From positions 124,001-188,000 of the forward strand of contig NZ_FNPF01000006.1 in assembly GCF_900107235.1 (NCBI RefSeq): a stretch of 64,000 nt of DNA, in the 5' to 3' direction. Position numbers and translations under genes: made by a program. Every line of letters starts with the position of its first letter. The stretch's first letter is position 1. Below the pieces are notes generated by a model. The model worked only from the letters and a program-made list of their open reading frames with translations. It ran no database searches and was not told where the DNA came from. This document shows, one piece after another, positions 1-64,000 of the stretch. The stretch comes from Citreimonas salinaria. GTDB taxonomy: Bacteria > Pseudomonadota > Alphaproteobacteria > Rhodobacterales > Rhodobacteraceae.

Positions 1-1
1 G

Positions 2-328
2 GGGCTGACGCTGACGGTGGTCACCGCGTCGCAGACGGCGGCGATGGCGCTCTGGCTGCGGCTTGCCAGTCCGGGCGACGTCACTGCCGTCTGGCGCGCG
101 CGGCGCCGCGCCGCGTGGCTCGGCCTGACATCGATGGCGGGCTCGTGGTGCTGGTTCACCGCCTTCACGCTTCAGGCCGCGGCGCTGGTCTACGCGGTGG
201 GGCAGGTCGAGCTGCTTCTGTCGCTGGCGGCCTCGGTCCTGATCTTCCACGAGACCGTCAGCCGCCGCGAGCTGGCCGGCTGCGTGCTGGTCGGCGCGTC
301 GGTGCTGATCCTGGTGCTGGCCACCTAG
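2..328 (+). CDS. EamA/DMT-family transporter, C-terminal part (5' end outside window)
   Basis: The reading frame is open from the first bases of the window, so the gene starts upstream and only about its last 108 residues are seen. The visible part alternates hydrophobic helices (two near residues 40-70 and one at the very C-terminus) with short basic loops such as RARRR. It ends in a helix rich in V, L and A. The pattern VYAVGQVELLLSL followed by FHE is typical of the second EamA repeat of drug/metabolite transporters, which are inner-membrane exporters of small metabolites. The substrate cannot be read from this part. It lies 141 bp upstream of tolQ and is probably a separate transcription unit. 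Confidence 0.75.
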   Translation, partial: GLTLTVVTASQTAAMALWLRLASPGDVTAVWRARRRAAWLGLTSMAGSWCWFTAFTLQAAALVYAVGQVELLLSLAASVLIFHETVSRRELAGCVLVGASVLILVLAT

Positions 329-469
329 ACGATCGCCGCAGGCGGCAAACCGCGCAAAGGCCGCAGCCGTGGCGGAATGCCGCCAATGTGATGGATCGCA
401 GCATGGATTTGGGTTAACAACGCTGCCAACAAGCCCGCACAGACGGGCGCAGGCGGAAGAGCAGGTCAA

Positions 470-1165
<696 letters not shown>

Positions 1166-1168
1166 TCC

Positions 1169-1657
1169 ATGGGGGCAGGCGTCACGCAATCGCAGGGCAG
1201 CGGGCCGCAGCGCCGCCGGGGCCGCCGCGGCCGCGCGCGGCCCATGGCCGAGATCAACGTCACGCCTTTCGTGGACGTGATGATGGTGCTTCTGATCATC
1301 TTCATGGTCGCCGCGCCCCTGCTGACGGTGGGCGTGCCGGTCGAGTTGCCGCGCACCGCCGCGCAGGCCCTGCCGTCCGAGACCGAGGAGCCGCTGACCG
1401 TCACCATCGACGCGTCGGGCGGCGTAACGCTGCAAAGCACCGAGATCGCGCGCGACGACCTGATCCCGCGCCTGCGCGCCATCGCGGCCGAACGCGCCGA
1501 CGACCGGGTCTTCCTGCGCGCCGACGGCGCCGTGCCCTACGAGACGGTCGCGCAGGTGATGGGCGCGCTGAACGCGGGCGGATTCTCGTCCATCGGGCTG
1601 GTGACGGACGTGGGCGGCCCGGCGCTGGACGGTGCGCGTGGCGGGACGGGCAACTGA
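1169..1657 (+). CDS. tolR: TolR, Tol-Pal stator subunit
   Basis: TolR (162 aa) is the ExbD/TolR-family partner of TolQ. After a basic cytoplasmic tail (residues 11-25, many R and G) comes the family signature EINVTPFVDVMMVLLIIFM, a single transmembrane helix at about 33-53. Asp36 corresponds to the protonatable aspartate of the family. The rest is a small periplasmic domain. The basic tail is longer than in E. coli TolR, so Met26 is a possible alternative start, but the ATG used lies 3 bp after tolQ. tolA follows after 6 bp. Confidence 0.95.
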   Translation: MGAGVTQSQGSGPQRRRGRRGRARPMAEINVTPFVDVMMVLLIIFMVAAPLLTVGVPVELPRTAAQALPSETEEPLTVTIDASGGVTLQSTEIARDDLIPRLRAIAAERADDRVFLRADGAVPYETVAQVMGALNAGGFSSIGLVTDVGGPALDGARGGTGN

Positions 1658-1663
1658 CCGATC

Positions 1664-2875
1664 ATGTCGCGCGGGTTCAACATATCCGCCGGGGCGCACG
1701 GCCTGCTGGCGCTTTGGCTGCTGCTGGGGCCGGTGTTCCGCCCGGATCCGCCCGAGATGACCGTCGCGGACGTCTCGGTGATTTCGGAAGCCGAGTTCGC
1801 CGCGCTGACCGCGCCGCAAGACGGCCCGCAGACCGAACCCGCGCCCGCCGCACTCGAAGCACCCGAAGAGACGCCGGCTCCGCCGTCGCCGCCGACGCCT
1901 TCGGACACCCGCCCGCCCGCGCGGCCCGAGCCGCCGGCGCCCACGCCGGACGCGCAGCCGGATACACAACCGGCCGAGCCGCCGGCACCCGCGCCGCCGG
2001 TGGCCGAGGTGCAGGACGCGCCGCCCGAACCCTTGCCCGCGCCGCCCGCCGCGCCCGAGGTGGCCGCCCCCGAGAGCGATCTGCCGCCGACGCCGCGCGC
2101 CGCGCCGCGCGTCGCTCCCGAGGCCGTGGCCCCGCCGCCGCCCGAGGCCGCGCCGGACGAGGAGGTGCAGCAGGCCGCCGACCCCGAGGCGGAAAGCCCC
2201 GACACCGCCGAGGCCGAGCAGGAATCGACCGCGCCCGAGGAAGCCACCACCGAGATCGTGACCGAGGCCGAGCGCCCGGCCGCGGCGCCGAGCGCATCCG
2301 TCCGCCCGCTGGCCCGGCCCGAGCGCCAGGTCGCGGCCGTCCAGCCGGAGCCGGAGCCGGAGCCCGAGCCTGCGCCCGAACGCGAACCGGAACCGGAGCC
2401 CGAGGCGGCACCCGAACCGGAGCCCGCGCCCGAACCTGAGCCCGAACCCGCGCCGCAGGAGGTGCCGTCGGACGACATCGCCGCCGCCTTGGCCGAGGCC
2501 ATGTCGGGCGGGCAGGGCGCCGATGCCGCGCCGCAGGCGCCCGCCGGCCCGCCGCTGACGCCCGGCGAGCGCGAGGGGCTGCGCCTGGCGGTGCAGCGCT
2601 GCTGGGTCGTCGACGTGGGCAGCCAAGCCGCCAGCGTGACCGTCGTCGTCGGCTTCGACCTGCAGCCCGACGGCCGGCCGGTCGAGGGCAGCGTGCGGCT
2701 GCTCGACTCCACCGGCGGGTCGGGTGCGGCGGCCGACGCCGCCTATGCCGCCGCGCGCCGCGCGATCCTGCGCTGCGCTGCGGAACAGAACGGCTTCGAT
2801 CTGCCTTCCGACAAGTATGACCAGTGGAAAACGGTCGAGATGACCTTCAACCCGGAACAGATGCGCACCCGATGA
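1664..2875 (+). CDS. tolA: TolA-type periplasm-spanning protein, proline/glutamate-rich
   Basis: Predicted TolA (403 aa), which links the TolQR motor in the inner membrane to TolB/Pal at the outer membrane. A single N-terminal membrane anchor (about residues 10-25) is followed by about 260 residues almost entirely of P, A and E. These include runs of PE dipeptides near residues 225-265. The compact C-terminal domain (about 300-403) holds a Cys pair (RCWVVD and LRCAAEQ). E. coli TolA has a long Ala/Lys-rich helix at this position, so the middle is divergent and the call rests mainly on operon position and domain layout. It sits between tolR and tolB. Confidence 0.88.
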
Positions 2876-2990
2876 TCACTGCGCCGTCCCGTCCGAAACC
2901 GCTGCGCGATCCTCGGCCCGCCGCGCCGGTTATTGCATATCGTTCGCCCCCAACGTGGTCTCAGCCACGCCATCCAGAAGGAGACCTCGC

Positions 2991-4313
2991 ATGAGAGCGT
3001 TCCTGTCCCTGCTCGTCGCCCTGTCCTGCTGGCTTGCGCCCGTCGCCGCCACCGCGCAGGACGGCCCTCTGCGGATCGAGATCACCGAGGGCGTGATCGA
3101 GCCGCTGCCCTTCGCCGCGCCGACCTTCGTTGCCGAGACGCCCGGCGCCGAGGCGCTGGCCGAGGAGATCAGTCGCGTCATCGCCGCCGACCTCGTCGGC
3201 ACGGGCCTGTTCCGCGAGATCCCGCGCGACGCGCATATCTCGCGCGTGTCGAATTTCGCCGCGCCGGTCTCTTTCGCGGACTGGCGGGCGGTCAACGCCC
3301 AGGCGCTGATCACCGGCGCGGTCTCGACCGATCCGTCGGGGCGCGTGATCGTCAAGTTCCGGCTGTGGGACGTCTTCGCCGGGACCGAACTGGGCGACGG
3401 CATGCAGTTCGCCGCCGACCAGAGCGGCGTGCGGCGCCTGGCGCACAAGGTCGCCGACCAGGTGTATTCGCGCCTGACGGGCGAGCAGCCCTATTTCGAC
3501 AGCCGCGTCGTCTTCGTGTCCGAGACCGGCCCCAAGGATGCCCGCCAGAAGCGGCTGGCGATCATGGATTACGACGGTGCCAACGTGCAGTACCTGACCG
3601 ACGGCGGCTCAATCGTGCTGGCCCCGCGCTTCTCGCCCGATGGCAGCCGCGTGCTCTACACCAGCTACCAGACCGGCGAGCCGCGCGTGCGCGTCCTGCA
3701 GGTCGGCACGGCATCGTCGCAGATGCTGCCCACGACCGATGGCGTCATGAGCTTCGCGCCGCGCTTCTCGCCCGACGGTAACACGGTGATCTATTCGACC
3801 ACGCAAGGGTCGAACACGGACATCTATTCGATGAGCCTGTCGAGCGGCCAGATCCGCCGCCTGACCGACGCCCCGTCGATCGAGACCGCGCCGGGCTTTT
3901 CGCCCGACGGCAGCCGGATCGTGTTCGAGTCCGACCGCTCGGGCACGCAGCAGCTTTACGTGATGCCCGCCTCGGGCGGCGAGGCCACGCGGATCAGCTT
4001 CGGGCAGGGCCGCTATGGCACGCCGGTCTGGTCGCCGCGCGGCGACATGATCGCCTTCACCAAGCAGAACGCCGGGCGTTTCCACATCGGCGTGATGCGC
4101 ACCGACGGCTCCGAAGAGCGGCTGCTGACCGCGTCGTTCCTGGACGAAAGCCCGACCTGGGCGCCGGGCGGCCGCGTCATCATGTTCGCGCGCGAGACGC
4201 AGGGCGAACAGGGTTCCTCGTCGCTCTATTCGGTCGACGTCTCTGGGCGCAACCTGCAGCAGGTCCGCACGCCCTCGGGCGCGTCCGACCCCAGCTGGGG
4301 CCCGCTGCAGTGA
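2991..4313 (+). CDS. tolB: TolB, periplasmic beta-propeller of Tol-Pal
   Basis: TolB (440 aa) is the periplasmic protein that shuttles between Pal and TolA. The ATG at 2991 is preferred over an upstream one because AAGGAG lies just before it and a clean signal peptide follows ([14 protein letters not shown], cleavage after about ATAQ). Residues about 24-160 form the N-terminal alpha/beta domain. From about residue 185 come repeated propeller blades with the FSPDGSR or FSPDGNT motif (at least three copies) followed by WSPRGD and WAPGG variants. Length matches the family. It is separated from tolA by 115 bp without a gene. Confidence 0.96.
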
Positions 4314-4378
4314 CCAGCGATTCCATCATCCCGCGCGCCGTGCTAGAATGGCCGCGACATACAGGCAGGACGAACAGA

Positions 4379-4900
4379 ATGAAGCATATTCACAAAGCCA
4401 TCATCGTGGTTGCAGCACTTGGCCTCGCGGCCTGTTCCGGTCCCGACCGGTTCGGTCCCGGCGGCGCGGGTGCCGGCGGCGGCATGGGCGCGGGCGCCGG
4501 CATGGGAGCGGGCGGCGCGGCCGATCCGGCTTCGCCCGCGTACTTCCAGCAGAATGTCGGCGACCGCGTGCTGTTCGCCGTCGACCAGTCGTCGCTGTCG
4601 CCCGAGGCGCAGGCCACGCTGGACGGGCAGGTCGCCTGGCTGCAGCGGAACTCGGACTACGACGCGGTTATCGAGGGTCACGCCGACGAGCAGGGCACCC
4701 GCGAATACAACCTCGCGCTGGGCGCGCGGCGGGCCAACGCCGTGATGGAATACCTGATCTCGCGCGGGATCGCCGAGAACCGCCTGCGCTTCGTGTCCTA
4801 CGGCAAGGAACGCCCGGTCGAGATCTGCTCGGTCGAGAGCTGCTACGCGAAGAACCGCCGCGCCGTGACGGTGCTGGCCGCCGGCAGCCTGACGAGCTGA
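4379..4900 (+). CDS. pal: Pal, peptidoglycan-associated lipoprotein
   Basis: Pal (173 aa) anchors the outer membrane to peptidoglycan and is the target of TolB. The start at 4379 gives a lipoprotein signal ending in a LAAC lipobox with Cys19 as the acylated residue. An upstream in-frame extension to 4310 would bury this signal. A glycine/alanine/methionine-rich linker (about residues 28-52) leads to an OmpA-like domain with the peptidoglycan-binding stretch EGHADEQGTREYNLALGARR. A Cys pair (CSVESC) near the C-terminus probably forms a disulfide. cpoB begins 4 bp after the stop. Confidence 0.96.
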   Translation: MKHIHKAIIVVAALGLAACSGPDRFGPGGAGAGGGMGAGAGMGAGGAADPASPAYFQQNVGDRVLFAVDQSSLSPEAQATLDGQVAWLQRNSDYDAVIEGHADEQGTREYNLALGARRANAVMEYLISRGIAENRLRFVSYGKERPVEICSVESCYAKNRRAVTVLAAGSLTS

Positions 4901-4904
4901 CGGA

Positions 4905-5738
4905 ATGCGGGGGTTGATCCTGGCCGCCGGGCTTGCGCTTGCCGCGCTGCCCGGCGCGGCCCAGCAGGCCGAGACGCTGGCCGACATCAAGCAGGACATG
5001 TCCGTGCTGTATGTGGAGCTTCAGCGCCTCAAGCAGGAGCTGAACACCACCGGTGTCAGCGACATGCAGCTTCCGGCCAGCGCGCTGGACCGCATCGCCG
5101 CGATCGAGGAGGAGCTGGGGCGCATCACGGCCAAGGCCGAAGAGCTCGAGTTCCGCATCGCGCAGGTGGTCGAGAACGGCACCAACCGCCTGGGCGACCT
5201 CGACTTCCGCCTGTGCGAGCTCGAGCCCGGCTGCGACATCGGCAGCCTGGGCGAGACGCCGCGCCTGGGCGGCGACGCCGTGCCGCCCGCCCCCGCGCCG
5301 CAGGGCGTGCCCGCGGTGGCCACCGACTCGCTGCCGCAGGGCGCGGGTGAACTGGCTGTCAGCGAAGAGGCCGATTTCGTCGCGGCCCAGCAGGCGATCG
5401 ACGCCGGCGACTATGCCGGTGCCGCGCAGCTTTTCGCGCAGTTCCGCGAGACCTATCCGCAAGGCCCGCTGGAAGCTGCGGCGCTGGTGGGCGAGGGGCG
5501 CGCGCTGGACGGCGCCGGCGACACGCGCGAGGCCGCGCGCCGGTTCCTGCGCGCCTATTCCGACTACCCCGACTCCCCGGTCGCCCCTGAGGCGTTGTGG
5601 CGGCTGGGCGAGGCGCTGGGCGACCTAGGCAGCGCGGCCGAGGCCTGCGTCACGCTGGACGAGGTGAGCGCGCGCTACCCGGCGTCGGACTACGCCGCGC
5701 GCGCCCGCGAGAGCCGGGCGGCGCTCGCCTGCCAGTGA
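4905..5738 (+). CDS. cpoB: CpoB/YbgF, periplasmic TPR coordinator of Tol-Pal
   Basis: CpoB/YbgF (277 aa) has a cleavable signal peptide (MRGLILAAGLALAALPGAA), a coiled-coil trimerisation segment (about residues 25-85) and a Pro/Ala linker. The C-terminal half carries TPR repeats, e.g. ADFVAAQQAIDAGDYAGAAQ and later PDSPVAPEALWRLGEAL. In E. coli this protein links Tol constriction with peptidoglycan synthesis by PBP1B. Here that role is inferred from conserved gene order. Cysteines are few (a CELEPGC pair and two near the C-terminus). It is the last Tol gene; tilS begins with a GTG 1 bp after its stop. Confidence 0.93.
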   Translation: MRGLILAAGLALAALPGAAQQAETLADIKQDMSVLYVELQRLKQELNTTGVSDMQLPASALDRIAAIEEELGRITAKAEELEFRIAQVVENGTNRLGDLDFRLCELEPGCDIGSLGETPRLGGDAVPPAPAPQGVPAVATDSLPQGAGELAVSEEADFVAAQQAIDAGDYAGAAQLFAQFRETYPQGPLEAAALVGEGRALDGAGDTREAARRFLRAYSDYPDSPVAPEALWRLGEALGDLGSAAEACVTLDEVSARYPASDYAARARESRAALACQ

Positions 5739-5739
5739 C

Positions 5740-7101
5740 GTGAGCCTCGACCGGCGTTTCGCCGAGGCTATGGGCGACCTGCTGGGGCCTGATTTCCCCG
5801 CCGATATCGGACTCGCGGTGTCCGGCGGGGGCGACAGCATGGCGATGCTGACGCTGGCGCATAACTGGACGCGGGCGTGGGGTGTGCGGCTGTGGGTCGT
5901 TACCGTCGATCACCGATTGCGCCCCGAAAGCGCGGACGAGGCGGCGATGGTCGCCCGCGAGTGTGCCGCGCTGGGTTGGCCGCAGGCCACGCTGCGCTGG
6001 CACTGGGACGGCACCGGCAACAAGATGGATGCTGCCCGGCGGGGCCGGCTGGAGCTGATCGGCGCGTGGCGCGGCGCTTTGCGGCACGTGCTGATGGCGC
6101 ATACCCGCGACGACGTCGCCGAGACGTTCCTGATGCGGTTGGCGCGCGGGTCGGGGGTCGAGGGGCTGTCGGCCATGGCGGCGATGCGCCGGGTCCGGCC
6201 GCTTGTCGAGCGCGCGACACCCGCGGATTACGACGGCGCGCTGCCACCGCGACCGGTCGCGCCCGAGGACGCTGCGGCGCGCGACGGGTTCGACATCCTC
6301 CGCCCCTGTCTGGACATGAAACGCGCCGAGCTGCGGCACTACCTGCGCAGCCTGAAAGGCACCTGGGTCGAGGATCCCTCGAACGACGATCCCGGCTACG
6401 ACCGCGTTCGGATGCGCCGGCTGCTGGCGCTGCTCGAGGACGAGGGGCTGGGCGCCGACTCGCTGGCCGCGACGGCCGGGCGGATGGCGCGAGCGCGCCA
6501 GGCCTTGGCTGCGCGGGCGCGGGCAGTGTGGCACGAGATCGGGCACGAAGGCAGCGATCCGGTGACCGGAGCGGGAACCGGCGACATCCTGTTCGACCGC
6601 GACGGCTTTGCCGCCACGGAACGCGACACGCAGCTGCGGCTTCTCGCGGCGGCGCTGCAATTCATCTCGGGCGCGGAATATCGCCCGCGCGCGGCGCCGC
6701 TCGGGTCGCTGCTCGACCGGCTGCTGGGCGGCGGCGGCGGCACGTTGCACGGCGTCGAGGCGCGCGTGCTGCGCGACCGCCTTCACCTGTTCCGCGAATA
6801 CGAGGCGGTGCGCGACCTGTCGTCCGACCCTGCAAACGGTCTCTGGGACGGCCGCTGGCGCGTCGAAGCCGCGGAGGACGCCGCCGGCCTGACGATCCGT
6901 GCGCTGGGCGACGCGGGCTGGGCGCAGCTGCCCGGCAGGCCCGCGGGCACCGCCTTCGCCGCGGCCCGCCCGCTGCCGGCGCTTTGGCATGGCGACAGGC
7001 TGCTTTCCTGCCCGCCGCTGGGCTTCGGCGCCGCGCGCGCGACGTTGTGCCCCACGGGGCGGCCCGGTCTTACGCTGTCGGCTTTCCTTGATTCACATTG
7101 A
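5740..7101 (+). CDS. tilS: TilS, tRNA(Ile) lysidine synthetase
   Basis: TilS (453 aa) converts C34 of the CAU-anticodon tRNA(Ile) to lysidine using lysine and ATP, so that the tRNA reads AUA. The N-terminal PP-loop SGGGDSM at residues 28-34 is the ATP-binding signature of the N-type ATP pyrophosphatase superfamily. HTRDDVAETFLMRLARGSG and EDPSNDDPGYDR are also characteristic TilS motifs. The start is GTG at 5740, the only plausible one, directly after cpoB. Length fits alphaproteobacterial members. It lies between the tol genes and ftsH, a conserved arrangement in related genomes (family knowledge). Confidence 0.94.
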   Translation: MSLDRRFAEAMGDLLGPDFPADIGLAVSGGGDSMAMLTLAHNWTRAWGVRLWVVTVDHRLRPESADEAAMVARECAALGWPQATLRWHWDGTGNKMDAARRGRLELIGAWRGALRHVLMAHTRDDVAETFLMRLARGSGVEGLSAMAAMRRVRPLVERATPADYDGALPPRPVAPEDAAARDGFDILRPCLDMKRAELRHYLRSLKGTWVEDPSNDDPGYDRVRMRRLLALLEDEGLGADSLAATAGRMARARQALAARARAVWHEIGHEGSDPVTGAGTGDILFDRDGFAATERDTQLRLLAAALQFISGAEYRPRAAPLGSLLDRLLGGGGGTLHGVEARVLRDRLHLFREYEAVRDLSSDPANGLWDGRWRVEAAEDAAGLTIRALGDAGWAQLPGRPAGTAFAAARPLPALWHGDRLLSCPPLGFGAARATLCPTGRPGLTLSAFLDSH

Positions 7102-7171
7102 ACCGGGGCAGCCAATGTCTATGTTCTAGCAAACGCCGAAGCCCGGCCTCACGTCATGCAAGGAGAATGCC

Positions 7172-9085
<1,914 letters not shown>

Positions 9086-9112
9086 GCACGGACATCGCGA
9101 AGACGAACCGGA

Positions 9113-9143
9113 CCCCGGGACCTGGAAAGGTTCCGGGGGTTTT
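9113..9143 (+). terminator. Rho-independent terminator after ftsH
   Basis: A 10-bp stem (CCCCGGGACC with GGTTCCGGGG, one G-U pair) closes a 6-nt loop and is followed by G and TTTT. It begins 27 bp after the ftsH stop codon. Confidence 0.85.
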
Positions 9144-9225
9144 GCTTTGGGCGCCGGCCGGCGCGGCCCGCGCTTGCCTCATGCGCAATTCCGCGCCACC
9201 AAGGGACCGCAACCGGAGATTTCTC

Positions 9226-9894
9226 ATGCCAGCGCTCAGGGCCATCGACCATCTCGCGACCATCACGTGGCTTGGCCGCGTCCCCGTTCCCGGCACCGGG
9301 CTCTGCTCGGAGCCGAGCGAGACGCTGGATCTGGACTGGGGTGGGCCGGCAGGCGAACGGCATTCGGGGTGGACCCGGGGCGCTTGTTCGCGCGTCGCGG
9401 CGCAGTACCGGCGCGGCACCGAGATCGCCAATACCCGGCAGGTCTCCATCGTCTCGGTCGAGGAACTGGGCGTTATCGCCGCCGCGATGGGCCTGGCAAC
9501 GCTGAACCCTGCCTTGCTGGGTGCGACAATGGTGGTGCGCGGCCTGCCAGATTTCTCGCACCTGCCGCCCTCGGCCCGCCTTCAGGGACCGGACGGCGCC
9601 TGCCTTGTCGTGGACATGATGAACCGCCCCTGCGTCCTGCCCGGGCGCGAGATCGAAGGCGTCCACCCGGGTGCCGGCAAGCGGTTCAAGCGCGCGGCCG
9701 AGGGGCTGCGGGGCGTGACCGCCTGGGTCGAGCGACCCGGCCGCCTGTCCGTCGGCGACTCGCTGCGCCTGTTCGTGCCCGACCAGCGGGCCTGGCGGGG
9801 AGAGGCGACCCCCGCGAGACGAAAAGACCCCGGCGCAGTGGCCGGGGTCGAAAGTGCCGGGGCCGATGGCCCTGATCACATCGTGCTGGGATAG
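9226..9894 (+). CDS. MOSC-domain protein
   Basis: A 222-aa protein with the MOSC (molybdenum cofactor sulfurase C-terminal) fold. The pattern RQVSIVSVEELGVIAAAMG, then NPALLGATMVVRGLPDFSHLP, then a glycine-containing strand and the conserved Cys in NRPC, matches stand-alone MOSC proteins. These are thought to carry sulfur on that Cys or bind metal-sulfur cofactors. ATG 9226 has GGAG about 8 bp upstream; an ATG at 9181 is an alternative. The last 30 residues look non-native: the frame runs through the terminator hairpin of the convergent gene and past that gene's stop (19-bp overlap). The C-terminus may therefore be a recent extension. The xanthine dehydrogenase at 40-44 kb is a molybdoenzyme, but a link is speculative. 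Confidence 0.85.
   Translation: MPALRAIDHLATITWLGRVPVPGTGLCSEPSETLDLDWGGPAGERHSGWTRGACSRVAAQYRRGTEIANTRQVSIVSVEELGVIAAAMGLATLNPALLGATMVVRGLPDFSHLPPSARLQGPDGACLVVDMMNRPCVLPGREIEGVHPGAGKRFKRAAEGLRGVTAWVERPGRLSVGDSLRLFVPDQRAWRGEATPARRKDPGAVAGVESAGADGPDHIVLG
9821..9849 (-). terminator. Intrinsic terminator for the EF-hand gene
   Basis: A perfect 9-bp inverted repeat (GACCCCGGC at 9826-9834, GCCGGGGTC at 9841-9849) has a 6-nt loop. Read on the minus strand it is followed by TTTTCGTC, as expected of a terminator for the minus-strand gene ending at 9876. It lies inside the reading frame of the convergent MOSC gene. Confidence 0.8.
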
Positions 9895-10676
9895 GTGTAG
9901 TACACCGCCGGCTCGTCCGGAGTCAGCGTGTTGGTCGGCATCTCGTAATCTTCCGCCGCCTGCTCCTGCGCAGCCTGACCGCGTTCCTGAATCATGCCGC
10001 TGTACTCGTCCTCGGACACGTCGCCCGAGCGGTCGGCGTCGGTCTCGTCGAAGCGCATGTTCGCGGCCTCGCTACGGTCGGCCAGCGGCACCTGCGTGAC
10101 CGCCCATTCGTCGCGAGCGATCGTGCCGCTGTTGTCGGCGTCGAGCGAGACGAACAGCATCATCGTCCGACCCGCGGCCTCGTCGACGCTCATGTCGATC
10201 CAGGCGCCGGGCGTCGTCGAGACGGGCCAGAACGTCAGGCGCGTGATGTCGGTCTCCGCATTCGGATCGTCCGTCATCGCATTGTAGGAATCCGCCGAGG
10301 CCTGCATGAATTCCTGCTGCGTGAGGACGTCGTCGCTGTCGGTGTCGTATTCGGCCATGTTCTCGGCCGACCGGTCGCTTTCCATGCTTTGCGTGCCGGC
10401 CATGACGTTCGCGCAATCCGCGTACTCCTGCTTCGTCAGCGCGCCATCGCCATCGGCGTCCATCTCGCGGAAGGACGCGCGGGCGACAGCGTCGAGCTCG
10501 TCCGTCCCGAGTTCGCCGTCGCCGTTCTGGTCGTAGCTGGCAAAGCCGGTTTCGCAGATCGAGCCCGTCTGGTTCGCGGCGGCCTGGTCGGCCGAAGCAT
10601 CGCCGGAGTGCTGCTCGGCGGCCACACCGGTGGCAAGGGCCATCAGGGCGGTGGTGGTGATAAGGGTGGTCTTCAT
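9876..10676 (-). CDS. Secreted protein with five EF-hand calcium loops
   Basis: A 266-aa protein with a signal peptide (MKTTLITTTALMALATGVAA). It has five canonical 12-residue EF-hand loops at residues 49-60, 73-84, 111-122, 179-190 and 213-224, each starting with D and ending with E at position 12. Loop 3 has D instead of G at position 6. Two Cys (41 and 88) could form a disulfide. The start is fixed by a perfect AGGAGGT ahead of the ATG. EF-hands usually pair, so the fifth may be unpaired or serve dimerisation. The role is probably periplasmic or surface calcium binding or buffering; no enzymatic domain is seen. It is transcribed alone, divergently from fhs across 215 bp, and ends at an intrinsic terminator. 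Confidence 0.9.
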   Translation of the reverse strand: MKTTLITTTALMALATGVAAEQHSGDASADQAAANQTGSICETGFASYDQNGDGELGTDELDAVARASFREMDADGDGALTKQEYADCANVMAGTQSMESDRSAENMAEYDTDSDDVLTQQEFMQASADSYNAMTDDPNAETDITRLTFWPVSTTPGAWIDMSVDEAAGRTMMLFVSLDADNSGTIARDEWAVTQVPLADRSEAANMRFDETDADRSGDVSEDEYSGMIQERGQAAQEQAAEDYEMPTNTLTPDEPAVYYTYPSTM

Positions 10677-10891
10677 CTGGGACCTCCTGTCATATCCAGT
10701 GAGCGCGGGCATCGGCTCGCGCCTTCCCGCACGCTGGCAACGTAGATCCGGGGCTGGTGTTCCCAAGCGCCGCGCGCGGCCGTCGTTGCAGGCAAGCCGC
10801 AACAGACCTGCGTTTTGTCGCAATGACGCTGCCCTTCGGCGTGCGGGCCCGCTAATGCTGTGCACGCAACCGCGTTGAAGGGGAGACAGAC

Positions 10892-12568
10892 GTGGCCTTC
10901 AGGACCGATATCGAGATCGCGCGCGCCGCGAAGAAGAAACCCATCCAGGAGATCGGCGCTGCCCTGGGCATCCCGCCCGAACACCTGCTGCCCTACGGGC
11001 ACGACAAGGCCAAGGTCGGGCAGGGCTTCATCGACGGTCTGAAGGATCGCCCCGACGGCAAGCTGGTGCTGGTCACGGCCGTGAACCCCACGCCCGCGGG
11101 CGAGGGCAAGACCACGACGACCGTGGGCCTGGGCGACGGCCTCAACCGGATCGGCCGCAACGCGGTGGTCTGCATCCGCGAGGCCTCGCTGGGCCCGAAT
11201 TTCGGCATGAAGGGTGGCGCCGCGGGCGGCGGCTTGGCGCAGGTCGTCCCGATGGAGGACATGAACCTGCACTTCACCGGCGATTTCCACGCCATCACAA
11301 GCGCGCACTCGCTGCTGGCGGCGATGATCGACAACCACATCTACTGGGGCAACGAACTGGACATCGACATCCGCCGCGTCGTCTGGCGCCGCGTGGTGGA
11401 CATGAACGACCGTGCGCTGCGCCAGATCACGGCATCCTTGGGTGGCGTGGCCAACGGCTTCCCGCGCGAGACCGGGTTCGACATCACCGTCGCCTCCGAG
11501 GTCATGGCGATCCTGTGCCTGGCGCGCGACCTGAAGGACCTCGAGGAACGGCTTGGCGCGATGATCGTCGCCTATCGCCGCGACAAGACGCCGGTCTATT
11601 GCCGCGACATCGGCGCCGAGGGGGCGATGACCGTCCTGCTGAAGGACGCGATGCAGCCCAACCTCGTCCAGACGCTGGAAAACAACCCCGCCTTTGTGCA
11701 TGGCGGACCCTTCGCCAACATCGCGCATGGCTGCAACTCGGTCATCGCCACCAAGACCGCGTTGAAGCTGGCGGACTTCGTGGTGACCGAAGCCGGGTTC
11801 GGCGCCGATCTGGGCGCCGAGAAGTTCATGAACATCAAGTGCCGCAAGGCCGGCATCGCGCCTTCGGTCGTGGTGGTGGTGGCCACGGTGCGGGCGATGA
11901 AGATGAACGGCGGCGTCGCGCGTGCGGACCTGGGCGCCGAGAACGTCGAGGCGGTGAAGGCCGGATGCGCCAACCTGGGCCGGCACATCGAGAACGTGAA
12001 GGGCTTCGGCGTGCCGGTGGTGGTGGCGATCAACCACTTCGTCACCGACACCGACGCCGAGGTGCAGGCGGTGAAGGACTACGTCGAGGGGCAGGACGCC
12101 GAGGCAGTGCTGAGCCGGCATTGGGAGCTGGGCAGCGAAGGCTCGGCCCCGCTGGCCGAGGCGGTGGCGCGGCTGGCCGATGCCGACACCGCGCAGTTCG
12201 CCACGCTCTACCCCGACGCGATGGGCCTTGCCGACAAGATCGAGACGATTGCCACGCGTATCTATCGCGCCGACGGCGTGGTGCTGGATGGCAAGCTGCG
12301 CGCGCAGCTGAAGGACTGGGAGGACCAAGGCTATGGCGACCTGCCCGTCTGCATGGCCAAGACGCAGTATTCCTTTACCACAGATCCTACGCTGCGCGGC
12401 GCGCCCACGGGGTTTACCATCCCGGTGCGCGAGGTGCGGCTGTCCGCCGGCGCGGGTTTCGTCGTGGCGATCTGCGGCGAGATCATGACCATGCCCGGCC
12501 TGCCCAAGGCGCCGGCGGCACAGTCGATCCGGCTCAACGCGGCGGGCGAGATCGAGGGGCTTTTCTGA
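10892..12568 (+). CDS. fhs: Formate-tetrahydrofolate ligase
   Basis: Fhs (558 aa) makes 10-formyl-THF from formate, THF and ATP in the cytoplasm. Start GTG 10892 has an AAGGGGAGA ribosome site. The P-loop-like [13 protein letters not shown] lies at residues 65-77. The family signatures [22 protein letters not shown] and [16 protein letters not shown] are intact, and the length equals the usual 555-560 aa. folD, encoding the next two steps of the same pathway, follows after a 115-bp gap holding a large inverted repeat. The pair interconverts formate, formyl-THF and methylene-THF. Confidence 0.97.
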
Positions 12569-12602
12569 CGGCGACACGGCGCTCGCCGCTGAAGCGGCAT
12601 CG

Positions 12603-12646
12603 CCCCGCCCGCCGTCCCCGGCCCACTGGGCACGCGGCGGGCGGGG
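12603..12646. repeat. 12-bp inverted repeat between fhs and folD
   Basis: CCCCGCCCGCCG (12603-12614) pairs perfectly with CGGCGGGCGGGG (12635-12646) across a 20-nt loop. There is no T-run, so it may be a processing or attenuating hairpin between the two one-carbon genes rather than a full terminator. Confidence 0.6.
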
Positions 12647-12683
12647 TGATAGTGGCAGCCAAACGGCACGAGGGGATCGAAAG

Positions 12684-13577
12684 ATGACGGCGAAGGTGAT
12701 CGACGGCAAGGCGCACGCAGCGCGCATCCGCGCGGCGGTGGCCGACAACGTGGCGCGACTGCGCGAGGCGAACGGCGTCACGCCCGGCCTGGCGGTCGTA
12801 CTGGTGGGCGAGGATCCGGCCAGCCAGGTCTACGTGCGGTCCAAGGGCCGCATGACCGTCGAGGCCGGCATGCAAAGCTTCGAGCACAAGCTGGACGTGG
12901 GTGTCGCCGAGGCCGAACTGCTCGCGCTGGTCGAGCGGCTGAACGCCGACCCGGCGGTGCACGGAATCCTGGTGCAGCTTCCGCTGCCCGACCACATGGA
13001 TTCGGCCAAGGTGATCCGCACGATCGACCCGGCCAAGGATGTCGACGGCTTCCACATCTCGAACGTGGGCCTGCTGGGCACCGGTCAGAAGGCGATGGTG
13101 CCCTGCACGCCGCTGGGCTGCCTGCTGATGCTGCGCGAGACGCTGGGCGATCTGTCGGGTCTCGAGGCGGTGGTGATCGGGCGCAGCAACATCGTCGGCA
13201 AGCCGATGGCGCATCTTCTGCTGGGCGAAAGCTGCACGGTGACCGTCGCGCATTCGCGCACCCGCGATCTGCCGGGCGTTGTGCGCCGGGCGGACATCGT
13301 CGTCGCCGCCGTGGGCCGGCCCGAGATGGTCAAGGGCGACTGGATCAAGCCCGGCGCCACGGTGATCGACGTGGGCATCAACCGCGTCGACGCGGGCGAC
13401 GGCAAGACGCGGCTGGTGGGCGACGTGGATTACGAGGGCTGTTCTGCGATTGCCGGTGCCATCACGCCGGTGCCGGGTGGCGTGGGACCGATGACCATCG
13501 CCTGCCTGCTGGCCAACACGCTGACCGCCTGCTGCCGCGCCAACGGCCTGCCCGAGCCGGAAGGGCTCGGCGTCTAG
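12684..13577 (+). CDS. folD: Bifunctional methylene-THF dehydrogenase / methenyl-THF cyclohydrolase
   Basis: FolD (297 aa) catalyses the NADP-dependent oxidation of 5,10-methylene-THF and hydrolysis to 10-formyl-THF. Signatures are [14 protein letters not shown] (including the catalytic Lys region), the [10 protein letters not shown] stretch, [11 protein letters not shown], the Rossmann motif [17 protein letters not shown] and the C-terminal [16 protein letters not shown]. Length is normal. It lies downstream of fhs in the same orientation and probably shares transcripts with it. Together they supply formyl-THF for purine synthesis or detoxify formate. Confidence 0.97.
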
Positions 13578-13598
13578 CACGCCGGTCCGGCTGGGTCG

Positions 13599-14012
13599 TC
13601 AGGCCGGCACCGGCACCATCGTGCCGGTCAGCAGCGCGATTTGGACCTCGCGGCCCCCGGTGCGGGCGAAGACCTCGGCCTGCACCACCACAAGGCGGCG
13701 GCCGGGCTTGATCACCTTTCCGCGTGCGATCAGCTGGTCGCCGCGCGCCGGTGCCAGCAGGTGGATGCGGATCTCGGCCGTCACCACCTCCTGGTCCTCG
13801 GGCATGAGGCTGAGCGCCGAATACCCCGCCGCCGTGTCGCCGAGCGAGAAGGCCAACCCTGCGTGACCGAACCCCTGCTGTTGCAGAGCGATGGGCAGGA
13901 TCGGCGCCGTGATCTCGACCGCGCCGGGCGCGACATTGGCGATCTTCGCGCCCAGCGTGTCCATCATCGATTGCCGGGCAAAGCTGTCGCGAACGCGTTT
14001 TTCCATGTCCAT
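13599..14012 (-). CDS. PaaI-type hotdog-fold thioesterase
   Basis: A 137-aa hotdog-fold protein of the PaaI/YbgC thioesterase superfamily, which hydrolyses acyl-CoA or aryl-CoA thioesters. The central stretch QQQGFGHAGLAFSLGDTAAGYSA is the usual active-site helix region (HxG...D). It is followed by strands VVTAEIRIHLLAPARGDQLIARG. Two in-frame ATGs six bases apart (14012, 14006) are possible starts and a GTG lies at 14021; none has a strong ribosome site. It ends 21 bp from folD and points toward it. The substrate is unknown. Confidence 0.82.
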   Translation of the reverse strand: MDMEKRVRDSFARQSMMDTLGAKIANVAPGAVEITAPILPIALQQQGFGHAGLAFSLGDTAAGYSALSLMPEDQEVVTAEIRIHLLAPARGDQLIARGKVIKPGRRLVVVQAEVFARTGGREVQIALLTGTMVPVPA

Positions 14013-14161
14013 GACGGCCACGCTACGGCGCGAGAAATATCGCGTCCAGAGCCTCTTGCGCCGATTGCGGCGCCGCCCGATATTCCGAAACGCGCGGCGC
14101 GCGACCGGGTGTTTCGTCCGAGGTCGGACGAACCGGATCGTGGCGCCGGACGGAGTATCCC

Positions 14162-14437
14162 ATGTATATCTACGAGGGTGTGGGCCTGCTGCTGGTGGCC
14201 CTTGTTCTCTATGGCTGGGCCTATCGGCTGCACCACCGCCCGGCGTCACCGGGCTGGGCGAAGGGGCAGCCTTTCGCCTCGGCCGTCGGCCTCGTGCTGG
14301 TGCTGATCGCACCGGTTGGCGCGGGTCTGCTGACATTCGGGCTGATGCAGCCGCTGAACGGGCTGCAGATGACGGGCCTTGCCGTCCTGATCGCGTCGCC
14401 CTTCGCGCTGCATTGCGCGCTGCGCCGGATCAGGTAG
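14162..14437 (+). CDS. Small three-helix membrane protein, unknown function
   Basis: A 91-aa hydrophobic protein with three predicted membrane helices at about residues 6-22, 39-62 and 67-85. A short basic loop (YRLHHRP) follows the first and a basic tail (ALRRIR) ends the chain. I do not recognise a family. It is transcribed divergently from the thioesterase and its last 8 bp overlap the 3' end of the convergent pdeM. The compositional pattern and start context (cggagtatccc before ATG) look genuine. It could be a membrane-integrity or accessory peptide; no function is assigned. Confidence 0.65.
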   Translation: MYIYEGVGLLLVALVLYGWAYRLHHRPASPGWAKGQPFASAVGLVLVLIAPVGAGLLTFGLMQPLNGLQMTGLAVLIASPFALHCALRRIR

Positions 14438-15122
14438 CCGGCTGAGGTCGTATCCCGGCCCGGCGCGGCATCGGGATCGCGCAGGGACGGCGGCCGGTCA
14501 GGATTGCCTGCGCACCCTTGCCCATGAGAGCCGACAGCGTCGCGCTGTCGGTCCACAGCCCGCCCGTATAGGCGCCGTAGGCCGGCATGACCAGCCGCCG
14601 CTCGTCGACCAGGAAACACGGCATCGACAATGCGCGCCCGCGCGCGGTGAAGCGCGCCTTGGGGTGGTAGTGGCCCGACACCTCGCCTTCGGCCGCGTCG
14701 GAGGCGATGTGCCGGAAGACGAGCGGCCCCAGCGACAGGTCGGCGCGATGCGTTCCGCCAAGGCTCACGGGTCCCGGATCGTGGTTTCCCTCGATCCAGT
14801 CCCAGTCGCGCCCCGCCTGGAGGCGCGCGATGAACATCAGGTCGTCCTCGGGCAGGTGCACGTCGAGCCCCGCCGCGTCGAAGCTGTCGCCCAGACAGAT
14901 GACGCGGCCCGCGCCCGTGATCTCCAGGTCGTGCGACAGCCTCGACAGGGTCTCGCGCGCCTCGTAGGGCGGCAGGGCCGCGCCGCCCACGGCGGACAGG
15001 CGCGCGGCCTTGCCCAGATGCAGGTCCGACACGACAAGCACCGAGAGGCCTGGCCAGTGCAGCGCGCCCGAGGGCAGGGCGCAGAGCCTTTCGCCGTGGA
15101 AGATGAAGGCATGGGAGTTCAT
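14430..15122 (-). CDS. pdeM: PdeM-like ligase-associated metallophosphoesterase
   Basis: A 230-aa calcineurin-like phosphoesterase of the ligase-associated DNA damage response (PdeM) type. The metal-binding blocks are all present: VSDLHLGKAARL, CLGDSFD, IEGNHDPG and SGHYHPK. Members act as Mn-dependent DNA endonuclease/phosphoesterases. The ATG at 15122 gives the usual short N-terminus. It lies 85 bp downstream of the Lhr-like helicase gene on the same strand, its usual partner. The ATP-dependent ligase and the exonuclease that often complete this cluster are absent from this locus. Confidence 0.9.
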   Translation of the reverse strand: MNSHAFIFHGERLCALPSGALHWPGLSVLVVSDLHLGKAARLSAVGGAALPPYEARETLSRLSHDLEITGAGRVICLGDSFDAAGLDVHLPEDDLMFIARLQAGRDWDWIEGNHDPGPVSLGGTHRADLSLGPLVFRHIASDAAEGEVSGHYHPKARFTARGRALSMPCFLVDERRLVMPAYGAYTGGLWTDSATLSALMGKGAQAILTGRRPCAIPMPRRAGIRPQPAT

Positions 15123-15207
15123 GCTTTGGTCCTTGCCGCAACGGCGGCCGTCCCGCAAGCCCGACCTCGGGTGCGGCTGCGGTCGGCGCGAAGCATCGGC
15201 CAGCCGA

Positions 15208-17655
15208 TCAGAACGGCACCCGCCATTTCGGCTTCGACATGCCTGCATCGACCTCGGCAAGGCCCGAGTCCTCCATCAGCCGCGTGACCCCCTCCTCGAG
15301 CAGCCGCTCATCGGCCGAGCCCCGCACCGGCACGCGGCCGGGTTCCAGGAACAGCGGCGCGGCCAGCGGCGTGACGCGGCTCAGCCGGACGTGGTCGATC
15401 CGGCCGCCGACGCGGGCCTTCATCTCGCGGATGCGGTCGAAATCCACCAGCCCGCGCATGGCCTCTTCGCGGGTGATGCGCAGCATCAGGTGGTCGGGGT
15501 CGTATTTCAGCAGCGTGTCGTAGAGGATGTCCGACGACATGGTCGCCTGCCGCCCTGTCTTGCGTTGCCCGCCGACCTGACGTTCGATCAGCCCAGCGAT
15601 GGTGGCCGAGGCGCGAAACGTCCGCTTCATCACTGCGTTGCCAGCCAGCCACGTGTCCAGCCCGTCCTCGAGCGCGGCCAGGTCGAACAGCGGTGCCGGG
15701 TCGGTGACCGCGTCCAGCCCCCAGATCAGCGTCGCGTAGTCGGTGCTGACGAAGCCCATCGGTGCAAGACCCATCTCCTCCATCCGCTTGGTCAGCAGCA
15801 GGCCCAGCGTCTGCTGCGCGTTGCGCCCGGCAAACCCGTAGACGACCATCTGTTCGCGCCCGTCATGGGGGAAGCTTTCGACCAGCAGGCGGCCGGGGCT
15901 CGGCAGGCGCGATACCTCGCGCTGCAGGGCCAGCCATTGCGCGGTGTGGGCGGGCAGGTCGGGCCAGCTGTCCTGCCGGAACATCCGCAGGATGCGCTCC
16001 GACAGCTGCGTCGACGTGGCGAACTTGGTGCCCATGAAGGTGGCGATCTTCGGCTTGGCGCCGGGGCTGCGCGTGACCTCGACCACCAGCTCGCGCAAGC
16101 CTTCGTAGCGCACGATCTGCCCGCCGATCAGGAAGGTGTCGCCCTTGCTCAGGCTGGCGGCAAAGCCTTCCTCGACCTCGCCCAGCGGCGCGCCGCCGCG
16201 CCCGCGCCACTTGACCTTCAGCGTGTCGCTGTCCTGGATCGTGCCGATGTTCTGCCGGATCCGCACGGCCGAGCGCGGATCGCGCAGCTGCCAGCGCCCG
16301 TCGGCGCGCCGCTGCAGGCGCTGCCACTGGTCGTAGGCGCGCAGCGCGTAGCCGCCGGTGGCGCAGAAATCGAGGCAGGCGTCGAATTCCGCGCGCGTCA
16401 GCGCGGCATAGGGCCCGGCGCTGCGGAACTCCTCGAAAAGGTCGTCCGCGTCGAAGGGGCCGGAGCAGGCGGCGATCAGGATGTGCTGGCACAGCACGTC
16501 GCGCGGGCCCCGTCCGCGCGGCTCGCCGTCCAGTTCCCCTGCGCGCGCGGCTTCGAGCGCGGCGATGCATTCCACCACCTCGAACCGGTTGGCCGGCACC
16601 AGCAGCGCCTTGCTCGGCGCGTTGTAGCGGTGGTTCGCGCGGCCGATCCGCTGCACGAGCCGCTTGACGTTCTTCGGCGCGCCGACCTGGATCACCAGGT
16701 CCACGTCGCCCCAGTCTATCCCCAGGTCGAGGCTGCCGGTGCAGACGATCGCACGTAGGTCACCACGCACCATCGCCGCCTCGACCCGCTCGCGCTGACC
16801 ACGATCGAGGCTGCCGTGGTGGATGCCGATGGGCAGCGCGTCCTCGTTCGCCAGCCACAGGTTGTGGAAGAACAGTTCGGCCTGCGCGCGGGTGTTGTGG
16901 AAGATCAGCGTGGTGCGGTGGCGCTTCACCTCTTCCAGCACTGCCGGAATGGCGTATTTCGCGCCGCCGCCGGACCAAGGCGGCGCCTCGTCGGTGACCA
17001 GCATGCGGATGTCCGGCTCGGGCCCCGGATCGGCCTGCAGGATGGCGCAGGGATCCGGGTGGCGCGCCAGAAGCGAGGCGATGGCGGCCGGGTCCTCGAC
17101 CGTCGCGGACAGCCCCACGCGCCGCAGCCTCGGCGCCAGCTTCTGCAGCCGCGCCAGTGCCAGCATCAACTGGTCGCCCCGCTTGCTTTCCGCCAGCGCG
17201 TGGATCTCGTCGACCACCACCCGCTGCAGGCCTGCGAACGTTCGCGCGGCATCCTCGTAGCTGGTCAGCAGGGCCAGGCTTTCGGGCGTCGTCAGCAGGA
17301 TATGCGGCGGGTCGGCGCGCTGGCGCCTCTTGCGGCTGGACGGCGTGTCGCCGGTGCGGTCCTCGACCCGTATGCCCAGCCCCGCGCCCTCGATCGGGTG
17401 GCCCAGGTTGCGCCGGATATCCGCCGCCAGCGCCTTGAGCGGCGACACATAGAGCGTGTGCAGCCCGGGCGGCGGCGCTTCGCCCAGCTCGGCCAGCGTC
17501 GGCAGGAAACCGGCCAGCGTTTTGCCGCCCCCGGTGGGCGCGATCAGCAGTGTCGCGGGTTCGTCCGCACGCGCCAGCATGGTGCGCTGGTGCGGGTGCA
17601 GCGCCCAGCCGCGCGCGTCGAACCAAGCCTGAAGGGAAGGGGGCAGATCGGTCAT
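15208..17655 (-). CDS. Ligase-associated Lhr-like DEXH helicase
   Basis: An 815-aa superfamily 2 helicase of the Lhr-core type associated with DNA repair. Walker A APTGGGKT is at residues 39-46, the DEIH box at 149-152, motif III as GLSATVED, and motif VI as QRIGRANHRYN. The C-terminal half (about 380-815) has the winged-helix and beta-barrel modules of the Lhr core, with the motif GRGGAPLGEVEEGFAASL. Start ATG 17655 places the Q-motif-like HPHQRTML normally. It is followed by pdeM, so the two probably process damaged DNA together. No promoter can be singled out in the 219 bp shared with the divergent CaiB gene. Confidence 0.93.
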   Translation of the reverse strand: MTDLPPSLQAWFDARGWALHPHQRTMLARADEPATLLIAPTGGGKTLAGFLPTLAELGEAPPPGLHTLYVSPLKALAADIRRNLGHPIEGAGLGIRVEDRTGDTPSSRKRRQRADPPHILLTTPESLALLTSYEDAARTFAGLQRVVVDEIHALAESKRGDQLMLALARLQKLAPRLRRVGLSATVEDPAAIASLLARHPDPCAILQADPGPEPDIRMLVTDEAPPWSGGGAKYAIPAVLEEVKRHRTTLIFHNTRAQAELFFHNLWLANEDALPIGIHHGSLDRGQRERVEAAMVRGDLRAIVCTGSLDLGIDWGDVDLVIQVGAPKNVKRLVQRIGRANHRYNAPSKALLVPANRFEVVECIAALEAARAGELDGEPRGRGPRDVLCQHILIAACSGPFDADDLFEEFRSAGPYAALTRAEFDACLDFCATGGYALRAYDQWQRLQRRADGRWQLRDPRSAVRIRQNIGTIQDSDTLKVKWRGRGGAPLGEVEEGFAASLSKGDTFLIGGQIVRYEGLRELVVEVTRSPGAKPKIATFMGTKFATSTQLSERILRMFRQDSWPDLPAHTAQWLALQREVSRLPSPGRLLVESFPHDGREQMVVYGFAGRNAQQTLGLLLTKRMEEMGLAPMGFVSTDYATLIWGLDAVTDPAPLFDLAALEDGLDTWLAGNAVMKRTFRASATIAGLIERQVGGQRKTGRQATMSSDILYDTLLKYDPDHLMLRITREEAMRGLVDFDRIREMKARVGGRIDHVRLSRVTPLAAPLFLEPGRVPVRGSADERLLEEGVTRLMEDSGLAEVDAGMSKPKWRVPF

Positions 17656-17874
17656 GGGATCGAGATAATCCGCCCCGCCGCGATTTCCCACCGCCGCCCG
17701 CATCCGCGGTCCGAAATATCACCGGGTGAACTGGCCCGCACTGGCCACGCGGGTCAGAGCCCGTGGCGACGCGCCACGCGCGGCGCAACCCGCGGGGACG
17801 ATGCTCCCTCCAGTTCGCGGCCCTTTTCTTCCGGGCCTCGTTCCGCTCAACTGCCCGGGTCAGGAAGGATCACC

Positions 17875-18954
17875 ATGCTGCATGGCATCCGCATCGTCGA
17901 ATTCGAGGGCCTCGGCCCCGCACCCTTCGCCGGCATGCTGCTGGCCGACCTCGGTGCCGAGGTGACGGTGATCCACCGCCCCGGCGGCGGCGGCGTCAGC
18001 GCCTCGGGGCTGCTCGACCGCGGCAAGCGCTCAATCGCGCTCGACCTCAAGGACGAGACCGACCGCGTGATCGCCAGTGCCCTTATCGCCACCTCGCGCG
18101 GTTTGATCGAAGGCCTGCGCCCCGGCGTGATGGAGCGTCTCGGCCTAGGCCCTGACGTGGCGCATGCGCTCAACCCTGCGCTCGTCTACGGCCGCATGAC
18201 GGGCTGGGGCCAGACCGGCCCGCGCGCGACGCAGGCCGGGCACGACCTCACGTATCTCGCGCTGTCGGGCGCGTTGTTCCACGCGGGCCTGCCCGGGCAG
18301 CCGCCAAGCCCCACGCCCACCCTTCAGGGCGACGTGGGCGGCGGTGCGCTCTACCTCGTGATCGGCATGCTGTCGGGGCTGATCCGCTCGCGGGAGACCG
18401 GGAAGGGCACCGTGGTCGACGCGGCGATCGTCGACGGCGCCGCGCACATGATGGCGCTGCTGGCCTCGATGGGCGACCGCTTCGATCGCGCCGCGCGCGG
18501 GCGGTCGCTGCTGGACGGGCCGCACTGGTCGCGCTGCTATGCCTGCGCCTGCGGTGGTCACGTGGCCGTCCAGGCGCTCGAGCCGCAATTCTACCGGCTT
18601 CTGCTGGACGCGCTCGGGCTGGCCGACGATCCCTTGATGCAGGCGCAGCACGCACCCCAGCAATGGCCGGACCAGACCGCACGGCTGGCCGGAATCTTCG
18701 CCGCGCATCCGCGCGACCACTGGGCGGACCTGTTCGAAGGTTCGGATGCCTGCGTCGCCCCCGTGCTCAGCCCGGTCGAGGCGGCCGCCGATCCGCACAT
18801 GTCCGCGCGTGGAACATGGCACGCCGGCGGCGCGCCCGCCCCTGCGCCGCGCTTCGACGGGGCATGGGCGAGGCCCGGCGCGACACCGGCGCGCGACGGC
18901 GACCGCGACGCGATCCTGGCCCGGCTGCGGGACGAGGGCGCGCTGGGCGGCTAG
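17875..18954 (+). CDS. CaiB/BaiF family CoA-transferase (or acyl-CoA racemase)
   Basis: A 359-aa family III CoA-transferase. The N-terminus LHGIRIVEFEGLGPAPFAGM followed by LLADLGAEVTVIHRP, the block RGKRSIALDLKD and the signature GRMTGWGQTGP are diagnostic. The family moves CoA between carboxylic acids or racemises alpha-methylacyl-CoA. The AGHDLTYLALSGALFHAG stretch is more like racemase/Amacr members. ATG 17875 has AGGAAGG upstream. It converges on the LacI gene with only 2 bp between stops. The substrate is not evident. Confidence 0.88.
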   Translation: MLHGIRIVEFEGLGPAPFAGMLLADLGAEVTVIHRPGGGGVSASGLLDRGKRSIALDLKDETDRVIASALIATSRGLIEGLRPGVMERLGLGPDVAHALNPALVYGRMTGWGQTGPRATQAGHDLTYLALSGALFHAGLPGQPPSPTPTLQGDVGGGALYLVIGMLSGLIRSRETGKGTVVDAAIVDGAAHMMALLASMGDRFDRAARGRSLLDGPHWSRCYACACGGHVAVQALEPQFYRLLLDALGLADDPLMQAQHAPQQWPDQTARLAGIFAAHPRDHWADLFEGSDACVAPVLSPVEAAADPHMSARGTWHAGGAPAPAPRFDGAWARPGATPARDGDRDAILARLRDEGALGG

Positions 18955-18956
18955 CC

Positions 18957-19964
18957 TCACCGACCCGTGCTGGACGCACGCGGGATCAGCGTGACCGGCG
19001 TCCGCGTCTCGTCCGGCGGGCGCAGGCCGTCGCTCAGCCAGCGCAGCAGCGTCGCGGCCACGTCGCGGCCGAAGCCGCCGATGTCGCATCGCACCGAGCT
19101 GAGCCGCGGATGGCACAGCGACGCCTCTTCGATGTCGTCGAACCCCACGATGCGGATGTCCCGGCCGACTGTAATCCCGGCCTCGGCGAAGCCCGACAGC
19201 ATCCCCAGCGCCACCAGGTCCGAGAAGCACAGCGCCGCATCCGCACGCGGCGTCTCGGCAGCGAGGCGCAGGGCGATCGCACGCCCCAGCGCGCGCGAGG
19301 GGCGCCCCGGGATCGAGCGCGTCCCCAGCCCGGCGCCGCGCATTGCGGCATCGTAGCCCCCCATGCGCTCGCGGGTGATCTGGCGCCCCTCCAGCCCGCC
19401 GGCAAACACGATGCGCCGCGCGCCGGTGCCGATCAGATGGCGCGTGGCCGCCTCGCCGCCGGCGCGGTAGTCGAACGAGGCGAAGGGCAGCGCCGCGCCG
19501 TCCCGGTCCATCCGCCGCAGTACCTGCATCGCCGGGATGCCCGCGCGGTCCAGCCGCGCCGCGGTCTCGGGGCGCGTGTCATGGGTCGGGCACAGCACCA
19601 GCGCGGCGACCCCGTGCTCCAGCATCGCGGCGGTCACGCGGTCCTGTTCGTCTGGGTCCTCGTCGGTGTTGGCGATCACCGCGGCATAGCCCGCGCCTGC
19701 CAGCGCGCCCTGCAGGCTGGCGGCGAACTCGGTGAAGAAGGGATTGCGCAGGTCGTTGATGACCAATCCGATCAGGCCTGTATCCGCGCCGCGCAGCTGC
19801 GCCGCCGCGCGGTTGCGCACGTAGCCGAGGCGCGCCATTGCCGCCTCGACCCGCGCGCGCGTCTCGGCCCGCGGCGCCGGCGATCCCTGCACCACCAGCG
19901 ATACGGTCGACTTGGAAACGCCCGCCTCGCGCGCGACGTCGAGGATCGTCGGGCGGCGGTTCAT
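18957..19964 (-). CDS. LacI-family transcriptional regulator (last gene of the catabolic operon)
   Basis: A 335-aa LacI/GalR regulator. The N-terminal helix-turn-helix covers about residues 5-27 (TILDVAREAGVSKSTVSLVV) with a hinge helix at about 48-58. The rest is a periplasmic-binding-protein-like ligand domain ending with the motif GFDDIEEASLCHPRLSSV. It overlaps the upstream DUF993 gene by 4 bp, so it is co-transcribed as the last gene of the operon running from 29.6 kb. This makes it a second regulator of the same locus besides the divergent LacI gene. The ligand is presumably a sugar or pathway intermediate. Confidence 0.92.
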   Translation of the reverse strand: MNRRPTILDVAREAGVSKSTVSLVVQGSPAPRAETRARVEAAMARLGYVRNRAAAQLRGADTGLIGLVINDLRNPFFTEFAASLQGALAGAGYAAVIANTDEDPDEQDRVTAAMLEHGVAALVLCPTHDTRPETAARLDRAGIPAMQVLRRMDRDGAALPFASFDYRAGGEAATRHLIGTGARRIVFAGGLEGRQITRERMGGYDAAMRGAGLGTRSIPGRPSRALGRAIALRLAAETPRADAALCFSDLVALGMLSGFAEAGITVGRDIRIVGFDDIEEASLCHPRLSSVRCDIGGFGRDVAATLLRWLSDGLRPPDETRTPVTLIPRASSTGR

Positions 19965-21124
19965 GCCACCCCGTGCACGGCCAGAAGATGGCCCATCCGG
20001 CGCGTCGCAAGGTCCGGATCGGCCAGCAGGCGCGCAGCGTCCGCCAGGCGGAACAACTCGGCGTAATGGGTGATCGGCCGGGCCGATTGCAGCCCGGCGG
20101 GCATCACGAAGTGATCCTGCGCGCCGTTGAGCCACGCGAGGAACGCGATCCCCGCCTTGTAGTAGCGCGTGGGCGCACGGAACAGTTCGCGCGACAGCGG
20201 CACGGTCGGTCCCAGCAGCGCGTGGTATGTGTCGCGATCGTCCGCCGCCAGCGCCTCGAGCGCCTGCGCCGCCGCTGGCGCGATCGCCGCGAACGCGCCC
20301 AGCAGGGCGTGCGAATGATGCGTGCCGTCGCCCTCTATCAGCGGCGCATAGTTGAAATCGTCGCCGGTATAGACCCGCACGCCCTCGGGCAGGCGCGCGC
20401 GGAATGATTCCTCGTGCGACTGGTCGAGCAGCGAGATCTTGATGCCGTCGACCTTCGCCGCGTGCTCGCGGATCAGCCCCAGCACCAGGTCCGAGGCGGC
20501 GTCGACGTCGCGCGCGCCCCAGTAGCCGGCCAGTGCCGGGTCGAACATCTCGCCCAGCCAGTGCAGGATCACCGGGTCCTGGGCTTGCGCCAGCAGCCGG
20601 CCGTAGAGCCGGGCGTAATCGTCGGGTCCGGCGCCGATGGCGGGCAGGGCGCGCGTGGCCATCAGGATGATCTGCCCGCCGGCGGCCTCGACCGCCTCCA
20701 TCTGGTGCGTGTAGGCAGCCGCGATCGCGTCGAGAGCGCGCAGGTCGTCCAGGCGCTTGTGGTCGGTGCCCGCGCCGCAGGCCACGCGGGGGCGCAGCGG
20801 GTGGGCCTTCGCCTCGGCCATCGTGCGCCGGATCAGCGTGTGCGCGGTGTCCCAGTCGACGCCCATGCCGCGCTGGGCGGTGTCCATCGCTTCGGCCAGT
20901 CCCAGCCCCTGGTCCCACAGCCCGACGCGGAAGCGCAGCGTGGCGTCCCAGTCGACCGCCGGAGGCCCGCCCCAGGGATCACGCTCGGCCAGCGGGTCCG
21001 AGACCACGTGCGCGGCGGCGAAGGCCGTGCGGGTGAAAGGGCGACCGGGTGCGCGCGGGACCAGCGGATCCCCCTGCGGAGCATAGCGCTCAAGTCGGCC
21101 GTCCAGGGTGGGGAGCGTCAGCAT
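19961..21124 (-). CDS. DUF993 protein, DHDPS/aldolase-like TIM barrel
   Basis: A 387-aa protein of the DUF993 family, which belongs to the dihydrodipicolinate synthase/N-acetylneuraminate lyase superfamily. These enzymes perform aldol cleavage or dehydration of sugar-acid-like substrates through a Schiff base. DGIKIS places Lys229 where the superfamily has its Schiff-base lysine (inference from motif position). YTGDDFNYAPLIEGDG and PVILHWLGEMFDPALAGYW are other conserved-looking blocks. Start ATG 21124 overlaps the Dabb stop (TGATG); a GTG at 21127 is an alternative. The biochemical role of DUF993 is not established to my knowledge. Its position suggests carbon-carbon cleavage of an oxidised sugar. 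Confidence 0.85.
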   Translation of the reverse strand: MLTLPTLDGRLERYAPQGDPLVPRAPGRPFTRTAFAAAHVVSDPLAERDPWGGPPAVDWDATLRFRVGLWDQGLGLAEAMDTAQRGMGVDWDTAHTLIRRTMAEAKAHPLRPRVACGAGTDHKRLDDLRALDAIAAAYTHQMEAVEAAGGQIILMATRALPAIGAGPDDYARLYGRLLAQAQDPVILHWLGEMFDPALAGYWGARDVDAASDLVLGLIREHAAKVDGIKISLLDQSHEESFRARLPEGVRVYTGDDFNYAPLIEGDGTHHSHALLGAFAAIAPAAAQALEALAADDRDTYHALLGPTVPLSRELFRAPTRYYKAGIAFLAWLNGAQDHFVMPAGLQSARPITHYAELFRLADAARLLADPDLATRRMGHLLAVHGVA

Positions 21125-21447
21125 CACGGGGCCTCATCGCTAATCGGCAGGTCGAAGACCAGCAGGCCGTCGACACCGCCGTCGGTCGCCGCGACCAGCC
21201 GCGCACCGGCGCGGACGTGGTCGGGATGATCCAGATAGGCATCGCGCGCGGCGCCGTCGGGGAAATCCACGACGAAGCCGTGGTCGTAGCCGCGCGCCAT
21301 CCCCTCGGGGCTGTCGTTGCGCCCGGCGGCGAAGGCGATGATGCCCGGCCCGCGGTCCTTCAGCGCGCGCAGGTCGCGCCAGATCGCCTCGATCTCGGTG
21401 GCTTCGATCTGCGGCGCGAAGCGGACCAGGACGATGTGGCGGATCAT
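21124..21447 (-). CDS. Dabb-domain (stress-responsive A/B barrel) protein
   Basis: A 107-aa single-domain protein of the dimeric alpha/beta-barrel (Dabb) family. It starts MIRHIVLVRFAPQIEA and carries the typical HGFVVDFPDGAARDAYLDHPDH stretch, with the conserved HPxH near residue 75. Stand-alone Dabb proteins include small cyclases, decarboxylases and accessory enzymes. Its ATG overlaps the GMC stop (ATGA) and its stop overlaps the DUF993 start. It is therefore translationally coupled on both sides and almost certainly takes part in the pathway, perhaps as an isomerase or lactone-handling enzyme (inference). Confidence 0.88.
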   Translation of the reverse strand: MIRHIVLVRFAPQIEATEIEAIWRDLRALKDRGPGIIAFAAGRNDSPEGMARGYDHGFVVDFPDGAARDAYLDHPDHVRAGARLVAATDGGVDGLLVFDLPISDEAP

Positions 21448-23036
21448 GACTGCGTTCCCGTATCGGCCTTGATCATGTCGGCGGCCTTCTCGCCGATCAT
21501 GATCGCGGCGGCGTTGGTGTTCGAGGAAATGACGTTCGGCATGATCGAGTTGTCGACCACGCGCAGCCCATTGAGGCCGTTCAGCCGCAGGCGCGTGTCG
21601 ACCACGGCGCCGTCGTCGATGCCCATCCGGCAGGTGCCGGCACAGTGGTGCGAGGTCTTGGAATGCTCGCAGATGTAGTCGAAATACTGCGCATCGGTGC
21701 GCACCTCGGGGCCCGGCAGACGCTCGGCGCGGATGTAGGGCTTCAGCGGTGCCTGGGCGAGGATCTCCTGCGTCAGCTTGAGCCCTCGGATCGACATCTC
21801 GCGGTCGCGCGGGTCCGACAGGTAGTTCGGGTCGATCAGCGGCGCCGCGTGCGGATCGTCTGATGCCAGCCGCACCGTCCCGCGCGAGCGTGGCCGCAGG
21901 TAACAGGAATTGAGCGTGATGCCCCCCTGCGGCATCGCCATGACGCCGCTTTCGATGCCGGTCCCAAGGCCAAGGTGCAGTTGCACGTCGGGGGTTTCGG
22001 CGTCCGGGTCCACGAACCAGAAGCCGCCGGTCTCGAACAGGCTGGACGCGACCGGCCCGCTGCGGTCCCACAGGTAGCGCAGCGCGGCCAGCGCCGACAG
22101 GTGCGGGCGCGCGAAGCGGTCGTAGCTGTGCGGGCCGGTCAGTTCGCAGATCGCATAAAGGTCCAGGTGATCCTGCAGGTTCGCGCCCACGCCGGCCGCG
22201 TCAAGGACCACCTCGATGCCGTGCTCGCGCAGATGGTCGGCCGGGCCGATGCCGGACAGCATCAGCAGTCGCGGAGAGCCGATGGCGCCCGAGGACAGGA
22301 TGACCTCGGAGCCGGCGTGGAGGGTCGTGCCGTCCATCATCTCCACCCCGGTGGCGCGGCCGTCCGCTATTGCGATCCGCCGCACCTGCGCTCCGGTGCG
22401 CACGGTCAGGTTCGGGCGCCTGCGGTTCGGCGCAAGGTAGGCCATTGCCGCCGAGGAGCGCCGCGCGTCGCGCTGGGTCAGCTGGTAGAAGCAGGCGCCG
22501 GCCTGCTCCTTGCCGTTGATGTCGGGGTTGCGCGGGATCCCCAGCGCGGCGGCGGCCTCGAAGTATGCCTCGCAGATCGGCAGCGGTGCGCGCGGCTTCG
22601 ATACCCCCAGCGGGCCGCCTTTGCCGTGGTATTCGTTCTCGAAAGTGTCGTTGTCCTCGGCCTTGCGGAACCAGGGCAGAACGTCGTCATAGCCCCAGCC
22701 CTCGCAGCCCTTCTGGCGCCAGGTGTCGTAGTCGCGCGGGTTGCCGCGGGTGTAGATCTGCGCGTTGATGGCGCTGCCGCCGCCGATGACCTTGGCCTGC
22801 GTATAGTTGAACACGCGGTCCTTCATGTGGCACTGCGGCACGGTCTTCCAGCCCCAGCTGCCCATGCCCTTGGTCATCTTCGCGAAGCCTGCAGGCACGT
22901 GGTAGAACGGGTTGCGGTCGCGGCCCCCGGCCTCGAGCAGCAGCACCTTGGTGTCCGGGTCCTCGGACAGACGCGCGGCCACGACGCAGCCTGCGCTGCC
23001 GCCGCCGATCACGATGAAGTCGTACGCGTCCGCCAT
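21444..23036 (-). CDS. GMC-family FAD oxidoreductase (choline dehydrogenase-like)
   Basis: A 530-aa glucose-methanol-choline oxidoreductase. The N-terminal FAD dinucleotide motif is VIGGGSAGCVVAARLSEDP; the next signature is KVIGGGSAINAQIYTRGN. The catalytic C-terminal block is SHHCAGTCRMG and the second active-site region contains SNTNAAAIMIGEKAAD, with His and Asn as the usual pair. It oxidises an alcohol group to aldehyde or ketone and passes electrons to an acceptor, probably quinone. No signal peptide is seen, so it is cytoplasmic or membrane-associated. It resembles the choline/alcohol branch, but the sugar transporter context suggests a polyol or sugar derivative. Confidence 0.92.
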   Translation of the reverse strand: MADAYDFIVIGGGSAGCVVAARLSEDPDTKVLLLEAGGRDRNPFYHVPAGFAKMTKGMGSWGWKTVPQCHMKDRVFNYTQAKVIGGGSAINAQIYTRGNPRDYDTWRQKGCEGWGYDDVLPWFRKAEDNDTFENEYHGKGGPLGVSKPRAPLPICEAYFEAAAALGIPRNPDINGKEQAGACFYQLTQRDARRSSAAMAYLAPNRRRPNLTVRTGAQVRRIAIADGRATGVEMMDGTTLHAGSEVILSSGAIGSPRLLMLSGIGPADHLREHGIEVVLDAAGVGANLQDHLDLYAICELTGPHSYDRFARPHLSALAALRYLWDRSGPVASSLFETGGFWFVDPDAETPDVQLHLGLGTGIESGVMAMPQGGITLNSCYLRPRSRGTVRLASDDPHAAPLIDPNYLSDPRDREMSIRGLKLTQEILAQAPLKPYIRAERLPGPEVRTDAQYFDYICEHSKTSHHCAGTCRMGIDDGAVVDTRLRLNGLNGLRVVDNSIMPNVISSNTNAAAIMIGEKAADMIKADTGTQS

Positions 23037-23045
23037 GTGGCCCCC

Positions 23046-23795
23046 CTAGAGCCTGTGTATCGAAAGACCGCCATCGACGGGAATGATTGCCCCGTTGGCG
23101 AAACGCATCGCGCCGGCGGCCAGTGGTGCCACCACCGCGCCGATGTCGCCCGGCACGCCCCAGCGGCGGGCGGGCACCAGCCCGGCCTCGATCCGCGCGG
23201 TGTAGCTGTCGTGCACTGCCGCGGTCATGCCGGTCTCGATGATGCCCGGGCGCAGCTCGAAAACGCCGATGCCATCGCCGGCAAGACGCGCGGCAAAGAG
23301 CTGCGCCATCATCGACGCGCCGGCCTTCGATATGCAGTATTCCCCGCGCTCGACCGACACCATGCTGGCGCTGACCGAGGTCACGAACAGGATCGAGCGG
23401 TAGGGCGTATCGGGCAGGTCGATCATCCGTTTTGCCGCCTGTTGTGCCAGGAAGAACGCGCCGCGCAGGTTGACCTCGTGGCAGCGGTCGAAGCTGTCGG
23501 GCGTCATGTCGAGCAGGTCGCCGCGCGCCATCGCCGGCACGCCCGCGTTCGAGATCAGCGTGTTGACCGGGCCGAGCGACTCCGTCACGCGATCCATTAG
23601 CGCGGCCGGATCGTCGCGGCGCAGGTCGTGCCGGAAGTAGGTCGCGCCCAGTTCGACAGTGGCGGCCCGCACCTCGGGATCGTCTTCGGGCGCCTCGGAC
23701 GCGAGCGCCAGTGCGAAGCCCTCGGCGTGCAACGCGCGCGCGATGCCCAGCCCGATGCCGCGATGCCCGCCGGTGATCAGCGCCGTGCCGGTCAT
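23046..23795 (-). CDS. Short-chain dehydrogenase/reductase
   Basis: A 249-aa SDR-family NAD(P)-dependent oxidoreductase. The cofactor motif TGGHRGIGLGIARAL is at residues 8-22, NAG follows in ISNAGVPA, and the catalytic Ser/Tyr/Lys set is VTSVSAS...YCISK. The C-terminal GAIIPVDGG ending is typical. Its ATG overlaps the stop of the upstream GMC gene (ATGA), and the next GMC gene starts 9 bp downstream. The pathway step is probably a second oxidation or a keto-reduction of the substrate handled by the two flavoenzymes. Confidence 0.93.
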   Translation of the reverse strand: MTGTALITGGHRGIGLGIARALHAEGFALALASEAPEDDPEVRAATVELGATYFRHDLRRDDPAALMDRVTESLGPVNTLISNAGVPAMARGDLLDMTPDSFDRCHEVNLRGAFFLAQQAAKRMIDLPDTPYRSILFVTSVSASMVSVERGEYCISKAGASMMAQLFAARLAGDGIGVFELRPGIIETGMTAAVHDSYTARIEAGLVPARRWGVPGDIGAVVAPLAAGAMRFANGAIIPVDGGLSIHRL

Positions 23796-25279
23796 GCGCC
23801 CAGCTCCCGCTTGATCGTGTCGGCGGCGCGCAGCGACAGCGCCGCGATCGTCAGCGCCGGGTTGACCGCGGCCGAGGTCGGCAGCGCCGCCGCGTCGGTG
23901 ACGAACAGGTTGGGGTGGTCCCAAGTCCGCCCCTCGGGGTCCGTGACAGAGCGCGCCGGATCGTCGCCCATCCGCGCCGTACCGCATTGGTGCGACGGCA
24001 CGCGTCCGTCGAACAGCCGCGACAGGACCAGCGGGAAGCCGGCCCGCCGCAGCGCCCGGCGCATCTGCGCGACCAGCCCGCGATGCGCGGCCATGTTGGA
24101 CCGCCGCCAGTGCAGCTGCACCTGATCCCCCGACAGCGTCACGCGGCTTTCGGGGTCGGGCAGGTCCTCGGACATCAGGTAGAAATCCAGCGCGTGGCGC
24201 GACATCCAGCCCGCCGCCGCGCGCGGCAGAGAGGGCACCTGGATCTTCAGGATTTCGGGCGTCACGCGGCCCAGAAGCTGCACGTTTCCCAGCGGCATGT
24301 CCTGGGGTCCGCCCGACAGGTACCAGTCGTTCAGGCCGAACGTCTTCTGGTAGACCGCGTCGTTGCGGAACCGCGGGTCGATGGCGATCATCGCGCTGGC
24401 GTTGTGGTTCATGAAGCACCGCCCAACCTGGTCCGAGGCATTGGCCAGCCCGGACCGCAGCAGCAGCGCAGCGGTCTGCACGGCACCGCAGGCGATGGCG
24501 ACGATGCGGGGCCGCAGCACGCGGGTCTCGCCGCCCTGTTCGTACTCGACCTGCGCGATCGTCCGGTTGTCGGTCCCCACGCGCAGCCCGGTGACACGCG
24601 CGCCGGTCTGAAGTGTCACGGTCGGGTGGCGCAGCGCCACAGCCAGGCCGCAGGTCTCGGCGTCCATCTTGCCGCAGCGGGTGTCGGGATAGCCGTCCCA
24701 TCCGGTGGCGCCCGCCGCCAGCCACTGGTCCAGATCGACCCCCAGCGGCAGGCTGAACGGCCGCAGCCCGGCGCGTTCCAGCCGTGCACGGGCGCGCGCG
24801 ATGGCGGGCTCGTCCGGGACGGGCGGATGCGGGTAGGGGCCGTGCGGCGGCTCGGTCGGATCGCCCGACGCATCTCCGCGCACTTGGTACAAAGCCTCGG
24901 CCCGGTCGTAATACGGCGCCAGCGTGCCGGGTCCGAAGGGCCAGGCGGGTGACACCCCTTCGAGATGAACCATCTCGGAGAAATCCTCGGCCCGGTAGCG
25001 CATCAGCACCGCGCCGTAGAGCTTCGAGTTGCCGCCGACGTTGTAGTAGTTGCCGGGGCTGAAGGCGTTCCCCTCACCGTCCAGCCAGGTCTCGGGCGAC
25101 TTGAACGCGCTGTCGCCGTAGACCCGCCACGCGTCGCGCGCCGGCGCGTCGTCGGGGATCTGCTGCCCGCGTTCGAGGATCACGATCCGCGCGCCGGTGG
25201 GCGCAAGCCCCGCTCCCAGCGTGGCGCCGCCCATCCCGCTGCCGATGATGACGATGTCGGGAGTGTCCGCGGCGCTCAT
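23792..25279 (-). CDS. GMC-family FAD oxidoreductase (sugar dehydrogenase-like)
   Basis: A 495-aa second GMC flavoenzyme, clearly different from its neighbour at 21.4 kb. The FAD motif is IIGSGMGGATLGAGLAPTG, and the substrate-domain signature YNVGGNSKLYGAVLMRYR is of the type seen in sugar dehydrogenases and pyranose-oxidase relatives. The active site is SHQCGTARMG and AVNPALTIAALSLRAAD (His/Asn). There is no signal peptide. It sits directly after the transporter ATPase gene (4-bp gap) and overlaps the SDR gene. Probable role: oxidation of a ring or secondary hydroxyl of the imported sugar (inference). Confidence 0.92.
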   Translation of the reverse strand: MSAADTPDIVIIGSGMGGATLGAGLAPTGARIVILERGQQIPDDAPARDAWRVYGDSAFKSPETWLDGEGNAFSPGNYYNVGGNSKLYGAVLMRYRAEDFSEMVHLEGVSPAWPFGPGTLAPYYDRAEALYQVRGDASGDPTEPPHGPYPHPPVPDEPAIARARARLERAGLRPFSLPLGVDLDQWLAAGATGWDGYPDTRCGKMDAETCGLAVALRHPTVTLQTGARVTGLRVGTDNRTIAQVEYEQGGETRVLRPRIVAIACGAVQTAALLLRSGLANASDQVGRCFMNHNASAMIAIDPRFRNDAVYQKTFGLNDWYLSGGPQDMPLGNVQLLGRVTPEILKIQVPSLPRAAAGWMSRHALDFYLMSEDLPDPESRVTLSGDQVQLHWRRSNMAAHRGLVAQMRRALRRAGFPLVLSRLFDGRVPSHQCGTARMGDDPARSVTDPEGRTWDHPNLFVTDAAALPTSAAVNPALTIAALSLRAADTIKRELGA

Positions 25280-25283
25280 GGTG

Positions 25284-26393
25284 TCACGCGACGCGCGCCT
25301 CGGTCTCGGGGTCGAAGACCACGGCTTTTTCCATGTTGATCGCGAAGGGGAACCGGTCGCCCGCCTCGACCTGCACGTCTGCGCGGAAGCGGCCAGTGAT
25401 GTCGCGGCCGCCCATATGCGTGACCACGAAGGTGTCGGACCCGGCGGGTTCGGTCAGCTCGACCGTCGCCTCGATCATGTGCACGGCGTTCGAGTTGCGG
25501 TCGGCCCCGTCGCGGTCGGTGATCGCCTCTGGGCGGATGCCGAGGATGATGTCGCGCCCATCGTGACCCGCCATCGACCCGCCGGCGAAGGGCAGCAGCG
25601 CGGTCTCGCCGTTGCGCAGCGTGACCTCGGCCGCGGGTGCGCCGTTGGCCTGCGCGACCTTCGCCGGGAACAGGTTCATCGACGGCGAGCCCATGAAGCC
25701 CGCGACGAACATGTTGGCCGGGTTGTCGTAGACCTCCTTCGGCGTGCCCAGCTGCTGGACGTGGCCGCCATACATGACCGCGATCCGCGTGCTCAGGGTC
25801 AGCGCCTCAATCTGGTCGTGGGTGACGTAGACGATGGTGGTGCCCAGCTTGTGGTGCAGCTTCTTGATCTCGGTGCGCATGTCGACGCGCAGCTTGGCGT
25901 CGAGGTTCGACAGCGGCTCGTCGAACAGGAACACGTCCGGGTCGCGGGTCAGCGCGCGGCCCATGGCGACGCGCTGGCGCTGGCCGCCCGACAGCTGGCC
26001 GGGCTTGCGGTCCAGCAGCTGGGTGATCTGCAGCAGCTCGGCCACCGCCTCGATCTTCTTCTCGCGCTCGGGCTTGGCGAGGCCGTGCATCTCCATCCCG
26101 AACGAGATGTTCCCGCGCACAGTCATGTTCGGGTAGAGCGCGTAGCTCTGGAACACCATGGCGATGTTGCGGTCGGCGGGCTTCACCCCCAGCATCGAGC
26201 GGCCCTTGATGGCGATGTCGCCCGAGGTCACGTCCTCGAGTCCCGCGATCATGTTGAGCAGTGTGGACTTGCCGCAGCCCGACGGGCCGACCAGCACCAG
26301 GAACTCGCCCTCTTCGACCGAGATGTCGGTCTCGTGCAGCACCTTGACCGCGCCGTAGGACTTGGTGGCCTGCTTGATGTCGAGAAAACCCAT
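25284..26393 (-). CDS. UgpC/MalK-type ABC transporter ATPase
   Basis: A 369-aa ATPase of a CUT1-type carbohydrate ABC importer. Walker A is GPSGCGKST (about 37-45), the signature is LSGGQRQRVAMGRAL, Walker B is VFLFDEPLSNLDAKLR, and the switch His lies in VYVTHDQIEAL. The C-terminal TOBE-like regulatory domain (about 240-369) includes GIRPEAITDRDG. ATPases of this class often serve more than one importer. It lies 4 bp after the permease gene at 26398-27330 and 4 bp before the GMC gene, which ties transport to catabolism in one transcript. Confidence 0.95.
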   Translation of the reverse strand: MGFLDIKQATKSYGAVKVLHETDISVEEGEFLVLVGPSGCGKSTLLNMIAGLEDVTSGDIAIKGRSMLGVKPADRNIAMVFQSYALYPNMTVRGNISFGMEMHGLAKPEREKKIEAVAELLQITQLLDRKPGQLSGGQRQRVAMGRALTRDPDVFLFDEPLSNLDAKLRVDMRTEIKKLHHKLGTTIVYVTHDQIEALTLSTRIAVMYGGHVQQLGTPKEVYDNPANMFVAGFMGSPSMNLFPAKVAQANGAPAAEVTLRNGETALLPFAGGSMAGHDGRDIILGIRPEAITDRDGADRNSNAVHMIEATVELTEPAGSDTFVVTHMGGRDITGRFRADVQVEAGDRFPFAINMEKAVVFDPETEARVA

Positions 26394-26397
26394 TGTC

Positions 26398-27330
26398 TTA
26401 TCCTTTTACCGAGCCGGCCATCAGCCCGCGCACGAAGAAGCGCCCGGCGACTATGTAGACCAGCAGCGTCGGCGCCGCGGCCATCAGCGCACCGGCGAAG
26501 TGCACGTTGTATTCCTTCACGCCCGTGGACGAGTTCACCAGGTTGTTCAGCGCCACGGTCATCGGCTGGCTGTCGAAATCGGCGAAGGACGCGCCGAACA
26601 GGAAGTCGTTCCAGATGTTGGTGAACTGCCAGATGATGCAGACCACGGCGATCGGTCCCGAGGACGGCAGCAGGATGCGCCAGAAGATGCGGAAGAACCC
26701 CGCCCCGTCGATCTGCGCCGCGCGCACCAGCTCGGTCGGGAAGGCGGCGTAGTAGTTGCGGAAATACAGCGTCGAGAACCCGATGCCATAGACCAGGTGC
26801 ACGAAGATCAGCCCCGGAACCGTTCCCGACAGGCCCATCAGCCCCAGCATCCGCGCCATCGGGATCAGCACCATCTGGAACGGGATGAAGCAGCCGAACA
26901 GCAGCAGCCCGAAGATCAGCGTCGCGCCGCGAAAGTGCCACTTCGTCAGCACGTAGCCGTTCAGCGCGCCCAGGATGGTCGAGATCGCGACCGCGGGGAT
27001 CACCATCACCAGGCTGTTGATGAAGTAGGGCCGCAGGCCGGTGGCCTCGACACCGATCTGCGCGGTCGACCAGGCGGATTGCCACGGGGCGAGTGTCCAG
27101 GCGTCCGGCAGGGCCATCATTCCGCCCGCCGTGATCTCGGATAGCGGCTTGAGCGAGTTCGCCACCATCACGTAGAGCGGCAGCAGGTAGTAGATGCAGA
27201 ACAACGTCAGCAGAGCGTACAGGATCACCCGCGGCAGATGCGCCGACAGGCGCGGCCCCTTTGCGCGCGGCTGGGTCGGATCGCCGGTCCCGGCGGTGAT
27301 GAAACGAGAGGTGGGGGCGGTGGCCATCAC
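26398..27330 (-). CDS. CUT1-type sugar ABC permease (MalG-like)
   Basis: A 310-aa inner-membrane permease with six predicted helices. The EAA loop is near residues 195-215 (YYAAFPTELVRAAQIDGAGF), the contact with the ATPase. The N-terminal ~30 residues are basic and polar (RFITAGTGDPTQPRAKGPR) before the first helix ILYALLTLFCIYYLLPLYV, as in MalG-like subunits. Its ATG overlaps the stop of the other permease gene. It forms the channel with that subunit for the unidentified sugar. Confidence 0.94.
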   Translation of the reverse strand: MMATAPTSRFITAGTGDPTQPRAKGPRLSAHLPRVILYALLTLFCIYYLLPLYVMVANSLKPLSEITAGGMMALPDAWTLAPWQSAWSTAQIGVEATGLRPYFINSLVMVIPAVAISTILGALNGYVLTKWHFRGATLIFGLLLFGCFIPFQMVLIPMARMLGLMGLSGTVPGLIFVHLVYGIGFSTLYFRNYYAAFPTELVRAAQIDGAGFFRIFWRILLPSSGPIAVVCIIWQFTNIWNDFLFGASFADFDSQPMTVALNNLVNSSTGVKEYNVHFAGALMAAAPTLLVYIVAGRFFVRGLMAGSVKG

Positions 27331-28235
27331 TTCTTCTCCCTGAGTTCGGACCAGAGATAGGGCACGATGATCGCCGCGATCGTCATCAGCATGATCACGG
27401 CCGAGGCCGCGCCGATGCCCATCTGGTTGCGGGTGAAGGTGTAGGAATACATGAAGGTCGCGGGCACCTCGGTGGCGTTGCCGGGCCCGCCGCCGGTCAG
27501 CGCGACCACGAGGTCGTAGGACTTGATCGCCATGTGCGCCAGCACGACGAAGGCCGACATGAAGGCCGGGCGCAGCTGCGGGATGACGATCCGGCGGTAC
27601 AGCGAGAAGGTCGAGGCGCCGTCGATCTGCGCCGCCTTCAGGATCTCTCCGTCGATGCCGCGCAGGCCCGCGAGGAACATCGCCATGACAAAGCCTGAGG
27701 TCTGCCAGACGGCGGCGATGACGATCGTGTAGATCGCCATGTCACTGTCCTTGATCCAGTCGAAGCGGAAGCTTTCCCAGCCCCAGCCGCGCATCACCGC
27801 CTCGAGCCCGATGCCGGGGTCCAGAAACCATTTCCACGCGACGCCGGTGACGATGAAGCTCAGCGCCATCGGGTACAGGTAGACGGTGCGGATGAATCCC
27901 TCGGCCCGGATCTTCTGGTCCAACAGGATCGCCAGCAGCAGCCCCAGCGCGCAGCAAATCGCGATGTAGAGCGTGCCGAAGATCACCAGGTTGGTGACGG
28001 CGGTGTCCCAGGCGCGGATGCGGAACAGGAATTCGTAGTTCTTCCAGCCCACGAGGTTGTAGCTGGGCAGGACGCGGCTGTCGCTGAACGACAGGTACAG
28101 CGTGAACGCGATGAAGCCGTAGACGAAGATCGCCACCATCGCGACCGACGGGCTGAGCACCAGCTTGGGCAGGGCGTCGCGGAAGCGGTCGCCGAAGGGG
28201 CGCGACGCGGGCTCGGTCCGGGAGATGTCTGTCAT
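27327..28235 (-). CDS. CUT1-type sugar ABC permease (MalF-like)
   Basis: A 302-aa inner-membrane permease with six helices. The first is at about 30-52 (LSPSVAMVAIFVYGFIAF), and the EAA loop is GLRGIDGEILKAAQIDGAST near residues 190-210. The periplasmic loop after the first helix is short (YLSFSDSRVLPSYNLVGWKNY), typical of UgpA/MalF-like subunits without the large MalF P2 domain. It is separated from the binding-protein gene by 126 bp that includes a strong stem-loop, so it is probably expressed at a lower level than the binding protein. Confidence 0.94.
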   Translation of the reverse strand: MTDISRTEPASRPFGDRFRDALPKLVLSPSVAMVAIFVYGFIAFTLYLSFSDSRVLPSYNLVGWKNYEFLFRIRAWDTAVTNLVIFGTLYIAICCALGLLLAILLDQKIRAEGFIRTVYLYPMALSFIVTGVAWKWFLDPGIGLEAVMRGWGWESFRFDWIKDSDMAIYTIVIAAVWQTSGFVMAMFLAGLRGIDGEILKAAQIDGASTFSLYRRIVIPQLRPAFMSAFVVLAHMAIKSYDLVVALTGGGPGNATEVPATFMYSYTFTRNQMGIGAASAVIMLMTIAAIIVPYLWSELREKK

Positions 28236-28332
28236 GCTCGTCCCCGCGTGCAGGAATGGAAAAGGCCCGGGCAGTCGGGCCGGCGGGTGCCGTAGAAACG
28301 AAGGCCGGCTGCGACATGCGCGGCCGGGGGAA

Positions 28333-28353
28333 GGGGCGGGACAGGCCCGCCCC
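28333..28353 (-). terminator. Stem-loop between binding-protein gene and permease genes
   Basis: GGGGCGGG (28333-28340) and CCCGCCCC (28346-28353) form an 8-bp GC stem with a 5-nt loop, 9 bp after the binding-protein stop on the minus strand. No T-run follows. This fits a partial terminator or mRNA-stabilising hairpin that raises the ratio of binding protein to permease. Confidence 0.6.
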
Positions 28354-28361
28354 GACGCGGC

Positions 28362-29612
28362 TTACATCGCGTTGATCTCGACCGCGGTCTGCAGTTCCTG
28401 CACGGCGGTCTCGGCGTCGTACTCACCGTTGAAATGCGCGGTGATCACGTCGTACATGGCGTTCTTCACGGCCGCCGGGTTGGCATGGCCATGCGCCATC
28501 GAGCCGAACAGGTTGCCGGATTCGGCAGCCGCCTTGTACTCCGCGTAGCCCTGCTGGCCGCAGGCATCCAGTTCCGACACGTCGAGGTCGGTGCGCGCGG
28601 GGACCGAGCCCTTGACCTTGTTGAAGGCGATTTGGAACTCGGGGCTCAGGATCGCCTCGGCCAGTGCGGCCTGCTCGTCGCTGACGCCTTCGCCCTGGCT
28701 GAACATGGCGAACTGGTCGCTGTTGAACAGCACCTGGTCCTGCGTGCCGGGGAAGCGGAAGCACAGGAAGTCCTCGCCCGGCGTCTGACCCGCGTTGAGG
28801 AATTCGCCCTTGGCCCAGTCGCCCATCATCTGGAACGCGGCCTCGTCGTTGATGACCATGGCGCTTGCGAGGTTCCAGTCGCGACCCGAGAAGTTGTCGT
28901 CTACGAAACCGCGCAGCGTGGCCATGCGGTCGAAGACCTGTTTCATCGTGTCTGAACCCAGCGCTTCCATGTCCAGGTCGATCATGGTCTTCTGGTAGAA
29001 TTCAGGGCCGCCGGTGGCCATCAGCACCGCGTCGAACAGGGTGGCGTCCTGCCAGGCCTGGCCGCCATGCGCCAGCGCGACGTAGCCCGCCTCCTTCGCG
29101 GCCTCGAGGGCGGCGACGAACTCTTCCCAGCTCTGCGGCTGCTCGAGCCCCAGTTCTTCCATGATCGAGGCGTCGGCCCAGACCCAGTTGGTCGAGTGCA
29201 CGTTCACCGGCGCCGCGACCCACTGGTCCTCGTAGGTGGCGAAGCGCTGCAGAGCGTCGGGGATCACCTCGCCCCAGTTGTTTTCCTCGGCCAGCGCGTT
29301 GAGGTTCGCCAGCGCGCCTTCCTGCGCCCAGTCCTGAATGTCGAAGCCCAGCATCTGGACGGCCGTGGGGGCGTTGCCGCTGGTGACGCGTGCGCGCAGC
29401 ACGGTCATCGCCTGCGTGCCGCCGCCGCCCGCGACCGGCATGTCCTGCCAGCCGATGTCCTGGCCGGCCAGGTCTTCCTTCAGCACGTTGAGCGCCGCGG
29501 CCTCGCCGCCGGCGGTCCACCAGTGCAGGACCTCGACCTCTTGCGCCTGCGCGCCACCTGCGACCAGCGCGGCGGCCGCCACGGTGGCCTTGAAAGCGTT
29601 CGTCATCTTCAT
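28362..29612 (-). CDS. Sugar ABC transporter substrate-binding protein
   Basis: A 416-aa family 1 extracellular solute-binding protein. The signal peptide [23 protein letters not shown] is followed by the characteristic [19 protein letters not shown] start. The WWTxGGE motif is typical of binding proteins for glucose, mannose or related mono- and disaccharides. Later blocks include [29 protein letters not shown] and FRFPGT. Start ATG 29612 has GGGAGG upstream. It is the first gene of the operon. An operator-like palindrome is centred about 52 bp before the start codon, consistent with LacI control. The sugar cannot be named from sequence. Confidence 0.94.
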
Positions 29613-29656
29613 GGTATTCCTCCCGACCGTTGTGTCCATTATTCGGACTGCCGATA

Positions 29657-29670
29657 TTGAAACGTTACAA
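29657..29670. promoter_or_regulatory. LacI-type operator, transporter-operon side
   Basis: TTGAAACGTTACAA is a 14-bp near-palindrome with a central CG step, the usual architecture of LacI-family sites. It lies 45 bp upstream of the binding-protein start codon. It closely matches a second site at 29791-29804 on the regulator side. Confidence 0.75.
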
Positions 29671-29790
29671 CCCGGGGTGCTGTCAACCGGAATCCATTGT
29701 CCCGGTGGCACGCCTTCTTTCACGAAAACGCTGGGAGCGAAAAGCGAGAATTCTGCACCGCAGCGAAAAGCGTCGGCGGAAGACGCCGAG

Positions 29791-29804
29791 TTGTAACGAT
29801 ACAA
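29791..29804. promoter_or_regulatory. LacI-type operator, regulator side
   Basis: TTGTAACGATACAA is a 14-bp near-palindrome sharing TTG-AACG-ACAA with the site at 29657-29670. The centres are 134 bp apart. It lies 58 bp upstream of the lacI-family start at 29862, so it probably mediates autoregulation and could support looping with the other site. Confidence 0.75.
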
Positions 29805-29861
29805 GAACGGTGTATGGTGTCGTGATCCGACCCACTGTCGGAACCCGCAGTAGAGGCGACG

Positions 29862-30908
29862 ATGGCCGCGCAGAAGCTTGAGCCGCACACCAGGAAACGC
29901 AAGGCGAAGCCGACCCTGCGCACGATCGCCGAGGCGACGGGCTTTGCCGTGACCACCGTGTCGCGCGCTCTGGCCGGCGACGAACGCATCGCGCAATCGA
30001 CACGCGACACCGTGGCCGAGGCCGCGCGCCGGCTGGGCTACGTGCCCGACCGCGCCGCCCGCCGGCTGCGCACCGGGCGCACGCAGGTCGTGTCGTTGCT
30101 GCTCAACACGCGCCACGAATTCCTGGGCTTCACGCACGAGATGCTATCCGGCATCACCGAAGGGCTGCGCGGCACCGGTTTCGCCGTCTCCGTCGTGCCC
30201 GAATCGCTGGACGAGGACCGCGTCGCCACCGTCCGCTCGATCCTGCGCAACCGGCTGTCCGACGGCGTCCTGATGACCCGGACCGAGGTGTTCGACCCGC
30301 GCGTGCGCCTGCTGCTCGAGGAAGGCTTTCCCTTCGTCAGCCACGGCCGGACCGAGTTCTCCACGCCCCACCCCTGGGTCGACTACGACAACGAAGCCTT
30401 CGCCCGCGCCGCGGTGCGCCGGCTGGTGGCGCGGGGTCGTCGCCGCATCGGGATCATCCTGCCCGAGGCGCGCTACACCTTCTCGCAGCACTTGCGCTAT
30501 GGTTTCATATCGGCCGCCGCCGAGACGGGCGTCGCGCACGAGATATTCCCGGACCTGTCGCTGGACACCCCGACCGAACGGATCGCCGCCCACCTGCGCG
30601 ACCGCATGTCGCGGCCCGATGCGCCCGACGGCTATGTCTGCGTGGGCGAGGAGATGGCGCTGGCGACCCTGGGCGCGCTGGCCGATTGCGGGCAGGTGCC
30701 CGGTCGCGACGTCGACGTGATCGCCAAGCGCGCCTCGCCGATCTTCGACTCGGTCCGCCCGCGGATCGAGACCGCCTACGAAGACCTGCGCGCCACCGGG
30801 CGGGTCATGGCGCAGATGCTGCTCAAGCGCATGGACGGGGCGCCGCCGGAGGCGCTCAACCACCTGTTCCAGCCGGAACAGGCGTTCATGGGCCCTACCG
30901 GCCACTGA
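29862..30908 (+). CDS. LacI-family regulator, divergent from the sugar operon
   Basis: A 348-aa LacI/GalR-type repressor with a basic N-terminal extension (about residues 1-17, HTRKRKAKP). The helix-turn-helix is [20 protein letters not shown], with a hinge near residues 60-70 and a full ligand-binding domain. The ligand domain ends unusually, without the common VGFDD motif; it has [14 protein letters not shown] instead, close to the AglR-like branch (tentative). It is divergent from the ten-gene operon across 249 bp with two matched operators, so it is the prime candidate regulator. Its 3' end overlaps the convergent enoyl-CoA hydratase gene by 14 bp. Confidence 0.93.
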
Positions 30909-31662
30909 ACTCCGGGGGACGCTTTGCGCCGAACGCGGCGACCCCCTCGGCGCGATCCTCAGCTGCGCCGGCCGCGGCCGATCCCAGCGCCTCGATCGCC
31001 GCGGCGCGATCCTCGTCCGCGGCGGCGTGGATCATCGCCTTGGCGATCTCGACCGCGCGGGGCGACAGCCCGGCGGACCTTTCGGCCATGGCGAAGGCGA
31101 TTGCTGTCGGATCGTCGGCGACCTCGGCCGCGAACCCCAGGGCCAGCGCCCGTTCGGCCGGGATGCGGCGCCCGAACAATGCCATCTCCTTGACCGCGGG
31201 TTCACCGATCAGGCGCACCAGCCGCTGCGTGCCCGACCAGCCCGGCACGATGCCGAGGCCCGTCTCGGGCAGGGCCAGCGTCGCTCGCGGACCGAGGACG
31301 CGCGCGTCGCAGGCCGCCGCCAGTTCCAGCCCGCCGCCGAAGGCATGGGCGTAAATCGCCGCCACGGTCGGCTTGGCCAGCCGCGCCAGCCGGTCGAAGG
31401 CGCGATGCCCCGCGCGCACCCAGTGCCGGGCGAAGTCGCGCGGCGAATAGCCGCCCCATTCGGCGATGTCGGCCCCCGCGCAGAAGGCGCGCGCGGGCTC
31501 GGCGCTCAGAACCACGGCGCGGATCACATCGTCACGCTCGATCGCGTCGCAATGCGCCACCAAGGCGTTGAGCATCGCCATGCTCAGCGCGTTGAGCTTG
31601 CCGGGGTTGTCCAGCCGCAACTCGGCCACCTCGCCGCGCCGGATCAGGTGGACGCCGCTCAC
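30895..31662 (-). CDS. Enoyl-CoA hydratase/isomerase family protein
   Basis: A 255-aa crotonase-fold enzyme. The oxyanion-hole region is AFCAGADIAEWGGY, and the two catalytic glutamates of the family are in GGGLELAAACDARV and LPETGLGIVPGWSGTQRL. It therefore looks like an active hydratase rather than a degenerate member. The GTG start at 31662 overlaps the CoA-transferase stop (GTGA), which indicates translational coupling. It is the last gene of a three-gene operon (Gfo/Idh oxidoreductase, CoA-transferase, hydratase). It probably hydrates an enoyl-CoA made from the acid activated by the transferase. Confidence 0.92.
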   Translation of the reverse strand: MSGVHLIRRGEVAELRLDNPGKLNALSMAMLNALVAHCDAIERDDVIRAVVLSAEPARAFCAGADIAEWGGYSPRDFARHWVRAGHRAFDRLARLAKPTVAAIYAHAFGGGLELAAACDARVLGPRATLALPETGLGIVPGWSGTQRLVRLIGEPAVKEMALFGRRIPAERALALGFAAEVADDPTAIAFAMAERSAGLSPRAVEIAKAMIHAAADEDRAAAIEALGSAAAGAAEDRAEGVAAFGAKRPPEFSGR

Positions 31663-33230
31663 AGGTCCAGCCCCATCGGCTGCTCGGCCAGCAGGGCCTT
31701 GCACATCGGCCGGGCCTCGGGGGCGATCCGCACGCGCCCGCCGCTCGCGTCGACGATGTCGCGGCGCCCATCGATGCCGGGCATGATCTCGACCGCGGTC
31801 AGCCCGTTCCCGGTCGCGCGCATAACGCAGCGCTCGGTGACGTACAGAACGTCCTGCCCGGTCTCGCGCGCCCGCGTCCCCGAGAAGGTGACGTGCTCGA
31901 CCGCCTCGACGATCTTGGTGAACCGCCCCGGCCGGGTGACGCGCAGCCCGTGGGCGCTCAGCTCGAACTCGGCGCCCGCCTCGAACAGACCCGAGAAGAC
32001 GATCTTCTTGGCGTGGGCCGTGATGTCGACGAAGCCGCCGCAGCCGGCCGTCAGGTAGGGCTTCTTGCCCAGCTTAGAGACGTTGACGTTGCCGTCCACG
32101 TCGATCTCGAGGAAGGACAGGAACGACATGTCGAAGCCGCCGCCCTGGAAATACGTGAATTGCTGCGGCGAGGGCATGTAGGCCTCGGCGTTCGACGCGC
32201 AGCCGAAGGCGAAGTCCAGCAGCGGCATGCCGCCCGTTGCCCCCTGTTCGATGGCCCAGGTCACCGCCTGCGGGTGCCCGGCCTCGAGCAAGATGCGCGG
32301 CACCAGCGCCGAGATGCCGAAGCCCAGGTTCGCGGTCTGGCCGTGGCGCAACTCCATCGCGGCGCGGCGGGCGACGATCTTCTCGATCCCGTAGGGGGCG
32401 GGGGTGAAGCTGTCCCACGGGCGCGCGATCTCGCCCGAGATCGCCGGGTCGTGCAGCGTCTCGGTGGTCTGCATCTGGTCGGGCGCCTCGACCACCAGGT
32501 CCACTAGGTGGCCCGGCACGCGCACTTCATGCGCGCGCAGGCTTCCGGCGGCGGTGATGCGCTTGACCTGCGCGATCACCAGCCCGCCGTGGTTGCGCAC
32601 GGCGACGGCCTGTTCCAGCCCGCCCAGATAGGCGCCCTCGTGCTCGTAGGTCAGGTTGCCGCGGGTGTCGGCGGTGGTGGCGCGGATGATCGCCACGTTC
32701 GGCACGATGTTGGGAAAATGCAGCCATGTCTCGCTGCCCATGTCCTGCCGGTGCACGATCGGGCGCGCGGCGGCGGCCTCGTTCATCGCGCAGCCCTGCC
32801 GCTTGGGGTCTACGAACGTATCCAGCCCCACCTGCGTCAGCACGCCGGGCCGGCGTGCGGCCACGTCGCGATGCATGTCGAACAGGATGCCCGACGGCAC
32901 GTTGTAGGCCGCGACGCGGTTCTCGGTCAGCATCTTCCAGATCTCGGGCATCGGCAGCGACGACGGCCCCGAGGGGTAGGACCCGGCCAGGATCGTCGAC
33001 AGCAGGCCGTCCTTCGCAATGTGGTCGATCCCCTTGATGCCGTACATGTCGCCCGCCGCGATCGGGTGCAGCGTGGTCAGGTCGCGCGGATGGCCCTCCG
33101 CCTCAAACCGCGCGCCGATGGCTTTCAGCACCGCGTCCGGGCAGCCCAGCCCCGAGGACGACGATACGGTGACCACCGCGCCGTCCTTGATCCGCGATAC
33201 GGCCTCGGCGGCAGAGACAATCTTGCCCAT
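31659..33230 (-). CDS. Acyl-CoA:acetate/3-ketoacid CoA-transferase (fused alpha-beta)
   Basis: A 523-aa family I CoA-transferase with both subunit halves in one chain, like propionate CoA-transferase/YdiF. The N-terminal half has TVSSSSGLGCPDAVLKAIG. The catalytic glutamate is Glu328 in the block EQGATGGMPL, matching the E(S/N)GxxGG-type motif. FGCASNAEAYMPSPQQFTYF follows, as in YdiF-type enzymes. It activates a short-chain carboxylate by transferring CoA from acetyl-CoA or similar. It is 3 bp downstream of the Gfo/Idh gene and overlaps the hydratase gene. Confidence 0.93.
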   Translation of the reverse strand: MGKIVSAAEAVSRIKDGAVVTVSSSSGLGCPDAVLKAIGARFEAEGHPRDLTTLHPIAAGDMYGIKGIDHIAKDGLLSTILAGSYPSGPSSLPMPEIWKMLTENRVAAYNVPSGILFDMHRDVAARRPGVLTQVGLDTFVDPKRQGCAMNEAAAARPIVHRQDMGSETWLHFPNIVPNVAIIRATTADTRGNLTYEHEGAYLGGLEQAVAVRNHGGLVIAQVKRITAAGSLRAHEVRVPGHLVDLVVEAPDQMQTTETLHDPAISGEIARPWDSFTPAPYGIEKIVARRAAMELRHGQTANLGFGISALVPRILLEAGHPQAVTWAIEQGATGGMPLLDFAFGCASNAEAYMPSPQQFTYFQGGGFDMSFLSFLEIDVDGNVNVSKLGKKPYLTAGCGGFVDITAHAKKIVFSGLFEAGAEFELSAHGLRVTRPGRFTKIVEAVEHVTFSGTRARETGQDVLYVTERCVMRATGNGLTAVEIMPGIDGRRDIVDASGGRVRIAPEARPMCKALLAEQPMGLDL

Positions 33231-33233
33231 TCC

Positions 33234-34232
33234 TCAGACTCCGTAATCGATCTTCTGCGCCGTCCCCGTGCGCGCGGCCTCGCGCACGGCCAGCGCCACG
33301 GCCAGCGACTTCACGCCGTCCCAGCCATCGGCCGACGGGCGGCCTTGGCCACGCACGGCCGCCTCGAACAGGCCCATAGAGCGTTCGTAGAGGTCGTGGG
33401 TGTCGTAGGGGATGTCATGCGTACCCTCCGGGTCCGTCAGTGTGACCGTCCCCTTGGGGTCCTGTGTCATCACGCCGCGCGCGACCACCGACCCCTCGGT
33501 GCCGTGGATCTCGATCCCCGTCCCGGCGAAAGGGTGCGTGAAGCTTTCATGCGTCGACACCATCGCGCCCGAGGGCATCTTCCAGATCGACATGGCGCTG
33601 TCCTCGACCCCGTGGCCCAGCCCCGAATTCGTCATCTGCGCGACCACCTCGACCGGGTCCTCGCCCAGGTGGAAGCGGACGGTGTCGGCGTCGTGCACCG
33701 TGATGTCGGGGATCACCCCGCCGCCGGCGGCGGCGTCGCTGATGCGCCAGCCGCGCAGCGCCCCGGGCAGGCTGACCGCGTGGAACACCCGCACCGACAG
33801 GATCGGACCCAGCCGGCCCGACGACACCAGTTCCCGGATCGCCAGGTGCGAGCCGGCATTGCGCAAATGGTGGTTCGTTGCGAAAACCACGCCCGCCTGT
33901 TCGGCCGCGCGCACCATCCGCACCGCGTCGGCCACGCTCATCGCCAGCGGCTTCTCGCACAGCACGTGCTTGCCGGCCGCAATCGCCGCCAGCGCCTGCT
34001 CGCAATGCTTCTCGTTCGTGGTCGAGATGTAGACCGCGTCGCAATCCGCCTCGGCCAGCAGCGTGTCGAGGTCGTCGAAGAACCGGTCGATGCCGTGGGT
34101 CTCGGCATAGGCCGCGCCGCGCTGCGCATCGGCGCTGAGCACCGCCGTCACTGCGCCGCCGGGCTGCGCGCGGAACGCCCGGATCATGTACCCTGCCGCG
34201 ATCCTGCTTGCCCCGACCAGTGCCCATTTCAT
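33234..34232 (-). CDS. Gfo/Idh/MocA-family NAD(P)-dependent oxidoreductase
   Basis: A 332-aa oxidoreductase. The N-terminal Rossmann fold begins MKWALVGASRIAAGYMI and carries the family motif HVLCEKPLAMS with the catalytic-region Lys. The C-terminal alpha/beta domain includes GGGVIPDITVHDADTVRF with an HDxD motif near the active site. Start ATG 34232 has GAAGGAG upstream. Members oxidise sugars, inositols or their derivatives. It heads the operon that continues with a CoA-transferase and an enoyl-CoA hydratase, an uncommon mixture of sugar and acyl-CoA chemistry. A 12-bp palindrome lies 39 bp upstream. Confidence 0.92.
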   Translation of the reverse strand: MKWALVGASRIAAGYMIRAFRAQPGGAVTAVLSADAQRGAAYAETHGIDRFFDDLDTLLAEADCDAVYISTTNEKHCEQALAAIAAGKHVLCEKPLAMSVADAVRMVRAAEQAGVVFATNHHLRNAGSHLAIRELVSSGRLGPILSVRVFHAVSLPGALRGWRISDAAAGGGVIPDITVHDADTVRFHLGEDPVEVVAQMTNSGLGHGVEDSAMSIWKMPSGAMVSTHESFTHPFAGTGIEIHGTEGSVVARGVMTQDPKGTVTLTDPEGTHDIPYDTHDLYERSMGLFEAAVRGQGRPSADGWDGVKSLAVALAVREAARTGTAQKIDYGV

Positions 34233-34270
34233 CCGCGACTCTCCTTCGGAAACGTCGCGCGAAGCATCCA

Positions 34271-34282
34271 TGGAACGTTCCA
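34271..34282. promoter_or_regulatory. Perfect palindrome, probable LacI-type operator
   Basis: TGGAACGTTCCA is a perfect 12-bp palindrome with the AACGTT core shared with the site at 29657. It lies 39 bp upstream of the Gfo/Idh start codon, suggesting control of that three-gene operon by one of the two nearby LacI-family regulators. Confidence 0.65.
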
Positions 34283-34410
34283 AAAACGCAAGCGCGCGAT
34301 GGTTGGGCATCTTCTGCCGCGAAATTTGACCCGCGAAGCGGACGGGGCAGAGCCCCTTGGCGTCGGCGCAGGAAGGTGCCCACGCTTCCGGTCAAGCAGG
34401 GGGCGCCGAA

Positions 34411-34442
34411 ACGAAAGCGGCCCCGCCCGAAGGCGAGGCCGC
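34411..34442 (-). terminator. Intrinsic terminator of the xdh-ABC transporter operon
   Basis: On the minus strand an 11-bp stem (GCGGCCTCGCC / GGCGGGGCCGC, one U-G pair) closes a TTCG tetraloop and is followed by TTTCGTTT. It begins 22 bp after the stop of the BMP-type binding-protein gene. Confidence 0.88.
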
Positions 34443-34464
34443 GATGCGCGCCGGTGGCGTGCGT

Positions 34465-35541
34465 TCAGTTCGGGATTTCGCCCGTCAGGCCCTCGACGTA
34501 GAAGTCCATGCCCAGCAGCGTCTCGTCGTCGGCGGTCTCACCCTCGGCAAGCCAGACCGAGCCGTCCTGGCGGTTGATCGGGCCGGTGAAGGGGTGGTAA
34601 TCGCCCGACGCGATCCGGTCCTTGAGATCCAGCGCTTCGGCCTTCACGTCCTCGGGCACCGCATCGGTGATCTGGCCGATCTCGACCATGCCTTCGTCGA
34701 TCCCGTGCCAGACCTGCTGGCTTTCCCAAGTGCCGTCGATCACAGCCTGCACGCGGTCGATGTAGTAGGGCGCCCAGTTGTCGATGATCGACGACACCCG
34801 CGGCTTGGGCGCGTATTCCTCCATGTCCGAGGCCTGCCCGAAGGTGATCACGTTGCCTGCTTCCTGCGCGGCGGCCTGCGGCGCGGTCGAGTCGGTGTGC
34901 TGAAGGATCACGTCATTGCCGTTCTCGATCAGCGCGCGCGCGGCGTCGGCCTCTTTCGCGGGGTCGAACCAGGTATAGGCCCAGACCACGTTGAACTCGA
35001 CGTCCGGGTTCGCCTTCTTGGCGTGGATGTAGGCGCTGTTGATGCCGCGGATGACCTCGGGGATCGGGAAGGACGCGATGTATCCGACCTTGTTGGTCTC
35101 GGTCATCTTGCCGGCGATGTGGCCCTGGATCGCGCGGCCTTCGTAGAAGCGCGCGGAATAGGTGCTGACGTTGTCGGCCGTCTTGTAGCCGGTGGCGTGC
35201 TCGAACTTCACGTCCGGGAATTTCTCGGCCACGGCGATGGTCGGCTCCATGTAGCCGAAGGACGTGGTGAAGATGATGTCGGCACCGGACAGCGCCATCT
35301 GGGTGATCGCGCGCTCGGCGTCGGCGCCTTCGGGCACGCTTTCCTGATAGATCGTCTCGACCTTGTCGCCGAAATGCCCTTCCACGGCCTGGCGGGCCTG
35401 GTCGTGCTCGTAGGTCCAGCCGCCGTCGCCGACGGGACCCACATAGATGAAGCCGGCCTTGACCGGGTCGTCCTGCGCGAATGCCGCGGGCGCGAAGGCC
35501 ATCGACAACGCGGCCGTGGTAAGAAGCGTTCTTCTGAGCAT
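34465..35541 (-). CDS. BMP-family ABC substrate-binding protein (nucleoside/purine type)
   Basis: A 358-aa basic-membrane-protein (PnrA/BMP) family binding protein. The signal peptide is MLRRTLLTTAALSMAFAPAAFA. The mature start is VKAGFIYVGPVGDGGWTYEHDQAR, the family's typical opening with a conserved Trp and acidic residues that bind the ligand. Members bind purine nucleosides or related bases. No lipobox is present, so it is a soluble periplasmic protein. It is the last gene of the operon that begins with xdhA, and an intrinsic terminator follows. The neighbouring xanthine dehydrogenase suggests that it captures xanthine, hypoxanthine, urate precursors or purine nucleosides. Confidence 0.92.
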   Translation of the reverse strand: MLRRTLLTTAALSMAFAPAAFAQDDPVKAGFIYVGPVGDGGWTYEHDQARQAVEGHFGDKVETIYQESVPEGADAERAITQMALSGADIIFTTSFGYMEPTIAVAEKFPDVKFEHATGYKTADNVSTYSARFYEGRAIQGHIAGKMTETNKVGYIASFPIPEVIRGINSAYIHAKKANPDVEFNVVWAYTWFDPAKEADAARALIENGNDVILQHTDSTAPQAAAQEAGNVITFGQASDMEEYAPKPRVSSIIDNWAPYYIDRVQAVIDGTWESQQVWHGIDEGMVEIGQITDAVPEDVKAEALDLKDRIASGDYHPFTGPINRQDGSVWLAEGETADDETLLGMDFYVEGLTGEIPN

Positions 35542-35585
35542 TTGATCTTCCCTCTCTGTTGGATCGTTGCTTTTGCCCGGATCAT

Positions 35586-35635
35586 CGCCGCTTCGCGGGG
35601 GGCGGAGCAAGGCCGATCTGGCCCGCGAAGCGGCG
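35586..35635 (-). repeat. 14-bp inverted repeat between permease and binding-protein genes
   Basis: CGCCGCTTCGCGGG (35586-35599) pairs perfectly with CCCGCGAAGCGGCG (35622-35635) over a 22-nt loop, in the 117-bp gap between the permease and the BMP gene. It could protect the distal binding-protein mRNA from decay or attenuate transcription. Confidence 0.65.
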
Positions 35636-35658
35636 GTCGCCGGAAAACGCCGCGCGTA

Positions 35659-36585
35659 TCAGCGCGACGCGTGGAACGGCCGCCCCAGCGAGGCCGGCGC
35701 GCCGTGTACGCCGCGGGCCGAGATCACGACCAGCACGATGATCGTCACCACGTAGGGCGAGGCCGACAGCAGCGCCACCGGCACCCCGGCGCCCGCCGCC
35801 TGCAGGTTCAGCTGCAGCACGGTGACCCCCCCGAACAGGTACGCGCCGATCAGCACGCGGCCCGCCCGCCAGCTCGCGAAGACCACGATCGCCAGCGCGA
35901 TCCAGCCTGCGCCGGCGGTCATGCCCTCGGTCCACTGCGGCACGCGCACCAGGCTCAGGTATGCGCCGCCCAGGCCGGCGCAGGCGCCGCCGAACACGAT
36001 CGCGCACAGCCGCACCACGACGACCTTGTAGCCAAGCGCGTGCGCGCTGTGGTGGCTTTCGCCGACCGCGCGCAGGATCAGCCCTGCGCGGGTGAACTTC
36101 AGGAAGGCCCAGACCGCCAGCACCAGAAGAAGGCTCAGGTAGACCATGGCGTCGTGCGCGAACAGCATCCGCCCCAGCACCGGCAGGTCGCCCAGCACGG
36201 GGATGTCCAGCTTCGGCAGGGTGGGCGACTTCATCCCCTCGTAGGGCTTGCCGATCAGCGCCGACAGGCCCAGCCCCGCCAGCGTCAGGCCCAGCCCCGT
36301 CGCCACCTGGTTCGACAGCGTCACCTGCGTCAGCACACCGAAGACCAGCGCCAGCGCCGCCGAGGCGCAGGCCGCCGCGGCAAAGCCCGTGACCGCGCTG
36401 CCGGTATTGACCGCCAGGGCAAAGCCCACCACCGCGCCGGTGATCATCATGCCCTCGACGCCAAGATTGAGCACGCCGGATTTCTCGACCACCATCTCGC
36501 CGATGGCGGCCAGCAGGATCGGCGTCGCCGACACCATGATCGAAGCGATCAGCAGGATCGGGGAGATCGAGCTCAGGTCCATCAT
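35659..36585 (-). CDS. ABC permease, nucleoside/purine importer (NupQ/YufQ type)
   Basis: A 308-aa branched-chain-amino-acid/nucleoside type permease with about eight to ten hydrophobic helices. The stretch GEMVVEKSGVLNLGVEGMMITGA is the hallmark of this permease class, and GLILRAVGESHHSAHALGYKV is the cytoplasmic coupling region. Its ATG overlaps the stop of the companion permease gene. It works with the BMP-family binding protein and the double ATPase. Confidence 0.93.
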   Translation of the reverse strand: MMDLSSISPILLIASIMVSATPILLAAIGEMVVEKSGVLNLGVEGMMITGAVVGFALAVNTGSAVTGFAAAACASAALALVFGVLTQVTLSNQVATGLGLTLAGLGLSALIGKPYEGMKSPTLPKLDIPVLGDLPVLGRMLFAHDAMVYLSLLLVLAVWAFLKFTRAGLILRAVGESHHSAHALGYKVVVVRLCAIVFGGACAGLGGAYLSLVRVPQWTEGMTAGAGWIALAIVVFASWRAGRVLIGAYLFGGVTVLQLNLQAAGAGVPVALLSASPYVVTIIVLVVISARGVHGAPASLGRPFHASR

Positions 36586-37667
36586 GCCACCTCCGCGCGG
36601 CCCAGCCGCAGCCGGTAATTCGTGAACACGTCCATCGCCAGCAGGAAGAACAGCAGCATCCCCTGGAACAGCTGGATCGACGCGCCGGGCAGGCCCAGCA
36701 TCAGCTGCGCAAGCTCGCCGCCGATATAGGTCAGCGCCATCAGCAGCCCCGCCAGCAGGATGCCCACCGGGTGCAGCCGGCCCAGGAAGGCGACGATGAT
36801 CGCCGTGAACCCGTAGCCCGAGTTGAAGTCGATGCTGATCTGGCCCGCCGGGCCCGTCACCTCGAACAGCCCGGCAAGGCCCGCCAGCAGGCCCGCCGTC
36901 CCCAGGCAGACCAGCACGATGCGCGCCGGGCTGACGCCCGCGAAGCGCGCCGCGCGCGGCGCCTCGCCGGTCAGGCGGATGTTGAAGCCCTGGATGTGGC
37001 GCGCCATCAGCACGTAGGCCAAGATCACCGCGATGAACGCCGCGACCACGCCCCAGTGCATGCCGGTGCCGGGGATCAGCTCGGCGTTGTGCGCGGCCTC
37101 CCAGTTGCGGAAGTTGCGCGAGCCGGGAAAGCCGCGTCCCTCGGGGTTGCGCAGCAACCCCGACGAGACCGAGGCCAGCACGTTCTCGGCCACGTAGACC
37201 AGCATCAGCGAAACCAGTATCTCGTTCGTGCCGAAGCGGACCTTCAGCACCGCCGGAATCATCGCCCAGGCCCAGCCCCCCAGCGCGCCGGCCAGGATCA
37301 TCAGCGGGAAGACGAGCACGCTTTCGGACGGATACAGCGCCAGCCCCGCGGCCGCGCCGCAGACCGCGCCCATGATGTACTGCCCCTCGGCGCCGATGTT
37401 CCAGACGCCGGCGCGGAAGCCGATCGACAGACCTATCGCGATCAGGATCAGCGGCGCCGCCTTGACCAGAAGCTGGGGCCGCGTGAAGCCGGCGAATTGC
37501 GGGTTGAACAGCGGGTCCCAGAAAATCGTGCGGATCGCCACCAGCGGGTCGGCGCCGAGGACCGCGAACAGGATGCCGCCGGCGATCATGGTCGCCCCGA
37601 CCGCAAGGACCGGCGTCGCAAGCGTCCAGGCCTGCGAGGGCTGAGGCCGTTTCTCGAGCCGGATCAT
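36582..37667 (-). CDS. ABC permease, nucleoside/purine importer (NupP/YufP type)
   Basis: A 361-aa permease of the same class as its neighbour. After the first helix (about 20-40) comes the conserved GFRAGVWNIGAEGQYIMGA, equivalent to NLGVEGMM in the partner. The coupling loop is NIRLTGEAPRAARFAGVSPA. Length fits the longer partner of BMP-type importers. It is 81 bp after the ATPase gene, with no hairpin I can define in that gap. Confidence 0.93.
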   Translation of the reverse strand: MIRLEKRPQPSQAWTLATPVLAVGATMIAGGILFAVLGADPLVAIRTIFWDPLFNPQFAGFTRPQLLVKAAPLILIAIGLSIGFRAGVWNIGAEGQYIMGAVCGAAAGLALYPSESVLVFPLMILAGALGGWAWAMIPAVLKVRFGTNEILVSLMLVYVAENVLASVSSGLLRNPEGRGFPGSRNFRNWEAAHNAELIPGTGMHWGVVAAFIAVILAYVLMARHIQGFNIRLTGEAPRAARFAGVSPARIVLVCLGTAGLLAGLAGLFEVTGPAGQISIDFNSGYGFTAIIVAFLGRLHPVGILLAGLLMALTYIGGELAQLMLGLPGASIQLFQGMLLFFLLAMDVFTNYRLRLGRAEVA

Positions 37668-37748
37668 GCGTGCGCCTTCTTCATGGGGAAAATCCTTCGG
37701 GCGGCGCGGTCGATCCGCGCCGCGCCCGGGTCGGGCCGGGCAACGCCG

Positions 37749-39272
37749 TCATTTAGCGGCATGGGCAGTCTCCAGGTCATGCGCGCCGCCCATCATCAGG
37801 CCGATCCGCTCGATGTTCAGTTCGGCCACCGGCCGCGCCGGCGACAGCCGGCCCTCGTTCAGCGCCGCGAAGCGGTCGGCGATCTGCATCAGCTCGTCCA
37901 GGTCCTGGCTGATCACCACCACCGCGGCACCCTGCGCGGCCAGATCCAGCAGCGCCTGCCGGATCGCGGCCGCCGCCGCCGCGTCCACGCCCCAGGTGGG
38001 CTGGTTCACGACCAGAACCTCGGGCTCCTGCACGATCTCGCGTCCCATGACGAATTTCTGCAGGTTGCCTCCGGACAGCGCGCGCGCCGCCACATGGGGC
38101 CCGGGCGTGCGAACGTCGAAGCGCTCGATCACGTCCTCGGCGAAGGACTTCGCCCGCGGCCAGTCGATGAAGCCGCGCCGCACCAGGCGCTTGCGCCGCG
38201 ACGCGGTCAGCACGCCGTTCTCGATCAGGCTCATGTCGGGGGCCGCGGCGTGGCCGAGCCGTTCCTCGGGGCCTGTCAGCAGGCCCGCGTCGCGGCGCGC
38301 CACCGGGCCCTCGCGGCTGACGTCGCGCCCCTCGAGCCAGACCGAACCCGCCGGCGCGAGACGCTCTCCCGACAGCGCGGCCAGCAGCTCGTCCTGGCCA
38401 TTGCCCGCGACGCCGCCGATGCCCAGCACCTCGCCGCCGGCGACCTGCATGCTCACGTCGCGCAGCGGGGTGCCGAAAGCGCCCGGCGCCGGCAGCGTCA
38501 GTCCCCGCAGTTCCAGCCTCACCGCGCCCGCCTGGTGCGCGCGCGCCTGCGGCGCGGCAAAGCTCGACCCCACCATCATCTCGGCCAGTTCCCGCGCCGA
38601 GGTCTCGGAGGGGGTGCAGGTCGCCACCTTCTTGCCCAGCCGCAGGATCGTCGCGTGGTCGCACAGGCTCCGGATCTCCTCGAGCTTGTGCGAGATGTAC
38701 AGGATCGCCGTGCCCTCGCTGCGCAGCTTGCGCAGGGTCTCGAACAGGATGTCGACCTCCTGCGGCGTCAGCACGCTGGTCGGCTCGTCCATGATCAGCA
38801 GGCCGGGGTCCTGCAGCAGGCAGCGGATGATCTCGACCCGCTGACGCTCGCCCGCCGACAGGGTGCCGACGATCCGGTGCGGGTCCAGCGGCAACCCGTA
38901 GGTCTCGGACACGTCGCGGATCTGGCGCGCGAGGTCGCGGGCCTTCGGCGGGTTCTCCATCCCCAGCGCGACGTTCTCGGCCACGTCCAGCGCGTCGAAC
39001 AGCGAGAAGTGCTGGAACACCATCGCCACGCCGGCGCGCCGCGCCTCGGACGGCTTGCCGGGCGCGAAGGGCGCGCCGCGCAGCTCCATCCCGCCGCGAT
39101 CCGGCGCCACGAGGCCGTAGATCATCTTGACCAGCGTGGACTTGCCCGCGCCGTTCTCGCCCAGCAGGGCGTGGATCTCGCCTTCGCGGATGTCGAAGCT
39201 CACGTCGTCGTTGGCGACGACCCCGGGATAGGCCTTTGTCAGGCCCCGGATTCTGAGAAGCGTTTCGGCCAA
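37749..39272 (-). CDS. Double-domain ABC ATPase, nucleoside/purine importer (NupO/YufO type)
   Basis: A 507-aa ATPase with two nucleotide-binding domains in one chain. The first has Walker A GENGAGKST and signature LSAGERQRVEIIRCL. The second has a degenerate Walker A (GVAGNGQDELL) and signature LSGGNLQKFVMGREI; this asymmetry is normal for RbsA/YufO-like proteins. The start is taken as TTG at 39272 (GGGGGACA upstream), because no ATG or GTG lies closer; this overlaps xdhC by 34 bp. It energises the two permeases downstream. Confidence 0.9.
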   Translation of the reverse strand: MAETLLRIRGLTKAYPGVVANDDVSFDIREGEIHALLGENGAGKSTLVKMIYGLVAPDRGGMELRGAPFAPGKPSEARRAGVAMVFQHFSLFDALDVAENVALGMENPPKARDLARQIRDVSETYGLPLDPHRIVGTLSAGERQRVEIIRCLLQDPGLLIMDEPTSVLTPQEVDILFETLRKLRSEGTAILYISHKLEEIRSLCDHATILRLGKKVATCTPSETSARELAEMMVGSSFAAPQARAHQAGAVRLELRGLTLPAPGAFGTPLRDVSMQVAGGEVLGIGGVAGNGQDELLAALSGERLAPAGSVWLEGRDVSREGPVARRDAGLLTGPEERLGHAAAPDMSLIENGVLTASRRKRLVRRGFIDWPRAKSFAEDVIERFDVRTPGPHVAARALSGGNLQKFVMGREIVQEPEVLVVNQPTWGVDAAAAAAIRQALLDLAAQGAAVVVISQDLDELMQIADRFAALNEGRLSPARPVAELNIERIGLMMGGAHDLETAHAAK

Positions 39273-40189
39273 GCGCCTGTGTCCCCCGTTTTCATTGTTA
39301 TCAACTGCGCCGCGACCCCGATGGCAATTGCCTGAGGGTGCTTGCCCAGTTCCTTGCGACCGATCGGGCAGGTGATCCGCTCGACCTCCCCCGGCGCATG
39401 CCCCAGCGCCGCCAGCCGCGACCGGAATCGCGCCCACTTGGTGTCGGACCCGATGACGCCGCAGAAGCCGAAACCGTGGCTCAGCGCGGTATGGCACAGC
39501 TCCAGGTCAAGCGCGTGGCTGTAGGTCAGGATCAGGTGCGCCGCGTCGGCTGGCGCGCGCGGCATCAGCGCGGCGGGTTCCGCCGCCGGGATCGCCTCGA
39601 CCCCCTCGGGGATCGCGGTGGGAAAGCGGTCGGACGCCGTGTCGATCCAGGTCAGCGCGAAATCGGGCAGGGGCGCCAGCACGTCGACCAGCGCGCGGCC
39701 GACATGCCCCGCGCCCCAGATCCACAGCGGCCGGCCGGGGCGGGCCACCGGCTCGACCATCCAGCCCTGCACCAGCTGCGCGACCGGCACCTCGCCACGC
39801 GCCCGTGCCCGGTCCAGCAGCCGCGCCACCGCCAGCGGCATCTCGCCCGTGCCGCGCGCGATCACGTCGCGGCCCTCGAGCGCCGCCACCGCCTCGACGT
39901 CGTAGTGCTCGGTCAGCAAGGTCACCGCGCCGCCGCAGCACTGGCCCAGCTGCGGCCCCAGCGGGTGGCGGCTGAGGCCCGTGCGCGCCAGCGCCGCCTT
40001 CGCCGCCTCGAATTCCAGCGCACCGCCGCCGATCGTGCCGGACTGCCCGAAGCCGCCGTCCGTCGGCCAGACCAGCATCGAGGCTCCGACCTCGCGCGGG
40101 GTCGAACCCTGCACGTCGGCGATGACCACGCGCGCGACGCGGCCCTGCGCCTCGACCGCGTGGCGCAGGGCGCGCAGGTCAAGCACCAC
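39239..40189 (-). CDS. xdhC: XdhC, molybdenum-cofactor insertion chaperone for xanthine dehydrogenase
   Basis: A 316-aa XdhC/CoxI-family protein. The N-terminal domain carries DVQGSTPREVGASMLV and the conserved LGQCCGGAVTLL cysteine pair. The C-terminal Rossmann domain starts WIWGAGHVGRALVDVLAPL and ends with CPIGRKELGKHPQAIAI. The family sulfurates and inserts Moco into XdhB. GTG 40189 is the first start and a second GTG follows at once. It overlaps the xdhB 3' end by 11 bp and the ATPase 5' end by 34 bp, showing how tightly the operon is packed. Confidence 0.95.
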   Translation of the reverse strand: MVLDLRALRHAVEAQGRVARVVIADVQGSTPREVGASMLVWPTDGGFGQSGTIGGGALEFEAAKAALARTGLSRHPLGPQLGQCCGGAVTLLTEHYDVEAVAALEGRDVIARGTGEMPLAVARLLDRARARGEVPVAQLVQGWMVEPVARPGRPLWIWGAGHVGRALVDVLAPLPDFALTWIDTASDRFPTAIPEGVEAIPAAEPAALMPRAPADAAHLILTYSHALDLELCHTALSHGFGFCGVIGSDTKWARFRSRLAALGHAPGEVERITCPIGRKELGKHPQAIAIGVAAQLITMKTGDTGAWPKRFSESGA

Positions 40190-42626
40190 GCACGCCCTCG
40201 ATCGCTGCCAGCACGCGCTCGGGCGTGGCGGGCGCGTCCAGCGCCGGATAGGCGTCGCCGCAGGCCGCCACCGCGTCCGACAGCGCCATCAGGACCGAGA
40301 TCCCCAGCATGAAGGGCGGCTCGCCCACCGCCTTTGAGCGATAGATCGTCTCCTCGCGGTTCTCGCCGTCCCACAGGTCGACCTCGAACACGTCCGGCCG
40401 GTCCGAGCAGGCCGGGATCTTGTAGGTCGACGGCGCATGTGTGCGCAGCCGGCCCTTATCGTCCCAGACCAGTTCCTCGGACGTGAGCCACCCCACGCCC
40501 TGGACGAAGCCGCCCTCGATCTGGCCCCGGTCCACCGCCGGGTTCAGCGACCGGCCGCAATCGTGCAGGATGTGCGTCGACAGGATCCGGTGCTCGCCGG
40601 TCAGCGTGTCCACCACGACCTCGGAACACGCGGCGCCGTAGGCGAAGTAGAAGAACGGCCGCCCCTGGCCCTTGATCCGGTCCCATTCCAGCTTGGGCGT
40701 CTTGTAGAAGCCGGTGGCCGACAGGCTGACCCGGCCGAGATAGCATTCCTTCGCCGCCTCGGCGAAGCTCAGCACCTGGCCGCCCACGTGCACCTGCCCG
40801 TCCTCGAAGCGCACGCTGCCCGCATCCGCCTGGTGCAACGCCGCGAGGTGCGCGGCCATCCGGCCGCGGATCTCGTCGCAGGCGGCCTTGACCGCCATGC
40901 CGTTCAGGTCCGACCCTGACGAGGCCGCCGTGGCCGAGGTGTTGGGCACCTTCGCGGTGTCCGTCGCGGTGATCTTCACCGCCTCGATGCCCACGCCGAA
41001 CCGGTCCGCGGCCACCTGCGCGACCTTCAGGAACAGGCCCTGGCCCATCTCGGTGCCGCCGTGGTTCATCACGATCGAGCCGTCCTGGTAGACATGCACC
41101 AGCGCACCCGCCTGGTTGAGATGCGTCAGCGTGAATGAGATCCCGAACTTCACCGGCGTCAGCGCGATCCCGCGCTTCAGCACCGGGTTGGCGGCGTTCC
41201 GCCGCGCCACCGCCGCCCGCCGCGCGTCATAATCGCAGCGCTCGGCCAGCGCGTCGGTCATCTCGTGCAGGATGAAATCCTCGACCGGCATGCCGTAGGG
41301 CGTCGTCTGCACGCCCGTCGCAGCGTGGCCCTCATGCACCGGCGTCACCGACTGCGCCCCGCGCGAGGTCGCGTCCTCCTCCATCGCGCCGCGCGTCACC
41401 TCGGGCGCTTCGGCACCGTCGCCGGTCTTCTTCTGTCCGGAAGCATCCCGGGAGGGTGCCGCGGGCATGGGCGCAGAGCCCCCGGCAGCCGCGTAGTAGT
41501 TCACCCGCCGGACCTCCAGCGGATCGCGCCCCAGCGCATGCGCCACGTGGTCCACGACCCGCTCCATCGCGGCCATGCCCTGCGGGCCGCCGAAGCCGCG
41601 GAAGGCGGTGGCGCTTTGCATGTTGGTGCGCAGCCGGTGGCTCTCGATCCGGAAGTTCGGCACGAAATAGGCGTTGTCGGCGTGCAGCATCGCCCGGTCG
41701 GCCACGGGCAGCGACAGGTCCATCGACCAGCCGCAGCGCGTCCAGTGCACGAACTCGACCGCCGCAAGCCGGCCGTCATCGTCGAAGCCCGCGCGGTAGG
41801 CGATGCGGAAATCGTGCCGCTTGCCGGTGATGACGAAATCGTCGTCGCGGTCGTAGCGCATCCGCGCGGGCCGACCGGTCGCCGCGGCCACCACCGAACA
41901 GGCCACCGCCAGCGCGTTGCCCTGGCTCTCCTTGCCGCCGAAGCCGCCGCCCATGCGCCGCGTCTCGACCCGCACGGCGTGCATCGGCAGGCCCAGAGCC
42001 TCGGCCACCTTGTGCTGGATCTCGGTCGGGTGCTGGGTCGAGGAATGCACGACCATGTCGCCGCCTTCCTGCGGCATCGCCAGTGCGGCCTGGCCCTCCA
42101 GGTAGAAATGCTCCTGCCCGCCGATCTCGATGCTGCCCTCGACACTGTGCGGCGCATCCTTCAGTGCGCCTGCGGTGTCGCCGCGCGACCAGATGCGCGG
42201 GCCGTCCTCGAACCTGCTGTTGGCGGCCAGCGCCTCGTCGATCGTCAGGATCGGCTTGGCTTCCTCGTACTCGACCTGCGCCGCCCGCGTGGCGCGGCGC
42301 GCCGCGTGGTGGCTGGTGGCGGCGACCAGGAACAGCGGCTGGCCGGCATAGTGGATCGTGCCGTCCGACAGCAGCGGTTCATCATGGTTCGAGGGCGAGC
42401 AGTCGCAGGGCCCGGGCAGATCGTCCGCCGCCCAGACCGCGACCACGCCGGGTGCCGCGCGCACCGGGTCGAGATCCATCGACTTGATGCGCCCCGCCGA
42501 GATCGGCGACAGGCCGAAGGCGAGGTGGAGCGCGTTCGCCGGGGTCGGAATGTCGTCGACGTAGCGCGCGGTGCCGGTGACGTGCAGCTTCGCCGCGTCG
42601 TGGGGCAGGGGTTTGGATACGCTCAT
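40179..42626 (-). CDS. xdhB: XdhB, molybdopterin-binding subunit of xanthine dehydrogenase
   Basis: An 815-aa catalytic subunit that hydroxylates hypoxanthine and xanthine to urate. [16 protein letters not shown] opens the a/b hammerhead domain. [31 protein letters not shown] (substrate-binding Arg region) and the catalytic glutamate in [13 protein letters not shown] are all present. An insertion of roughly 50-60 residues rich in A, G, E and T separates [10 protein letters not shown] from [11 protein letters not shown] (about residues 375-445); related enzymes have a short loop there. It overlaps xdhA by 4 bp (ATGA) and xdhC by 11 bp. Confidence 0.95.
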
Positions 42627-43990
42627 GCCCGCACCTCCAGCACGTTCGCGGCCACGCCCTGGTCCTCCAGCCAGGCGCGGCGCAGCATGTTGCGCGCCGT
42701 CGCCAGCCGGTAGGCGGCCGAGGCGCGCATGTCGCTCATCGGCTGGAAATCGTGCGCCCAGGCCTCGTCGGCGGCGGCCAGCGTCGCCTCGTCCCACGGG
42801 CGGCCGGTGATCGCCGCCTCGACATGCGCGGCGCGCTTGGGGATGCCGGCCATGCCGCCGAAGGCGATGCGGGCGTCGGTCACCACGTCGTTCTCGAGCG
42901 TGATCCGGAACGCGCCGCAGACCGCGCTGATGTCCTGATCGAAGCGCTTGGACAGCTTGTAGACGCGCAGCCGGTCGGGCTGCGCGGGAATGGTCACCGC
43001 CTCGACGAACTCGCCCGGCGCGCGGTCCTGCTTGCCGTAGTCGAGGAAGAAGTCCTCGATCGGCAGGTCGCGCCGCGTGTCGCCGTGGCGCAGGTGAAGT
43101 GACGCCCCCAAAGCGATCAGCGCCGGCGGGTTGTCCCCGATGGGAGAGCCGTTGGCGATGTTGCCGCCGATCGTCGCCGCCGCGCGCACCTGCGCGCTGC
43201 CGTAGCGCCGGATCATCTCGGCATAGCCCGGATGGCGGTCGCGCATGGCGACCAGCACGCGGTCCATCGTGACGCCCGCGCCGATGCGCAGGCCCGCATC
43301 CGTCTCCTCGATCCCCTGCAGGTCGCGGCAGCGGTTGAGGAAAATGACAGGCCCCAGCGCGCGCATCTGCTTGGTCACCCAAAGCCCCACGTCCGTGGCC
43401 CCGGCGACCAGCGTCGCGTCGGGCTGCGCGGCATAGAGCGCGGCGAGTTCGTCGGCCGTCTCCGGCGCGTTCCGGGGCGACTCCTCGGCCGCGGCCAAAG
43501 CCGCCTCGTCGCGCATCCAGTCCGGGACAGGCGCGTCGGCGGCGGCCTCGGCCGCGCGTACGATCGGCGCGTAGCCGGTGCAGCGGCACAGATTGCCGGC
43601 CAGCGCATCGTCGTGGCCGGTGTCGCCGTTCAGGTGCGCCGTCGCCATCGAAACGACGAAGCCCGGCGTGCAGAAGCCGCACTGGCTGCCGTGGTGGTCG
43701 ATCATCGCCTGCTGCACCGGGTGCAACTGCCCCTCGGGCCCCGAGATCCCCTCGACCGTGCGGACGGCCTTGCCGTGCAGCTGCGGCAGGAACAGGATGC
43801 AGGCGTTCAGCGCCTTGGCGCCGTCGTCGTCGGCCACCATCACCGTGCAGGCGCCGCAATCGCCCTCGTTGCAGCCCTCCTTGGTGCCGGTCAGCCCGCG
43901 CGGCCCGCGCAGCCAGTCCAGCAGCGTAGCGGTGGGGTCCACGCCGCGCAGGGCCACGGTCTCTCCGTTGAGAAGAAACGTGATGTCCAT
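42623..43990 (-). CDS. xdhA: XdhA, [2Fe-2S]/FAD subunit of xanthine dehydrogenase
   Basis: A 455-aa small subunit of bacterial XDH. The plant-ferredoxin-type [2Fe-2S] cluster uses Cys40, 45, 48 and 64 ([13 protein letters not shown], then NACI). The second cluster is in [12 protein letters not shown] and LCRCTGY. The FAD domain follows from about residue 165, with [20 protein letters not shown]. It passes electrons from the molybdenum centre in XdhB to NAD. It is the first gene of the seven-gene operon; the 250-bp gap to divergent dnaE must hold the promoter, but I see no operator there. Confidence 0.95.
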
Positions 43991-44240
43991 GAGAAAACCT
44001 GCCGCCTTACCATCCGTGCCCGGTGTCCGGGTGCGCGCCCTCGATGCGGCGTAGAGGGCGCGCGATTGCCAGTTCAGACGGAAGGGTAGGGGCGCTGCCC
44101 GCCGTTTGGCAAGGCAAAAAGGCAACCGCGCGCCCCGGCGCGGCGCGAAGGGCGGGCTGACGCGGCGTCCGGGCGGCGCGCGGCGCCCGCGCGTCCGATC
44201 TGGGCTTTTCGCGCGGGCAACCCCAACATATCGTGGCGGC

Positions 44241-47200
44241 ATGGCCGATCCCCGATTCATCCACCTGCGCGTCCACACCGAGTATTCGCTGCTCGAAGGG
44301 GCCGTGCGGCTCAAGAAGCTGCCCGGCCTGTGCGAGGCCGCCGAGATGCCGGCCGTCGCCGTCACCGACACCAACAACCTCTTCGCCGCGCTGGAATTTT
44401 CGGTCGCGGCCGCGGGCAAGGGCATCCAGCCGATCATCGGCTGCCAGGTCGATCTGCGCTTCCTCGCACCCGGAACCGGCGAGCGCCCCAAGCCGCCCGC
44501 ACCGGTGGTCCTGCTGGCGCAGTCCGAGGCCGGCTACGAGAACCTGATGAAGCTCAACTCGTGCCTCTACCTGCGCACGGACGGAGAGCTGCCGCACGTC
44601 ACGCTGGACGAACTGGAACGCCACGCCGAGGGCCTGATCTGCCTGACCGGCGGTCCCGACGGCCCCGTCGGCCGCCTGCTGCAGGGCGGCCAGCGCCCCG
44701 CCGCGCAGACCCTGATGACCCGCCTGCACACCATGTTCGGCGACCGCCTTTATGTCGAGCTTCAGCGCCATCCCGGCGAGAACGGGCTGCCGCAATCCGA
44801 ACGCGCGACCGAGCGCGGCCATGTGGAAATGGCCTACGAGATGGGCCTGCCGCTGGTCGCCACCAACGACGTCTACTTCCCCAAGACCGAGATGTACGAG
44901 GCGCACGACGCGCTGATCTGCATCGCCGAGGGCGCCTATGTCGACCAGAACGACCCGCGCCGCCGCCTGACTCCGCAGCACTACTTCAAGTCCCAGCAGG
45001 AGATGGCGACGCTGTTCGCCGACCTGCCCGAGGCGCTGGAGAACACGGTCGAGATCGCGAAGCGCTGCGCCTTCATGGCCTACCGCCGCGACCCGATCCT
45101 GCCGCGCTTCGCCAACGACGAGGTGGACGAGTTGCGCCGCCAGGCGCAGGAGGGCCTGAAAGAGCGCCTCGCCGTCATCCCCCACGCGGCATCCGTCGAG
45201 GAGTACGAGAAGCGCCTGGAATTCGAGCTGGACATCATCGAGGGGATGGGGTTTCCGGGTTACTTCCTGATCGTCGCCGACTTCATCAAGTGGGCCAAGG
45301 ACCACGACATCCCCGTCGGCCCCGGCCGCGGCTCGGGCGCGGGCTCTCTGGTCGCCTACGCGCTGACGATCACCGACCTCGACCCGCTGCGCTACAGCCT
45401 GCTGTTCGAACGCTTCCTGAACCCCGAGCGGGTCAGCATGCCCGACTTCGACATCGACTTCTGCATGGACCGGCGCGAGGAAGTGATCCGCTACGTGCAG
45501 GAGAAGTACGGCCACGACCGCGTCGGCCAGATCATCACCTTCGGCGCGCTGCTGTCCAAGGCCGCCGTGCGCGACGTGGGCCGCGTGCTGCAGATGCCCT
45601 ACGGGCAGGTCGACCGTCTGTCCAAGATGATCCCGGTCGAGGGCGTGAAACCCGTCAGCATCGAACAGGCCCTGCGGGACGAACCGCGCCTGAAGGAAGA
45701 GGCCGACAAGGAATGGCTGGTCGAACGCCTTCTGACCTACGGCCAGCAGGTCGAGGGGCTGTTGCGCAACGCCTCCACCCACGCCGCCGGCGTGGTGATC
45801 GGCGACCGGCCGCTGGACGCGCTGGTGCCGCTGTATCGCGATCCGCGATCGGACATGCCGGCCACGCAGTTCAACATGAAGTGGGTCGAACAGGCCGGTC
45901 TGGTGAAGTTCGACTTCCTCGGCCTCAAGACCCTGACGGTGATCCAGAACGCCGTCGACCTGATCCTGAAATCCGGCCGCCCGCTGCACGTCGCCGCCGA
46001 CGGGACCGAGCTTTACGAGCCCGCGCCGGGGGCCGAGAACCAGATCAACCTGATCCCGCTCGACGACGAGAAATCCTACGACCTCTACGCCCGCGCCAAG
46101 ACGGTCGCGGTGTTCCAGGTGGAAAGTTCGGGGATGATGGATGCGCTCAAGCGCATGAAACCCACCTGCATCGAGGACATCGTGGCGCTCGTGGCGCTCT
46201 ACCGCCCCGGCCCGATGGAGAACATCCCCACCTATTGCGAGGTCAAGAACGGCAAGAAGGAACGCGCCGCGCTTCACCCCACGATCGATCACATCCTGGA
46301 CGAGACGCAGGGCATCATCGTCTACCAGGAACAGGTGATGCAGATCGCGCAGGAAATGGCCGGCTACTCGCTCGGCGGCGCCGACCTGCTGCGCCGCGCG
46401 ATGGGCAAGAAGATCCAGGAGGCGATGGACGCCGAGCGGCCCAAGTTTCTCGAAGGCGCGAAGGCCAACGGCGTCGACAAGGACAAGGCGATCGAGGTCT
46501 GGAACCTGCTCGACAAGTTCGCCAACTACGGCTTCAACAAGTCCCACGCCGCCGCCTACGCCGTGGTCAGCTACCAGACCGCGTGGCTCAAGGCGAACCA
46601 CCCGGTCGAGTTCATGGCCGGCGTGATGAACTGCGACATCCACCTGACCGACAAGCTGTCCGTGTATTTCGAGGAGGTCCGCAAGGGCCTGTCGCTGCCC
46701 TGGGTGCCGCCCTGCGTGAACCGGTCTCAGGCGACGTTCGACGTGGAGGGCGGCGCGCTGGTCTACGCGCTGGGCGCGCTCAAGAACGTCGGCGTCGAGG
46801 CGATGCGGCTGGTGGTTGAGGGACGTGGCGCGAAACCCTTCGCCACGCTGTTCGACTTCGCCCGCCGCGTGGACCTCAAGAAGGTCGGCAAGCGGCCGCT
46901 GGAGATGATGGCCCGCGCGGGCTGCTTCGACCAACTCGACAACAACCGCCGCCGCGTCTTTGACAGCCTCGACGCGCTGGTGGCCTATTCCGCCGCGATC
47001 CACGACCAGAAGGGCAGCGCCCAGGTCTCGCTGTTCGGCGAGGCGGGCGAGGATCTGCCCGAGCCGCGCCTGTCGCCGGTCGGCGACTGGCTGCCGGCCG
47101 AACGTCTGGCCGAGGAATTCAAGGCCGTCGGCTTCTACCTGTCGGGCCATCCGCTCGACGACTACATGCCGGCGCTGAAGCGCCGCGACGTGATGACCCT

Positions 47201-47738
47201 GGACGAGGTTACCGCCCGCGCCGAAAGCGCGCCGCTGGTCGCCAGGATGGCCGGCGTCGTGGCCGGCCGGCAGGAGCGCAAGTCCGCGCGCGGCAACCGC
47301 TTCGCCTTTTGCCAGCTGTCCGACCCGTCGGGCGCGTTCGAGGTCACGCTGTTTTCCGAGACACTCGAAAAGTCGCGCGAATTCCTCGAAACCGGCGCCA
47401 AGGTCCTGCTGACGGTCGAGGCGACGATGGAGGCCGACCAGCTGAAGCTGCTGGGCCGGGGCGTGTCGCCGATGGACCAGGTGATTGCCGGCGCCGTCAC
47501 GGGCCTGCGCATCTTCCTCGACGATGCCTCGGCGCTGTCGCAGATCGCCGGCGTGCTGAACCGCGCCGCCGACCAGCTGCCCAAGGCCGCGCGCGGCCCG
47601 GTGGAACTGCTGCTGCCCGATTACGTCGGCCTTCCCGGCGACACTGTGCTGCGCCTCGGCCAGGAATTCCCAGTCACGCCGGAAATCCGCGGCGCGGTGA
47701 AATCACTGGCCGGTGTGCTGGCGGTGGAAGAAGTCTAG
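44241..47738 (+). CDS. dnaE: DNA polymerase III alpha subunit
   Basis: DnaE (1165 aa) is the replicative polymerase of the chromosome. The PHP domain starts [15 protein letters not shown]. The C-family polymerase signature [12 protein letters not shown] puts catalytic Asp402 and Asp404 in the expected place. [22 protein letters not shown] and [18 protein letters not shown] are other diagnostic blocks. The tail holds the helix-hairpin-helix and an OB-fold region (about 1000-1080). Length equals the usual 1160 aa. The ATG at 44241 is preferred over upstream starts because it gives the canonical N-terminus. Confidence 0.97.
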
Positions 47739-47821
47739 GCGCCGCTTCGCCCACGCCGTCCGTTCCGCTGGCGGTGCGTGGCGCGACCCGCTAGAAGGCC
47801 TCAGCCATCGAGGGGGCCTGC

Positions 47822-48409
47822 ATGATCATCCGCGCCATCGTCGCCATCACCGGACTGACTCTTGCCGGCTGTTCCGGCGCGCCGATGGGCGGCGGGGCAG
47901 GGGGCGCGGACGGCGTGCAATACGTCGAGGTCGGCCCGAACGCCGTGCTGCCCTACGGCCAGATCGGCCGCGCCTGCGACGTGTCCAAGGCGCGCCTCGG
48001 CACCGAGATCGCGCGCTACCCCGATTCCGGCCGCGGCTACGCCATCCACGACAGCGCGCCCGGCCAGACCGGCCAGCGCACCTTCTACGTCACCGGCTTC
48101 AAGGACGGCTGCGCGCGGCAGGTCACCGCCGCGCTGGCGATGTTCGGCCATCCCGACACCTACGAGATGATCCGCTTCGGCGCGCCCTCGCGCAACCAGC
48201 CGCTGGCCGCGACCGACGCCGCCTACGACCGGATCAAGCGCGCGCTGTGCCGCGTCAAGGACGATGCGCCCTGCGGCGACCGCCTTGGCCGGCTGGCGCG
48301 CGACACGGTGTTCATCAGCCTCTACGAGCGCCACGGCTCGAACCCGCGCTGGAAGAACCTGCTGCTGCACGACGGCGACGTCGTGGCGCTGGACATCAAG
48401 TCCCGCTGA
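47822..48409 (+). CDS. Small lipoprotein, unknown function
   Basis: A 195-aa protein with a lipoprotein signal (MIIRAIVAITGLTLAGC, acylated Cys17), a short Gly/Ala linker and a soluble domain. The domain contains RTFYVTGFKDGCARQVTAALAMFG and four further Cys, which may form disulfides. I do not recognise a named family beyond a resemblance to hypothetical lipoproteins of related bacteria. It follows dnaE by 83 bp in the same direction and converges on slyX. It probably faces the periplasm. Confidence 0.75.
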   Translation: MIIRAIVAITGLTLAGCSGAPMGGGAGGADGVQYVEVGPNAVLPYGQIGRACDVSKARLGTEIARYPDSGRGYAIHDSAPGQTGQRTFYVTGFKDGCARQVTAALAMFGHPDTYEMIRFGAPSRNQPLAATDAAYDRIKRALCRVKDDAPCGDRLGRLARDTVFISLYERHGSNPRWKNLLLHDGDVVALDIKSR

Positions 48410-48425
48410 CGCGCGCCTCGCTGGC

Positions 48426-48623
48426 TCAGTAATGCGGCGGCCGCTCGTCGCCGACGACCACACCGCCGGTGCCTTCCGACGCGCGCTCGGCCTCGCGGGC
48501 GATCAGCGCCTCGACGCGGCGCTGCAGCTTCTCGATCTCGCGGTCCTGCCGGGCGACCGTGTCGGACATGTCGTCCACGCTGCGCTCCAGGTGGGCAAGG
48601 CGTTCCTCGACGTCACGGTCCAT
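48426..48623 (-). CDS. slyX: SlyX-family small coiled-coil protein
   Basis: A 65-aa acidic protein made almost entirely of one coiled coil (residues 3-48, heptad pattern in LAHLERSVDDMSDTVARQ). It ends in the PPHY tail characteristic of SlyX. GAGGAG precedes the ATG. The family is widespread in proteobacteria but its function is not established. It is alone, convergent with the lipoprotein gene and divergent from hisS. Confidence 0.85.
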   Translation of the reverse strand: MDRDVEERLAHLERSVDDMSDTVARQDREIEKLQRRVEALIAREAERASEGTGGVVVGDERPPHY

Positions 48624-48753
48624 GGCTTCGCTCCTCTCGGCATCCTCGCTCCCCTCGACGTAGGGACAGTCGCGCCGTCCCGCAAGCCCGTCGCTTGCCC
48701 CCGCCCGGGCGGCGCGCTAGAGGGTGCGCGACCCGAGCGAGACAGGCAGAACC

Positions 48754-50370
48754 ATGGCCAAAGTCAAGAAGACGCCCCGCCCCAAGGCGCAGACGCCGAA
48801 GGGCTTCCGCGACTATTTCGGCGCCGAGGTGACGCAGCGCGCCGAGATGCTGCAGGCCATCGCCGGGGTCTATCATCGCTACGGCTTCGACGCACTGGAA
48901 TCCTCGGCGGTCGAGACGGTCGAGGCGCTGGGCAAGTTCCTGCCCGACGTCGACCGCCCGAACGAGGGCGTCTTCGCCTGGGAGGACGACGCCGAGGGCT
49001 GGGTCGCCCTGCGCTACGACCTGACCGCGCCGCTCGCGCGCGTCTATGCCCAGCACCGCAAAGACCTGCCGCTGCCCTATCGCCGCTACGCGATGGGCCC
49101 GGTCTGGCGCAACGAGAAGCCCGGCCCCGGCCGCTTCCGCCAGTTCTACCAGTGCGACGCCGACACCGTGGGCGCGGCCTCGGTCGCAGCCGATGCCGAG
49201 ATCTGCGCCATGCTGGCCGACGTTCTGGAAACGGTCGGCATCCCGCGCGGCGACTACATCGTGCGCGTGAACAATCGCAAGGTGCTGAACGGCGTTCTCG
49301 AGGCGATGGGCGTCACCGACGAGGGCCAGCAGGCCGCCGTCCTGCGCACCATCGACAAGTTCGACAAGGTCGGTGAATCCGGCGTGCGCGAGCTGCTCGG
49401 CAAGGGCCGGCTCGACGCCTCGGGCGCCTATATCGACGGCGTTGGCCTGTCGGACGCGCAGGCCGAGCCGGTAATAGGCTTTTTGACCGCACGCCAACAC
49501 GATAACAGTGGCTTCGTAGAAGAATTGTTCTTTGCAGCGATGGAAGGTGACCTTAAGAAGTTTGGTCGCTTTGCCGACATCGTTTCCACATTGATTTCGG
49601 ACGATCGCGAAAGCGCGGATGTTCATTTCGAAGCACAAAACATCCTCAATCTCGCGACGCTGATGCGCCTAGAAGAAATCGTCGGCAATTCAGAGATAGG
49701 CAAAGAAGGCGTAAGAGAACTCGACGAAATGGTCGCTCTTTTGACCGCCCAAGGCTACGGCCCCGACCGCATCGTCATCGACCCCAGCGTCGTGCGCGGC
49801 CTCGGCTACTACACCGGCCCCGTGTTCGAGGCCGAGCTGACCTTCGAGATCCTCGACGACAAGGGCCGCAAGCGCCAGTTCGGCAGCGTCGCTGGCGGCG
49901 GGCGTTACGACGACCTCGTCAAGCGCTTCACCGGGCAGGCCGTGCCCGCCACCGGCGTTTCCATCGGCGTCGACCGCCTGCTGGCCGCGCTGCACGAAAA
50001 GGGCCGGATGCACAACGTCGCCCAAGGCCCCGTCGTCGTCACCGTGATGGACCGCGACCGCATGCCCGACTACCAGGCGATGGTGTCCGAGCTGCGCGCC
50101 GCCGGCATCCGGGCCGAGGTCTACCTCGGCAACCCCAAGAACTTCGGCAACCAGCTCAAATACGCCGACCGGCGCGGCAGCCCGGTCGCCGTGATCGCGG
50201 GAGAGGACGAACAGGCCCGCGGCGTCGTCCAGATCAAGGACCTCGTGCTGGGCGCCAGGATCGCCGAGAACGCCAGCCTCGAGGAATGGAAGGAACGCCC
50301 CTCGCAATACGAGGTGCCGCGCGGCGAACTGGTCGCCCGCGTCCGCGCGATCCTGGACGGCACGACGTGA
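48754..50370 (+). CDS. hisS: Histidyl-tRNA synthetase with an unusual internal segment
   Basis: HisS (538 aa) charges tRNA(His). Class II motifs: PKGFRDYFG near the N-terminus, motif 2 around [27 protein letters not shown], the histidine-A motif [17 protein letters not shown] and motif 3 [14 protein letters not shown]. The chain is about 40 residues longer than I expect for Rhodobacteraceae HisS. The excess falls in residues about 245-290, within a segment of very different base composition (49472-49746). The enzyme should still be functional, since all catalytic motifs and the reading frame are intact. hisZ starts at the overlapping GTGA. Confidence 0.94.
49472..49746 (+). other. AT-rich patch inside hisS
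   Basis: From 49471 to 49740 the sequence is 48% GC (129 of 270 bases counted), against 70% in two flanking lines (49381-49440 and 49801-49860). Codon choice changes with it: ATA, GTA, AGA, TTG and GAA appear where the rest of the gene avoids them. The reading frame is kept. The patch encodes residues about 241-330 and includes a stretch ([19 protein letters not shown] and following) that seems to have no counterpart in related HisS. Confidence 0.85.
49481..49748 (+). repeat. 10-bp direct repeats bordering the hisS patch
   Basis: TTTTGACCGC occurs at 49481-49490 and again at 49739-49748. The spacing is 258 bp, a multiple of three, and both copies encode LTA in the hisS frame. They coincide with the edges of the AT-rich patch. 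Confidence 0.7.
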
Positions 50371-51446
50371 ACCCGGCGGCCCGCGACAAGGCCGCTGGCC
50401 TGCGCGCCCGGTTCGAAGCCGCCGGCGCCGTGGTGATCGACCCCGCGATCCTGCAATCGGCCGAAATTCTGCTGGACCTCTACGGCGAGGATATCCGCGC
50501 GCGCGCCTACGTCACCGCCGATCCCGCGCGGGGGGAATTGATGCTGCGCCCGGACTTCACCGTCCCGGTGGTGCAGGCCCACATGCAGGGCGGGGCGGAA
50601 CCCGCCCGCTACACCTATTCCGGCGAGGTCTTCCGCCGGCAGGAAGCCGACCCCGACCGCCAGTCGGAATACCTCCAGGTCGGGTTCGAGATCTTCGACC
50701 GCACCGATCCCGCCGCCGCCGACGCCGAGGTCTTCGCCCTGTTCTCGGACGCGCTGGCGGGGCTGCGGCTGCGCCCGGTGACCGGTGACATCGGCGTGCT
50801 GATGGCGGCGGTGTCCGGCCTCGACGCCTCGGCCGCGCGGCGTGCGGCGCTGCTGCGCCACCTGTGGCGGCCGCGCCGCTTCCGCGCGCTGATGGACCGG
50901 TTCTCGGGCAAGACGCCCCCGCCCGCCAGCCGCGCGAAGCTGCTGAAGGCGCGCGATCCCTTCGCCGGCGCCGCGCCGCTGGTGGGCAAGCGCTCGCAGG
51001 CCGAGATCGCCTCCCGGATCGAGACGCTGCGCACCGATGCCGACCAGCCGCCGCTGTCGCGCGAACAGGTGGCGCTGGTCGACGCCATCCTTGCGGTGCG
51101 CGAAACCATGCCCTTCGCGCTGGCCCGGCTGCGCGACATCGCCGTCGACATGCCGGCGCTGACGCCCGCGCTCGACCGGATCGAGGCGCGGCTGTCGGCG
51201 CTGTCCGCGCGCGGCATCGACGTCGACGCGCTCGACTTCGAGGGCAGCTACGGCCGCACCTCGATGGAATATTACGACGGCTTCGTCTTCGGCTTCGTCT
51301 GCGAAGCGCGCCCCGACCTGCCGCCGATGGCCACCGGCGGGCGCTACGACGCGTTGACCGAACGGCTGGGCGCGGGGCAGGCGATCCCGGCGGTGGGCGG
51401 CGTGATCCGCCCCGACCTGATCCTTGCGCTGGAGGAGCCCGCATGA
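50367..51446 (+). CDS. hisZ: HisZ, regulatory subunit of ATP phosphoribosyltransferase
   Basis: HisZ (359 aa) is a catalytically inactive HisS paralogue that activates short-form HisG and takes part in histidine feedback inhibition. The aminoacyl-synthetase-like core is visible in [33 protein letters not shown] and [12 protein letters not shown]. The GTG start overlaps the hisS stop (GTGA), and its own stop overlaps hisG (ATGA), so the three genes are translationally coupled. Alphaproteobacteria with short HisG normally carry it (family knowledge). Confidence 0.94.
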
Positions 51447-52135
51447 GCGTGAAGCTGGGCGTGCCCTCGAAGGGCCGGCTGATGGAGAAGACCTTCGACT
51501 GGTTCGGTGCCCGCGGCGTGACCCTGTCGCGCACCGGGTCCGACCGGGAATATGCCGGCGCGGTCGCGGGCGTGGACGGCGTCGACCTCGTGCTGCTGTC
51601 GGCGGGAGAGATCCCGCGCGAACTGGCCTCGGGGCGCATCCATCTCGGCGTCACCGGCACCGACCTTGTCCGCGAAAAGCTGGTGCAATGGGACCAGAAG
51701 GTCGAGCCGCTGGCCGAACTGGGCTTCGGTCACGCCGACCTGATCGTCGCCGTGCCCGCGGCCTGGGTCGACGTGGACACGCTCGACGATCTCGACGCGG
51801 CGGCCGCCGCTTTCCGGGCGCGCCACGGCCACCGGCTGCGGATCGCGACCAAGTATCACCGGCTGGTGCGCGACTACCTGCGCGACGGCGGCGTGGCCGA
51901 TTACCGGCTGGTCGACAGCCAGGGCGCGACCGAAGGCACCGTGGCGAACCTGACGGCCGAGGCGATCGCCGACATCACCTCGACCGGGGAGACCCTGCGC
52001 GCCAACCACCTCAAGCCGCTGTCGGACCCGCCGGTCCTGCGCAGCCAGGCGACGCTCTTCCGCTCGCGCCGCGCGCCGCTGTCCGGTGACGACCGCGCAA
52101 CATTGGACGCGCTGACCAGGCTGCTCGATCTTTAG
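51443..52135 (+). CDS. hisG: ATP phosphoribosyltransferase, short form
   Basis: HisG (230 aa) catalyses the first step of histidine synthesis, joining ATP and PRPP. It starts [20 protein letters not shown], has GEIPRELASGRIHLGVTGTDLV and the PRPP-binding block LVDSQGATEGTVANLTAEAIADI. It lacks the C-terminal regulatory ACT-like domain, as expected for a HisZ-dependent enzyme. The ATG overlaps the hisZ stop. Placing hisS in the same operon couples charging of tRNA(His) to histidine synthesis. Confidence 0.96.
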   Translation: MSVKLGVPSKGRLMEKTFDWFGARGVTLSRTGSDREYAGAVAGVDGVDLVLLSAGEIPRELASGRIHLGVTGTDLVREKLVQWDQKVEPLAELGFGHADLIVAVPAAWVDVDTLDDLDAAAAAFRARHGHRLRIATKYHRLVRDYLRDGGVADYRLVDSQGATEGTVANLTAEAIADITSTGETLRANHLKPLSDPPVLRSQATLFRSRRAPLSGDDRATLDALTRLLDL

Positions 52136-52226
52136 GCACCGCGCGGCCGTCAGCACGAAAGCGTGGCAAATCCTAACGATTCCTGAATCCGTCTCTGGAA
52201 GTCATTGATTTCATTGGGGCGGACTC

Positions 52227-52245
52227 GTGTCCCACCGTGGGACAC
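52227..52245. promoter_or_regulatory. 19-bp palindrome, possible operator of the family 5 binding-protein gene
   Basis: GTGTCCCACCGTGGGACAC is a perfect 9+1+9 palindrome in the 260-bp gap between hisG and the next gene, about 150 bp upstream of its start. The size and symmetry suit a dimeric repressor site. I do not recognise the regulator. Confidence 0.6.
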
Positions 52246-52395
52246 CCGTCGCCTCGGCGCGTCCGGCCGGGCCGCAAGCCGCCGATCCGAGGCGCCGCAG
52301 CCCGGTCCGCGGCGGCCGGACACCCGCCTCGATTGCCCGGCTCGGGCAATTCGGATAGGACGGGACGCTCAAGACCATTGCGGGGTTCCTTGCCG

Positions 52396-54072
52396 ATGCC
52401 TTCGATTTCCGCCCGTTCGCTGGGCTTCGCATGCGCCTTTCTCGTGGCCCAGGCGGCCGCGGCCGACCAGCACGAGGACACGCTGCGCATCGTGGCGACG
52501 CAGGCGGCCTCGACGCTGAACCCCTACCTGTCGAGCGGATCGAAGGACGTCACCGCTGCAAGCCTCGTCCTCGAACCGCTGGCCGGTTTCGACCCCGAGG
52601 GTCGGACCTTCCCGCGCCTCGCCCAGGACATTCCCACGCTCGAGAACGGCGGGGTCTCGCCCGACGGGCTCTCGATCACCTGGACCCTGCGCGAGGACGC
52701 CCGCTGGTCCGACGGCAGCCCCGTCACCGCCGAAGACGTGGCCTTTACCCACCGCTACTGCACCGATCCCGCGATGGGCTGCGCGCAGGCCCACCGCTTC
52801 GACGGCATCGCCGCGGTCGAGGTGCTGGACCCGCGCCGCGTCCGCATCCGGTTCGCGCAGCCGCAGCCCAACCCCTACCAGGCCTTCGTCGGGCCCGAGA
52901 CGCCGATCCTTCAGCAGGCCCAGTTCCGCGACTGCACCGGCGCACGGGCGCCTCAATGCGTCGATCAGAACATGGCGCCGATCGGGACGGGGCCCTTCAC
53001 CGTCGCATCCTTCGTGCCCGGCGACGTGGCCGAGTTCGCAGCGAACCCCGGTTTCCGCCAACCCGGCGCACCGCATTTCGAGCGCGCCGTGCTGCTGGGC
53101 GCCGACGACACCGTCGCCGCGCGCACGGTGCTGCGCACGGGCGAGGCCGATTTCGCTCCGGGGGTGTTCCTGCCGCCGGACTCGCCGGCCTGGGACGAGG
53201 GCGGCGGCGCGTTCGTGCAGCTGGCCTTCGGCGCCGACGCCGAGTTCCTGATGATCAACAACGGCCTGCCGTGGCAGGACGAAGCCTACCGGCCCCACGC
53301 GGCCCTTTCGGAACCCGACGTGGTGCGCGCGCTTGCCCTCGCCATCGACCGCGAGGCGCTTGCTGCGGTGGGCTATGGACCGGCGGCCCGGCCAAGCTGC
53401 TACTGGATTCCCGCGCCGGACCGCCACGTGCCCGAGGCGCCGTGCCCGGTCCGCGACGTGGACGCCGCGCGCGCGCTGCTGGACGGCGCAGGCATCGTCG
53501 ACAGCGACGGCGACGGCATCCGCGAGTTGGACGGGGCGCCGGTTTCCCTCGTCCTGCACACGTCGACCGGTCAGGCGCGCGAGGACATGGCCGCGACGCT
53601 CAAGCAGTTCTGGCGCGAGATCGGGATCGGGACCGAGATCCGCACCGTGCCGCCGCAGGCGCTGTTCGGCGGAGACCCGGACAACCCGCTGACGCTGCAG
53701 CGCTTCGAGGCCGATCTCATGCTGTTCGGCGGCGGGTTCAGCGGCGTGGATCCCCAGGCGCACCTTTCCGGCGCGGCCTGCCGGAACGCGCCCCGTCCGG
53801 CGACGCAATGGCAGGGGGCGAACATAGCCCGCTTCTGCAATCCATCCTACGAGGCGCAGCTTGAAGCGTTGAACGAGGCCATTTCGCCCGAGGACCGCGC
53901 CCGTGTCATCCGCGAGCTGAACGCGATCGCCTCGACGCAGGGCATGATGATCCCGCTTCTGCATCGGGGGCGGGCCTCGCTCGTCGGCGAAGACATGCGC
54001 GGGCTGGTCACGAACGCGTGGGACAGCGCGTTCTGGAACGTTGCCGAGTGGCATCGCGCGTCGGGATCCTGA
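52396..54072 (+). CDS. Family 5 ABC substrate-binding protein (peptide/opine/nickel type)
   Basis: A 558-aa periplasmic binding protein of the DppA/OppA class. The signal peptide MPSISARSLGFACAFLVAQAAA is followed by DTLRIVATQAASTLNPYLSSG. Then comes the family block GLSITWTLREDARWSDGSPVTAEDV, with the strongly conserved WSDG motif. Later ALAIDREALAAVGYG and FSGVDPQAHLSG are typical. No permease or ATPase genes accompany it, so it is an orphan here or its transporter lies elsewhere. Six to eight Cys, e.g. CTDPAMGC and the pair around CYWIPAPDRHVPEAPC, suggest disulfides. The substrate is unknown. Confidence 0.9.
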   Translation: MPSISARSLGFACAFLVAQAAAADQHEDTLRIVATQAASTLNPYLSSGSKDVTAASLVLEPLAGFDPEGRTFPRLAQDIPTLENGGVSPDGLSITWTLREDARWSDGSPVTAEDVAFTHRYCTDPAMGCAQAHRFDGIAAVEVLDPRRVRIRFAQPQPNPYQAFVGPETPILQQAQFRDCTGARAPQCVDQNMAPIGTGPFTVASFVPGDVAEFAANPGFRQPGAPHFERAVLLGADDTVAARTVLRTGEADFAPGVFLPPDSPAWDEGGGAFVQLAFGADAEFLMINNGLPWQDEAYRPHAALSEPDVVRALALAIDREALAAVGYGPAARPSCYWIPAPDRHVPEAPCPVRDVDAARALLDGAGIVDSDGDGIRELDGAPVSLVLHTSTGQAREDMAATLKQFWREIGIGTEIRTVPPQALFGGDPDNPLTLQRFEADLMLFGGGFSGVDPQAHLSGAACRNAPRPATQWQGANIARFCNPSYEAQLEALNEAISPEDRARVIRELNAIASTQGMMIPLLHRGRASLVGEDMRGLVTNAWDSAFWNVAEWHRASGS

Positions 54073-54220
54073 CTGCGTGGCCTGACAGTCCGCCCGGATA
54101 CAAGCAAGCATGTGCCGATGGCCGCTTCCCGACGCGCCGGCACGGGCCGATTCCGGCCGGAACCGGTCAGCCTGAACGCGCGACGCAAGCGCCGCACGTC
54201 CCGCCCGAATGTACGCGCGA

Positions 54221-55087
54221 TCAGTCCTCGGCGCCGATCTTGTCCTGCGTCTGCGTGTCGAAATCCTCGGCCGAGTGACGCTCGTGAAGCTGCTCGTGCG
54301 GCTCTCCGAAGGTCCGGTTGACCATGCGGCCCCGCTGCACCGCCGGCCGCGCGTCGATCTCTTTCGCCCAACGCCGGGCGTTTTCGTAGCTTTGCACGTC
54401 CAAGAATTCGCCCGCGTCGTATTGGCGGCCCAGCACCAGATTGCCGTACCAGGGCCAGATCGCCATGTCGGCGATGGTGTAGTCGTCGCCGGTGATGAAT
54501 TTCCGGTCGGCGAGGTTGCGGTCCAGCACGTCCAGCTGGCGCTTCACCTCCATCGTGAAGCGGTTGATCGGGTATTCCATCGGCTCGGGCGCATAGGCGT
54601 AGAAATGCCCGAAGCCGCCGCCGAGGTAGGGCGCGCTGCCCATCTGCCAGAACAGCCACGACAGCATCTCGGCGCGTCTCTCTGGCGCGCCCAGAAAGGC
54701 GCCGAACTTCTCGGCCAGGTGCAGCAGGATCGCGCCGGATTCGAAGATCCGAACCGGGTCGCCGCCCGACCGATCGATCAGCGCCGGGATCTTCGAGTTC
54801 GGATTGATTTCCACGAAGCCCGAGCCGAACTGGTCGCCGTCCCCGATCTTGATCAGCCAGGCGTCGTATTCCGCGCCCTTGTGGCCCGCGGCCAACAGCT
54901 CCTCGAACATCACGGTGACCTTGACGCCGTTGGGCGTCGCGAGGCTGTAGAGCTGGAAGGGATGCTGGCCGTGCGGCAGGACCTTGTCGTGCGTCGCCCC
55001 TGCGATGGGCCGGTTGATCGAGGCGAAGCGGCCGCCGCTTTCGGCGTCCCAGGTCCAGACTTTGGGCGGGGTGTAGGCTTCGGTCAT
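54221..55087 (-). CDS. yghU: YghU-like glutathione S-transferase / disulfide reductase
   Basis: A 288-aa nu-class glutathione transferase. The N-terminal arm YTPPKVWTWDAESGGRFASI precedes a thioredoxin-like domain with PHGQHPFQLYSLATPNGVKV and INPNSKIPALIDRSG, then FESGAILLHLAEKFG (glutathione contacts). The all-helical C-terminal domain includes ITGDDYTIADMAIWPWYG. E. coli YghU binds two glutathiones and reduces disulfides. ATG 55087 has AAAGGAC upstream. It is transcribed alone, convergent with the binding-protein gene and divergent from the YdcF gene. Confidence 0.93.
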   Translation of the reverse strand: MTEAYTPPKVWTWDAESGGRFASINRPIAGATHDKVLPHGQHPFQLYSLATPNGVKVTVMFEELLAAGHKGAEYDAWLIKIGDGDQFGSGFVEINPNSKIPALIDRSGGDPVRIFESGAILLHLAEKFGAFLGAPERRAEMLSWLFWQMGSAPYLGGGFGHFYAYAPEPMEYPINRFTMEVKRQLDVLDRNLADRKFITGDDYTIADMAIWPWYGNLVLGRQYDAGEFLDVQSYENARRWAKEIDARPAVQRGRMVNRTFGEPHEQLHERHSAEDFDTQTQDKIGAED

Positions 55088-55244
55088 CACGGCGTCCTTT
55101 CGGTTTTCGTTTCCGCAGAACCTAAGCATGTGCGCGCCGAAGGCCAGAGGCCGAAGCCGCGCTTTCGCCCGCGCAGGGGCTGTGCTTTTCTGCGGGGGAC
55201 GGCCGCGACGGGTCGCGCAGGATCGCAGGAACGGAATCGCAGGC

Positions 55245-55739
55245 ATGGACGGCAGACCCGCAGCGCTGGTGCTTGGCGCCGCCGTCTGGGCGGAGGGACA
55301 GCCGTCGCCGACCCTTCGCCGCCGCGCGCTGCACGCCGCCGGGTTGTGGCACGCAGGCGTCCCCTGCGCGATCGTCTGCTGCGGCGGCATGGGCCGCCAC
55401 GGACCGTCAGAGGCGTCGGTCATCGCCGCCCTGCTGCGCGAGGCCGGCGTGCCGGACGAGGCGCTGCACCTCGAGGCGCACTCGACCACGACCGAGGAGA
55501 ACATCCGCTACGCGCTGCCGATCCTGCACGCGCTCGGCGTCTCCGAGGTGCGCATCGTCACCGATTCCTGGCACGCCCCGCGCGCGGTGCTGCTGGCTCG
55601 CGGCATGGGGTTGCACGCGAGAGCAGCCGCAGTTCCATGGCAGGGCGGGCGGCGCCGCTTTCAGGCGCGGATGGTCCTGCGCGAAGGCGGTGCGTTGGTT
55701 GGAAACGCACTGCGGATGGCGTGGCGCGGGTTGCGGTAG
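55245..55739 (+). CDS. YdcF/DUF218-family protein
   Basis: A 164-aa DUF218 domain protein. It has ALVLGAAVWAEGQPSPTLRRR at the start, CCGGMGRHGPSEASVIAALL, the EAHSTTTEENIRYALPIL block with conserved Glu/Asn, and VTDSWHAPRAVLLARGMG. The family includes SanA/YdcF proteins tied to envelope or vancomycin-barrier phenotypes, with a Rossmann-like domain that may bind nucleotides. There is no N-terminal membrane helix here. The start at 55245 is the first ATG ahead of the conserved region. The convergent DUF1489 gene ends 6 bp from its stop. Confidence 0.82.
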   Translation: MDGRPAALVLGAAVWAEGQPSPTLRRRALHAAGLWHAGVPCAIVCCGGMGRHGPSEASVIAALLREAGVPDEALHLEAHSTTTEENIRYALPILHALGVSEVRIVTDSWHAPRAVLLARGMGLHARAAAVPWQGGRRRFQARMVLREGGALVGNALRMAWRGLR

Positions 55740-55745
55740 GCGGCC

Positions 55746-56177
55746 TCAGAACACCCCGATCTCGGCCAGCGCGCCGGCCAGTTCGGGCGGCAGCGCGTCT
55801 TCGGCCTGCCGGTGCGCGGGCAGATCGCGCGGTGCGTCGGCAGGCGCAAGGTAGCGCCAGCCCTGAAACGGGCGGCGCGGCGCGGGCGTGGTGCGCACCA
55901 GCGCGGGGTCGAGCACGATGGCGCAGCGGCGGATGCCGTCCTGTCCCGTCACCTCCTCCAGCCGCAGGATGCGCTGGCGTGCCTGGACCAGCCCCTTGAT
56001 GACCCAGTAGATCGAGCCGCCGGCCTCGATCTCGGGCTGCTTTTTCGGCCACATCCGGGTGACGTGACGCGGCTTTCCATCCGAAAACCGCTTCGCGTGG
56101 CCGCTCTGCCACGCGATCAGTTGCTCGACACTTTCGGTGCCGGCGCTCAATTTCAGCAGATGGATGTGCTTATCCAC
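55746..56177 (-). CDS. DUF1489-family protein
   Basis: A 143-aa protein of the DUF1489 family, known mainly from alphaproteobacteria and of unknown function. It has HIHLLKLSAGTESVEQLIAW near the N-terminus, RHVTRMWPKKQPEIEAGGS in the middle, then IYWVIKGLVQARQRILRL, and a PRRPFQGWRYLAPADAP block. The start is uncertain: GTG at 56177 gives the expected family length, while GTG 56198 and TTG 56231 lie in frame upstream. It is divergent from nrdJ; the promoters must lie in the 120 bp between them. Confidence 0.82.
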   Translation of the reverse strand: MDKHIHLLKLSAGTESVEQLIAWQSGHAKRFSDGKPRHVTRMWPKKQPEIEAGGSIYWVIKGLVQARQRILRLEEVTGQDGIRRCAIVLDPALVRTTPAPRRPFQGWRYLAPADAPRDLPAHRQAEDALPPELAGALAEIGVF

Positions 56178-56297
56178 AGAATCCGTCCCGTTTCCCACGT
56201 CATATGGTAGCGGCCGCGACAGGCGCTTCAACCAGTTGTGGCGGCGCGCCGCTTTGCGCTAGATTGATCGCCTGCCGCAGCCAAGGAATCGATCGCC

Positions 56298-58802
56298 ATG
56301 TCACGCTTTGCCGCCCCCATCGCCGAACAGATATGGGACATGAAGTACCGTCTGAAAGAGGCGGACGGCACACCGATCGATCTTTCGGTCGAGGACAGCT
56401 GGCGCCGCATCGCCCGTGCGCTGGCGTCGGTCGAGGATGACGCGCCTGCGTGGGAGGAAAAGTTCTACGCCGCGCTGGAGGACTTCAAGTACCTGCCGGC
56501 CGGGCGCATCACTGCCGGCGCAGGCACCGACCGCAGCGTGACGCTGTTCAACTGCTTCGTGATGGGCACCGTGCCCGACACGATGGGCGGCATCTTCGAC
56601 ATGCTGAAAGAGGCCGCGCTCACCATGCAGCAGGGCGGCGGCATCGGCTACGATTTCAGCACCATCCGCCCGCGCGGCGCGGCCGTCCACGGCGTAGCGG
56701 CGGACGCGTCCGGCCCGCTGAGCTTCATGGATGTCTGGGACGCCATGTGTCGCACGATCATGTCGGCGGGCTCGCGCCGGGGCGCGATGATGGCGACAAT
56801 GCGCTGCGACCACCCGGACATCGAGGCGTTCATCGCCGCCAAGTCCGACAGCGCCCGGCTGCGCATGTTCAACCTGTCGGTGCTGGTGACCGACCCGTTC
56901 ATGGAGGCGGTGAAGGCGGACGGGCCGTGGGACCTGACCTTCGGCGGCAAGGTCTATCACACCGTGCAGGCGCGCGACTTGTGGAACCGCATCATGCAGG
57001 CGACCTACGATTACGCCGAGCCAGGTGTGATCTTCATCGACCGCATCAATCAGCAGAACAACCTGCACTACGCCGAGACCATCGCCGCGACCAACCCCTG
57101 CGGCGAGCAGCCCCTGCCGCCCTACGGCGCCTGCCTGCTGGGGTCGATCAACCTGGCCCGGCTGGTCGAGAACCCGTTCGAGGATGCCGCCGGCATCCCC
57201 GACGCCGCGCTCGACGATCTCGTCGCCACGGCCGTGCGGATGATGGACAACGTGGTCGATGCGTCTCGCTTCCCGCTGCCCCAGCAAGCCGAGGAGGCGC
57301 GCAACAAGCGCCGCATCGGGCTGGGCGTCACGGGCCTGGCCGATGCGCTTCTGATGATGGGCCTGCGCTACGGGTCCGAGGAGGCGGCCGCCAAGACCGG
57401 CGAGTGGCTGCGCCGCATCGCGCGGGCGTCCTACTTGGCCTCGGTCGAACTGGCGAAGGAGAAGGGACCTTTCCCCCTGTTCGAGGCCGAGCCGTTCCTC
57501 GCCTCGGGCATGATGCGCCGCATGGACGACGACGTGCGCGAGGCCGTGCGCACCCACGGCATCCGCAACGCCCTGCTGACCTCGATCGCGCCCACGGGGA
57601 CGATTTCGCTCTACGCCGGGAACGTCTCCTCGGGGATCGAGCCTGTCTTCGCCTACAGTTACACGCGCAAGGTGCTGCAGAAGGACGGATCGCGGACCGA
57701 GGAGGAGGTCGTCGACTACGCCGTCCAGATGTACCGCGAAAGATTCGGCCACGACGCCGACCTGCCCGACCATTTCGTCAACGCCCAGACGCTGGCGCCG
57801 CTGGACCACGTGCGCATGCAGGCAGCTGCCCAGCCGTGGGTCGACAGTTCGATCTCGAAGACGATCAACTGCCCCGAGGACATCTCGTTCGAGGCCTTCA
57901 AGAGCGTCTACCTCGAAGCCTACGAGACCGGCTGCAAGGGCTGCACGACCTACCGGCCGAACGACGTGACCGGGTCGGTGCTGAGCGTGTCGGAGGAGAA
58001 GCCGAAGGCCGACACGTTCGCGTCGTTCGGCGAAGCCTTGAAGTGGCGCATGGAGTCCACCGGGAAGTCGGTAGCCACTCTCTCCAAGGACGCCAACGTC
58101 TCCCGTGACGTGCTGAACAAGTTGCTCAAGCGCGCAGGAAGTTCGACGAGTGCGGAAAATGCGATGGCCATCGCGCAGGCTTTCGGAGTGACCGCCGAAA
58201 CGTTCCTGAGCAAGAGCATTTCGCCCGAACTCGTCGCCACCACCGACGCCGAGCCGCAGCAGCCGCACGGCGACGTGGTCTACATGTCCGAGCCGCTCGA
58301 ACGCCCGTCGGAACTCGAGGGAGCGACCTACAAGCTCAAGTGGCCCGACAGCGAGCACGCCATCTACCTGACGATCAACGACATCATCGTCGGCGGCCGC
58401 CGGCGCCCGTTCGAGGTGTTCATCAACTCCAAGAACATGGAACATTTCGCCTGGACCGTGGCGCTGACGCGCATGATCTCGGCCGTGTTCCGCCGCGGCG
58501 GCGACGTGTCCTTCGTGGTCGAGGAACTCAAGGCCGTGTTCGATCCCCGTGGCGGCGCTTGGGTGCAGGGCAAGTACATCCCCTCGATCCTTGCCGCGAT
58601 CGGCGGCGTGATCGAACGCCACATGATCGCGATCGGCTTCCTCGAGGGCGAGGGCAAGGGTCTCAAATCCGATCCCACCGCCCAGGTTGTCAACCTCGGC
58701 ACCCCCCGCGGCAGGGCCTGCCCCAGTTGCGGTCAGTTCGACCTGCAGATGGTCGAGGGTTGCATGACCTGCCTCAGTTGCGGACACAGCAAATGCGGTT
58801 AG
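56298..58802 (+). CDS. nrdJ: Adenosylcobalamin-dependent (class II) ribonucleotide reductase with embedded HTH domain
   Basis: NrdJ (834 aa) reduces ribonucleotides to deoxyribonucleotides using B12. The redox Cys86 is in TLFNCFVMG, the catalytic loop NPCGEQPLPPYG holds Asn266, Cys268 and Glu270, and LTSIAPTGTISLYAGNVSSG is the phosphate-binding loop. The C-terminal redox tail is CLSCGHSKCG with CPSCGQF before it. Between the barrel domain (ending GCKGCTTYRPNDVTGSVL) and the C-terminal domain (from HGDVVYMSEPL) sits an extra module of about 80 residues (570-655) that reads as an XRE-type helix-turn-helix. Related enzymes of about 750 aa have a short linker there. No ATP-cone is visible at the N-terminus. 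Confidence 0.95.
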   Translation: MSRFAAPIAEQIWDMKYRLKEADGTPIDLSVEDSWRRIARALASVEDDAPAWEEKFYAALEDFKYLPAGRITAGAGTDRSVTLFNCFVMGTVPDTMGGIFDMLKEAALTMQQGGGIGYDFSTIRPRGAAVHGVAADASGPLSFMDVWDAMCRTIMSAGSRRGAMMATMRCDHPDIEAFIAAKSDSARLRMFNLSVLVTDPFMEAVKADGPWDLTFGGKVYHTVQARDLWNRIMQATYDYAEPGVIFIDRINQQNNLHYAETIAATNPCGEQPLPPYGACLLGSINLARLVENPFEDAAGIPDAALDDLVATAVRMMDNVVDASRFPLPQQAEEARNKRRIGLGVTGLADALLMMGLRYGSEEAAAKTGEWLRRIARASYLASVELAKEKGPFPLFEAEPFLASGMMRRMDDDVREAVRTHGIRNALLTSIAPTGTISLYAGNVSSGIEPVFAYSYTRKVLQKDGSRTEEEVVDYAVQMYRERFGHDADLPDHFVNAQTLAPLDHVRMQAAAQPWVDSSISKTINCPEDISFEAFKSVYLEAYETGCKGCTTYRPNDVTGSVLSVSEEKPKADTFASFGEALKWRMESTGKSVATLSKDANVSRDVLNKLLKRAGSSTSAENAMAIAQAFGVTAETFLSKSISPELVATTDAEPQQPHGDVVYMSEPLERPSELEGATYKLKWPDSEHAIYLTINDIIVGGRRRPFEVFINSKNMEHFAWTVALTRMISAVFRRGGDVSFVVEELKAVFDPRGGAWVQGKYIPSILAAIGGVIERHMIAIGFLEGEGKGLKSDPTAQVVNLGTPRGRACPSCGQFDLQMVEGCMTCLSCGHSKCG
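58005..58262 (+). other. XRE-type helix-turn-helix domain inserted in NrdJ
   Basis: Residues about 573-645 of NrdJ read ALKWRMESTGKSVATLSKD, then ANVSRDVLNKLLKR, then ENAMAIAQAFGVTAETFL. This is the full five-helix order of Cro/CI (XRE) DNA-binding domains: a helix, turn, recognition helix and the A(I)A.A.GV...L closing motif. GC is about 60%, close to the host gene, so it is not a recent AT-rich insertion. There are no intein splice-site residues at its borders. Confidence 0.85.
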
Positions 58803-58945
58803 GCGGTCGCGGCGGGTTTGTGAAGCGACCACCAAAACTTGACCATTGGACACGGTCAAATGACCATCCGACAATCAAGTCGTGTCCATTCAACGAGTTG
58901 ACGAGGCAAATTGCCATGAGCCTTCTTTTTGCGAAATGATATACC

Positions 58946-58970
58946 GGAACGCTATTAAATGCGGCGTTCC
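58946..58970. repeat. Stem-loop at the 3' end of the truncated ATPase gene
   Basis: GGAACGC (58946-58952) and GCGTTCC (58964-58970) form a 7-bp stem with an 11-nt loop. It lies 6 bp beyond the minus-strand stop. No clear T-run follows, so it is a weak terminator candidate. Confidence 0.4.
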
Positions 58971-58975
58971 TACAT

Positions 58976-60841
58976 CTATGCAACAATCGCCTTGTCGGCA
59001 ACGTAGTGCCGGGTATCCCAGCGGCAGATAGTCTGACCCATGGCGCTGCGACTGAGCTCAACGACATTTAGTCGGTCGCCCGGAAAAGCAGGACTTAATT
59101 CCAGCGAGAGATAGTCGAACAGCGAGCGTTCATGGACAGCTATGATAACTTGACGTCCCATCTGCTTGGAAAGCGTGCGCAGCAAAGCTGCGAATTGCGC
59201 GATGTGAACCTCGTCCATGCTCTGGACTGGATCGTCGATCACCAGCCATGGCAGTTTTTCTTTAACCGAAAGATGTAGTGCCATGAACAGTGTCAGGGCT
59301 GCCGTATTAAGGTTGCCCGCGCTCAGCATAGCCCTCGGATTGCCTCCTTTTCCGCCGCGCCGGTGGTGCGTCTCGAGGACCGCCTCGACCTCGTCGCCCA
59401 CCGTCTCCGGAATCGCAAAGGCCGGTATGAAGGGTTCTTCTGGTGCAAGGCGAACGAATAAATCACGCCAAACGGTGTTCAATTCGTCATTGAATACGCG
59501 GCGAACAACGCGCCCGCGTGCTTCGCGTGTCTGCCGGGCGATATCCTTGGCAATGTTGATGATCTCGTCAGCTTCAGCTTTCTGGCTTTCCTTGAATGAC
59601 AAACGATTCTTGACTTTGCCTCGTTTGTTCCGGAGCCCGGTCAGTGTGTCGCGGGAAACAATGACGGCCTTCGCGGCGTTAATCGCTTCACGGCGAGCGG
59701 TCTGACGAGCGTTTAACGACAACTCTCTCTGAGTGATTGTCGTCATGAGGCTATAGAGGATTTGCTCTGTCGCCGTGGCGGACTCGAACTCGACGCCTAA
59801 TCGATAAGCCAAGTTTTTAACATTGCTGCGGAGCACGATCGCAGATCGATCAGAGGTTTGCGAAGCGACCAAGGCTTCCGCGGCATTCGCCGCATTCTGC
59901 CGATACCGATCGCCCTCCGTGAAGCTGGTCGCCGCTTCATCTAACTGGCTGCGAATATCGGTCAGGTCGGCCCAACGCGTCTTGAGAGCGGACAGTTCAA
60001 TTTCGGAGATCAGACCGCTCGTCGCTGCCTGAATTTCGCGTTCGAGCTGTGAAATGTTCCCCTGGGTATTGTTCCGAGACTGAAGCAGAGCTTGGACGCG
60101 CCCCGCTTGCTCAACCATGGTTGCGACTTTTGCGGCGACATGGGCGGATAGCGGTGTTTCGGAAACCTCTGAAAAGTCGCGATCGCAGACTGGACAGATA
60201 TCGCCGGCGACATGGGTCATTAGCTCGGAGAGAGATCTGGCAAATCTTTCATTGGACGCCGAAGCTGAAGTGATTTCTCTGTCCATCCGTTCTATGCGTG
60301 CTCTCGCCTCCGAAACCTGGCGCGACAGCGTATCGCGCTTTGCAATAGCCGCGTCATGGTTCGACAGAACACGTTGAATCCTTTCGCTATCTCCTTCGAT
60401 GCGGCCGATGAGCACCCGCGCCCGTTTACTGAAGCTCGCCTCGCTTGAATTTGACACGTCAGCGAAAAAGGTAGCTGCTCGATCAAGCAAGCCATTGACG
60501 GTCTGACCTTCTGTCCGAGCCCAAGTCTCGAAGGCGCTCGTCGCCTTCTCATTGGCTGCCTCGAGCTCAGCGCGGTCAAGAACTGTCGGCTCCTGCTGCT
60601 TGGCTGCATTCCAGCCAACTTGGCTGACTTCCAATTCGCGCCGCGCGCGGACCAGCTCGGCGAGATCGCTCTCTTCCGATATGGCGTTGAGAGCGGGGAC
60701 AATATAATCTGGATGACGACCAATTAAGTCCGGCTCGACTGCCGCGAGTGCCGTTTGCAGTATATCTTCATCCGTATTGAGCGCAGTTTCAGCCTCTTTG
60801 ATCTGAGAATGAAGCGCGGCAACTTCTGCTGACGGAGTTGT
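58976..60841 (-). pseudogene. 5'-truncated Rad50/SMC-like ATPase gene
   Basis: The open frame runs from a stop at 60842-60844 with no ATG, GTG or TTG until 60634, yet the upstream codons continue a coiled coil (AEVAALHSQIKEAETAL). The gene has therefore lost its 5' part, including the Walker A region. What remains (about 620 codons) has long coiled coils around a zinc-hook-like CPVC (60185-60196). An ABC-type head follows: signature MLSAGNLNTAALTLFMALHL, Walker B WLVIDDPVQSMDE and a switch His in VIIAVHERS. It resembles SbcC/Rad50-type ATPases of repair or anti-phage systems. GC is about 55%. It cannot hydrolyse ATP by itself as it stands. Confidence 0.75.
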
Positions 60842-61222
60842 TCATGGTTATCGGAGCGATCAAATTGGGGAAGTAATTACGGGCGGGGAAGCCGGTCCGA
60901 ACACGCACGAGAGCTCGCGTGCCGCACCTGGCGACGCAGGGCTTCATGAACGTCCCGGAGCCGACATTCTGGACTCGATTTGAAGTCGCCCCTCGGCTTC
61001 ACCAAACCCGCCATTGACCCCCGCATGACCCGAAATCCATAGTCAGAGGTGGCTCACTTCTCGATGGAAAACCCGGCTCAGTTCTGGGTGGAAATCAACA
61101 GCTTCTGCAACAGAGACCGGTGATCCATAAAAACGACCTTGTCAGCCATCTCGACACGCAGGTGCTGAAAGTATTGGAAGTCCGCGTGCGTCATTTCGAG
61201 AACCTCAAGCAGAAAGAGAGAC
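60842..61222. other. Non-coding scar between truncated ATPase and amphi-Trp gene
   Basis: No gene is supported in these 381 bp. The left part (60842-61048) has no frame that I can assign. The middle holds an IS21-type terminal repeat pair (61049-61100). The right part (61101-61222) is open in frame on the plus strand and ends in GAAAGAGAGAC, the ribosome site of the amphi-Trp gene. Confidence 0.6.
61049..61100 (-). mobile_element. Solitary IS21-family-type terminus
   Basis: Read on the minus strand it begins TGTTGATTTCCACCCAGAAC, and two units of the form GGCTCA.TTCT...GTGGAAA (plus strand: GGCTCACTTCTCGATGGAAA at 61051-61070, GGCTCAGTTCTGGGTGGAAA at 61075-61094) are spaced 24 bp apart. Multiple short repeats at a TG...CA end are the mark of IS21-family elements. 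No istA or istB gene is present, so this is a remnant. Confidence 0.55.
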
Positions 61223-61447
61223 ATGACCAAGAAACCTGAACGAGACGTTGAGAAGAATTATCCGCTTCCGGCTTTCATCGACAAGCTGCGCCGACTTGCC
61301 GATGCGCTGGAAACCGGCGCGCGCTTCGAGATCCAGATCGCGGGCGAGCGCATATCCGTGCCGGCGCGCGCCACGTTTTCCATTGAACACGAGAGAGGCG
61401 AGGACGAGGAAGAGGTCGAGTTTCAGATCAAGTGGTCGCCAAAGTAA
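61223..61447 (+). CDS. Amphi-Trp domain protein
   Basis: A 74-aa acidic protein consisting of a single amphi-Trp domain: PAFIDKLRRLADALETGARF, an IAGERISVPARATFSIEHER core and an acidic run leading to EVEFQIKWSPK with the conserved Trp. The ribosome site GAAAGAGAGAC precedes ATG 61223. The family is small, found in bacteria and archaea, and of unknown role. It stands next to the DUF4336 remnant and an IS end, so it may be a survivor of a rearranged operon. Confidence 0.85.
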   Translation: MTKKPERDVEKNYPLPAFIDKLRRLADALETGARFEIQIAGERISVPARATFSIEHERGEDEEEVEFQIKWSPK

Positions 61448-61635
61448 AGGCAACCATCGCGTCCATAAAACTTCGTGGGGTGCAGCCGGTGGAAGCGGCG
61501 TGCGGGCTGGCCACGGCTCTGATCGACTGGCAGCCGGATAGAGTGATTTTCGCGCACGGACGCTGGTTCGCGAACGACGGTGCGGCGCAGCTGCGGAAGG
61601 CCTTCTGCTGGCTGGTCGGCCCATCCGGAGAATGA
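61432..61635 (+). pseudogene. C-terminal fragment of a DUF4336-type protein
   Basis: The frame encodes 67 residues, of which the last 45 or so match the C-terminal signature of DUF4336 (metallo-beta-lactamase-like) proteins: DWQPDRVIFAHGRWFANDG followed by AAQLRKAFCWL. The normal protein is over 200 residues, so the 5' part is missing. It overlaps the end of the amphi-Trp gene by 16 bp. The rest of the gap to 61761 shows no further gene. Confidence 0.6.
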
Positions 61636-61761
61636 CGTGTCCGCCGAGCCGTTGGGGCGACAACCGCTGAATCGGTGCGCCCTCCGGAGATTTCTTCGGC
61701 GGGCGCGCTTTAGTCTGGCTCCCAGAAGAGAGCAGTCGGACGCGAGACGCCGAGATAATCT

Positions 61762-62949
61762 TCAATGATCGATCCTTGGAAGGAACCAGGTCAGCAGCCC
61801 CGCCAACGGCAGGAAGGCGCAGATCCTGTAGACCGTCTCGACTCCATGGCTGTCTGCCAGAAAACCCAGTAGTGCCGCCGAAATACCCGCGAGTCCGAAG
61901 TTTAGCCCGTAGAACAAGCCGCCGATCAGCCCGATCCGGTTGGGCAGCAGATCCATCGCATAGATGAGGATCGAGGCGAATGCGCTGGCCATGATGAGAC
62001 TGATCATGATCGTCAAAATGCCGGTCCAGAACAGGTCCACGTAGGGCAGGATCAGCGTCAGGGGCAGCGGGCCGAGAATCGAGATCCAGATGATACGATA
62101 GCGCCCGATGCGATCCCCTATGATCCCGCCGATCAGGACGCCGACCGCTGCCGCCACGAGGAAGACGAAGAGCATCATCTGCGAGGCCGGGATGGACAGG
62201 CCGAACCGCTCGATCAGGTAGAAGGTGTAGAAGGATCGGAAGCTTTCGATGTAGGTATTCTTGGTGAACATCAGCATGGTCAGGATAAATAGCCCGACGC
62301 CGATCGTAACGTGCGAATGCGGCGCTTTCTCTGGTCCGCCACGGCTCCGTGACCGGATGGATGCGAAGTCGGCGCTCAACTGGCGTTGCTTGCTGCCGAT
62401 CCAGGCGAGAAGCATCATCGCGGCCAGGGCGGCGACGGCGAACCACGCGAGGCTTGCTTGTCCCCAAGGCACGATGATCAGCGCGGCCAGCGCCGGGCCG
62501 AGCGACCCGCCCGCCTGACCTCCGACCTGGAAGATGCCTTGGGCAAGCCCCTGCCGGCCTCCTGCGGCATAGCGTGCATTGCGCGTGGCCTCGGGGTGGA
62601 AGATGGAGGACCCGATCCCGATGAGCGCCACCGAAACCAGGATCGTCGCGTAGCTCTGCGCAAAGGCAAGGCTGACCAGTCCGGACAGGGTGAACATCAT
62701 CCCCACGACGGGCGAATACGGGGCCGGATGCCGATCGGTCACCATGCCGACCACCGGCTGAAGCATCGCCCCCGCGATCTGGAACGTCAGCGTGATCATC
62801 CCGATCTGTGCGAAGTCCAGCGCGTAGGCGCCTTTCAGGATCGGGTAGACCGCGGGGATCAGCGACTGCATGAGGTCGTTCAGCAGATGCGTCAATCCCA
62901 ACGCCATCAGCACCGCCAGATGGGTTCCCGACCGGGTCGCGGTTGTCAT
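61762..62949 (-). CDS. MFS exporter, fosmidomycin-resistance (Fsr) type
   Basis: A 395-aa major facilitator with twelve predicted helices. The opening HLLNDLMQSLIPAVYPILK, then MLQPVVGMVTDRHPAPYSP and the SSIFHPEATRNARYAAGGR stretch are signatures of Fsr-like drug exporters. The second half has GDRIGRYRIIWISI (motif A equivalent). Start ATG 62949 gives the usual N-terminus. It is transcribed toward the DUF4336 remnant, with no same-strand neighbour in the window. Substrate specificity, such as fosmidomycin, is a family inference. Confidence 0.9.
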   Translation of the reverse strand: MTTATRSGTHLAVLMALGLTHLLNDLMQSLIPAVYPILKGAYALDFAQIGMITLTFQIAGAMLQPVVGMVTDRHPAPYSPVVGMMFTLSGLVSLAFAQSYATILVSVALIGIGSSIFHPEATRNARYAAGGRQGLAQGIFQVGGQAGGSLGPALAALIIVPWGQASLAWFAVAALAAMMLLAWIGSKQRQLSADFASIRSRSRGGPEKAPHSHVTIGVGLFILTMLMFTKNTYIESFRSFYTFYLIERFGLSIPASQMMLFVFLVAAAVGVLIGGIIGDRIGRYRIIWISILGPLPLTLILPYVDLFWTGILTIMISLIMASAFASILIYAMDLLPNRIGLIGGLFYGLNFGLAGISAALLGFLADSHGVETVYRICAFLPLAGLLTWFLPRIDH

Positions 62950-63034
62950 GATGCTTTCACTTTCGGGAACGTGGCACTGATGTAGGATGGCTCGTGTCAA
63001 GCTCGCCGGAAGTTGCTCGTCCCGAAAACAATCG

Positions 63035-63315
63035 TCAAGCACTCCAGCCGCAGGCGGCCCGACACCTGACTCCGGCCGGGCGAGGCGGTGAAGGTCTCCG
63101 GGTCGGCCACTCGGCCAGACCGCCGACGACGGCCAGCTGACCGGCCCGGTGCAGACGCCCCAGCCCCTCCAATGCCAGCTTGTCGGAGGTCGGATTCCTG
63201 CGCCAATCATAGACCTGCCAACGGGTCACATCATGGCGCCGGGCTACGTCCGCCAACTTCGCTCCGGAAGCCAAGCCTTCCGCGGCAATCCGCGCCCGCT
63301 CTGCTCCGCATGGCC
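63035..63315 (-). mobile_element. IS66-type TnpA (OrfA) remnant
   Basis: The minus-strand frame reads ERARIAAEGLASGAKLADVA, then RRHDVTRWQVYDWRRN, the N-terminal helix-turn-helix of IS66 TnpA accessory proteins. After that it decays into unrelated Arg/Pro-rich sequence, and there is no start codon upstream of the conserved part. No TnpB or TnpC is present. It marks an old, degraded insertion. Confidence 0.65.
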
Positions 63316-64000
63316 AAGCCAGTGCGCCCTGTCGTGGAGCAATTTGGGATCTGGCCTCGCCGCATCAGTGGTCCACAGTTGGCAACCGCCAGCCCGCAGC
63401 GAAGGCTACGGCCAGCAAAAGCGCGAAGCGTGACAGCCTGAGGTTGCGCACCGTTCTTGAGTCACGGCATGTCCGCTCCTGAACTTTGACAAGCGCCATC
63501 TCGCACTTGCGGCGAAGGGCAGGAATCCGACCATCATGTCGGACGGCTACGCAGGCGCAGCATGAAGTGAGCAACTGCGGCGAACGGCAGAAAGGTCCGC
63601 GTTCCTGACATTTGAGCGCGGCAAATGCTGCACCGGGGCATCTTCGCCTGGCCATTAAGCGGAGCTCAGAGCAGTCCACGAGGGCGGCTTCGCTGTAGGG
63701 GCCGAGACAGTTGAACGGGTCGGCGAGAACGCGGGCGGCACCGAACGCGCGGCCGGCCCTACTTCCACCGTCAGCCTATCGCCGCGATGCCCAGTCACCC
63801 ACCGTCTTATCGTCGGGGTTGGGGTGCAGCCGAATCTTCGACGATGCGCCAACGATCTGCCCTATTCTCGAGCAGACCGTTCTGAGTGCCGATACCATTC
63901 AGCACGTTGATGTCGGTTCAACTCCTTTAGGTGTCTTTCGACGAGGATGCGGAGGGCCTTCATTCTGAACTCCGTCTCAGGAGGATAGTCCCTCACTAAG
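63316..64000. other. Region without recognisable genes
   Basis: Short frames occur on both strands, but none has a convincing ribosome site, a recognisable motif or the codon bias of the genes to the left. Together with the IS66 remnant beside it, this looks like decayed sequence of an accessory region that continues beyond the window. Confidence 0.6.

Follow-up and report, generated by a model that had tools for sequence, protein, structure and literature searches.

The linker between the catalytic barrel and the redox tail of NrdJ, a class II ribonucleotide reductase (RNR), is a cassette site in Rhodobacteraceae. The site is either empty or, as in many marine members of the family, holds one helix-turn-helix (HTH) domain of the XRE type, and once it holds two. 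Comparison of the nrdJ genes shows that cassettes come, go and are exchanged for others in a gene whose remainder is inherited. The HTH domain of the Citreimonas salinaria enzyme, from which the analysis started, is thus a hypervariable, exchanged cassette, which the view from a single genome had missed. The cassette is carried by what is probably the sole aerobic RNR.

NrdJ of Citreimonas salinaria

The gene nrdJ lies at nt 56298..58802 (+) of the window, the whole stretch of 64,000 nucleotides that was analysed. It encodes a protein of 834 residues, which is by sequence a class II (adenosylcobalamin-dependent) RNR. The open reading frame is uninterrupted, and its translation matches the NCBIfam model TIGR02504 (NrdJ_Z) with E 2.5e-176 and 587.8 bits against a cut-off of 400. 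The initial annotation had described the catalytic motifs as intact, and this proved right: NPCGE with C268, C86 and C279 are present, together with the C-terminal cysteines. In the NrdJ family alignment the columns of C86, C268 and C279 are invariant, and the tail cysteines are near-invariant.

The RNR N-terminal all-alpha domain covers residues 8–79 (nt 56319..56534, +; Pfam PF00317, E 1e-12) and the catalytic barrel residues 85–552 (nt 56550..57953, +; PF02867, E 2.3e-128). The barrel matches the T. maritima class II RNR structure 1xje with E 3e-86. A flexible linker of residues 557–576 (nt 57966..58025, +) leads to the XRE/Cro-CI HTH domain, residues 577–639 (nt 58026..58214, +), and a second flexible linker of residues 640–670 (..SPELVATTDAEPQQPHGDVVYMSEPL..; nt 58215..58307, +) follows. 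The 'PHGDV' part of the second linker is also found in HTH-less relatives in the alignments. The C-terminal region consists of a TSCPD domain, residues 678–776 (nt 58329..58625, +; PF12637, E 8.2e-11), and a cysteine-rich redox tail, residues 808–833 (CPSCG...CMTCLSCGHSKC; nt 58719..58796, +). We equate the TSCPD domain with what PMC9669993 calls the 'IscU-like' part of the C-terminal redox region; the tail, recognized from its sequence, agrees with the CRD of PMC5704485. The barrel, the IscU-like/TSCPD part, the zinc-finger CRD and the position of the linker are thus those of the long-C-terminus class II RNRs (PMC9669993, PMC5704485), from which the present NrdJ differs by an extra XRE domain in the linker that varies between species.

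A class I NrdB was found in 4 of 38 genomes (2 of 20 with the HTH, 2 of 18 without) and not in the host. With NrdB undetected there and in 33 of 37 further genomes, NrdJ probably serves as the main, and usually the only, aerobic RNR. The possibility that NrdJ is a spare RNR was rejected, because NrdB is missing in most genomes, HTH-bearing and HTH-less alike.

The HTH domain in the linker

The domain was proposed from the sequence of the window alone, with a domain search and a structure prediction as checks, and both bear it out. HTH_3 of Pfam matches residues 581–634. In the whole protein the match has E 2.3e-4 and 21.6 bits, just below the curated cut-off of 23.0, and on the excised segment it rises above the cut-off with E 1.6e-5 and 25.3 bits. 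An AlphaFold2 model of NrdJ, built on an alignment of 49 sequences, displays five helices at residues 577–588, 592–599, 603–611, 619–628 and 633–636, with pLDDT about 77–91. The third helix (residues 603–611, RDVLNKLLK; nt 58104..58130, +) is the predicted recognition helix. On both sides of the domain, at residues 557–571 and 641–670, pLDDT falls below 50. The excised HTH model resembles P22 c2, SinR, DdrO, CapH and C.BclI in the PDB (Foldseek best E 1.6e-3, probability 1.0), and a sequence profile of the domain retrieves SinR, DdrO and the 434 and P22 repressors. The enzymes HppE and HEPD are also among both the fold and the sequence matches. A chance match is excluded, since 50 of 55 such linkers match HTH_3.

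The extent of the domain had been given as nt 58005–58262. This is right to within a few residues for the cassette, which spans about residues 569–641 (nt 58002–58220), the start near residue 569 being set by DNA alignments of empty and filled relatives. The remainder, nt 58221–58262, is linker that is also found in HTH-less enzymes of the same linker class. The proposed alignment across relatives places the insertion in one linker, which is short in the others; the relatives of about 750–760 residues carry a short linker at the insertion site, as had been stated for related NrdJ.

Two other identities for the insert were considered. It is not a phage repressor of the S24/CI kind, as the HTH is followed by linker and the TSCPD/CRD part with no S24 peptidase-like domain. 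An intein or homing element was rejected because the insert is about 70 residues long and holds the HTH domain only.

Distribution of the cassette

Among 395 Rhodobacteraceae genera, each represented by one genome, a strong NrdJ match was found in 346, and in 40 of them the full 834 residues were matched. A linker of HTH length was extracted from all 40. Reading of linkers added two further carriers (G157 and G269), and G009, with an HTH ahead of a broken reading frame, makes one more. The HTH domain occurs at this one site of NrdJ in at least 43 of the 346 genera, a lower bound, as unread genomes may hold cassettes with no alignment to the query. HTH-bearing nrdJ genes are present in the single-contig assemblies G140 and G180; named isolates that carry one include Pseudooceanicola batsensis HTCC2597 and Roseovarius nubinhibens ISM. 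In the class sample of Alphaproteobacteria outside Rhodobacteraceae, no NrdJ gave a full-length alignment; the linkers that were read are rich in Pro, Ala and Gln and hold no HTH.

Two loci depart from the common arrangement. L067 (G157:C21) has a single NrdJ linker with two tandem HTHs of different subtypes. In L026 (G009:C3:466943-469500) the HTH is present and the nrdJ frame is then broken into a 740-residue frame ending in the linker and a 240-residue frame with the redox domain, which may reflect a frameshift, an assembly error or a natural split into two subunits.

Viral NrdJ proteins were read by eye at 54 loci, a few of them unreadable, and no XRE-HTH-like linker was seen among the readable ones. 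A phage origin of the whole nrdJ gene was rejected on this ground. L186 and L201 carry other inserts of about 100 residues in the same linker, which are not HTH-like. The viral NrdJ of L188, L189, L192-L194, L197-L200, L205, L206, L221, L222 and L224 are without a TSCPD/CRD part; a short tail with two cysteines forms their end, e.g. GGACELKYDxxTGQLIRSCE.

In another alphaproteobacterial family, the NrdJ linker of L257 (G672:C38) repeats a unit of about 20 residues several times almost perfectly (APAPARERSPDINLPAPLFE). The NrdJ matches in G008:C2, G098:C1, G076:C101 and L223-L226 are interrupted at about residues 266–271, inside the NPCGE finger loop; most have open frames of 1063–1191 residues, and they look like intein-like insertions at the catalytic cysteine.

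HTH subtypes at one site

Every insert has the same place, with ...TTYRPNxVTGSVLSVxEEK before it and ...PHGDVxYMSEPLDRP, or an equivalent, after it. There are 56 distinct linkers of more than 100 residues, and the match of 50 of the 55 scanned to HTH_3 holds at E 0.01 or better. Ten linkers that were judged divergent or odd all match HTH_3 on re-scan. All of the inserts read are XRE HTHs, and the site was not seen to hold any other kind of domain in Rhodobacteraceae, which argues for selection for the XRE fold.

BLAST sorts the trimmed HTH domains into three large groups and five singletons, and at 45% identity they make up eight subtypes with at least two members; the HTH of the window belongs to the subtype 'STSAEN'. 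Most groups average about +1 to +2 in net charge. The 'KPTNRD' subtype is acidic: its net charge averages about -4 and ranges from -1 to -6; two singletons have charges of -6 and -3. Their acidity makes this subtype and the two singletons poor candidates for DNA binding, and some cassettes may do without any DNA binding.

Within subtypes dN/dS is 0.10–0.28 where dS is unsaturated (Nei-Gojobori; many pairs are saturated), which points to purifying selection on the HTH. Identity between subtypes is lowest in the recognition helix, at 0.11 against 0.14–0.34 elsewhere in the domain, and within subtypes the helix reaches 0.59. Helices 2 and 3 are more conserved than helices 1 and 4 within subtypes in only five of the eight. 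The pattern of the recognition helix is what would be expected if the subtypes differ in DNA specificity, which is not proof that they do.

Separate histories of core and cassette

Over 55 genes (1485 pairs) the mean identity is 82.6% for the NrdJ core and 24.8% for the HTH, with a Spearman correlation of 0.09 between the two. The most similar cores (0.90–0.93) bear HTHs that are only 13–40% identical, and the most similar HTHs (73–80%) are borne by cores of 80–86%. In the pair L006/L078 the 300 nt ahead of the linker are 96.0% identical, the 300 nt behind it 89.3% and the HTHs 24%. The pairs L034/L036 and L041/L080 likewise have sister cores with different HTH subtypes.

On a FastTree tree of 136 cores the HTH state changes 35 times, against a mean of 43 for shuffled states; the exact number is soft, and at least 14 changes are forced by well-supported branches. 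The filled and empty relatives L077/L141 and L079/L096 align cleanly at the junctions, and the genes of Puniceibacterium confluentis (L077) and P. sediminis (L141) differ by a single in-frame block. In the genus of G031, which its similarity to L140 places in the Ruegeria pomeroyi group, the HTH is present in one of five species. G031 and L232 have a linker that is different throughout in a core of 94.7–94.8% nucleotide identity. Such a difference confined to the linker would be left by short-tract replacement through recombination with another nrdJ allele, and it suggests, if indirectly, that the cassette is spread by recombination. As presence or absence differs among close relatives, the HTH domain is dispensable to the enzyme.

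The base composition of the insert also sets it apart. In the 55 genes GC3 is 0.60 for the insert against 0.83 for the core, and it is lower in the insert in 51 of the 55, with a median z of -7 relative to windows of the same length in the gene. In the NrdJ of the window GC3 is 0.80 for the HTH and 0.92 for the barrel. The initial annotation had taken the GC of the domain to be close to that of the gene and had read from it an established feature. The first does not hold, as the composition deviates, and the second is not supported, as the insert is often gained, lost or replaced.

Origin of the cassettes

The 'STSAEN' subtype of the window was found only in NrdJ among the 61 genomes searched, and the thresholds used gave no relative of it in phages or plasmids. 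The 'RYSNW' subtype gave nine matches in 296 genomes, all in frames of NrdJ length. Matches of 'LNATAVYDIL' outside NrdJ are in proteins of 151–278 residues, measured from stop to stop, and by eye the majority of them resemble CI/S24-type repressors. Phage matches to two subtypes are for the most part distant CI, S24 or other XRE regulators by annotation. Two subtypes other than that of the window have no close stand-alone relatives in viral contigs. Recent capture from stand-alone repressors does not account for these data, since two subtypes are without a close stand-alone relative in the genomes searched and the stand-alone relatives of two further subtypes are distant, at 36–47%.

From these matches we infer that the HTH fold was derived from repressor-type proteins, and most of the present cassette diversity seems to circulate inside nrdJ. 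Subtypes that are seemingly confined to NrdJ stay AT-shifted too.

Possible functions of the cassette

Ribonucleotide reductases of the NrdJ kind in class II act as dimers. The best explanation, which we hold tentatively and at less than even confidence, is that the cassette provides a dimeric RNR with subtype-specific DNA recognition directed at targets other than the nrdJ promoter. Homologous recombination between nrdJ alleles would spread the cassettes via the conserved flanks. The dimeric enzyme would display paired HTHs on flexible tethers, and the pairs would bind DNA sites specific to the subtype, by which the RNR may be brought to DNA or the sites blocked. These sites would lie elsewhere than in the nrdJ promoter. 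One may speculate from the turnover of the cassettes that the targets are fast-changing, for example sites of mobile elements or prophages.

It is also conceivable, although rather unlikely, that the XRE domain is a non-specific DNA tether that keeps the RNR at the nucleoid or the replication fork for local delivery of dNTPs. Any DNA-binding HTH would then suffice, and the subtypes would be interchangeable and drift apart, which accounts for the XRE-only inserts and the free swapping and fits the weakly positive charge (about +1 to +2 on average) of most subtypes. However, conservation of the recognition helix within subtypes would be needless for loose binding, acidic subtypes exist, and most genera have no HTH.

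The acidic subtypes fit a structural or oligomerisation module that does not bind DNA, the HTH fold serving as a spacer or a self-association domain that tunes class II tetramers and hexamers. HppE and HEPD, in which XRE-like domains are parts of an enzyme, are among the matches, and the redox tail of class II RNRs has a part in oligomerisation (PMC5704485). Under such a module, which we consider unlikely, every enzyme lineage should keep its interface, yet sister enzymes bear unrelated HTHs, and the long flexible tethers on both sides in the model do not suggest a fixed place.

If the favoured DNA-recognition cassette were aimed at phage, prophage or mobile-element operators, NrdJ, as an abundant dimeric RNR, would carry host-owned repressor domains of the immunity type, derived from repressors of such elements and exchanged between species under their changing pressure. 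This is quite unlikely; with no phage or plasmid relative for the subtype of the window at the thresholds used, and none in viral contigs for two others, the searches give no direct support to a phage-related target.

A near-neutral passenger is quite improbable too: HTHs from repressor genes would occasionally arrive in a tolerant linker and be kept without a function of their own. The patchy presence even between close relatives and the foreign base composition agree with this. The exclusive use of XRE domains, the dN/dS of 0.10–0.28, the occurrence of subtypes in divergent cores and the two subtypes seen solely in NrdJ in the genomes searched do not.

RNR genes are often under tight regulation, and a domain of the repressor type could let NrdJ repress its own gene, the target that had first been proposed. 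The similarity of nrdJ upstream regions goes with the core gene (0.16, p 0.03), whereas its partial rank correlation with the HTH type is -0.02 (p 0.69; partial Mantel), dyads are in no excess upstream of HTH genes over HTH-less genes, and the promoter of the HTH-bearing G031 is nearly identical to that of its HTH-less relative L140. Similarity was scored as shared 7-mers over 200 nt, which a short operator could escape, so the result weakens autoregulation and is no disproof of it. Binding of NrdJ to its own promoter, in the manner of the PutA/BirA type of autoregulatory enzyme, is thus very unlikely, as no operator tracking the HTH type appears there by 7-mers or dyads.

Regulation of a neighbouring gene was rejected: genomes with and without the HTH all vary on the 3′ side of nrdJ, and the scanned neighbours, which are unrelated in kind, indicate no partner. 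Upstream, L077-L156 often have hisZ-hisG and a conserved convergent gene (named by sequence reading), and the genes downstream are different in nearly every genome. In the window, the next gene 3′ of nrdJ (nt 58976-60634, -) encodes an SMC/AAA-type ATPase with a best E of 1.2e-27 to LmuB (Lamassu) of PADLOC, possibly part of a defence system in this genome. The upstream region of nrdJ in the window has a DnaA-box-like TTATCCACA at nt 56170-56178 (+), and Rfam gave no match to an RNA element at the gene. The 8-mer TTATCCAC occurs in 38 of 134 nrdJ upstream regions, with a recurrent ATATTGTAG element; both are unrelated to the HTH state.

Relation to known systems and implications

Enzymes that bear an HTH are already known. 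PutA, BirA and NadR are metabolic enzymes with a fixed HTH that regulates their own pathway; they share with NrdJ the union of enzyme and HTH in one polypeptide, whereas the HTH of NrdJ is interchangeable and its own promoter is an unlikely target. The phosphonate enzymes HppE and HEPD also hold an XRE fold within an enzyme. Their XRE-like domain is fixed, whereas that of NrdJ is tethered and hypervariable. CI/S24-type repressors and XRE regulators (P22 c2, 434 CI, SinR, DdrO, CapH) have the five-helix XRE fold in common with the NrdJ HTH, which differs in having no S24 or regulatory partner domain and in being embedded in an enzyme of the essential type. The target-recognition domains of HsdS and the immunity regions of phages have conserved flanks around a highly diverged, swappable specificity part, and in this arrangement of an interchangeable, diverged part between conserved flanks they resemble the NrdJ cassette.

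To our knowledge, a swappable specificity cassette in a core biosynthetic enzyme has never been described, and as far as we know the interchangeable HTH in a core enzyme is new. No description of an HTH in NrdJ was found in the open-licence papers searched. The words HTH, helix-turn-helix and DNA-binding are absent from the main text of a 2022 survey of RNR insertions and extensions (PMC9669993).

The near-identical pairs of enzymes with and without the cassette allow a clean comparison, and Rhodobacteraceae are culturable. Few enzymes are as conserved and essential as ribonucleotide reductase. An exchange site for DNA-binding domains within it, with the histories of core and cassette uncoupled, is unexpected from anything described for RNR. 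If the HTHs bind specific DNA, either dNTP synthesis would be targeted to DNA sites or a core enzyme would double as a changeable repressor. Should the operator-binding reading be true, sequence-specific defence or control of mobile elements would reside inside an essential metabolic enzyme.
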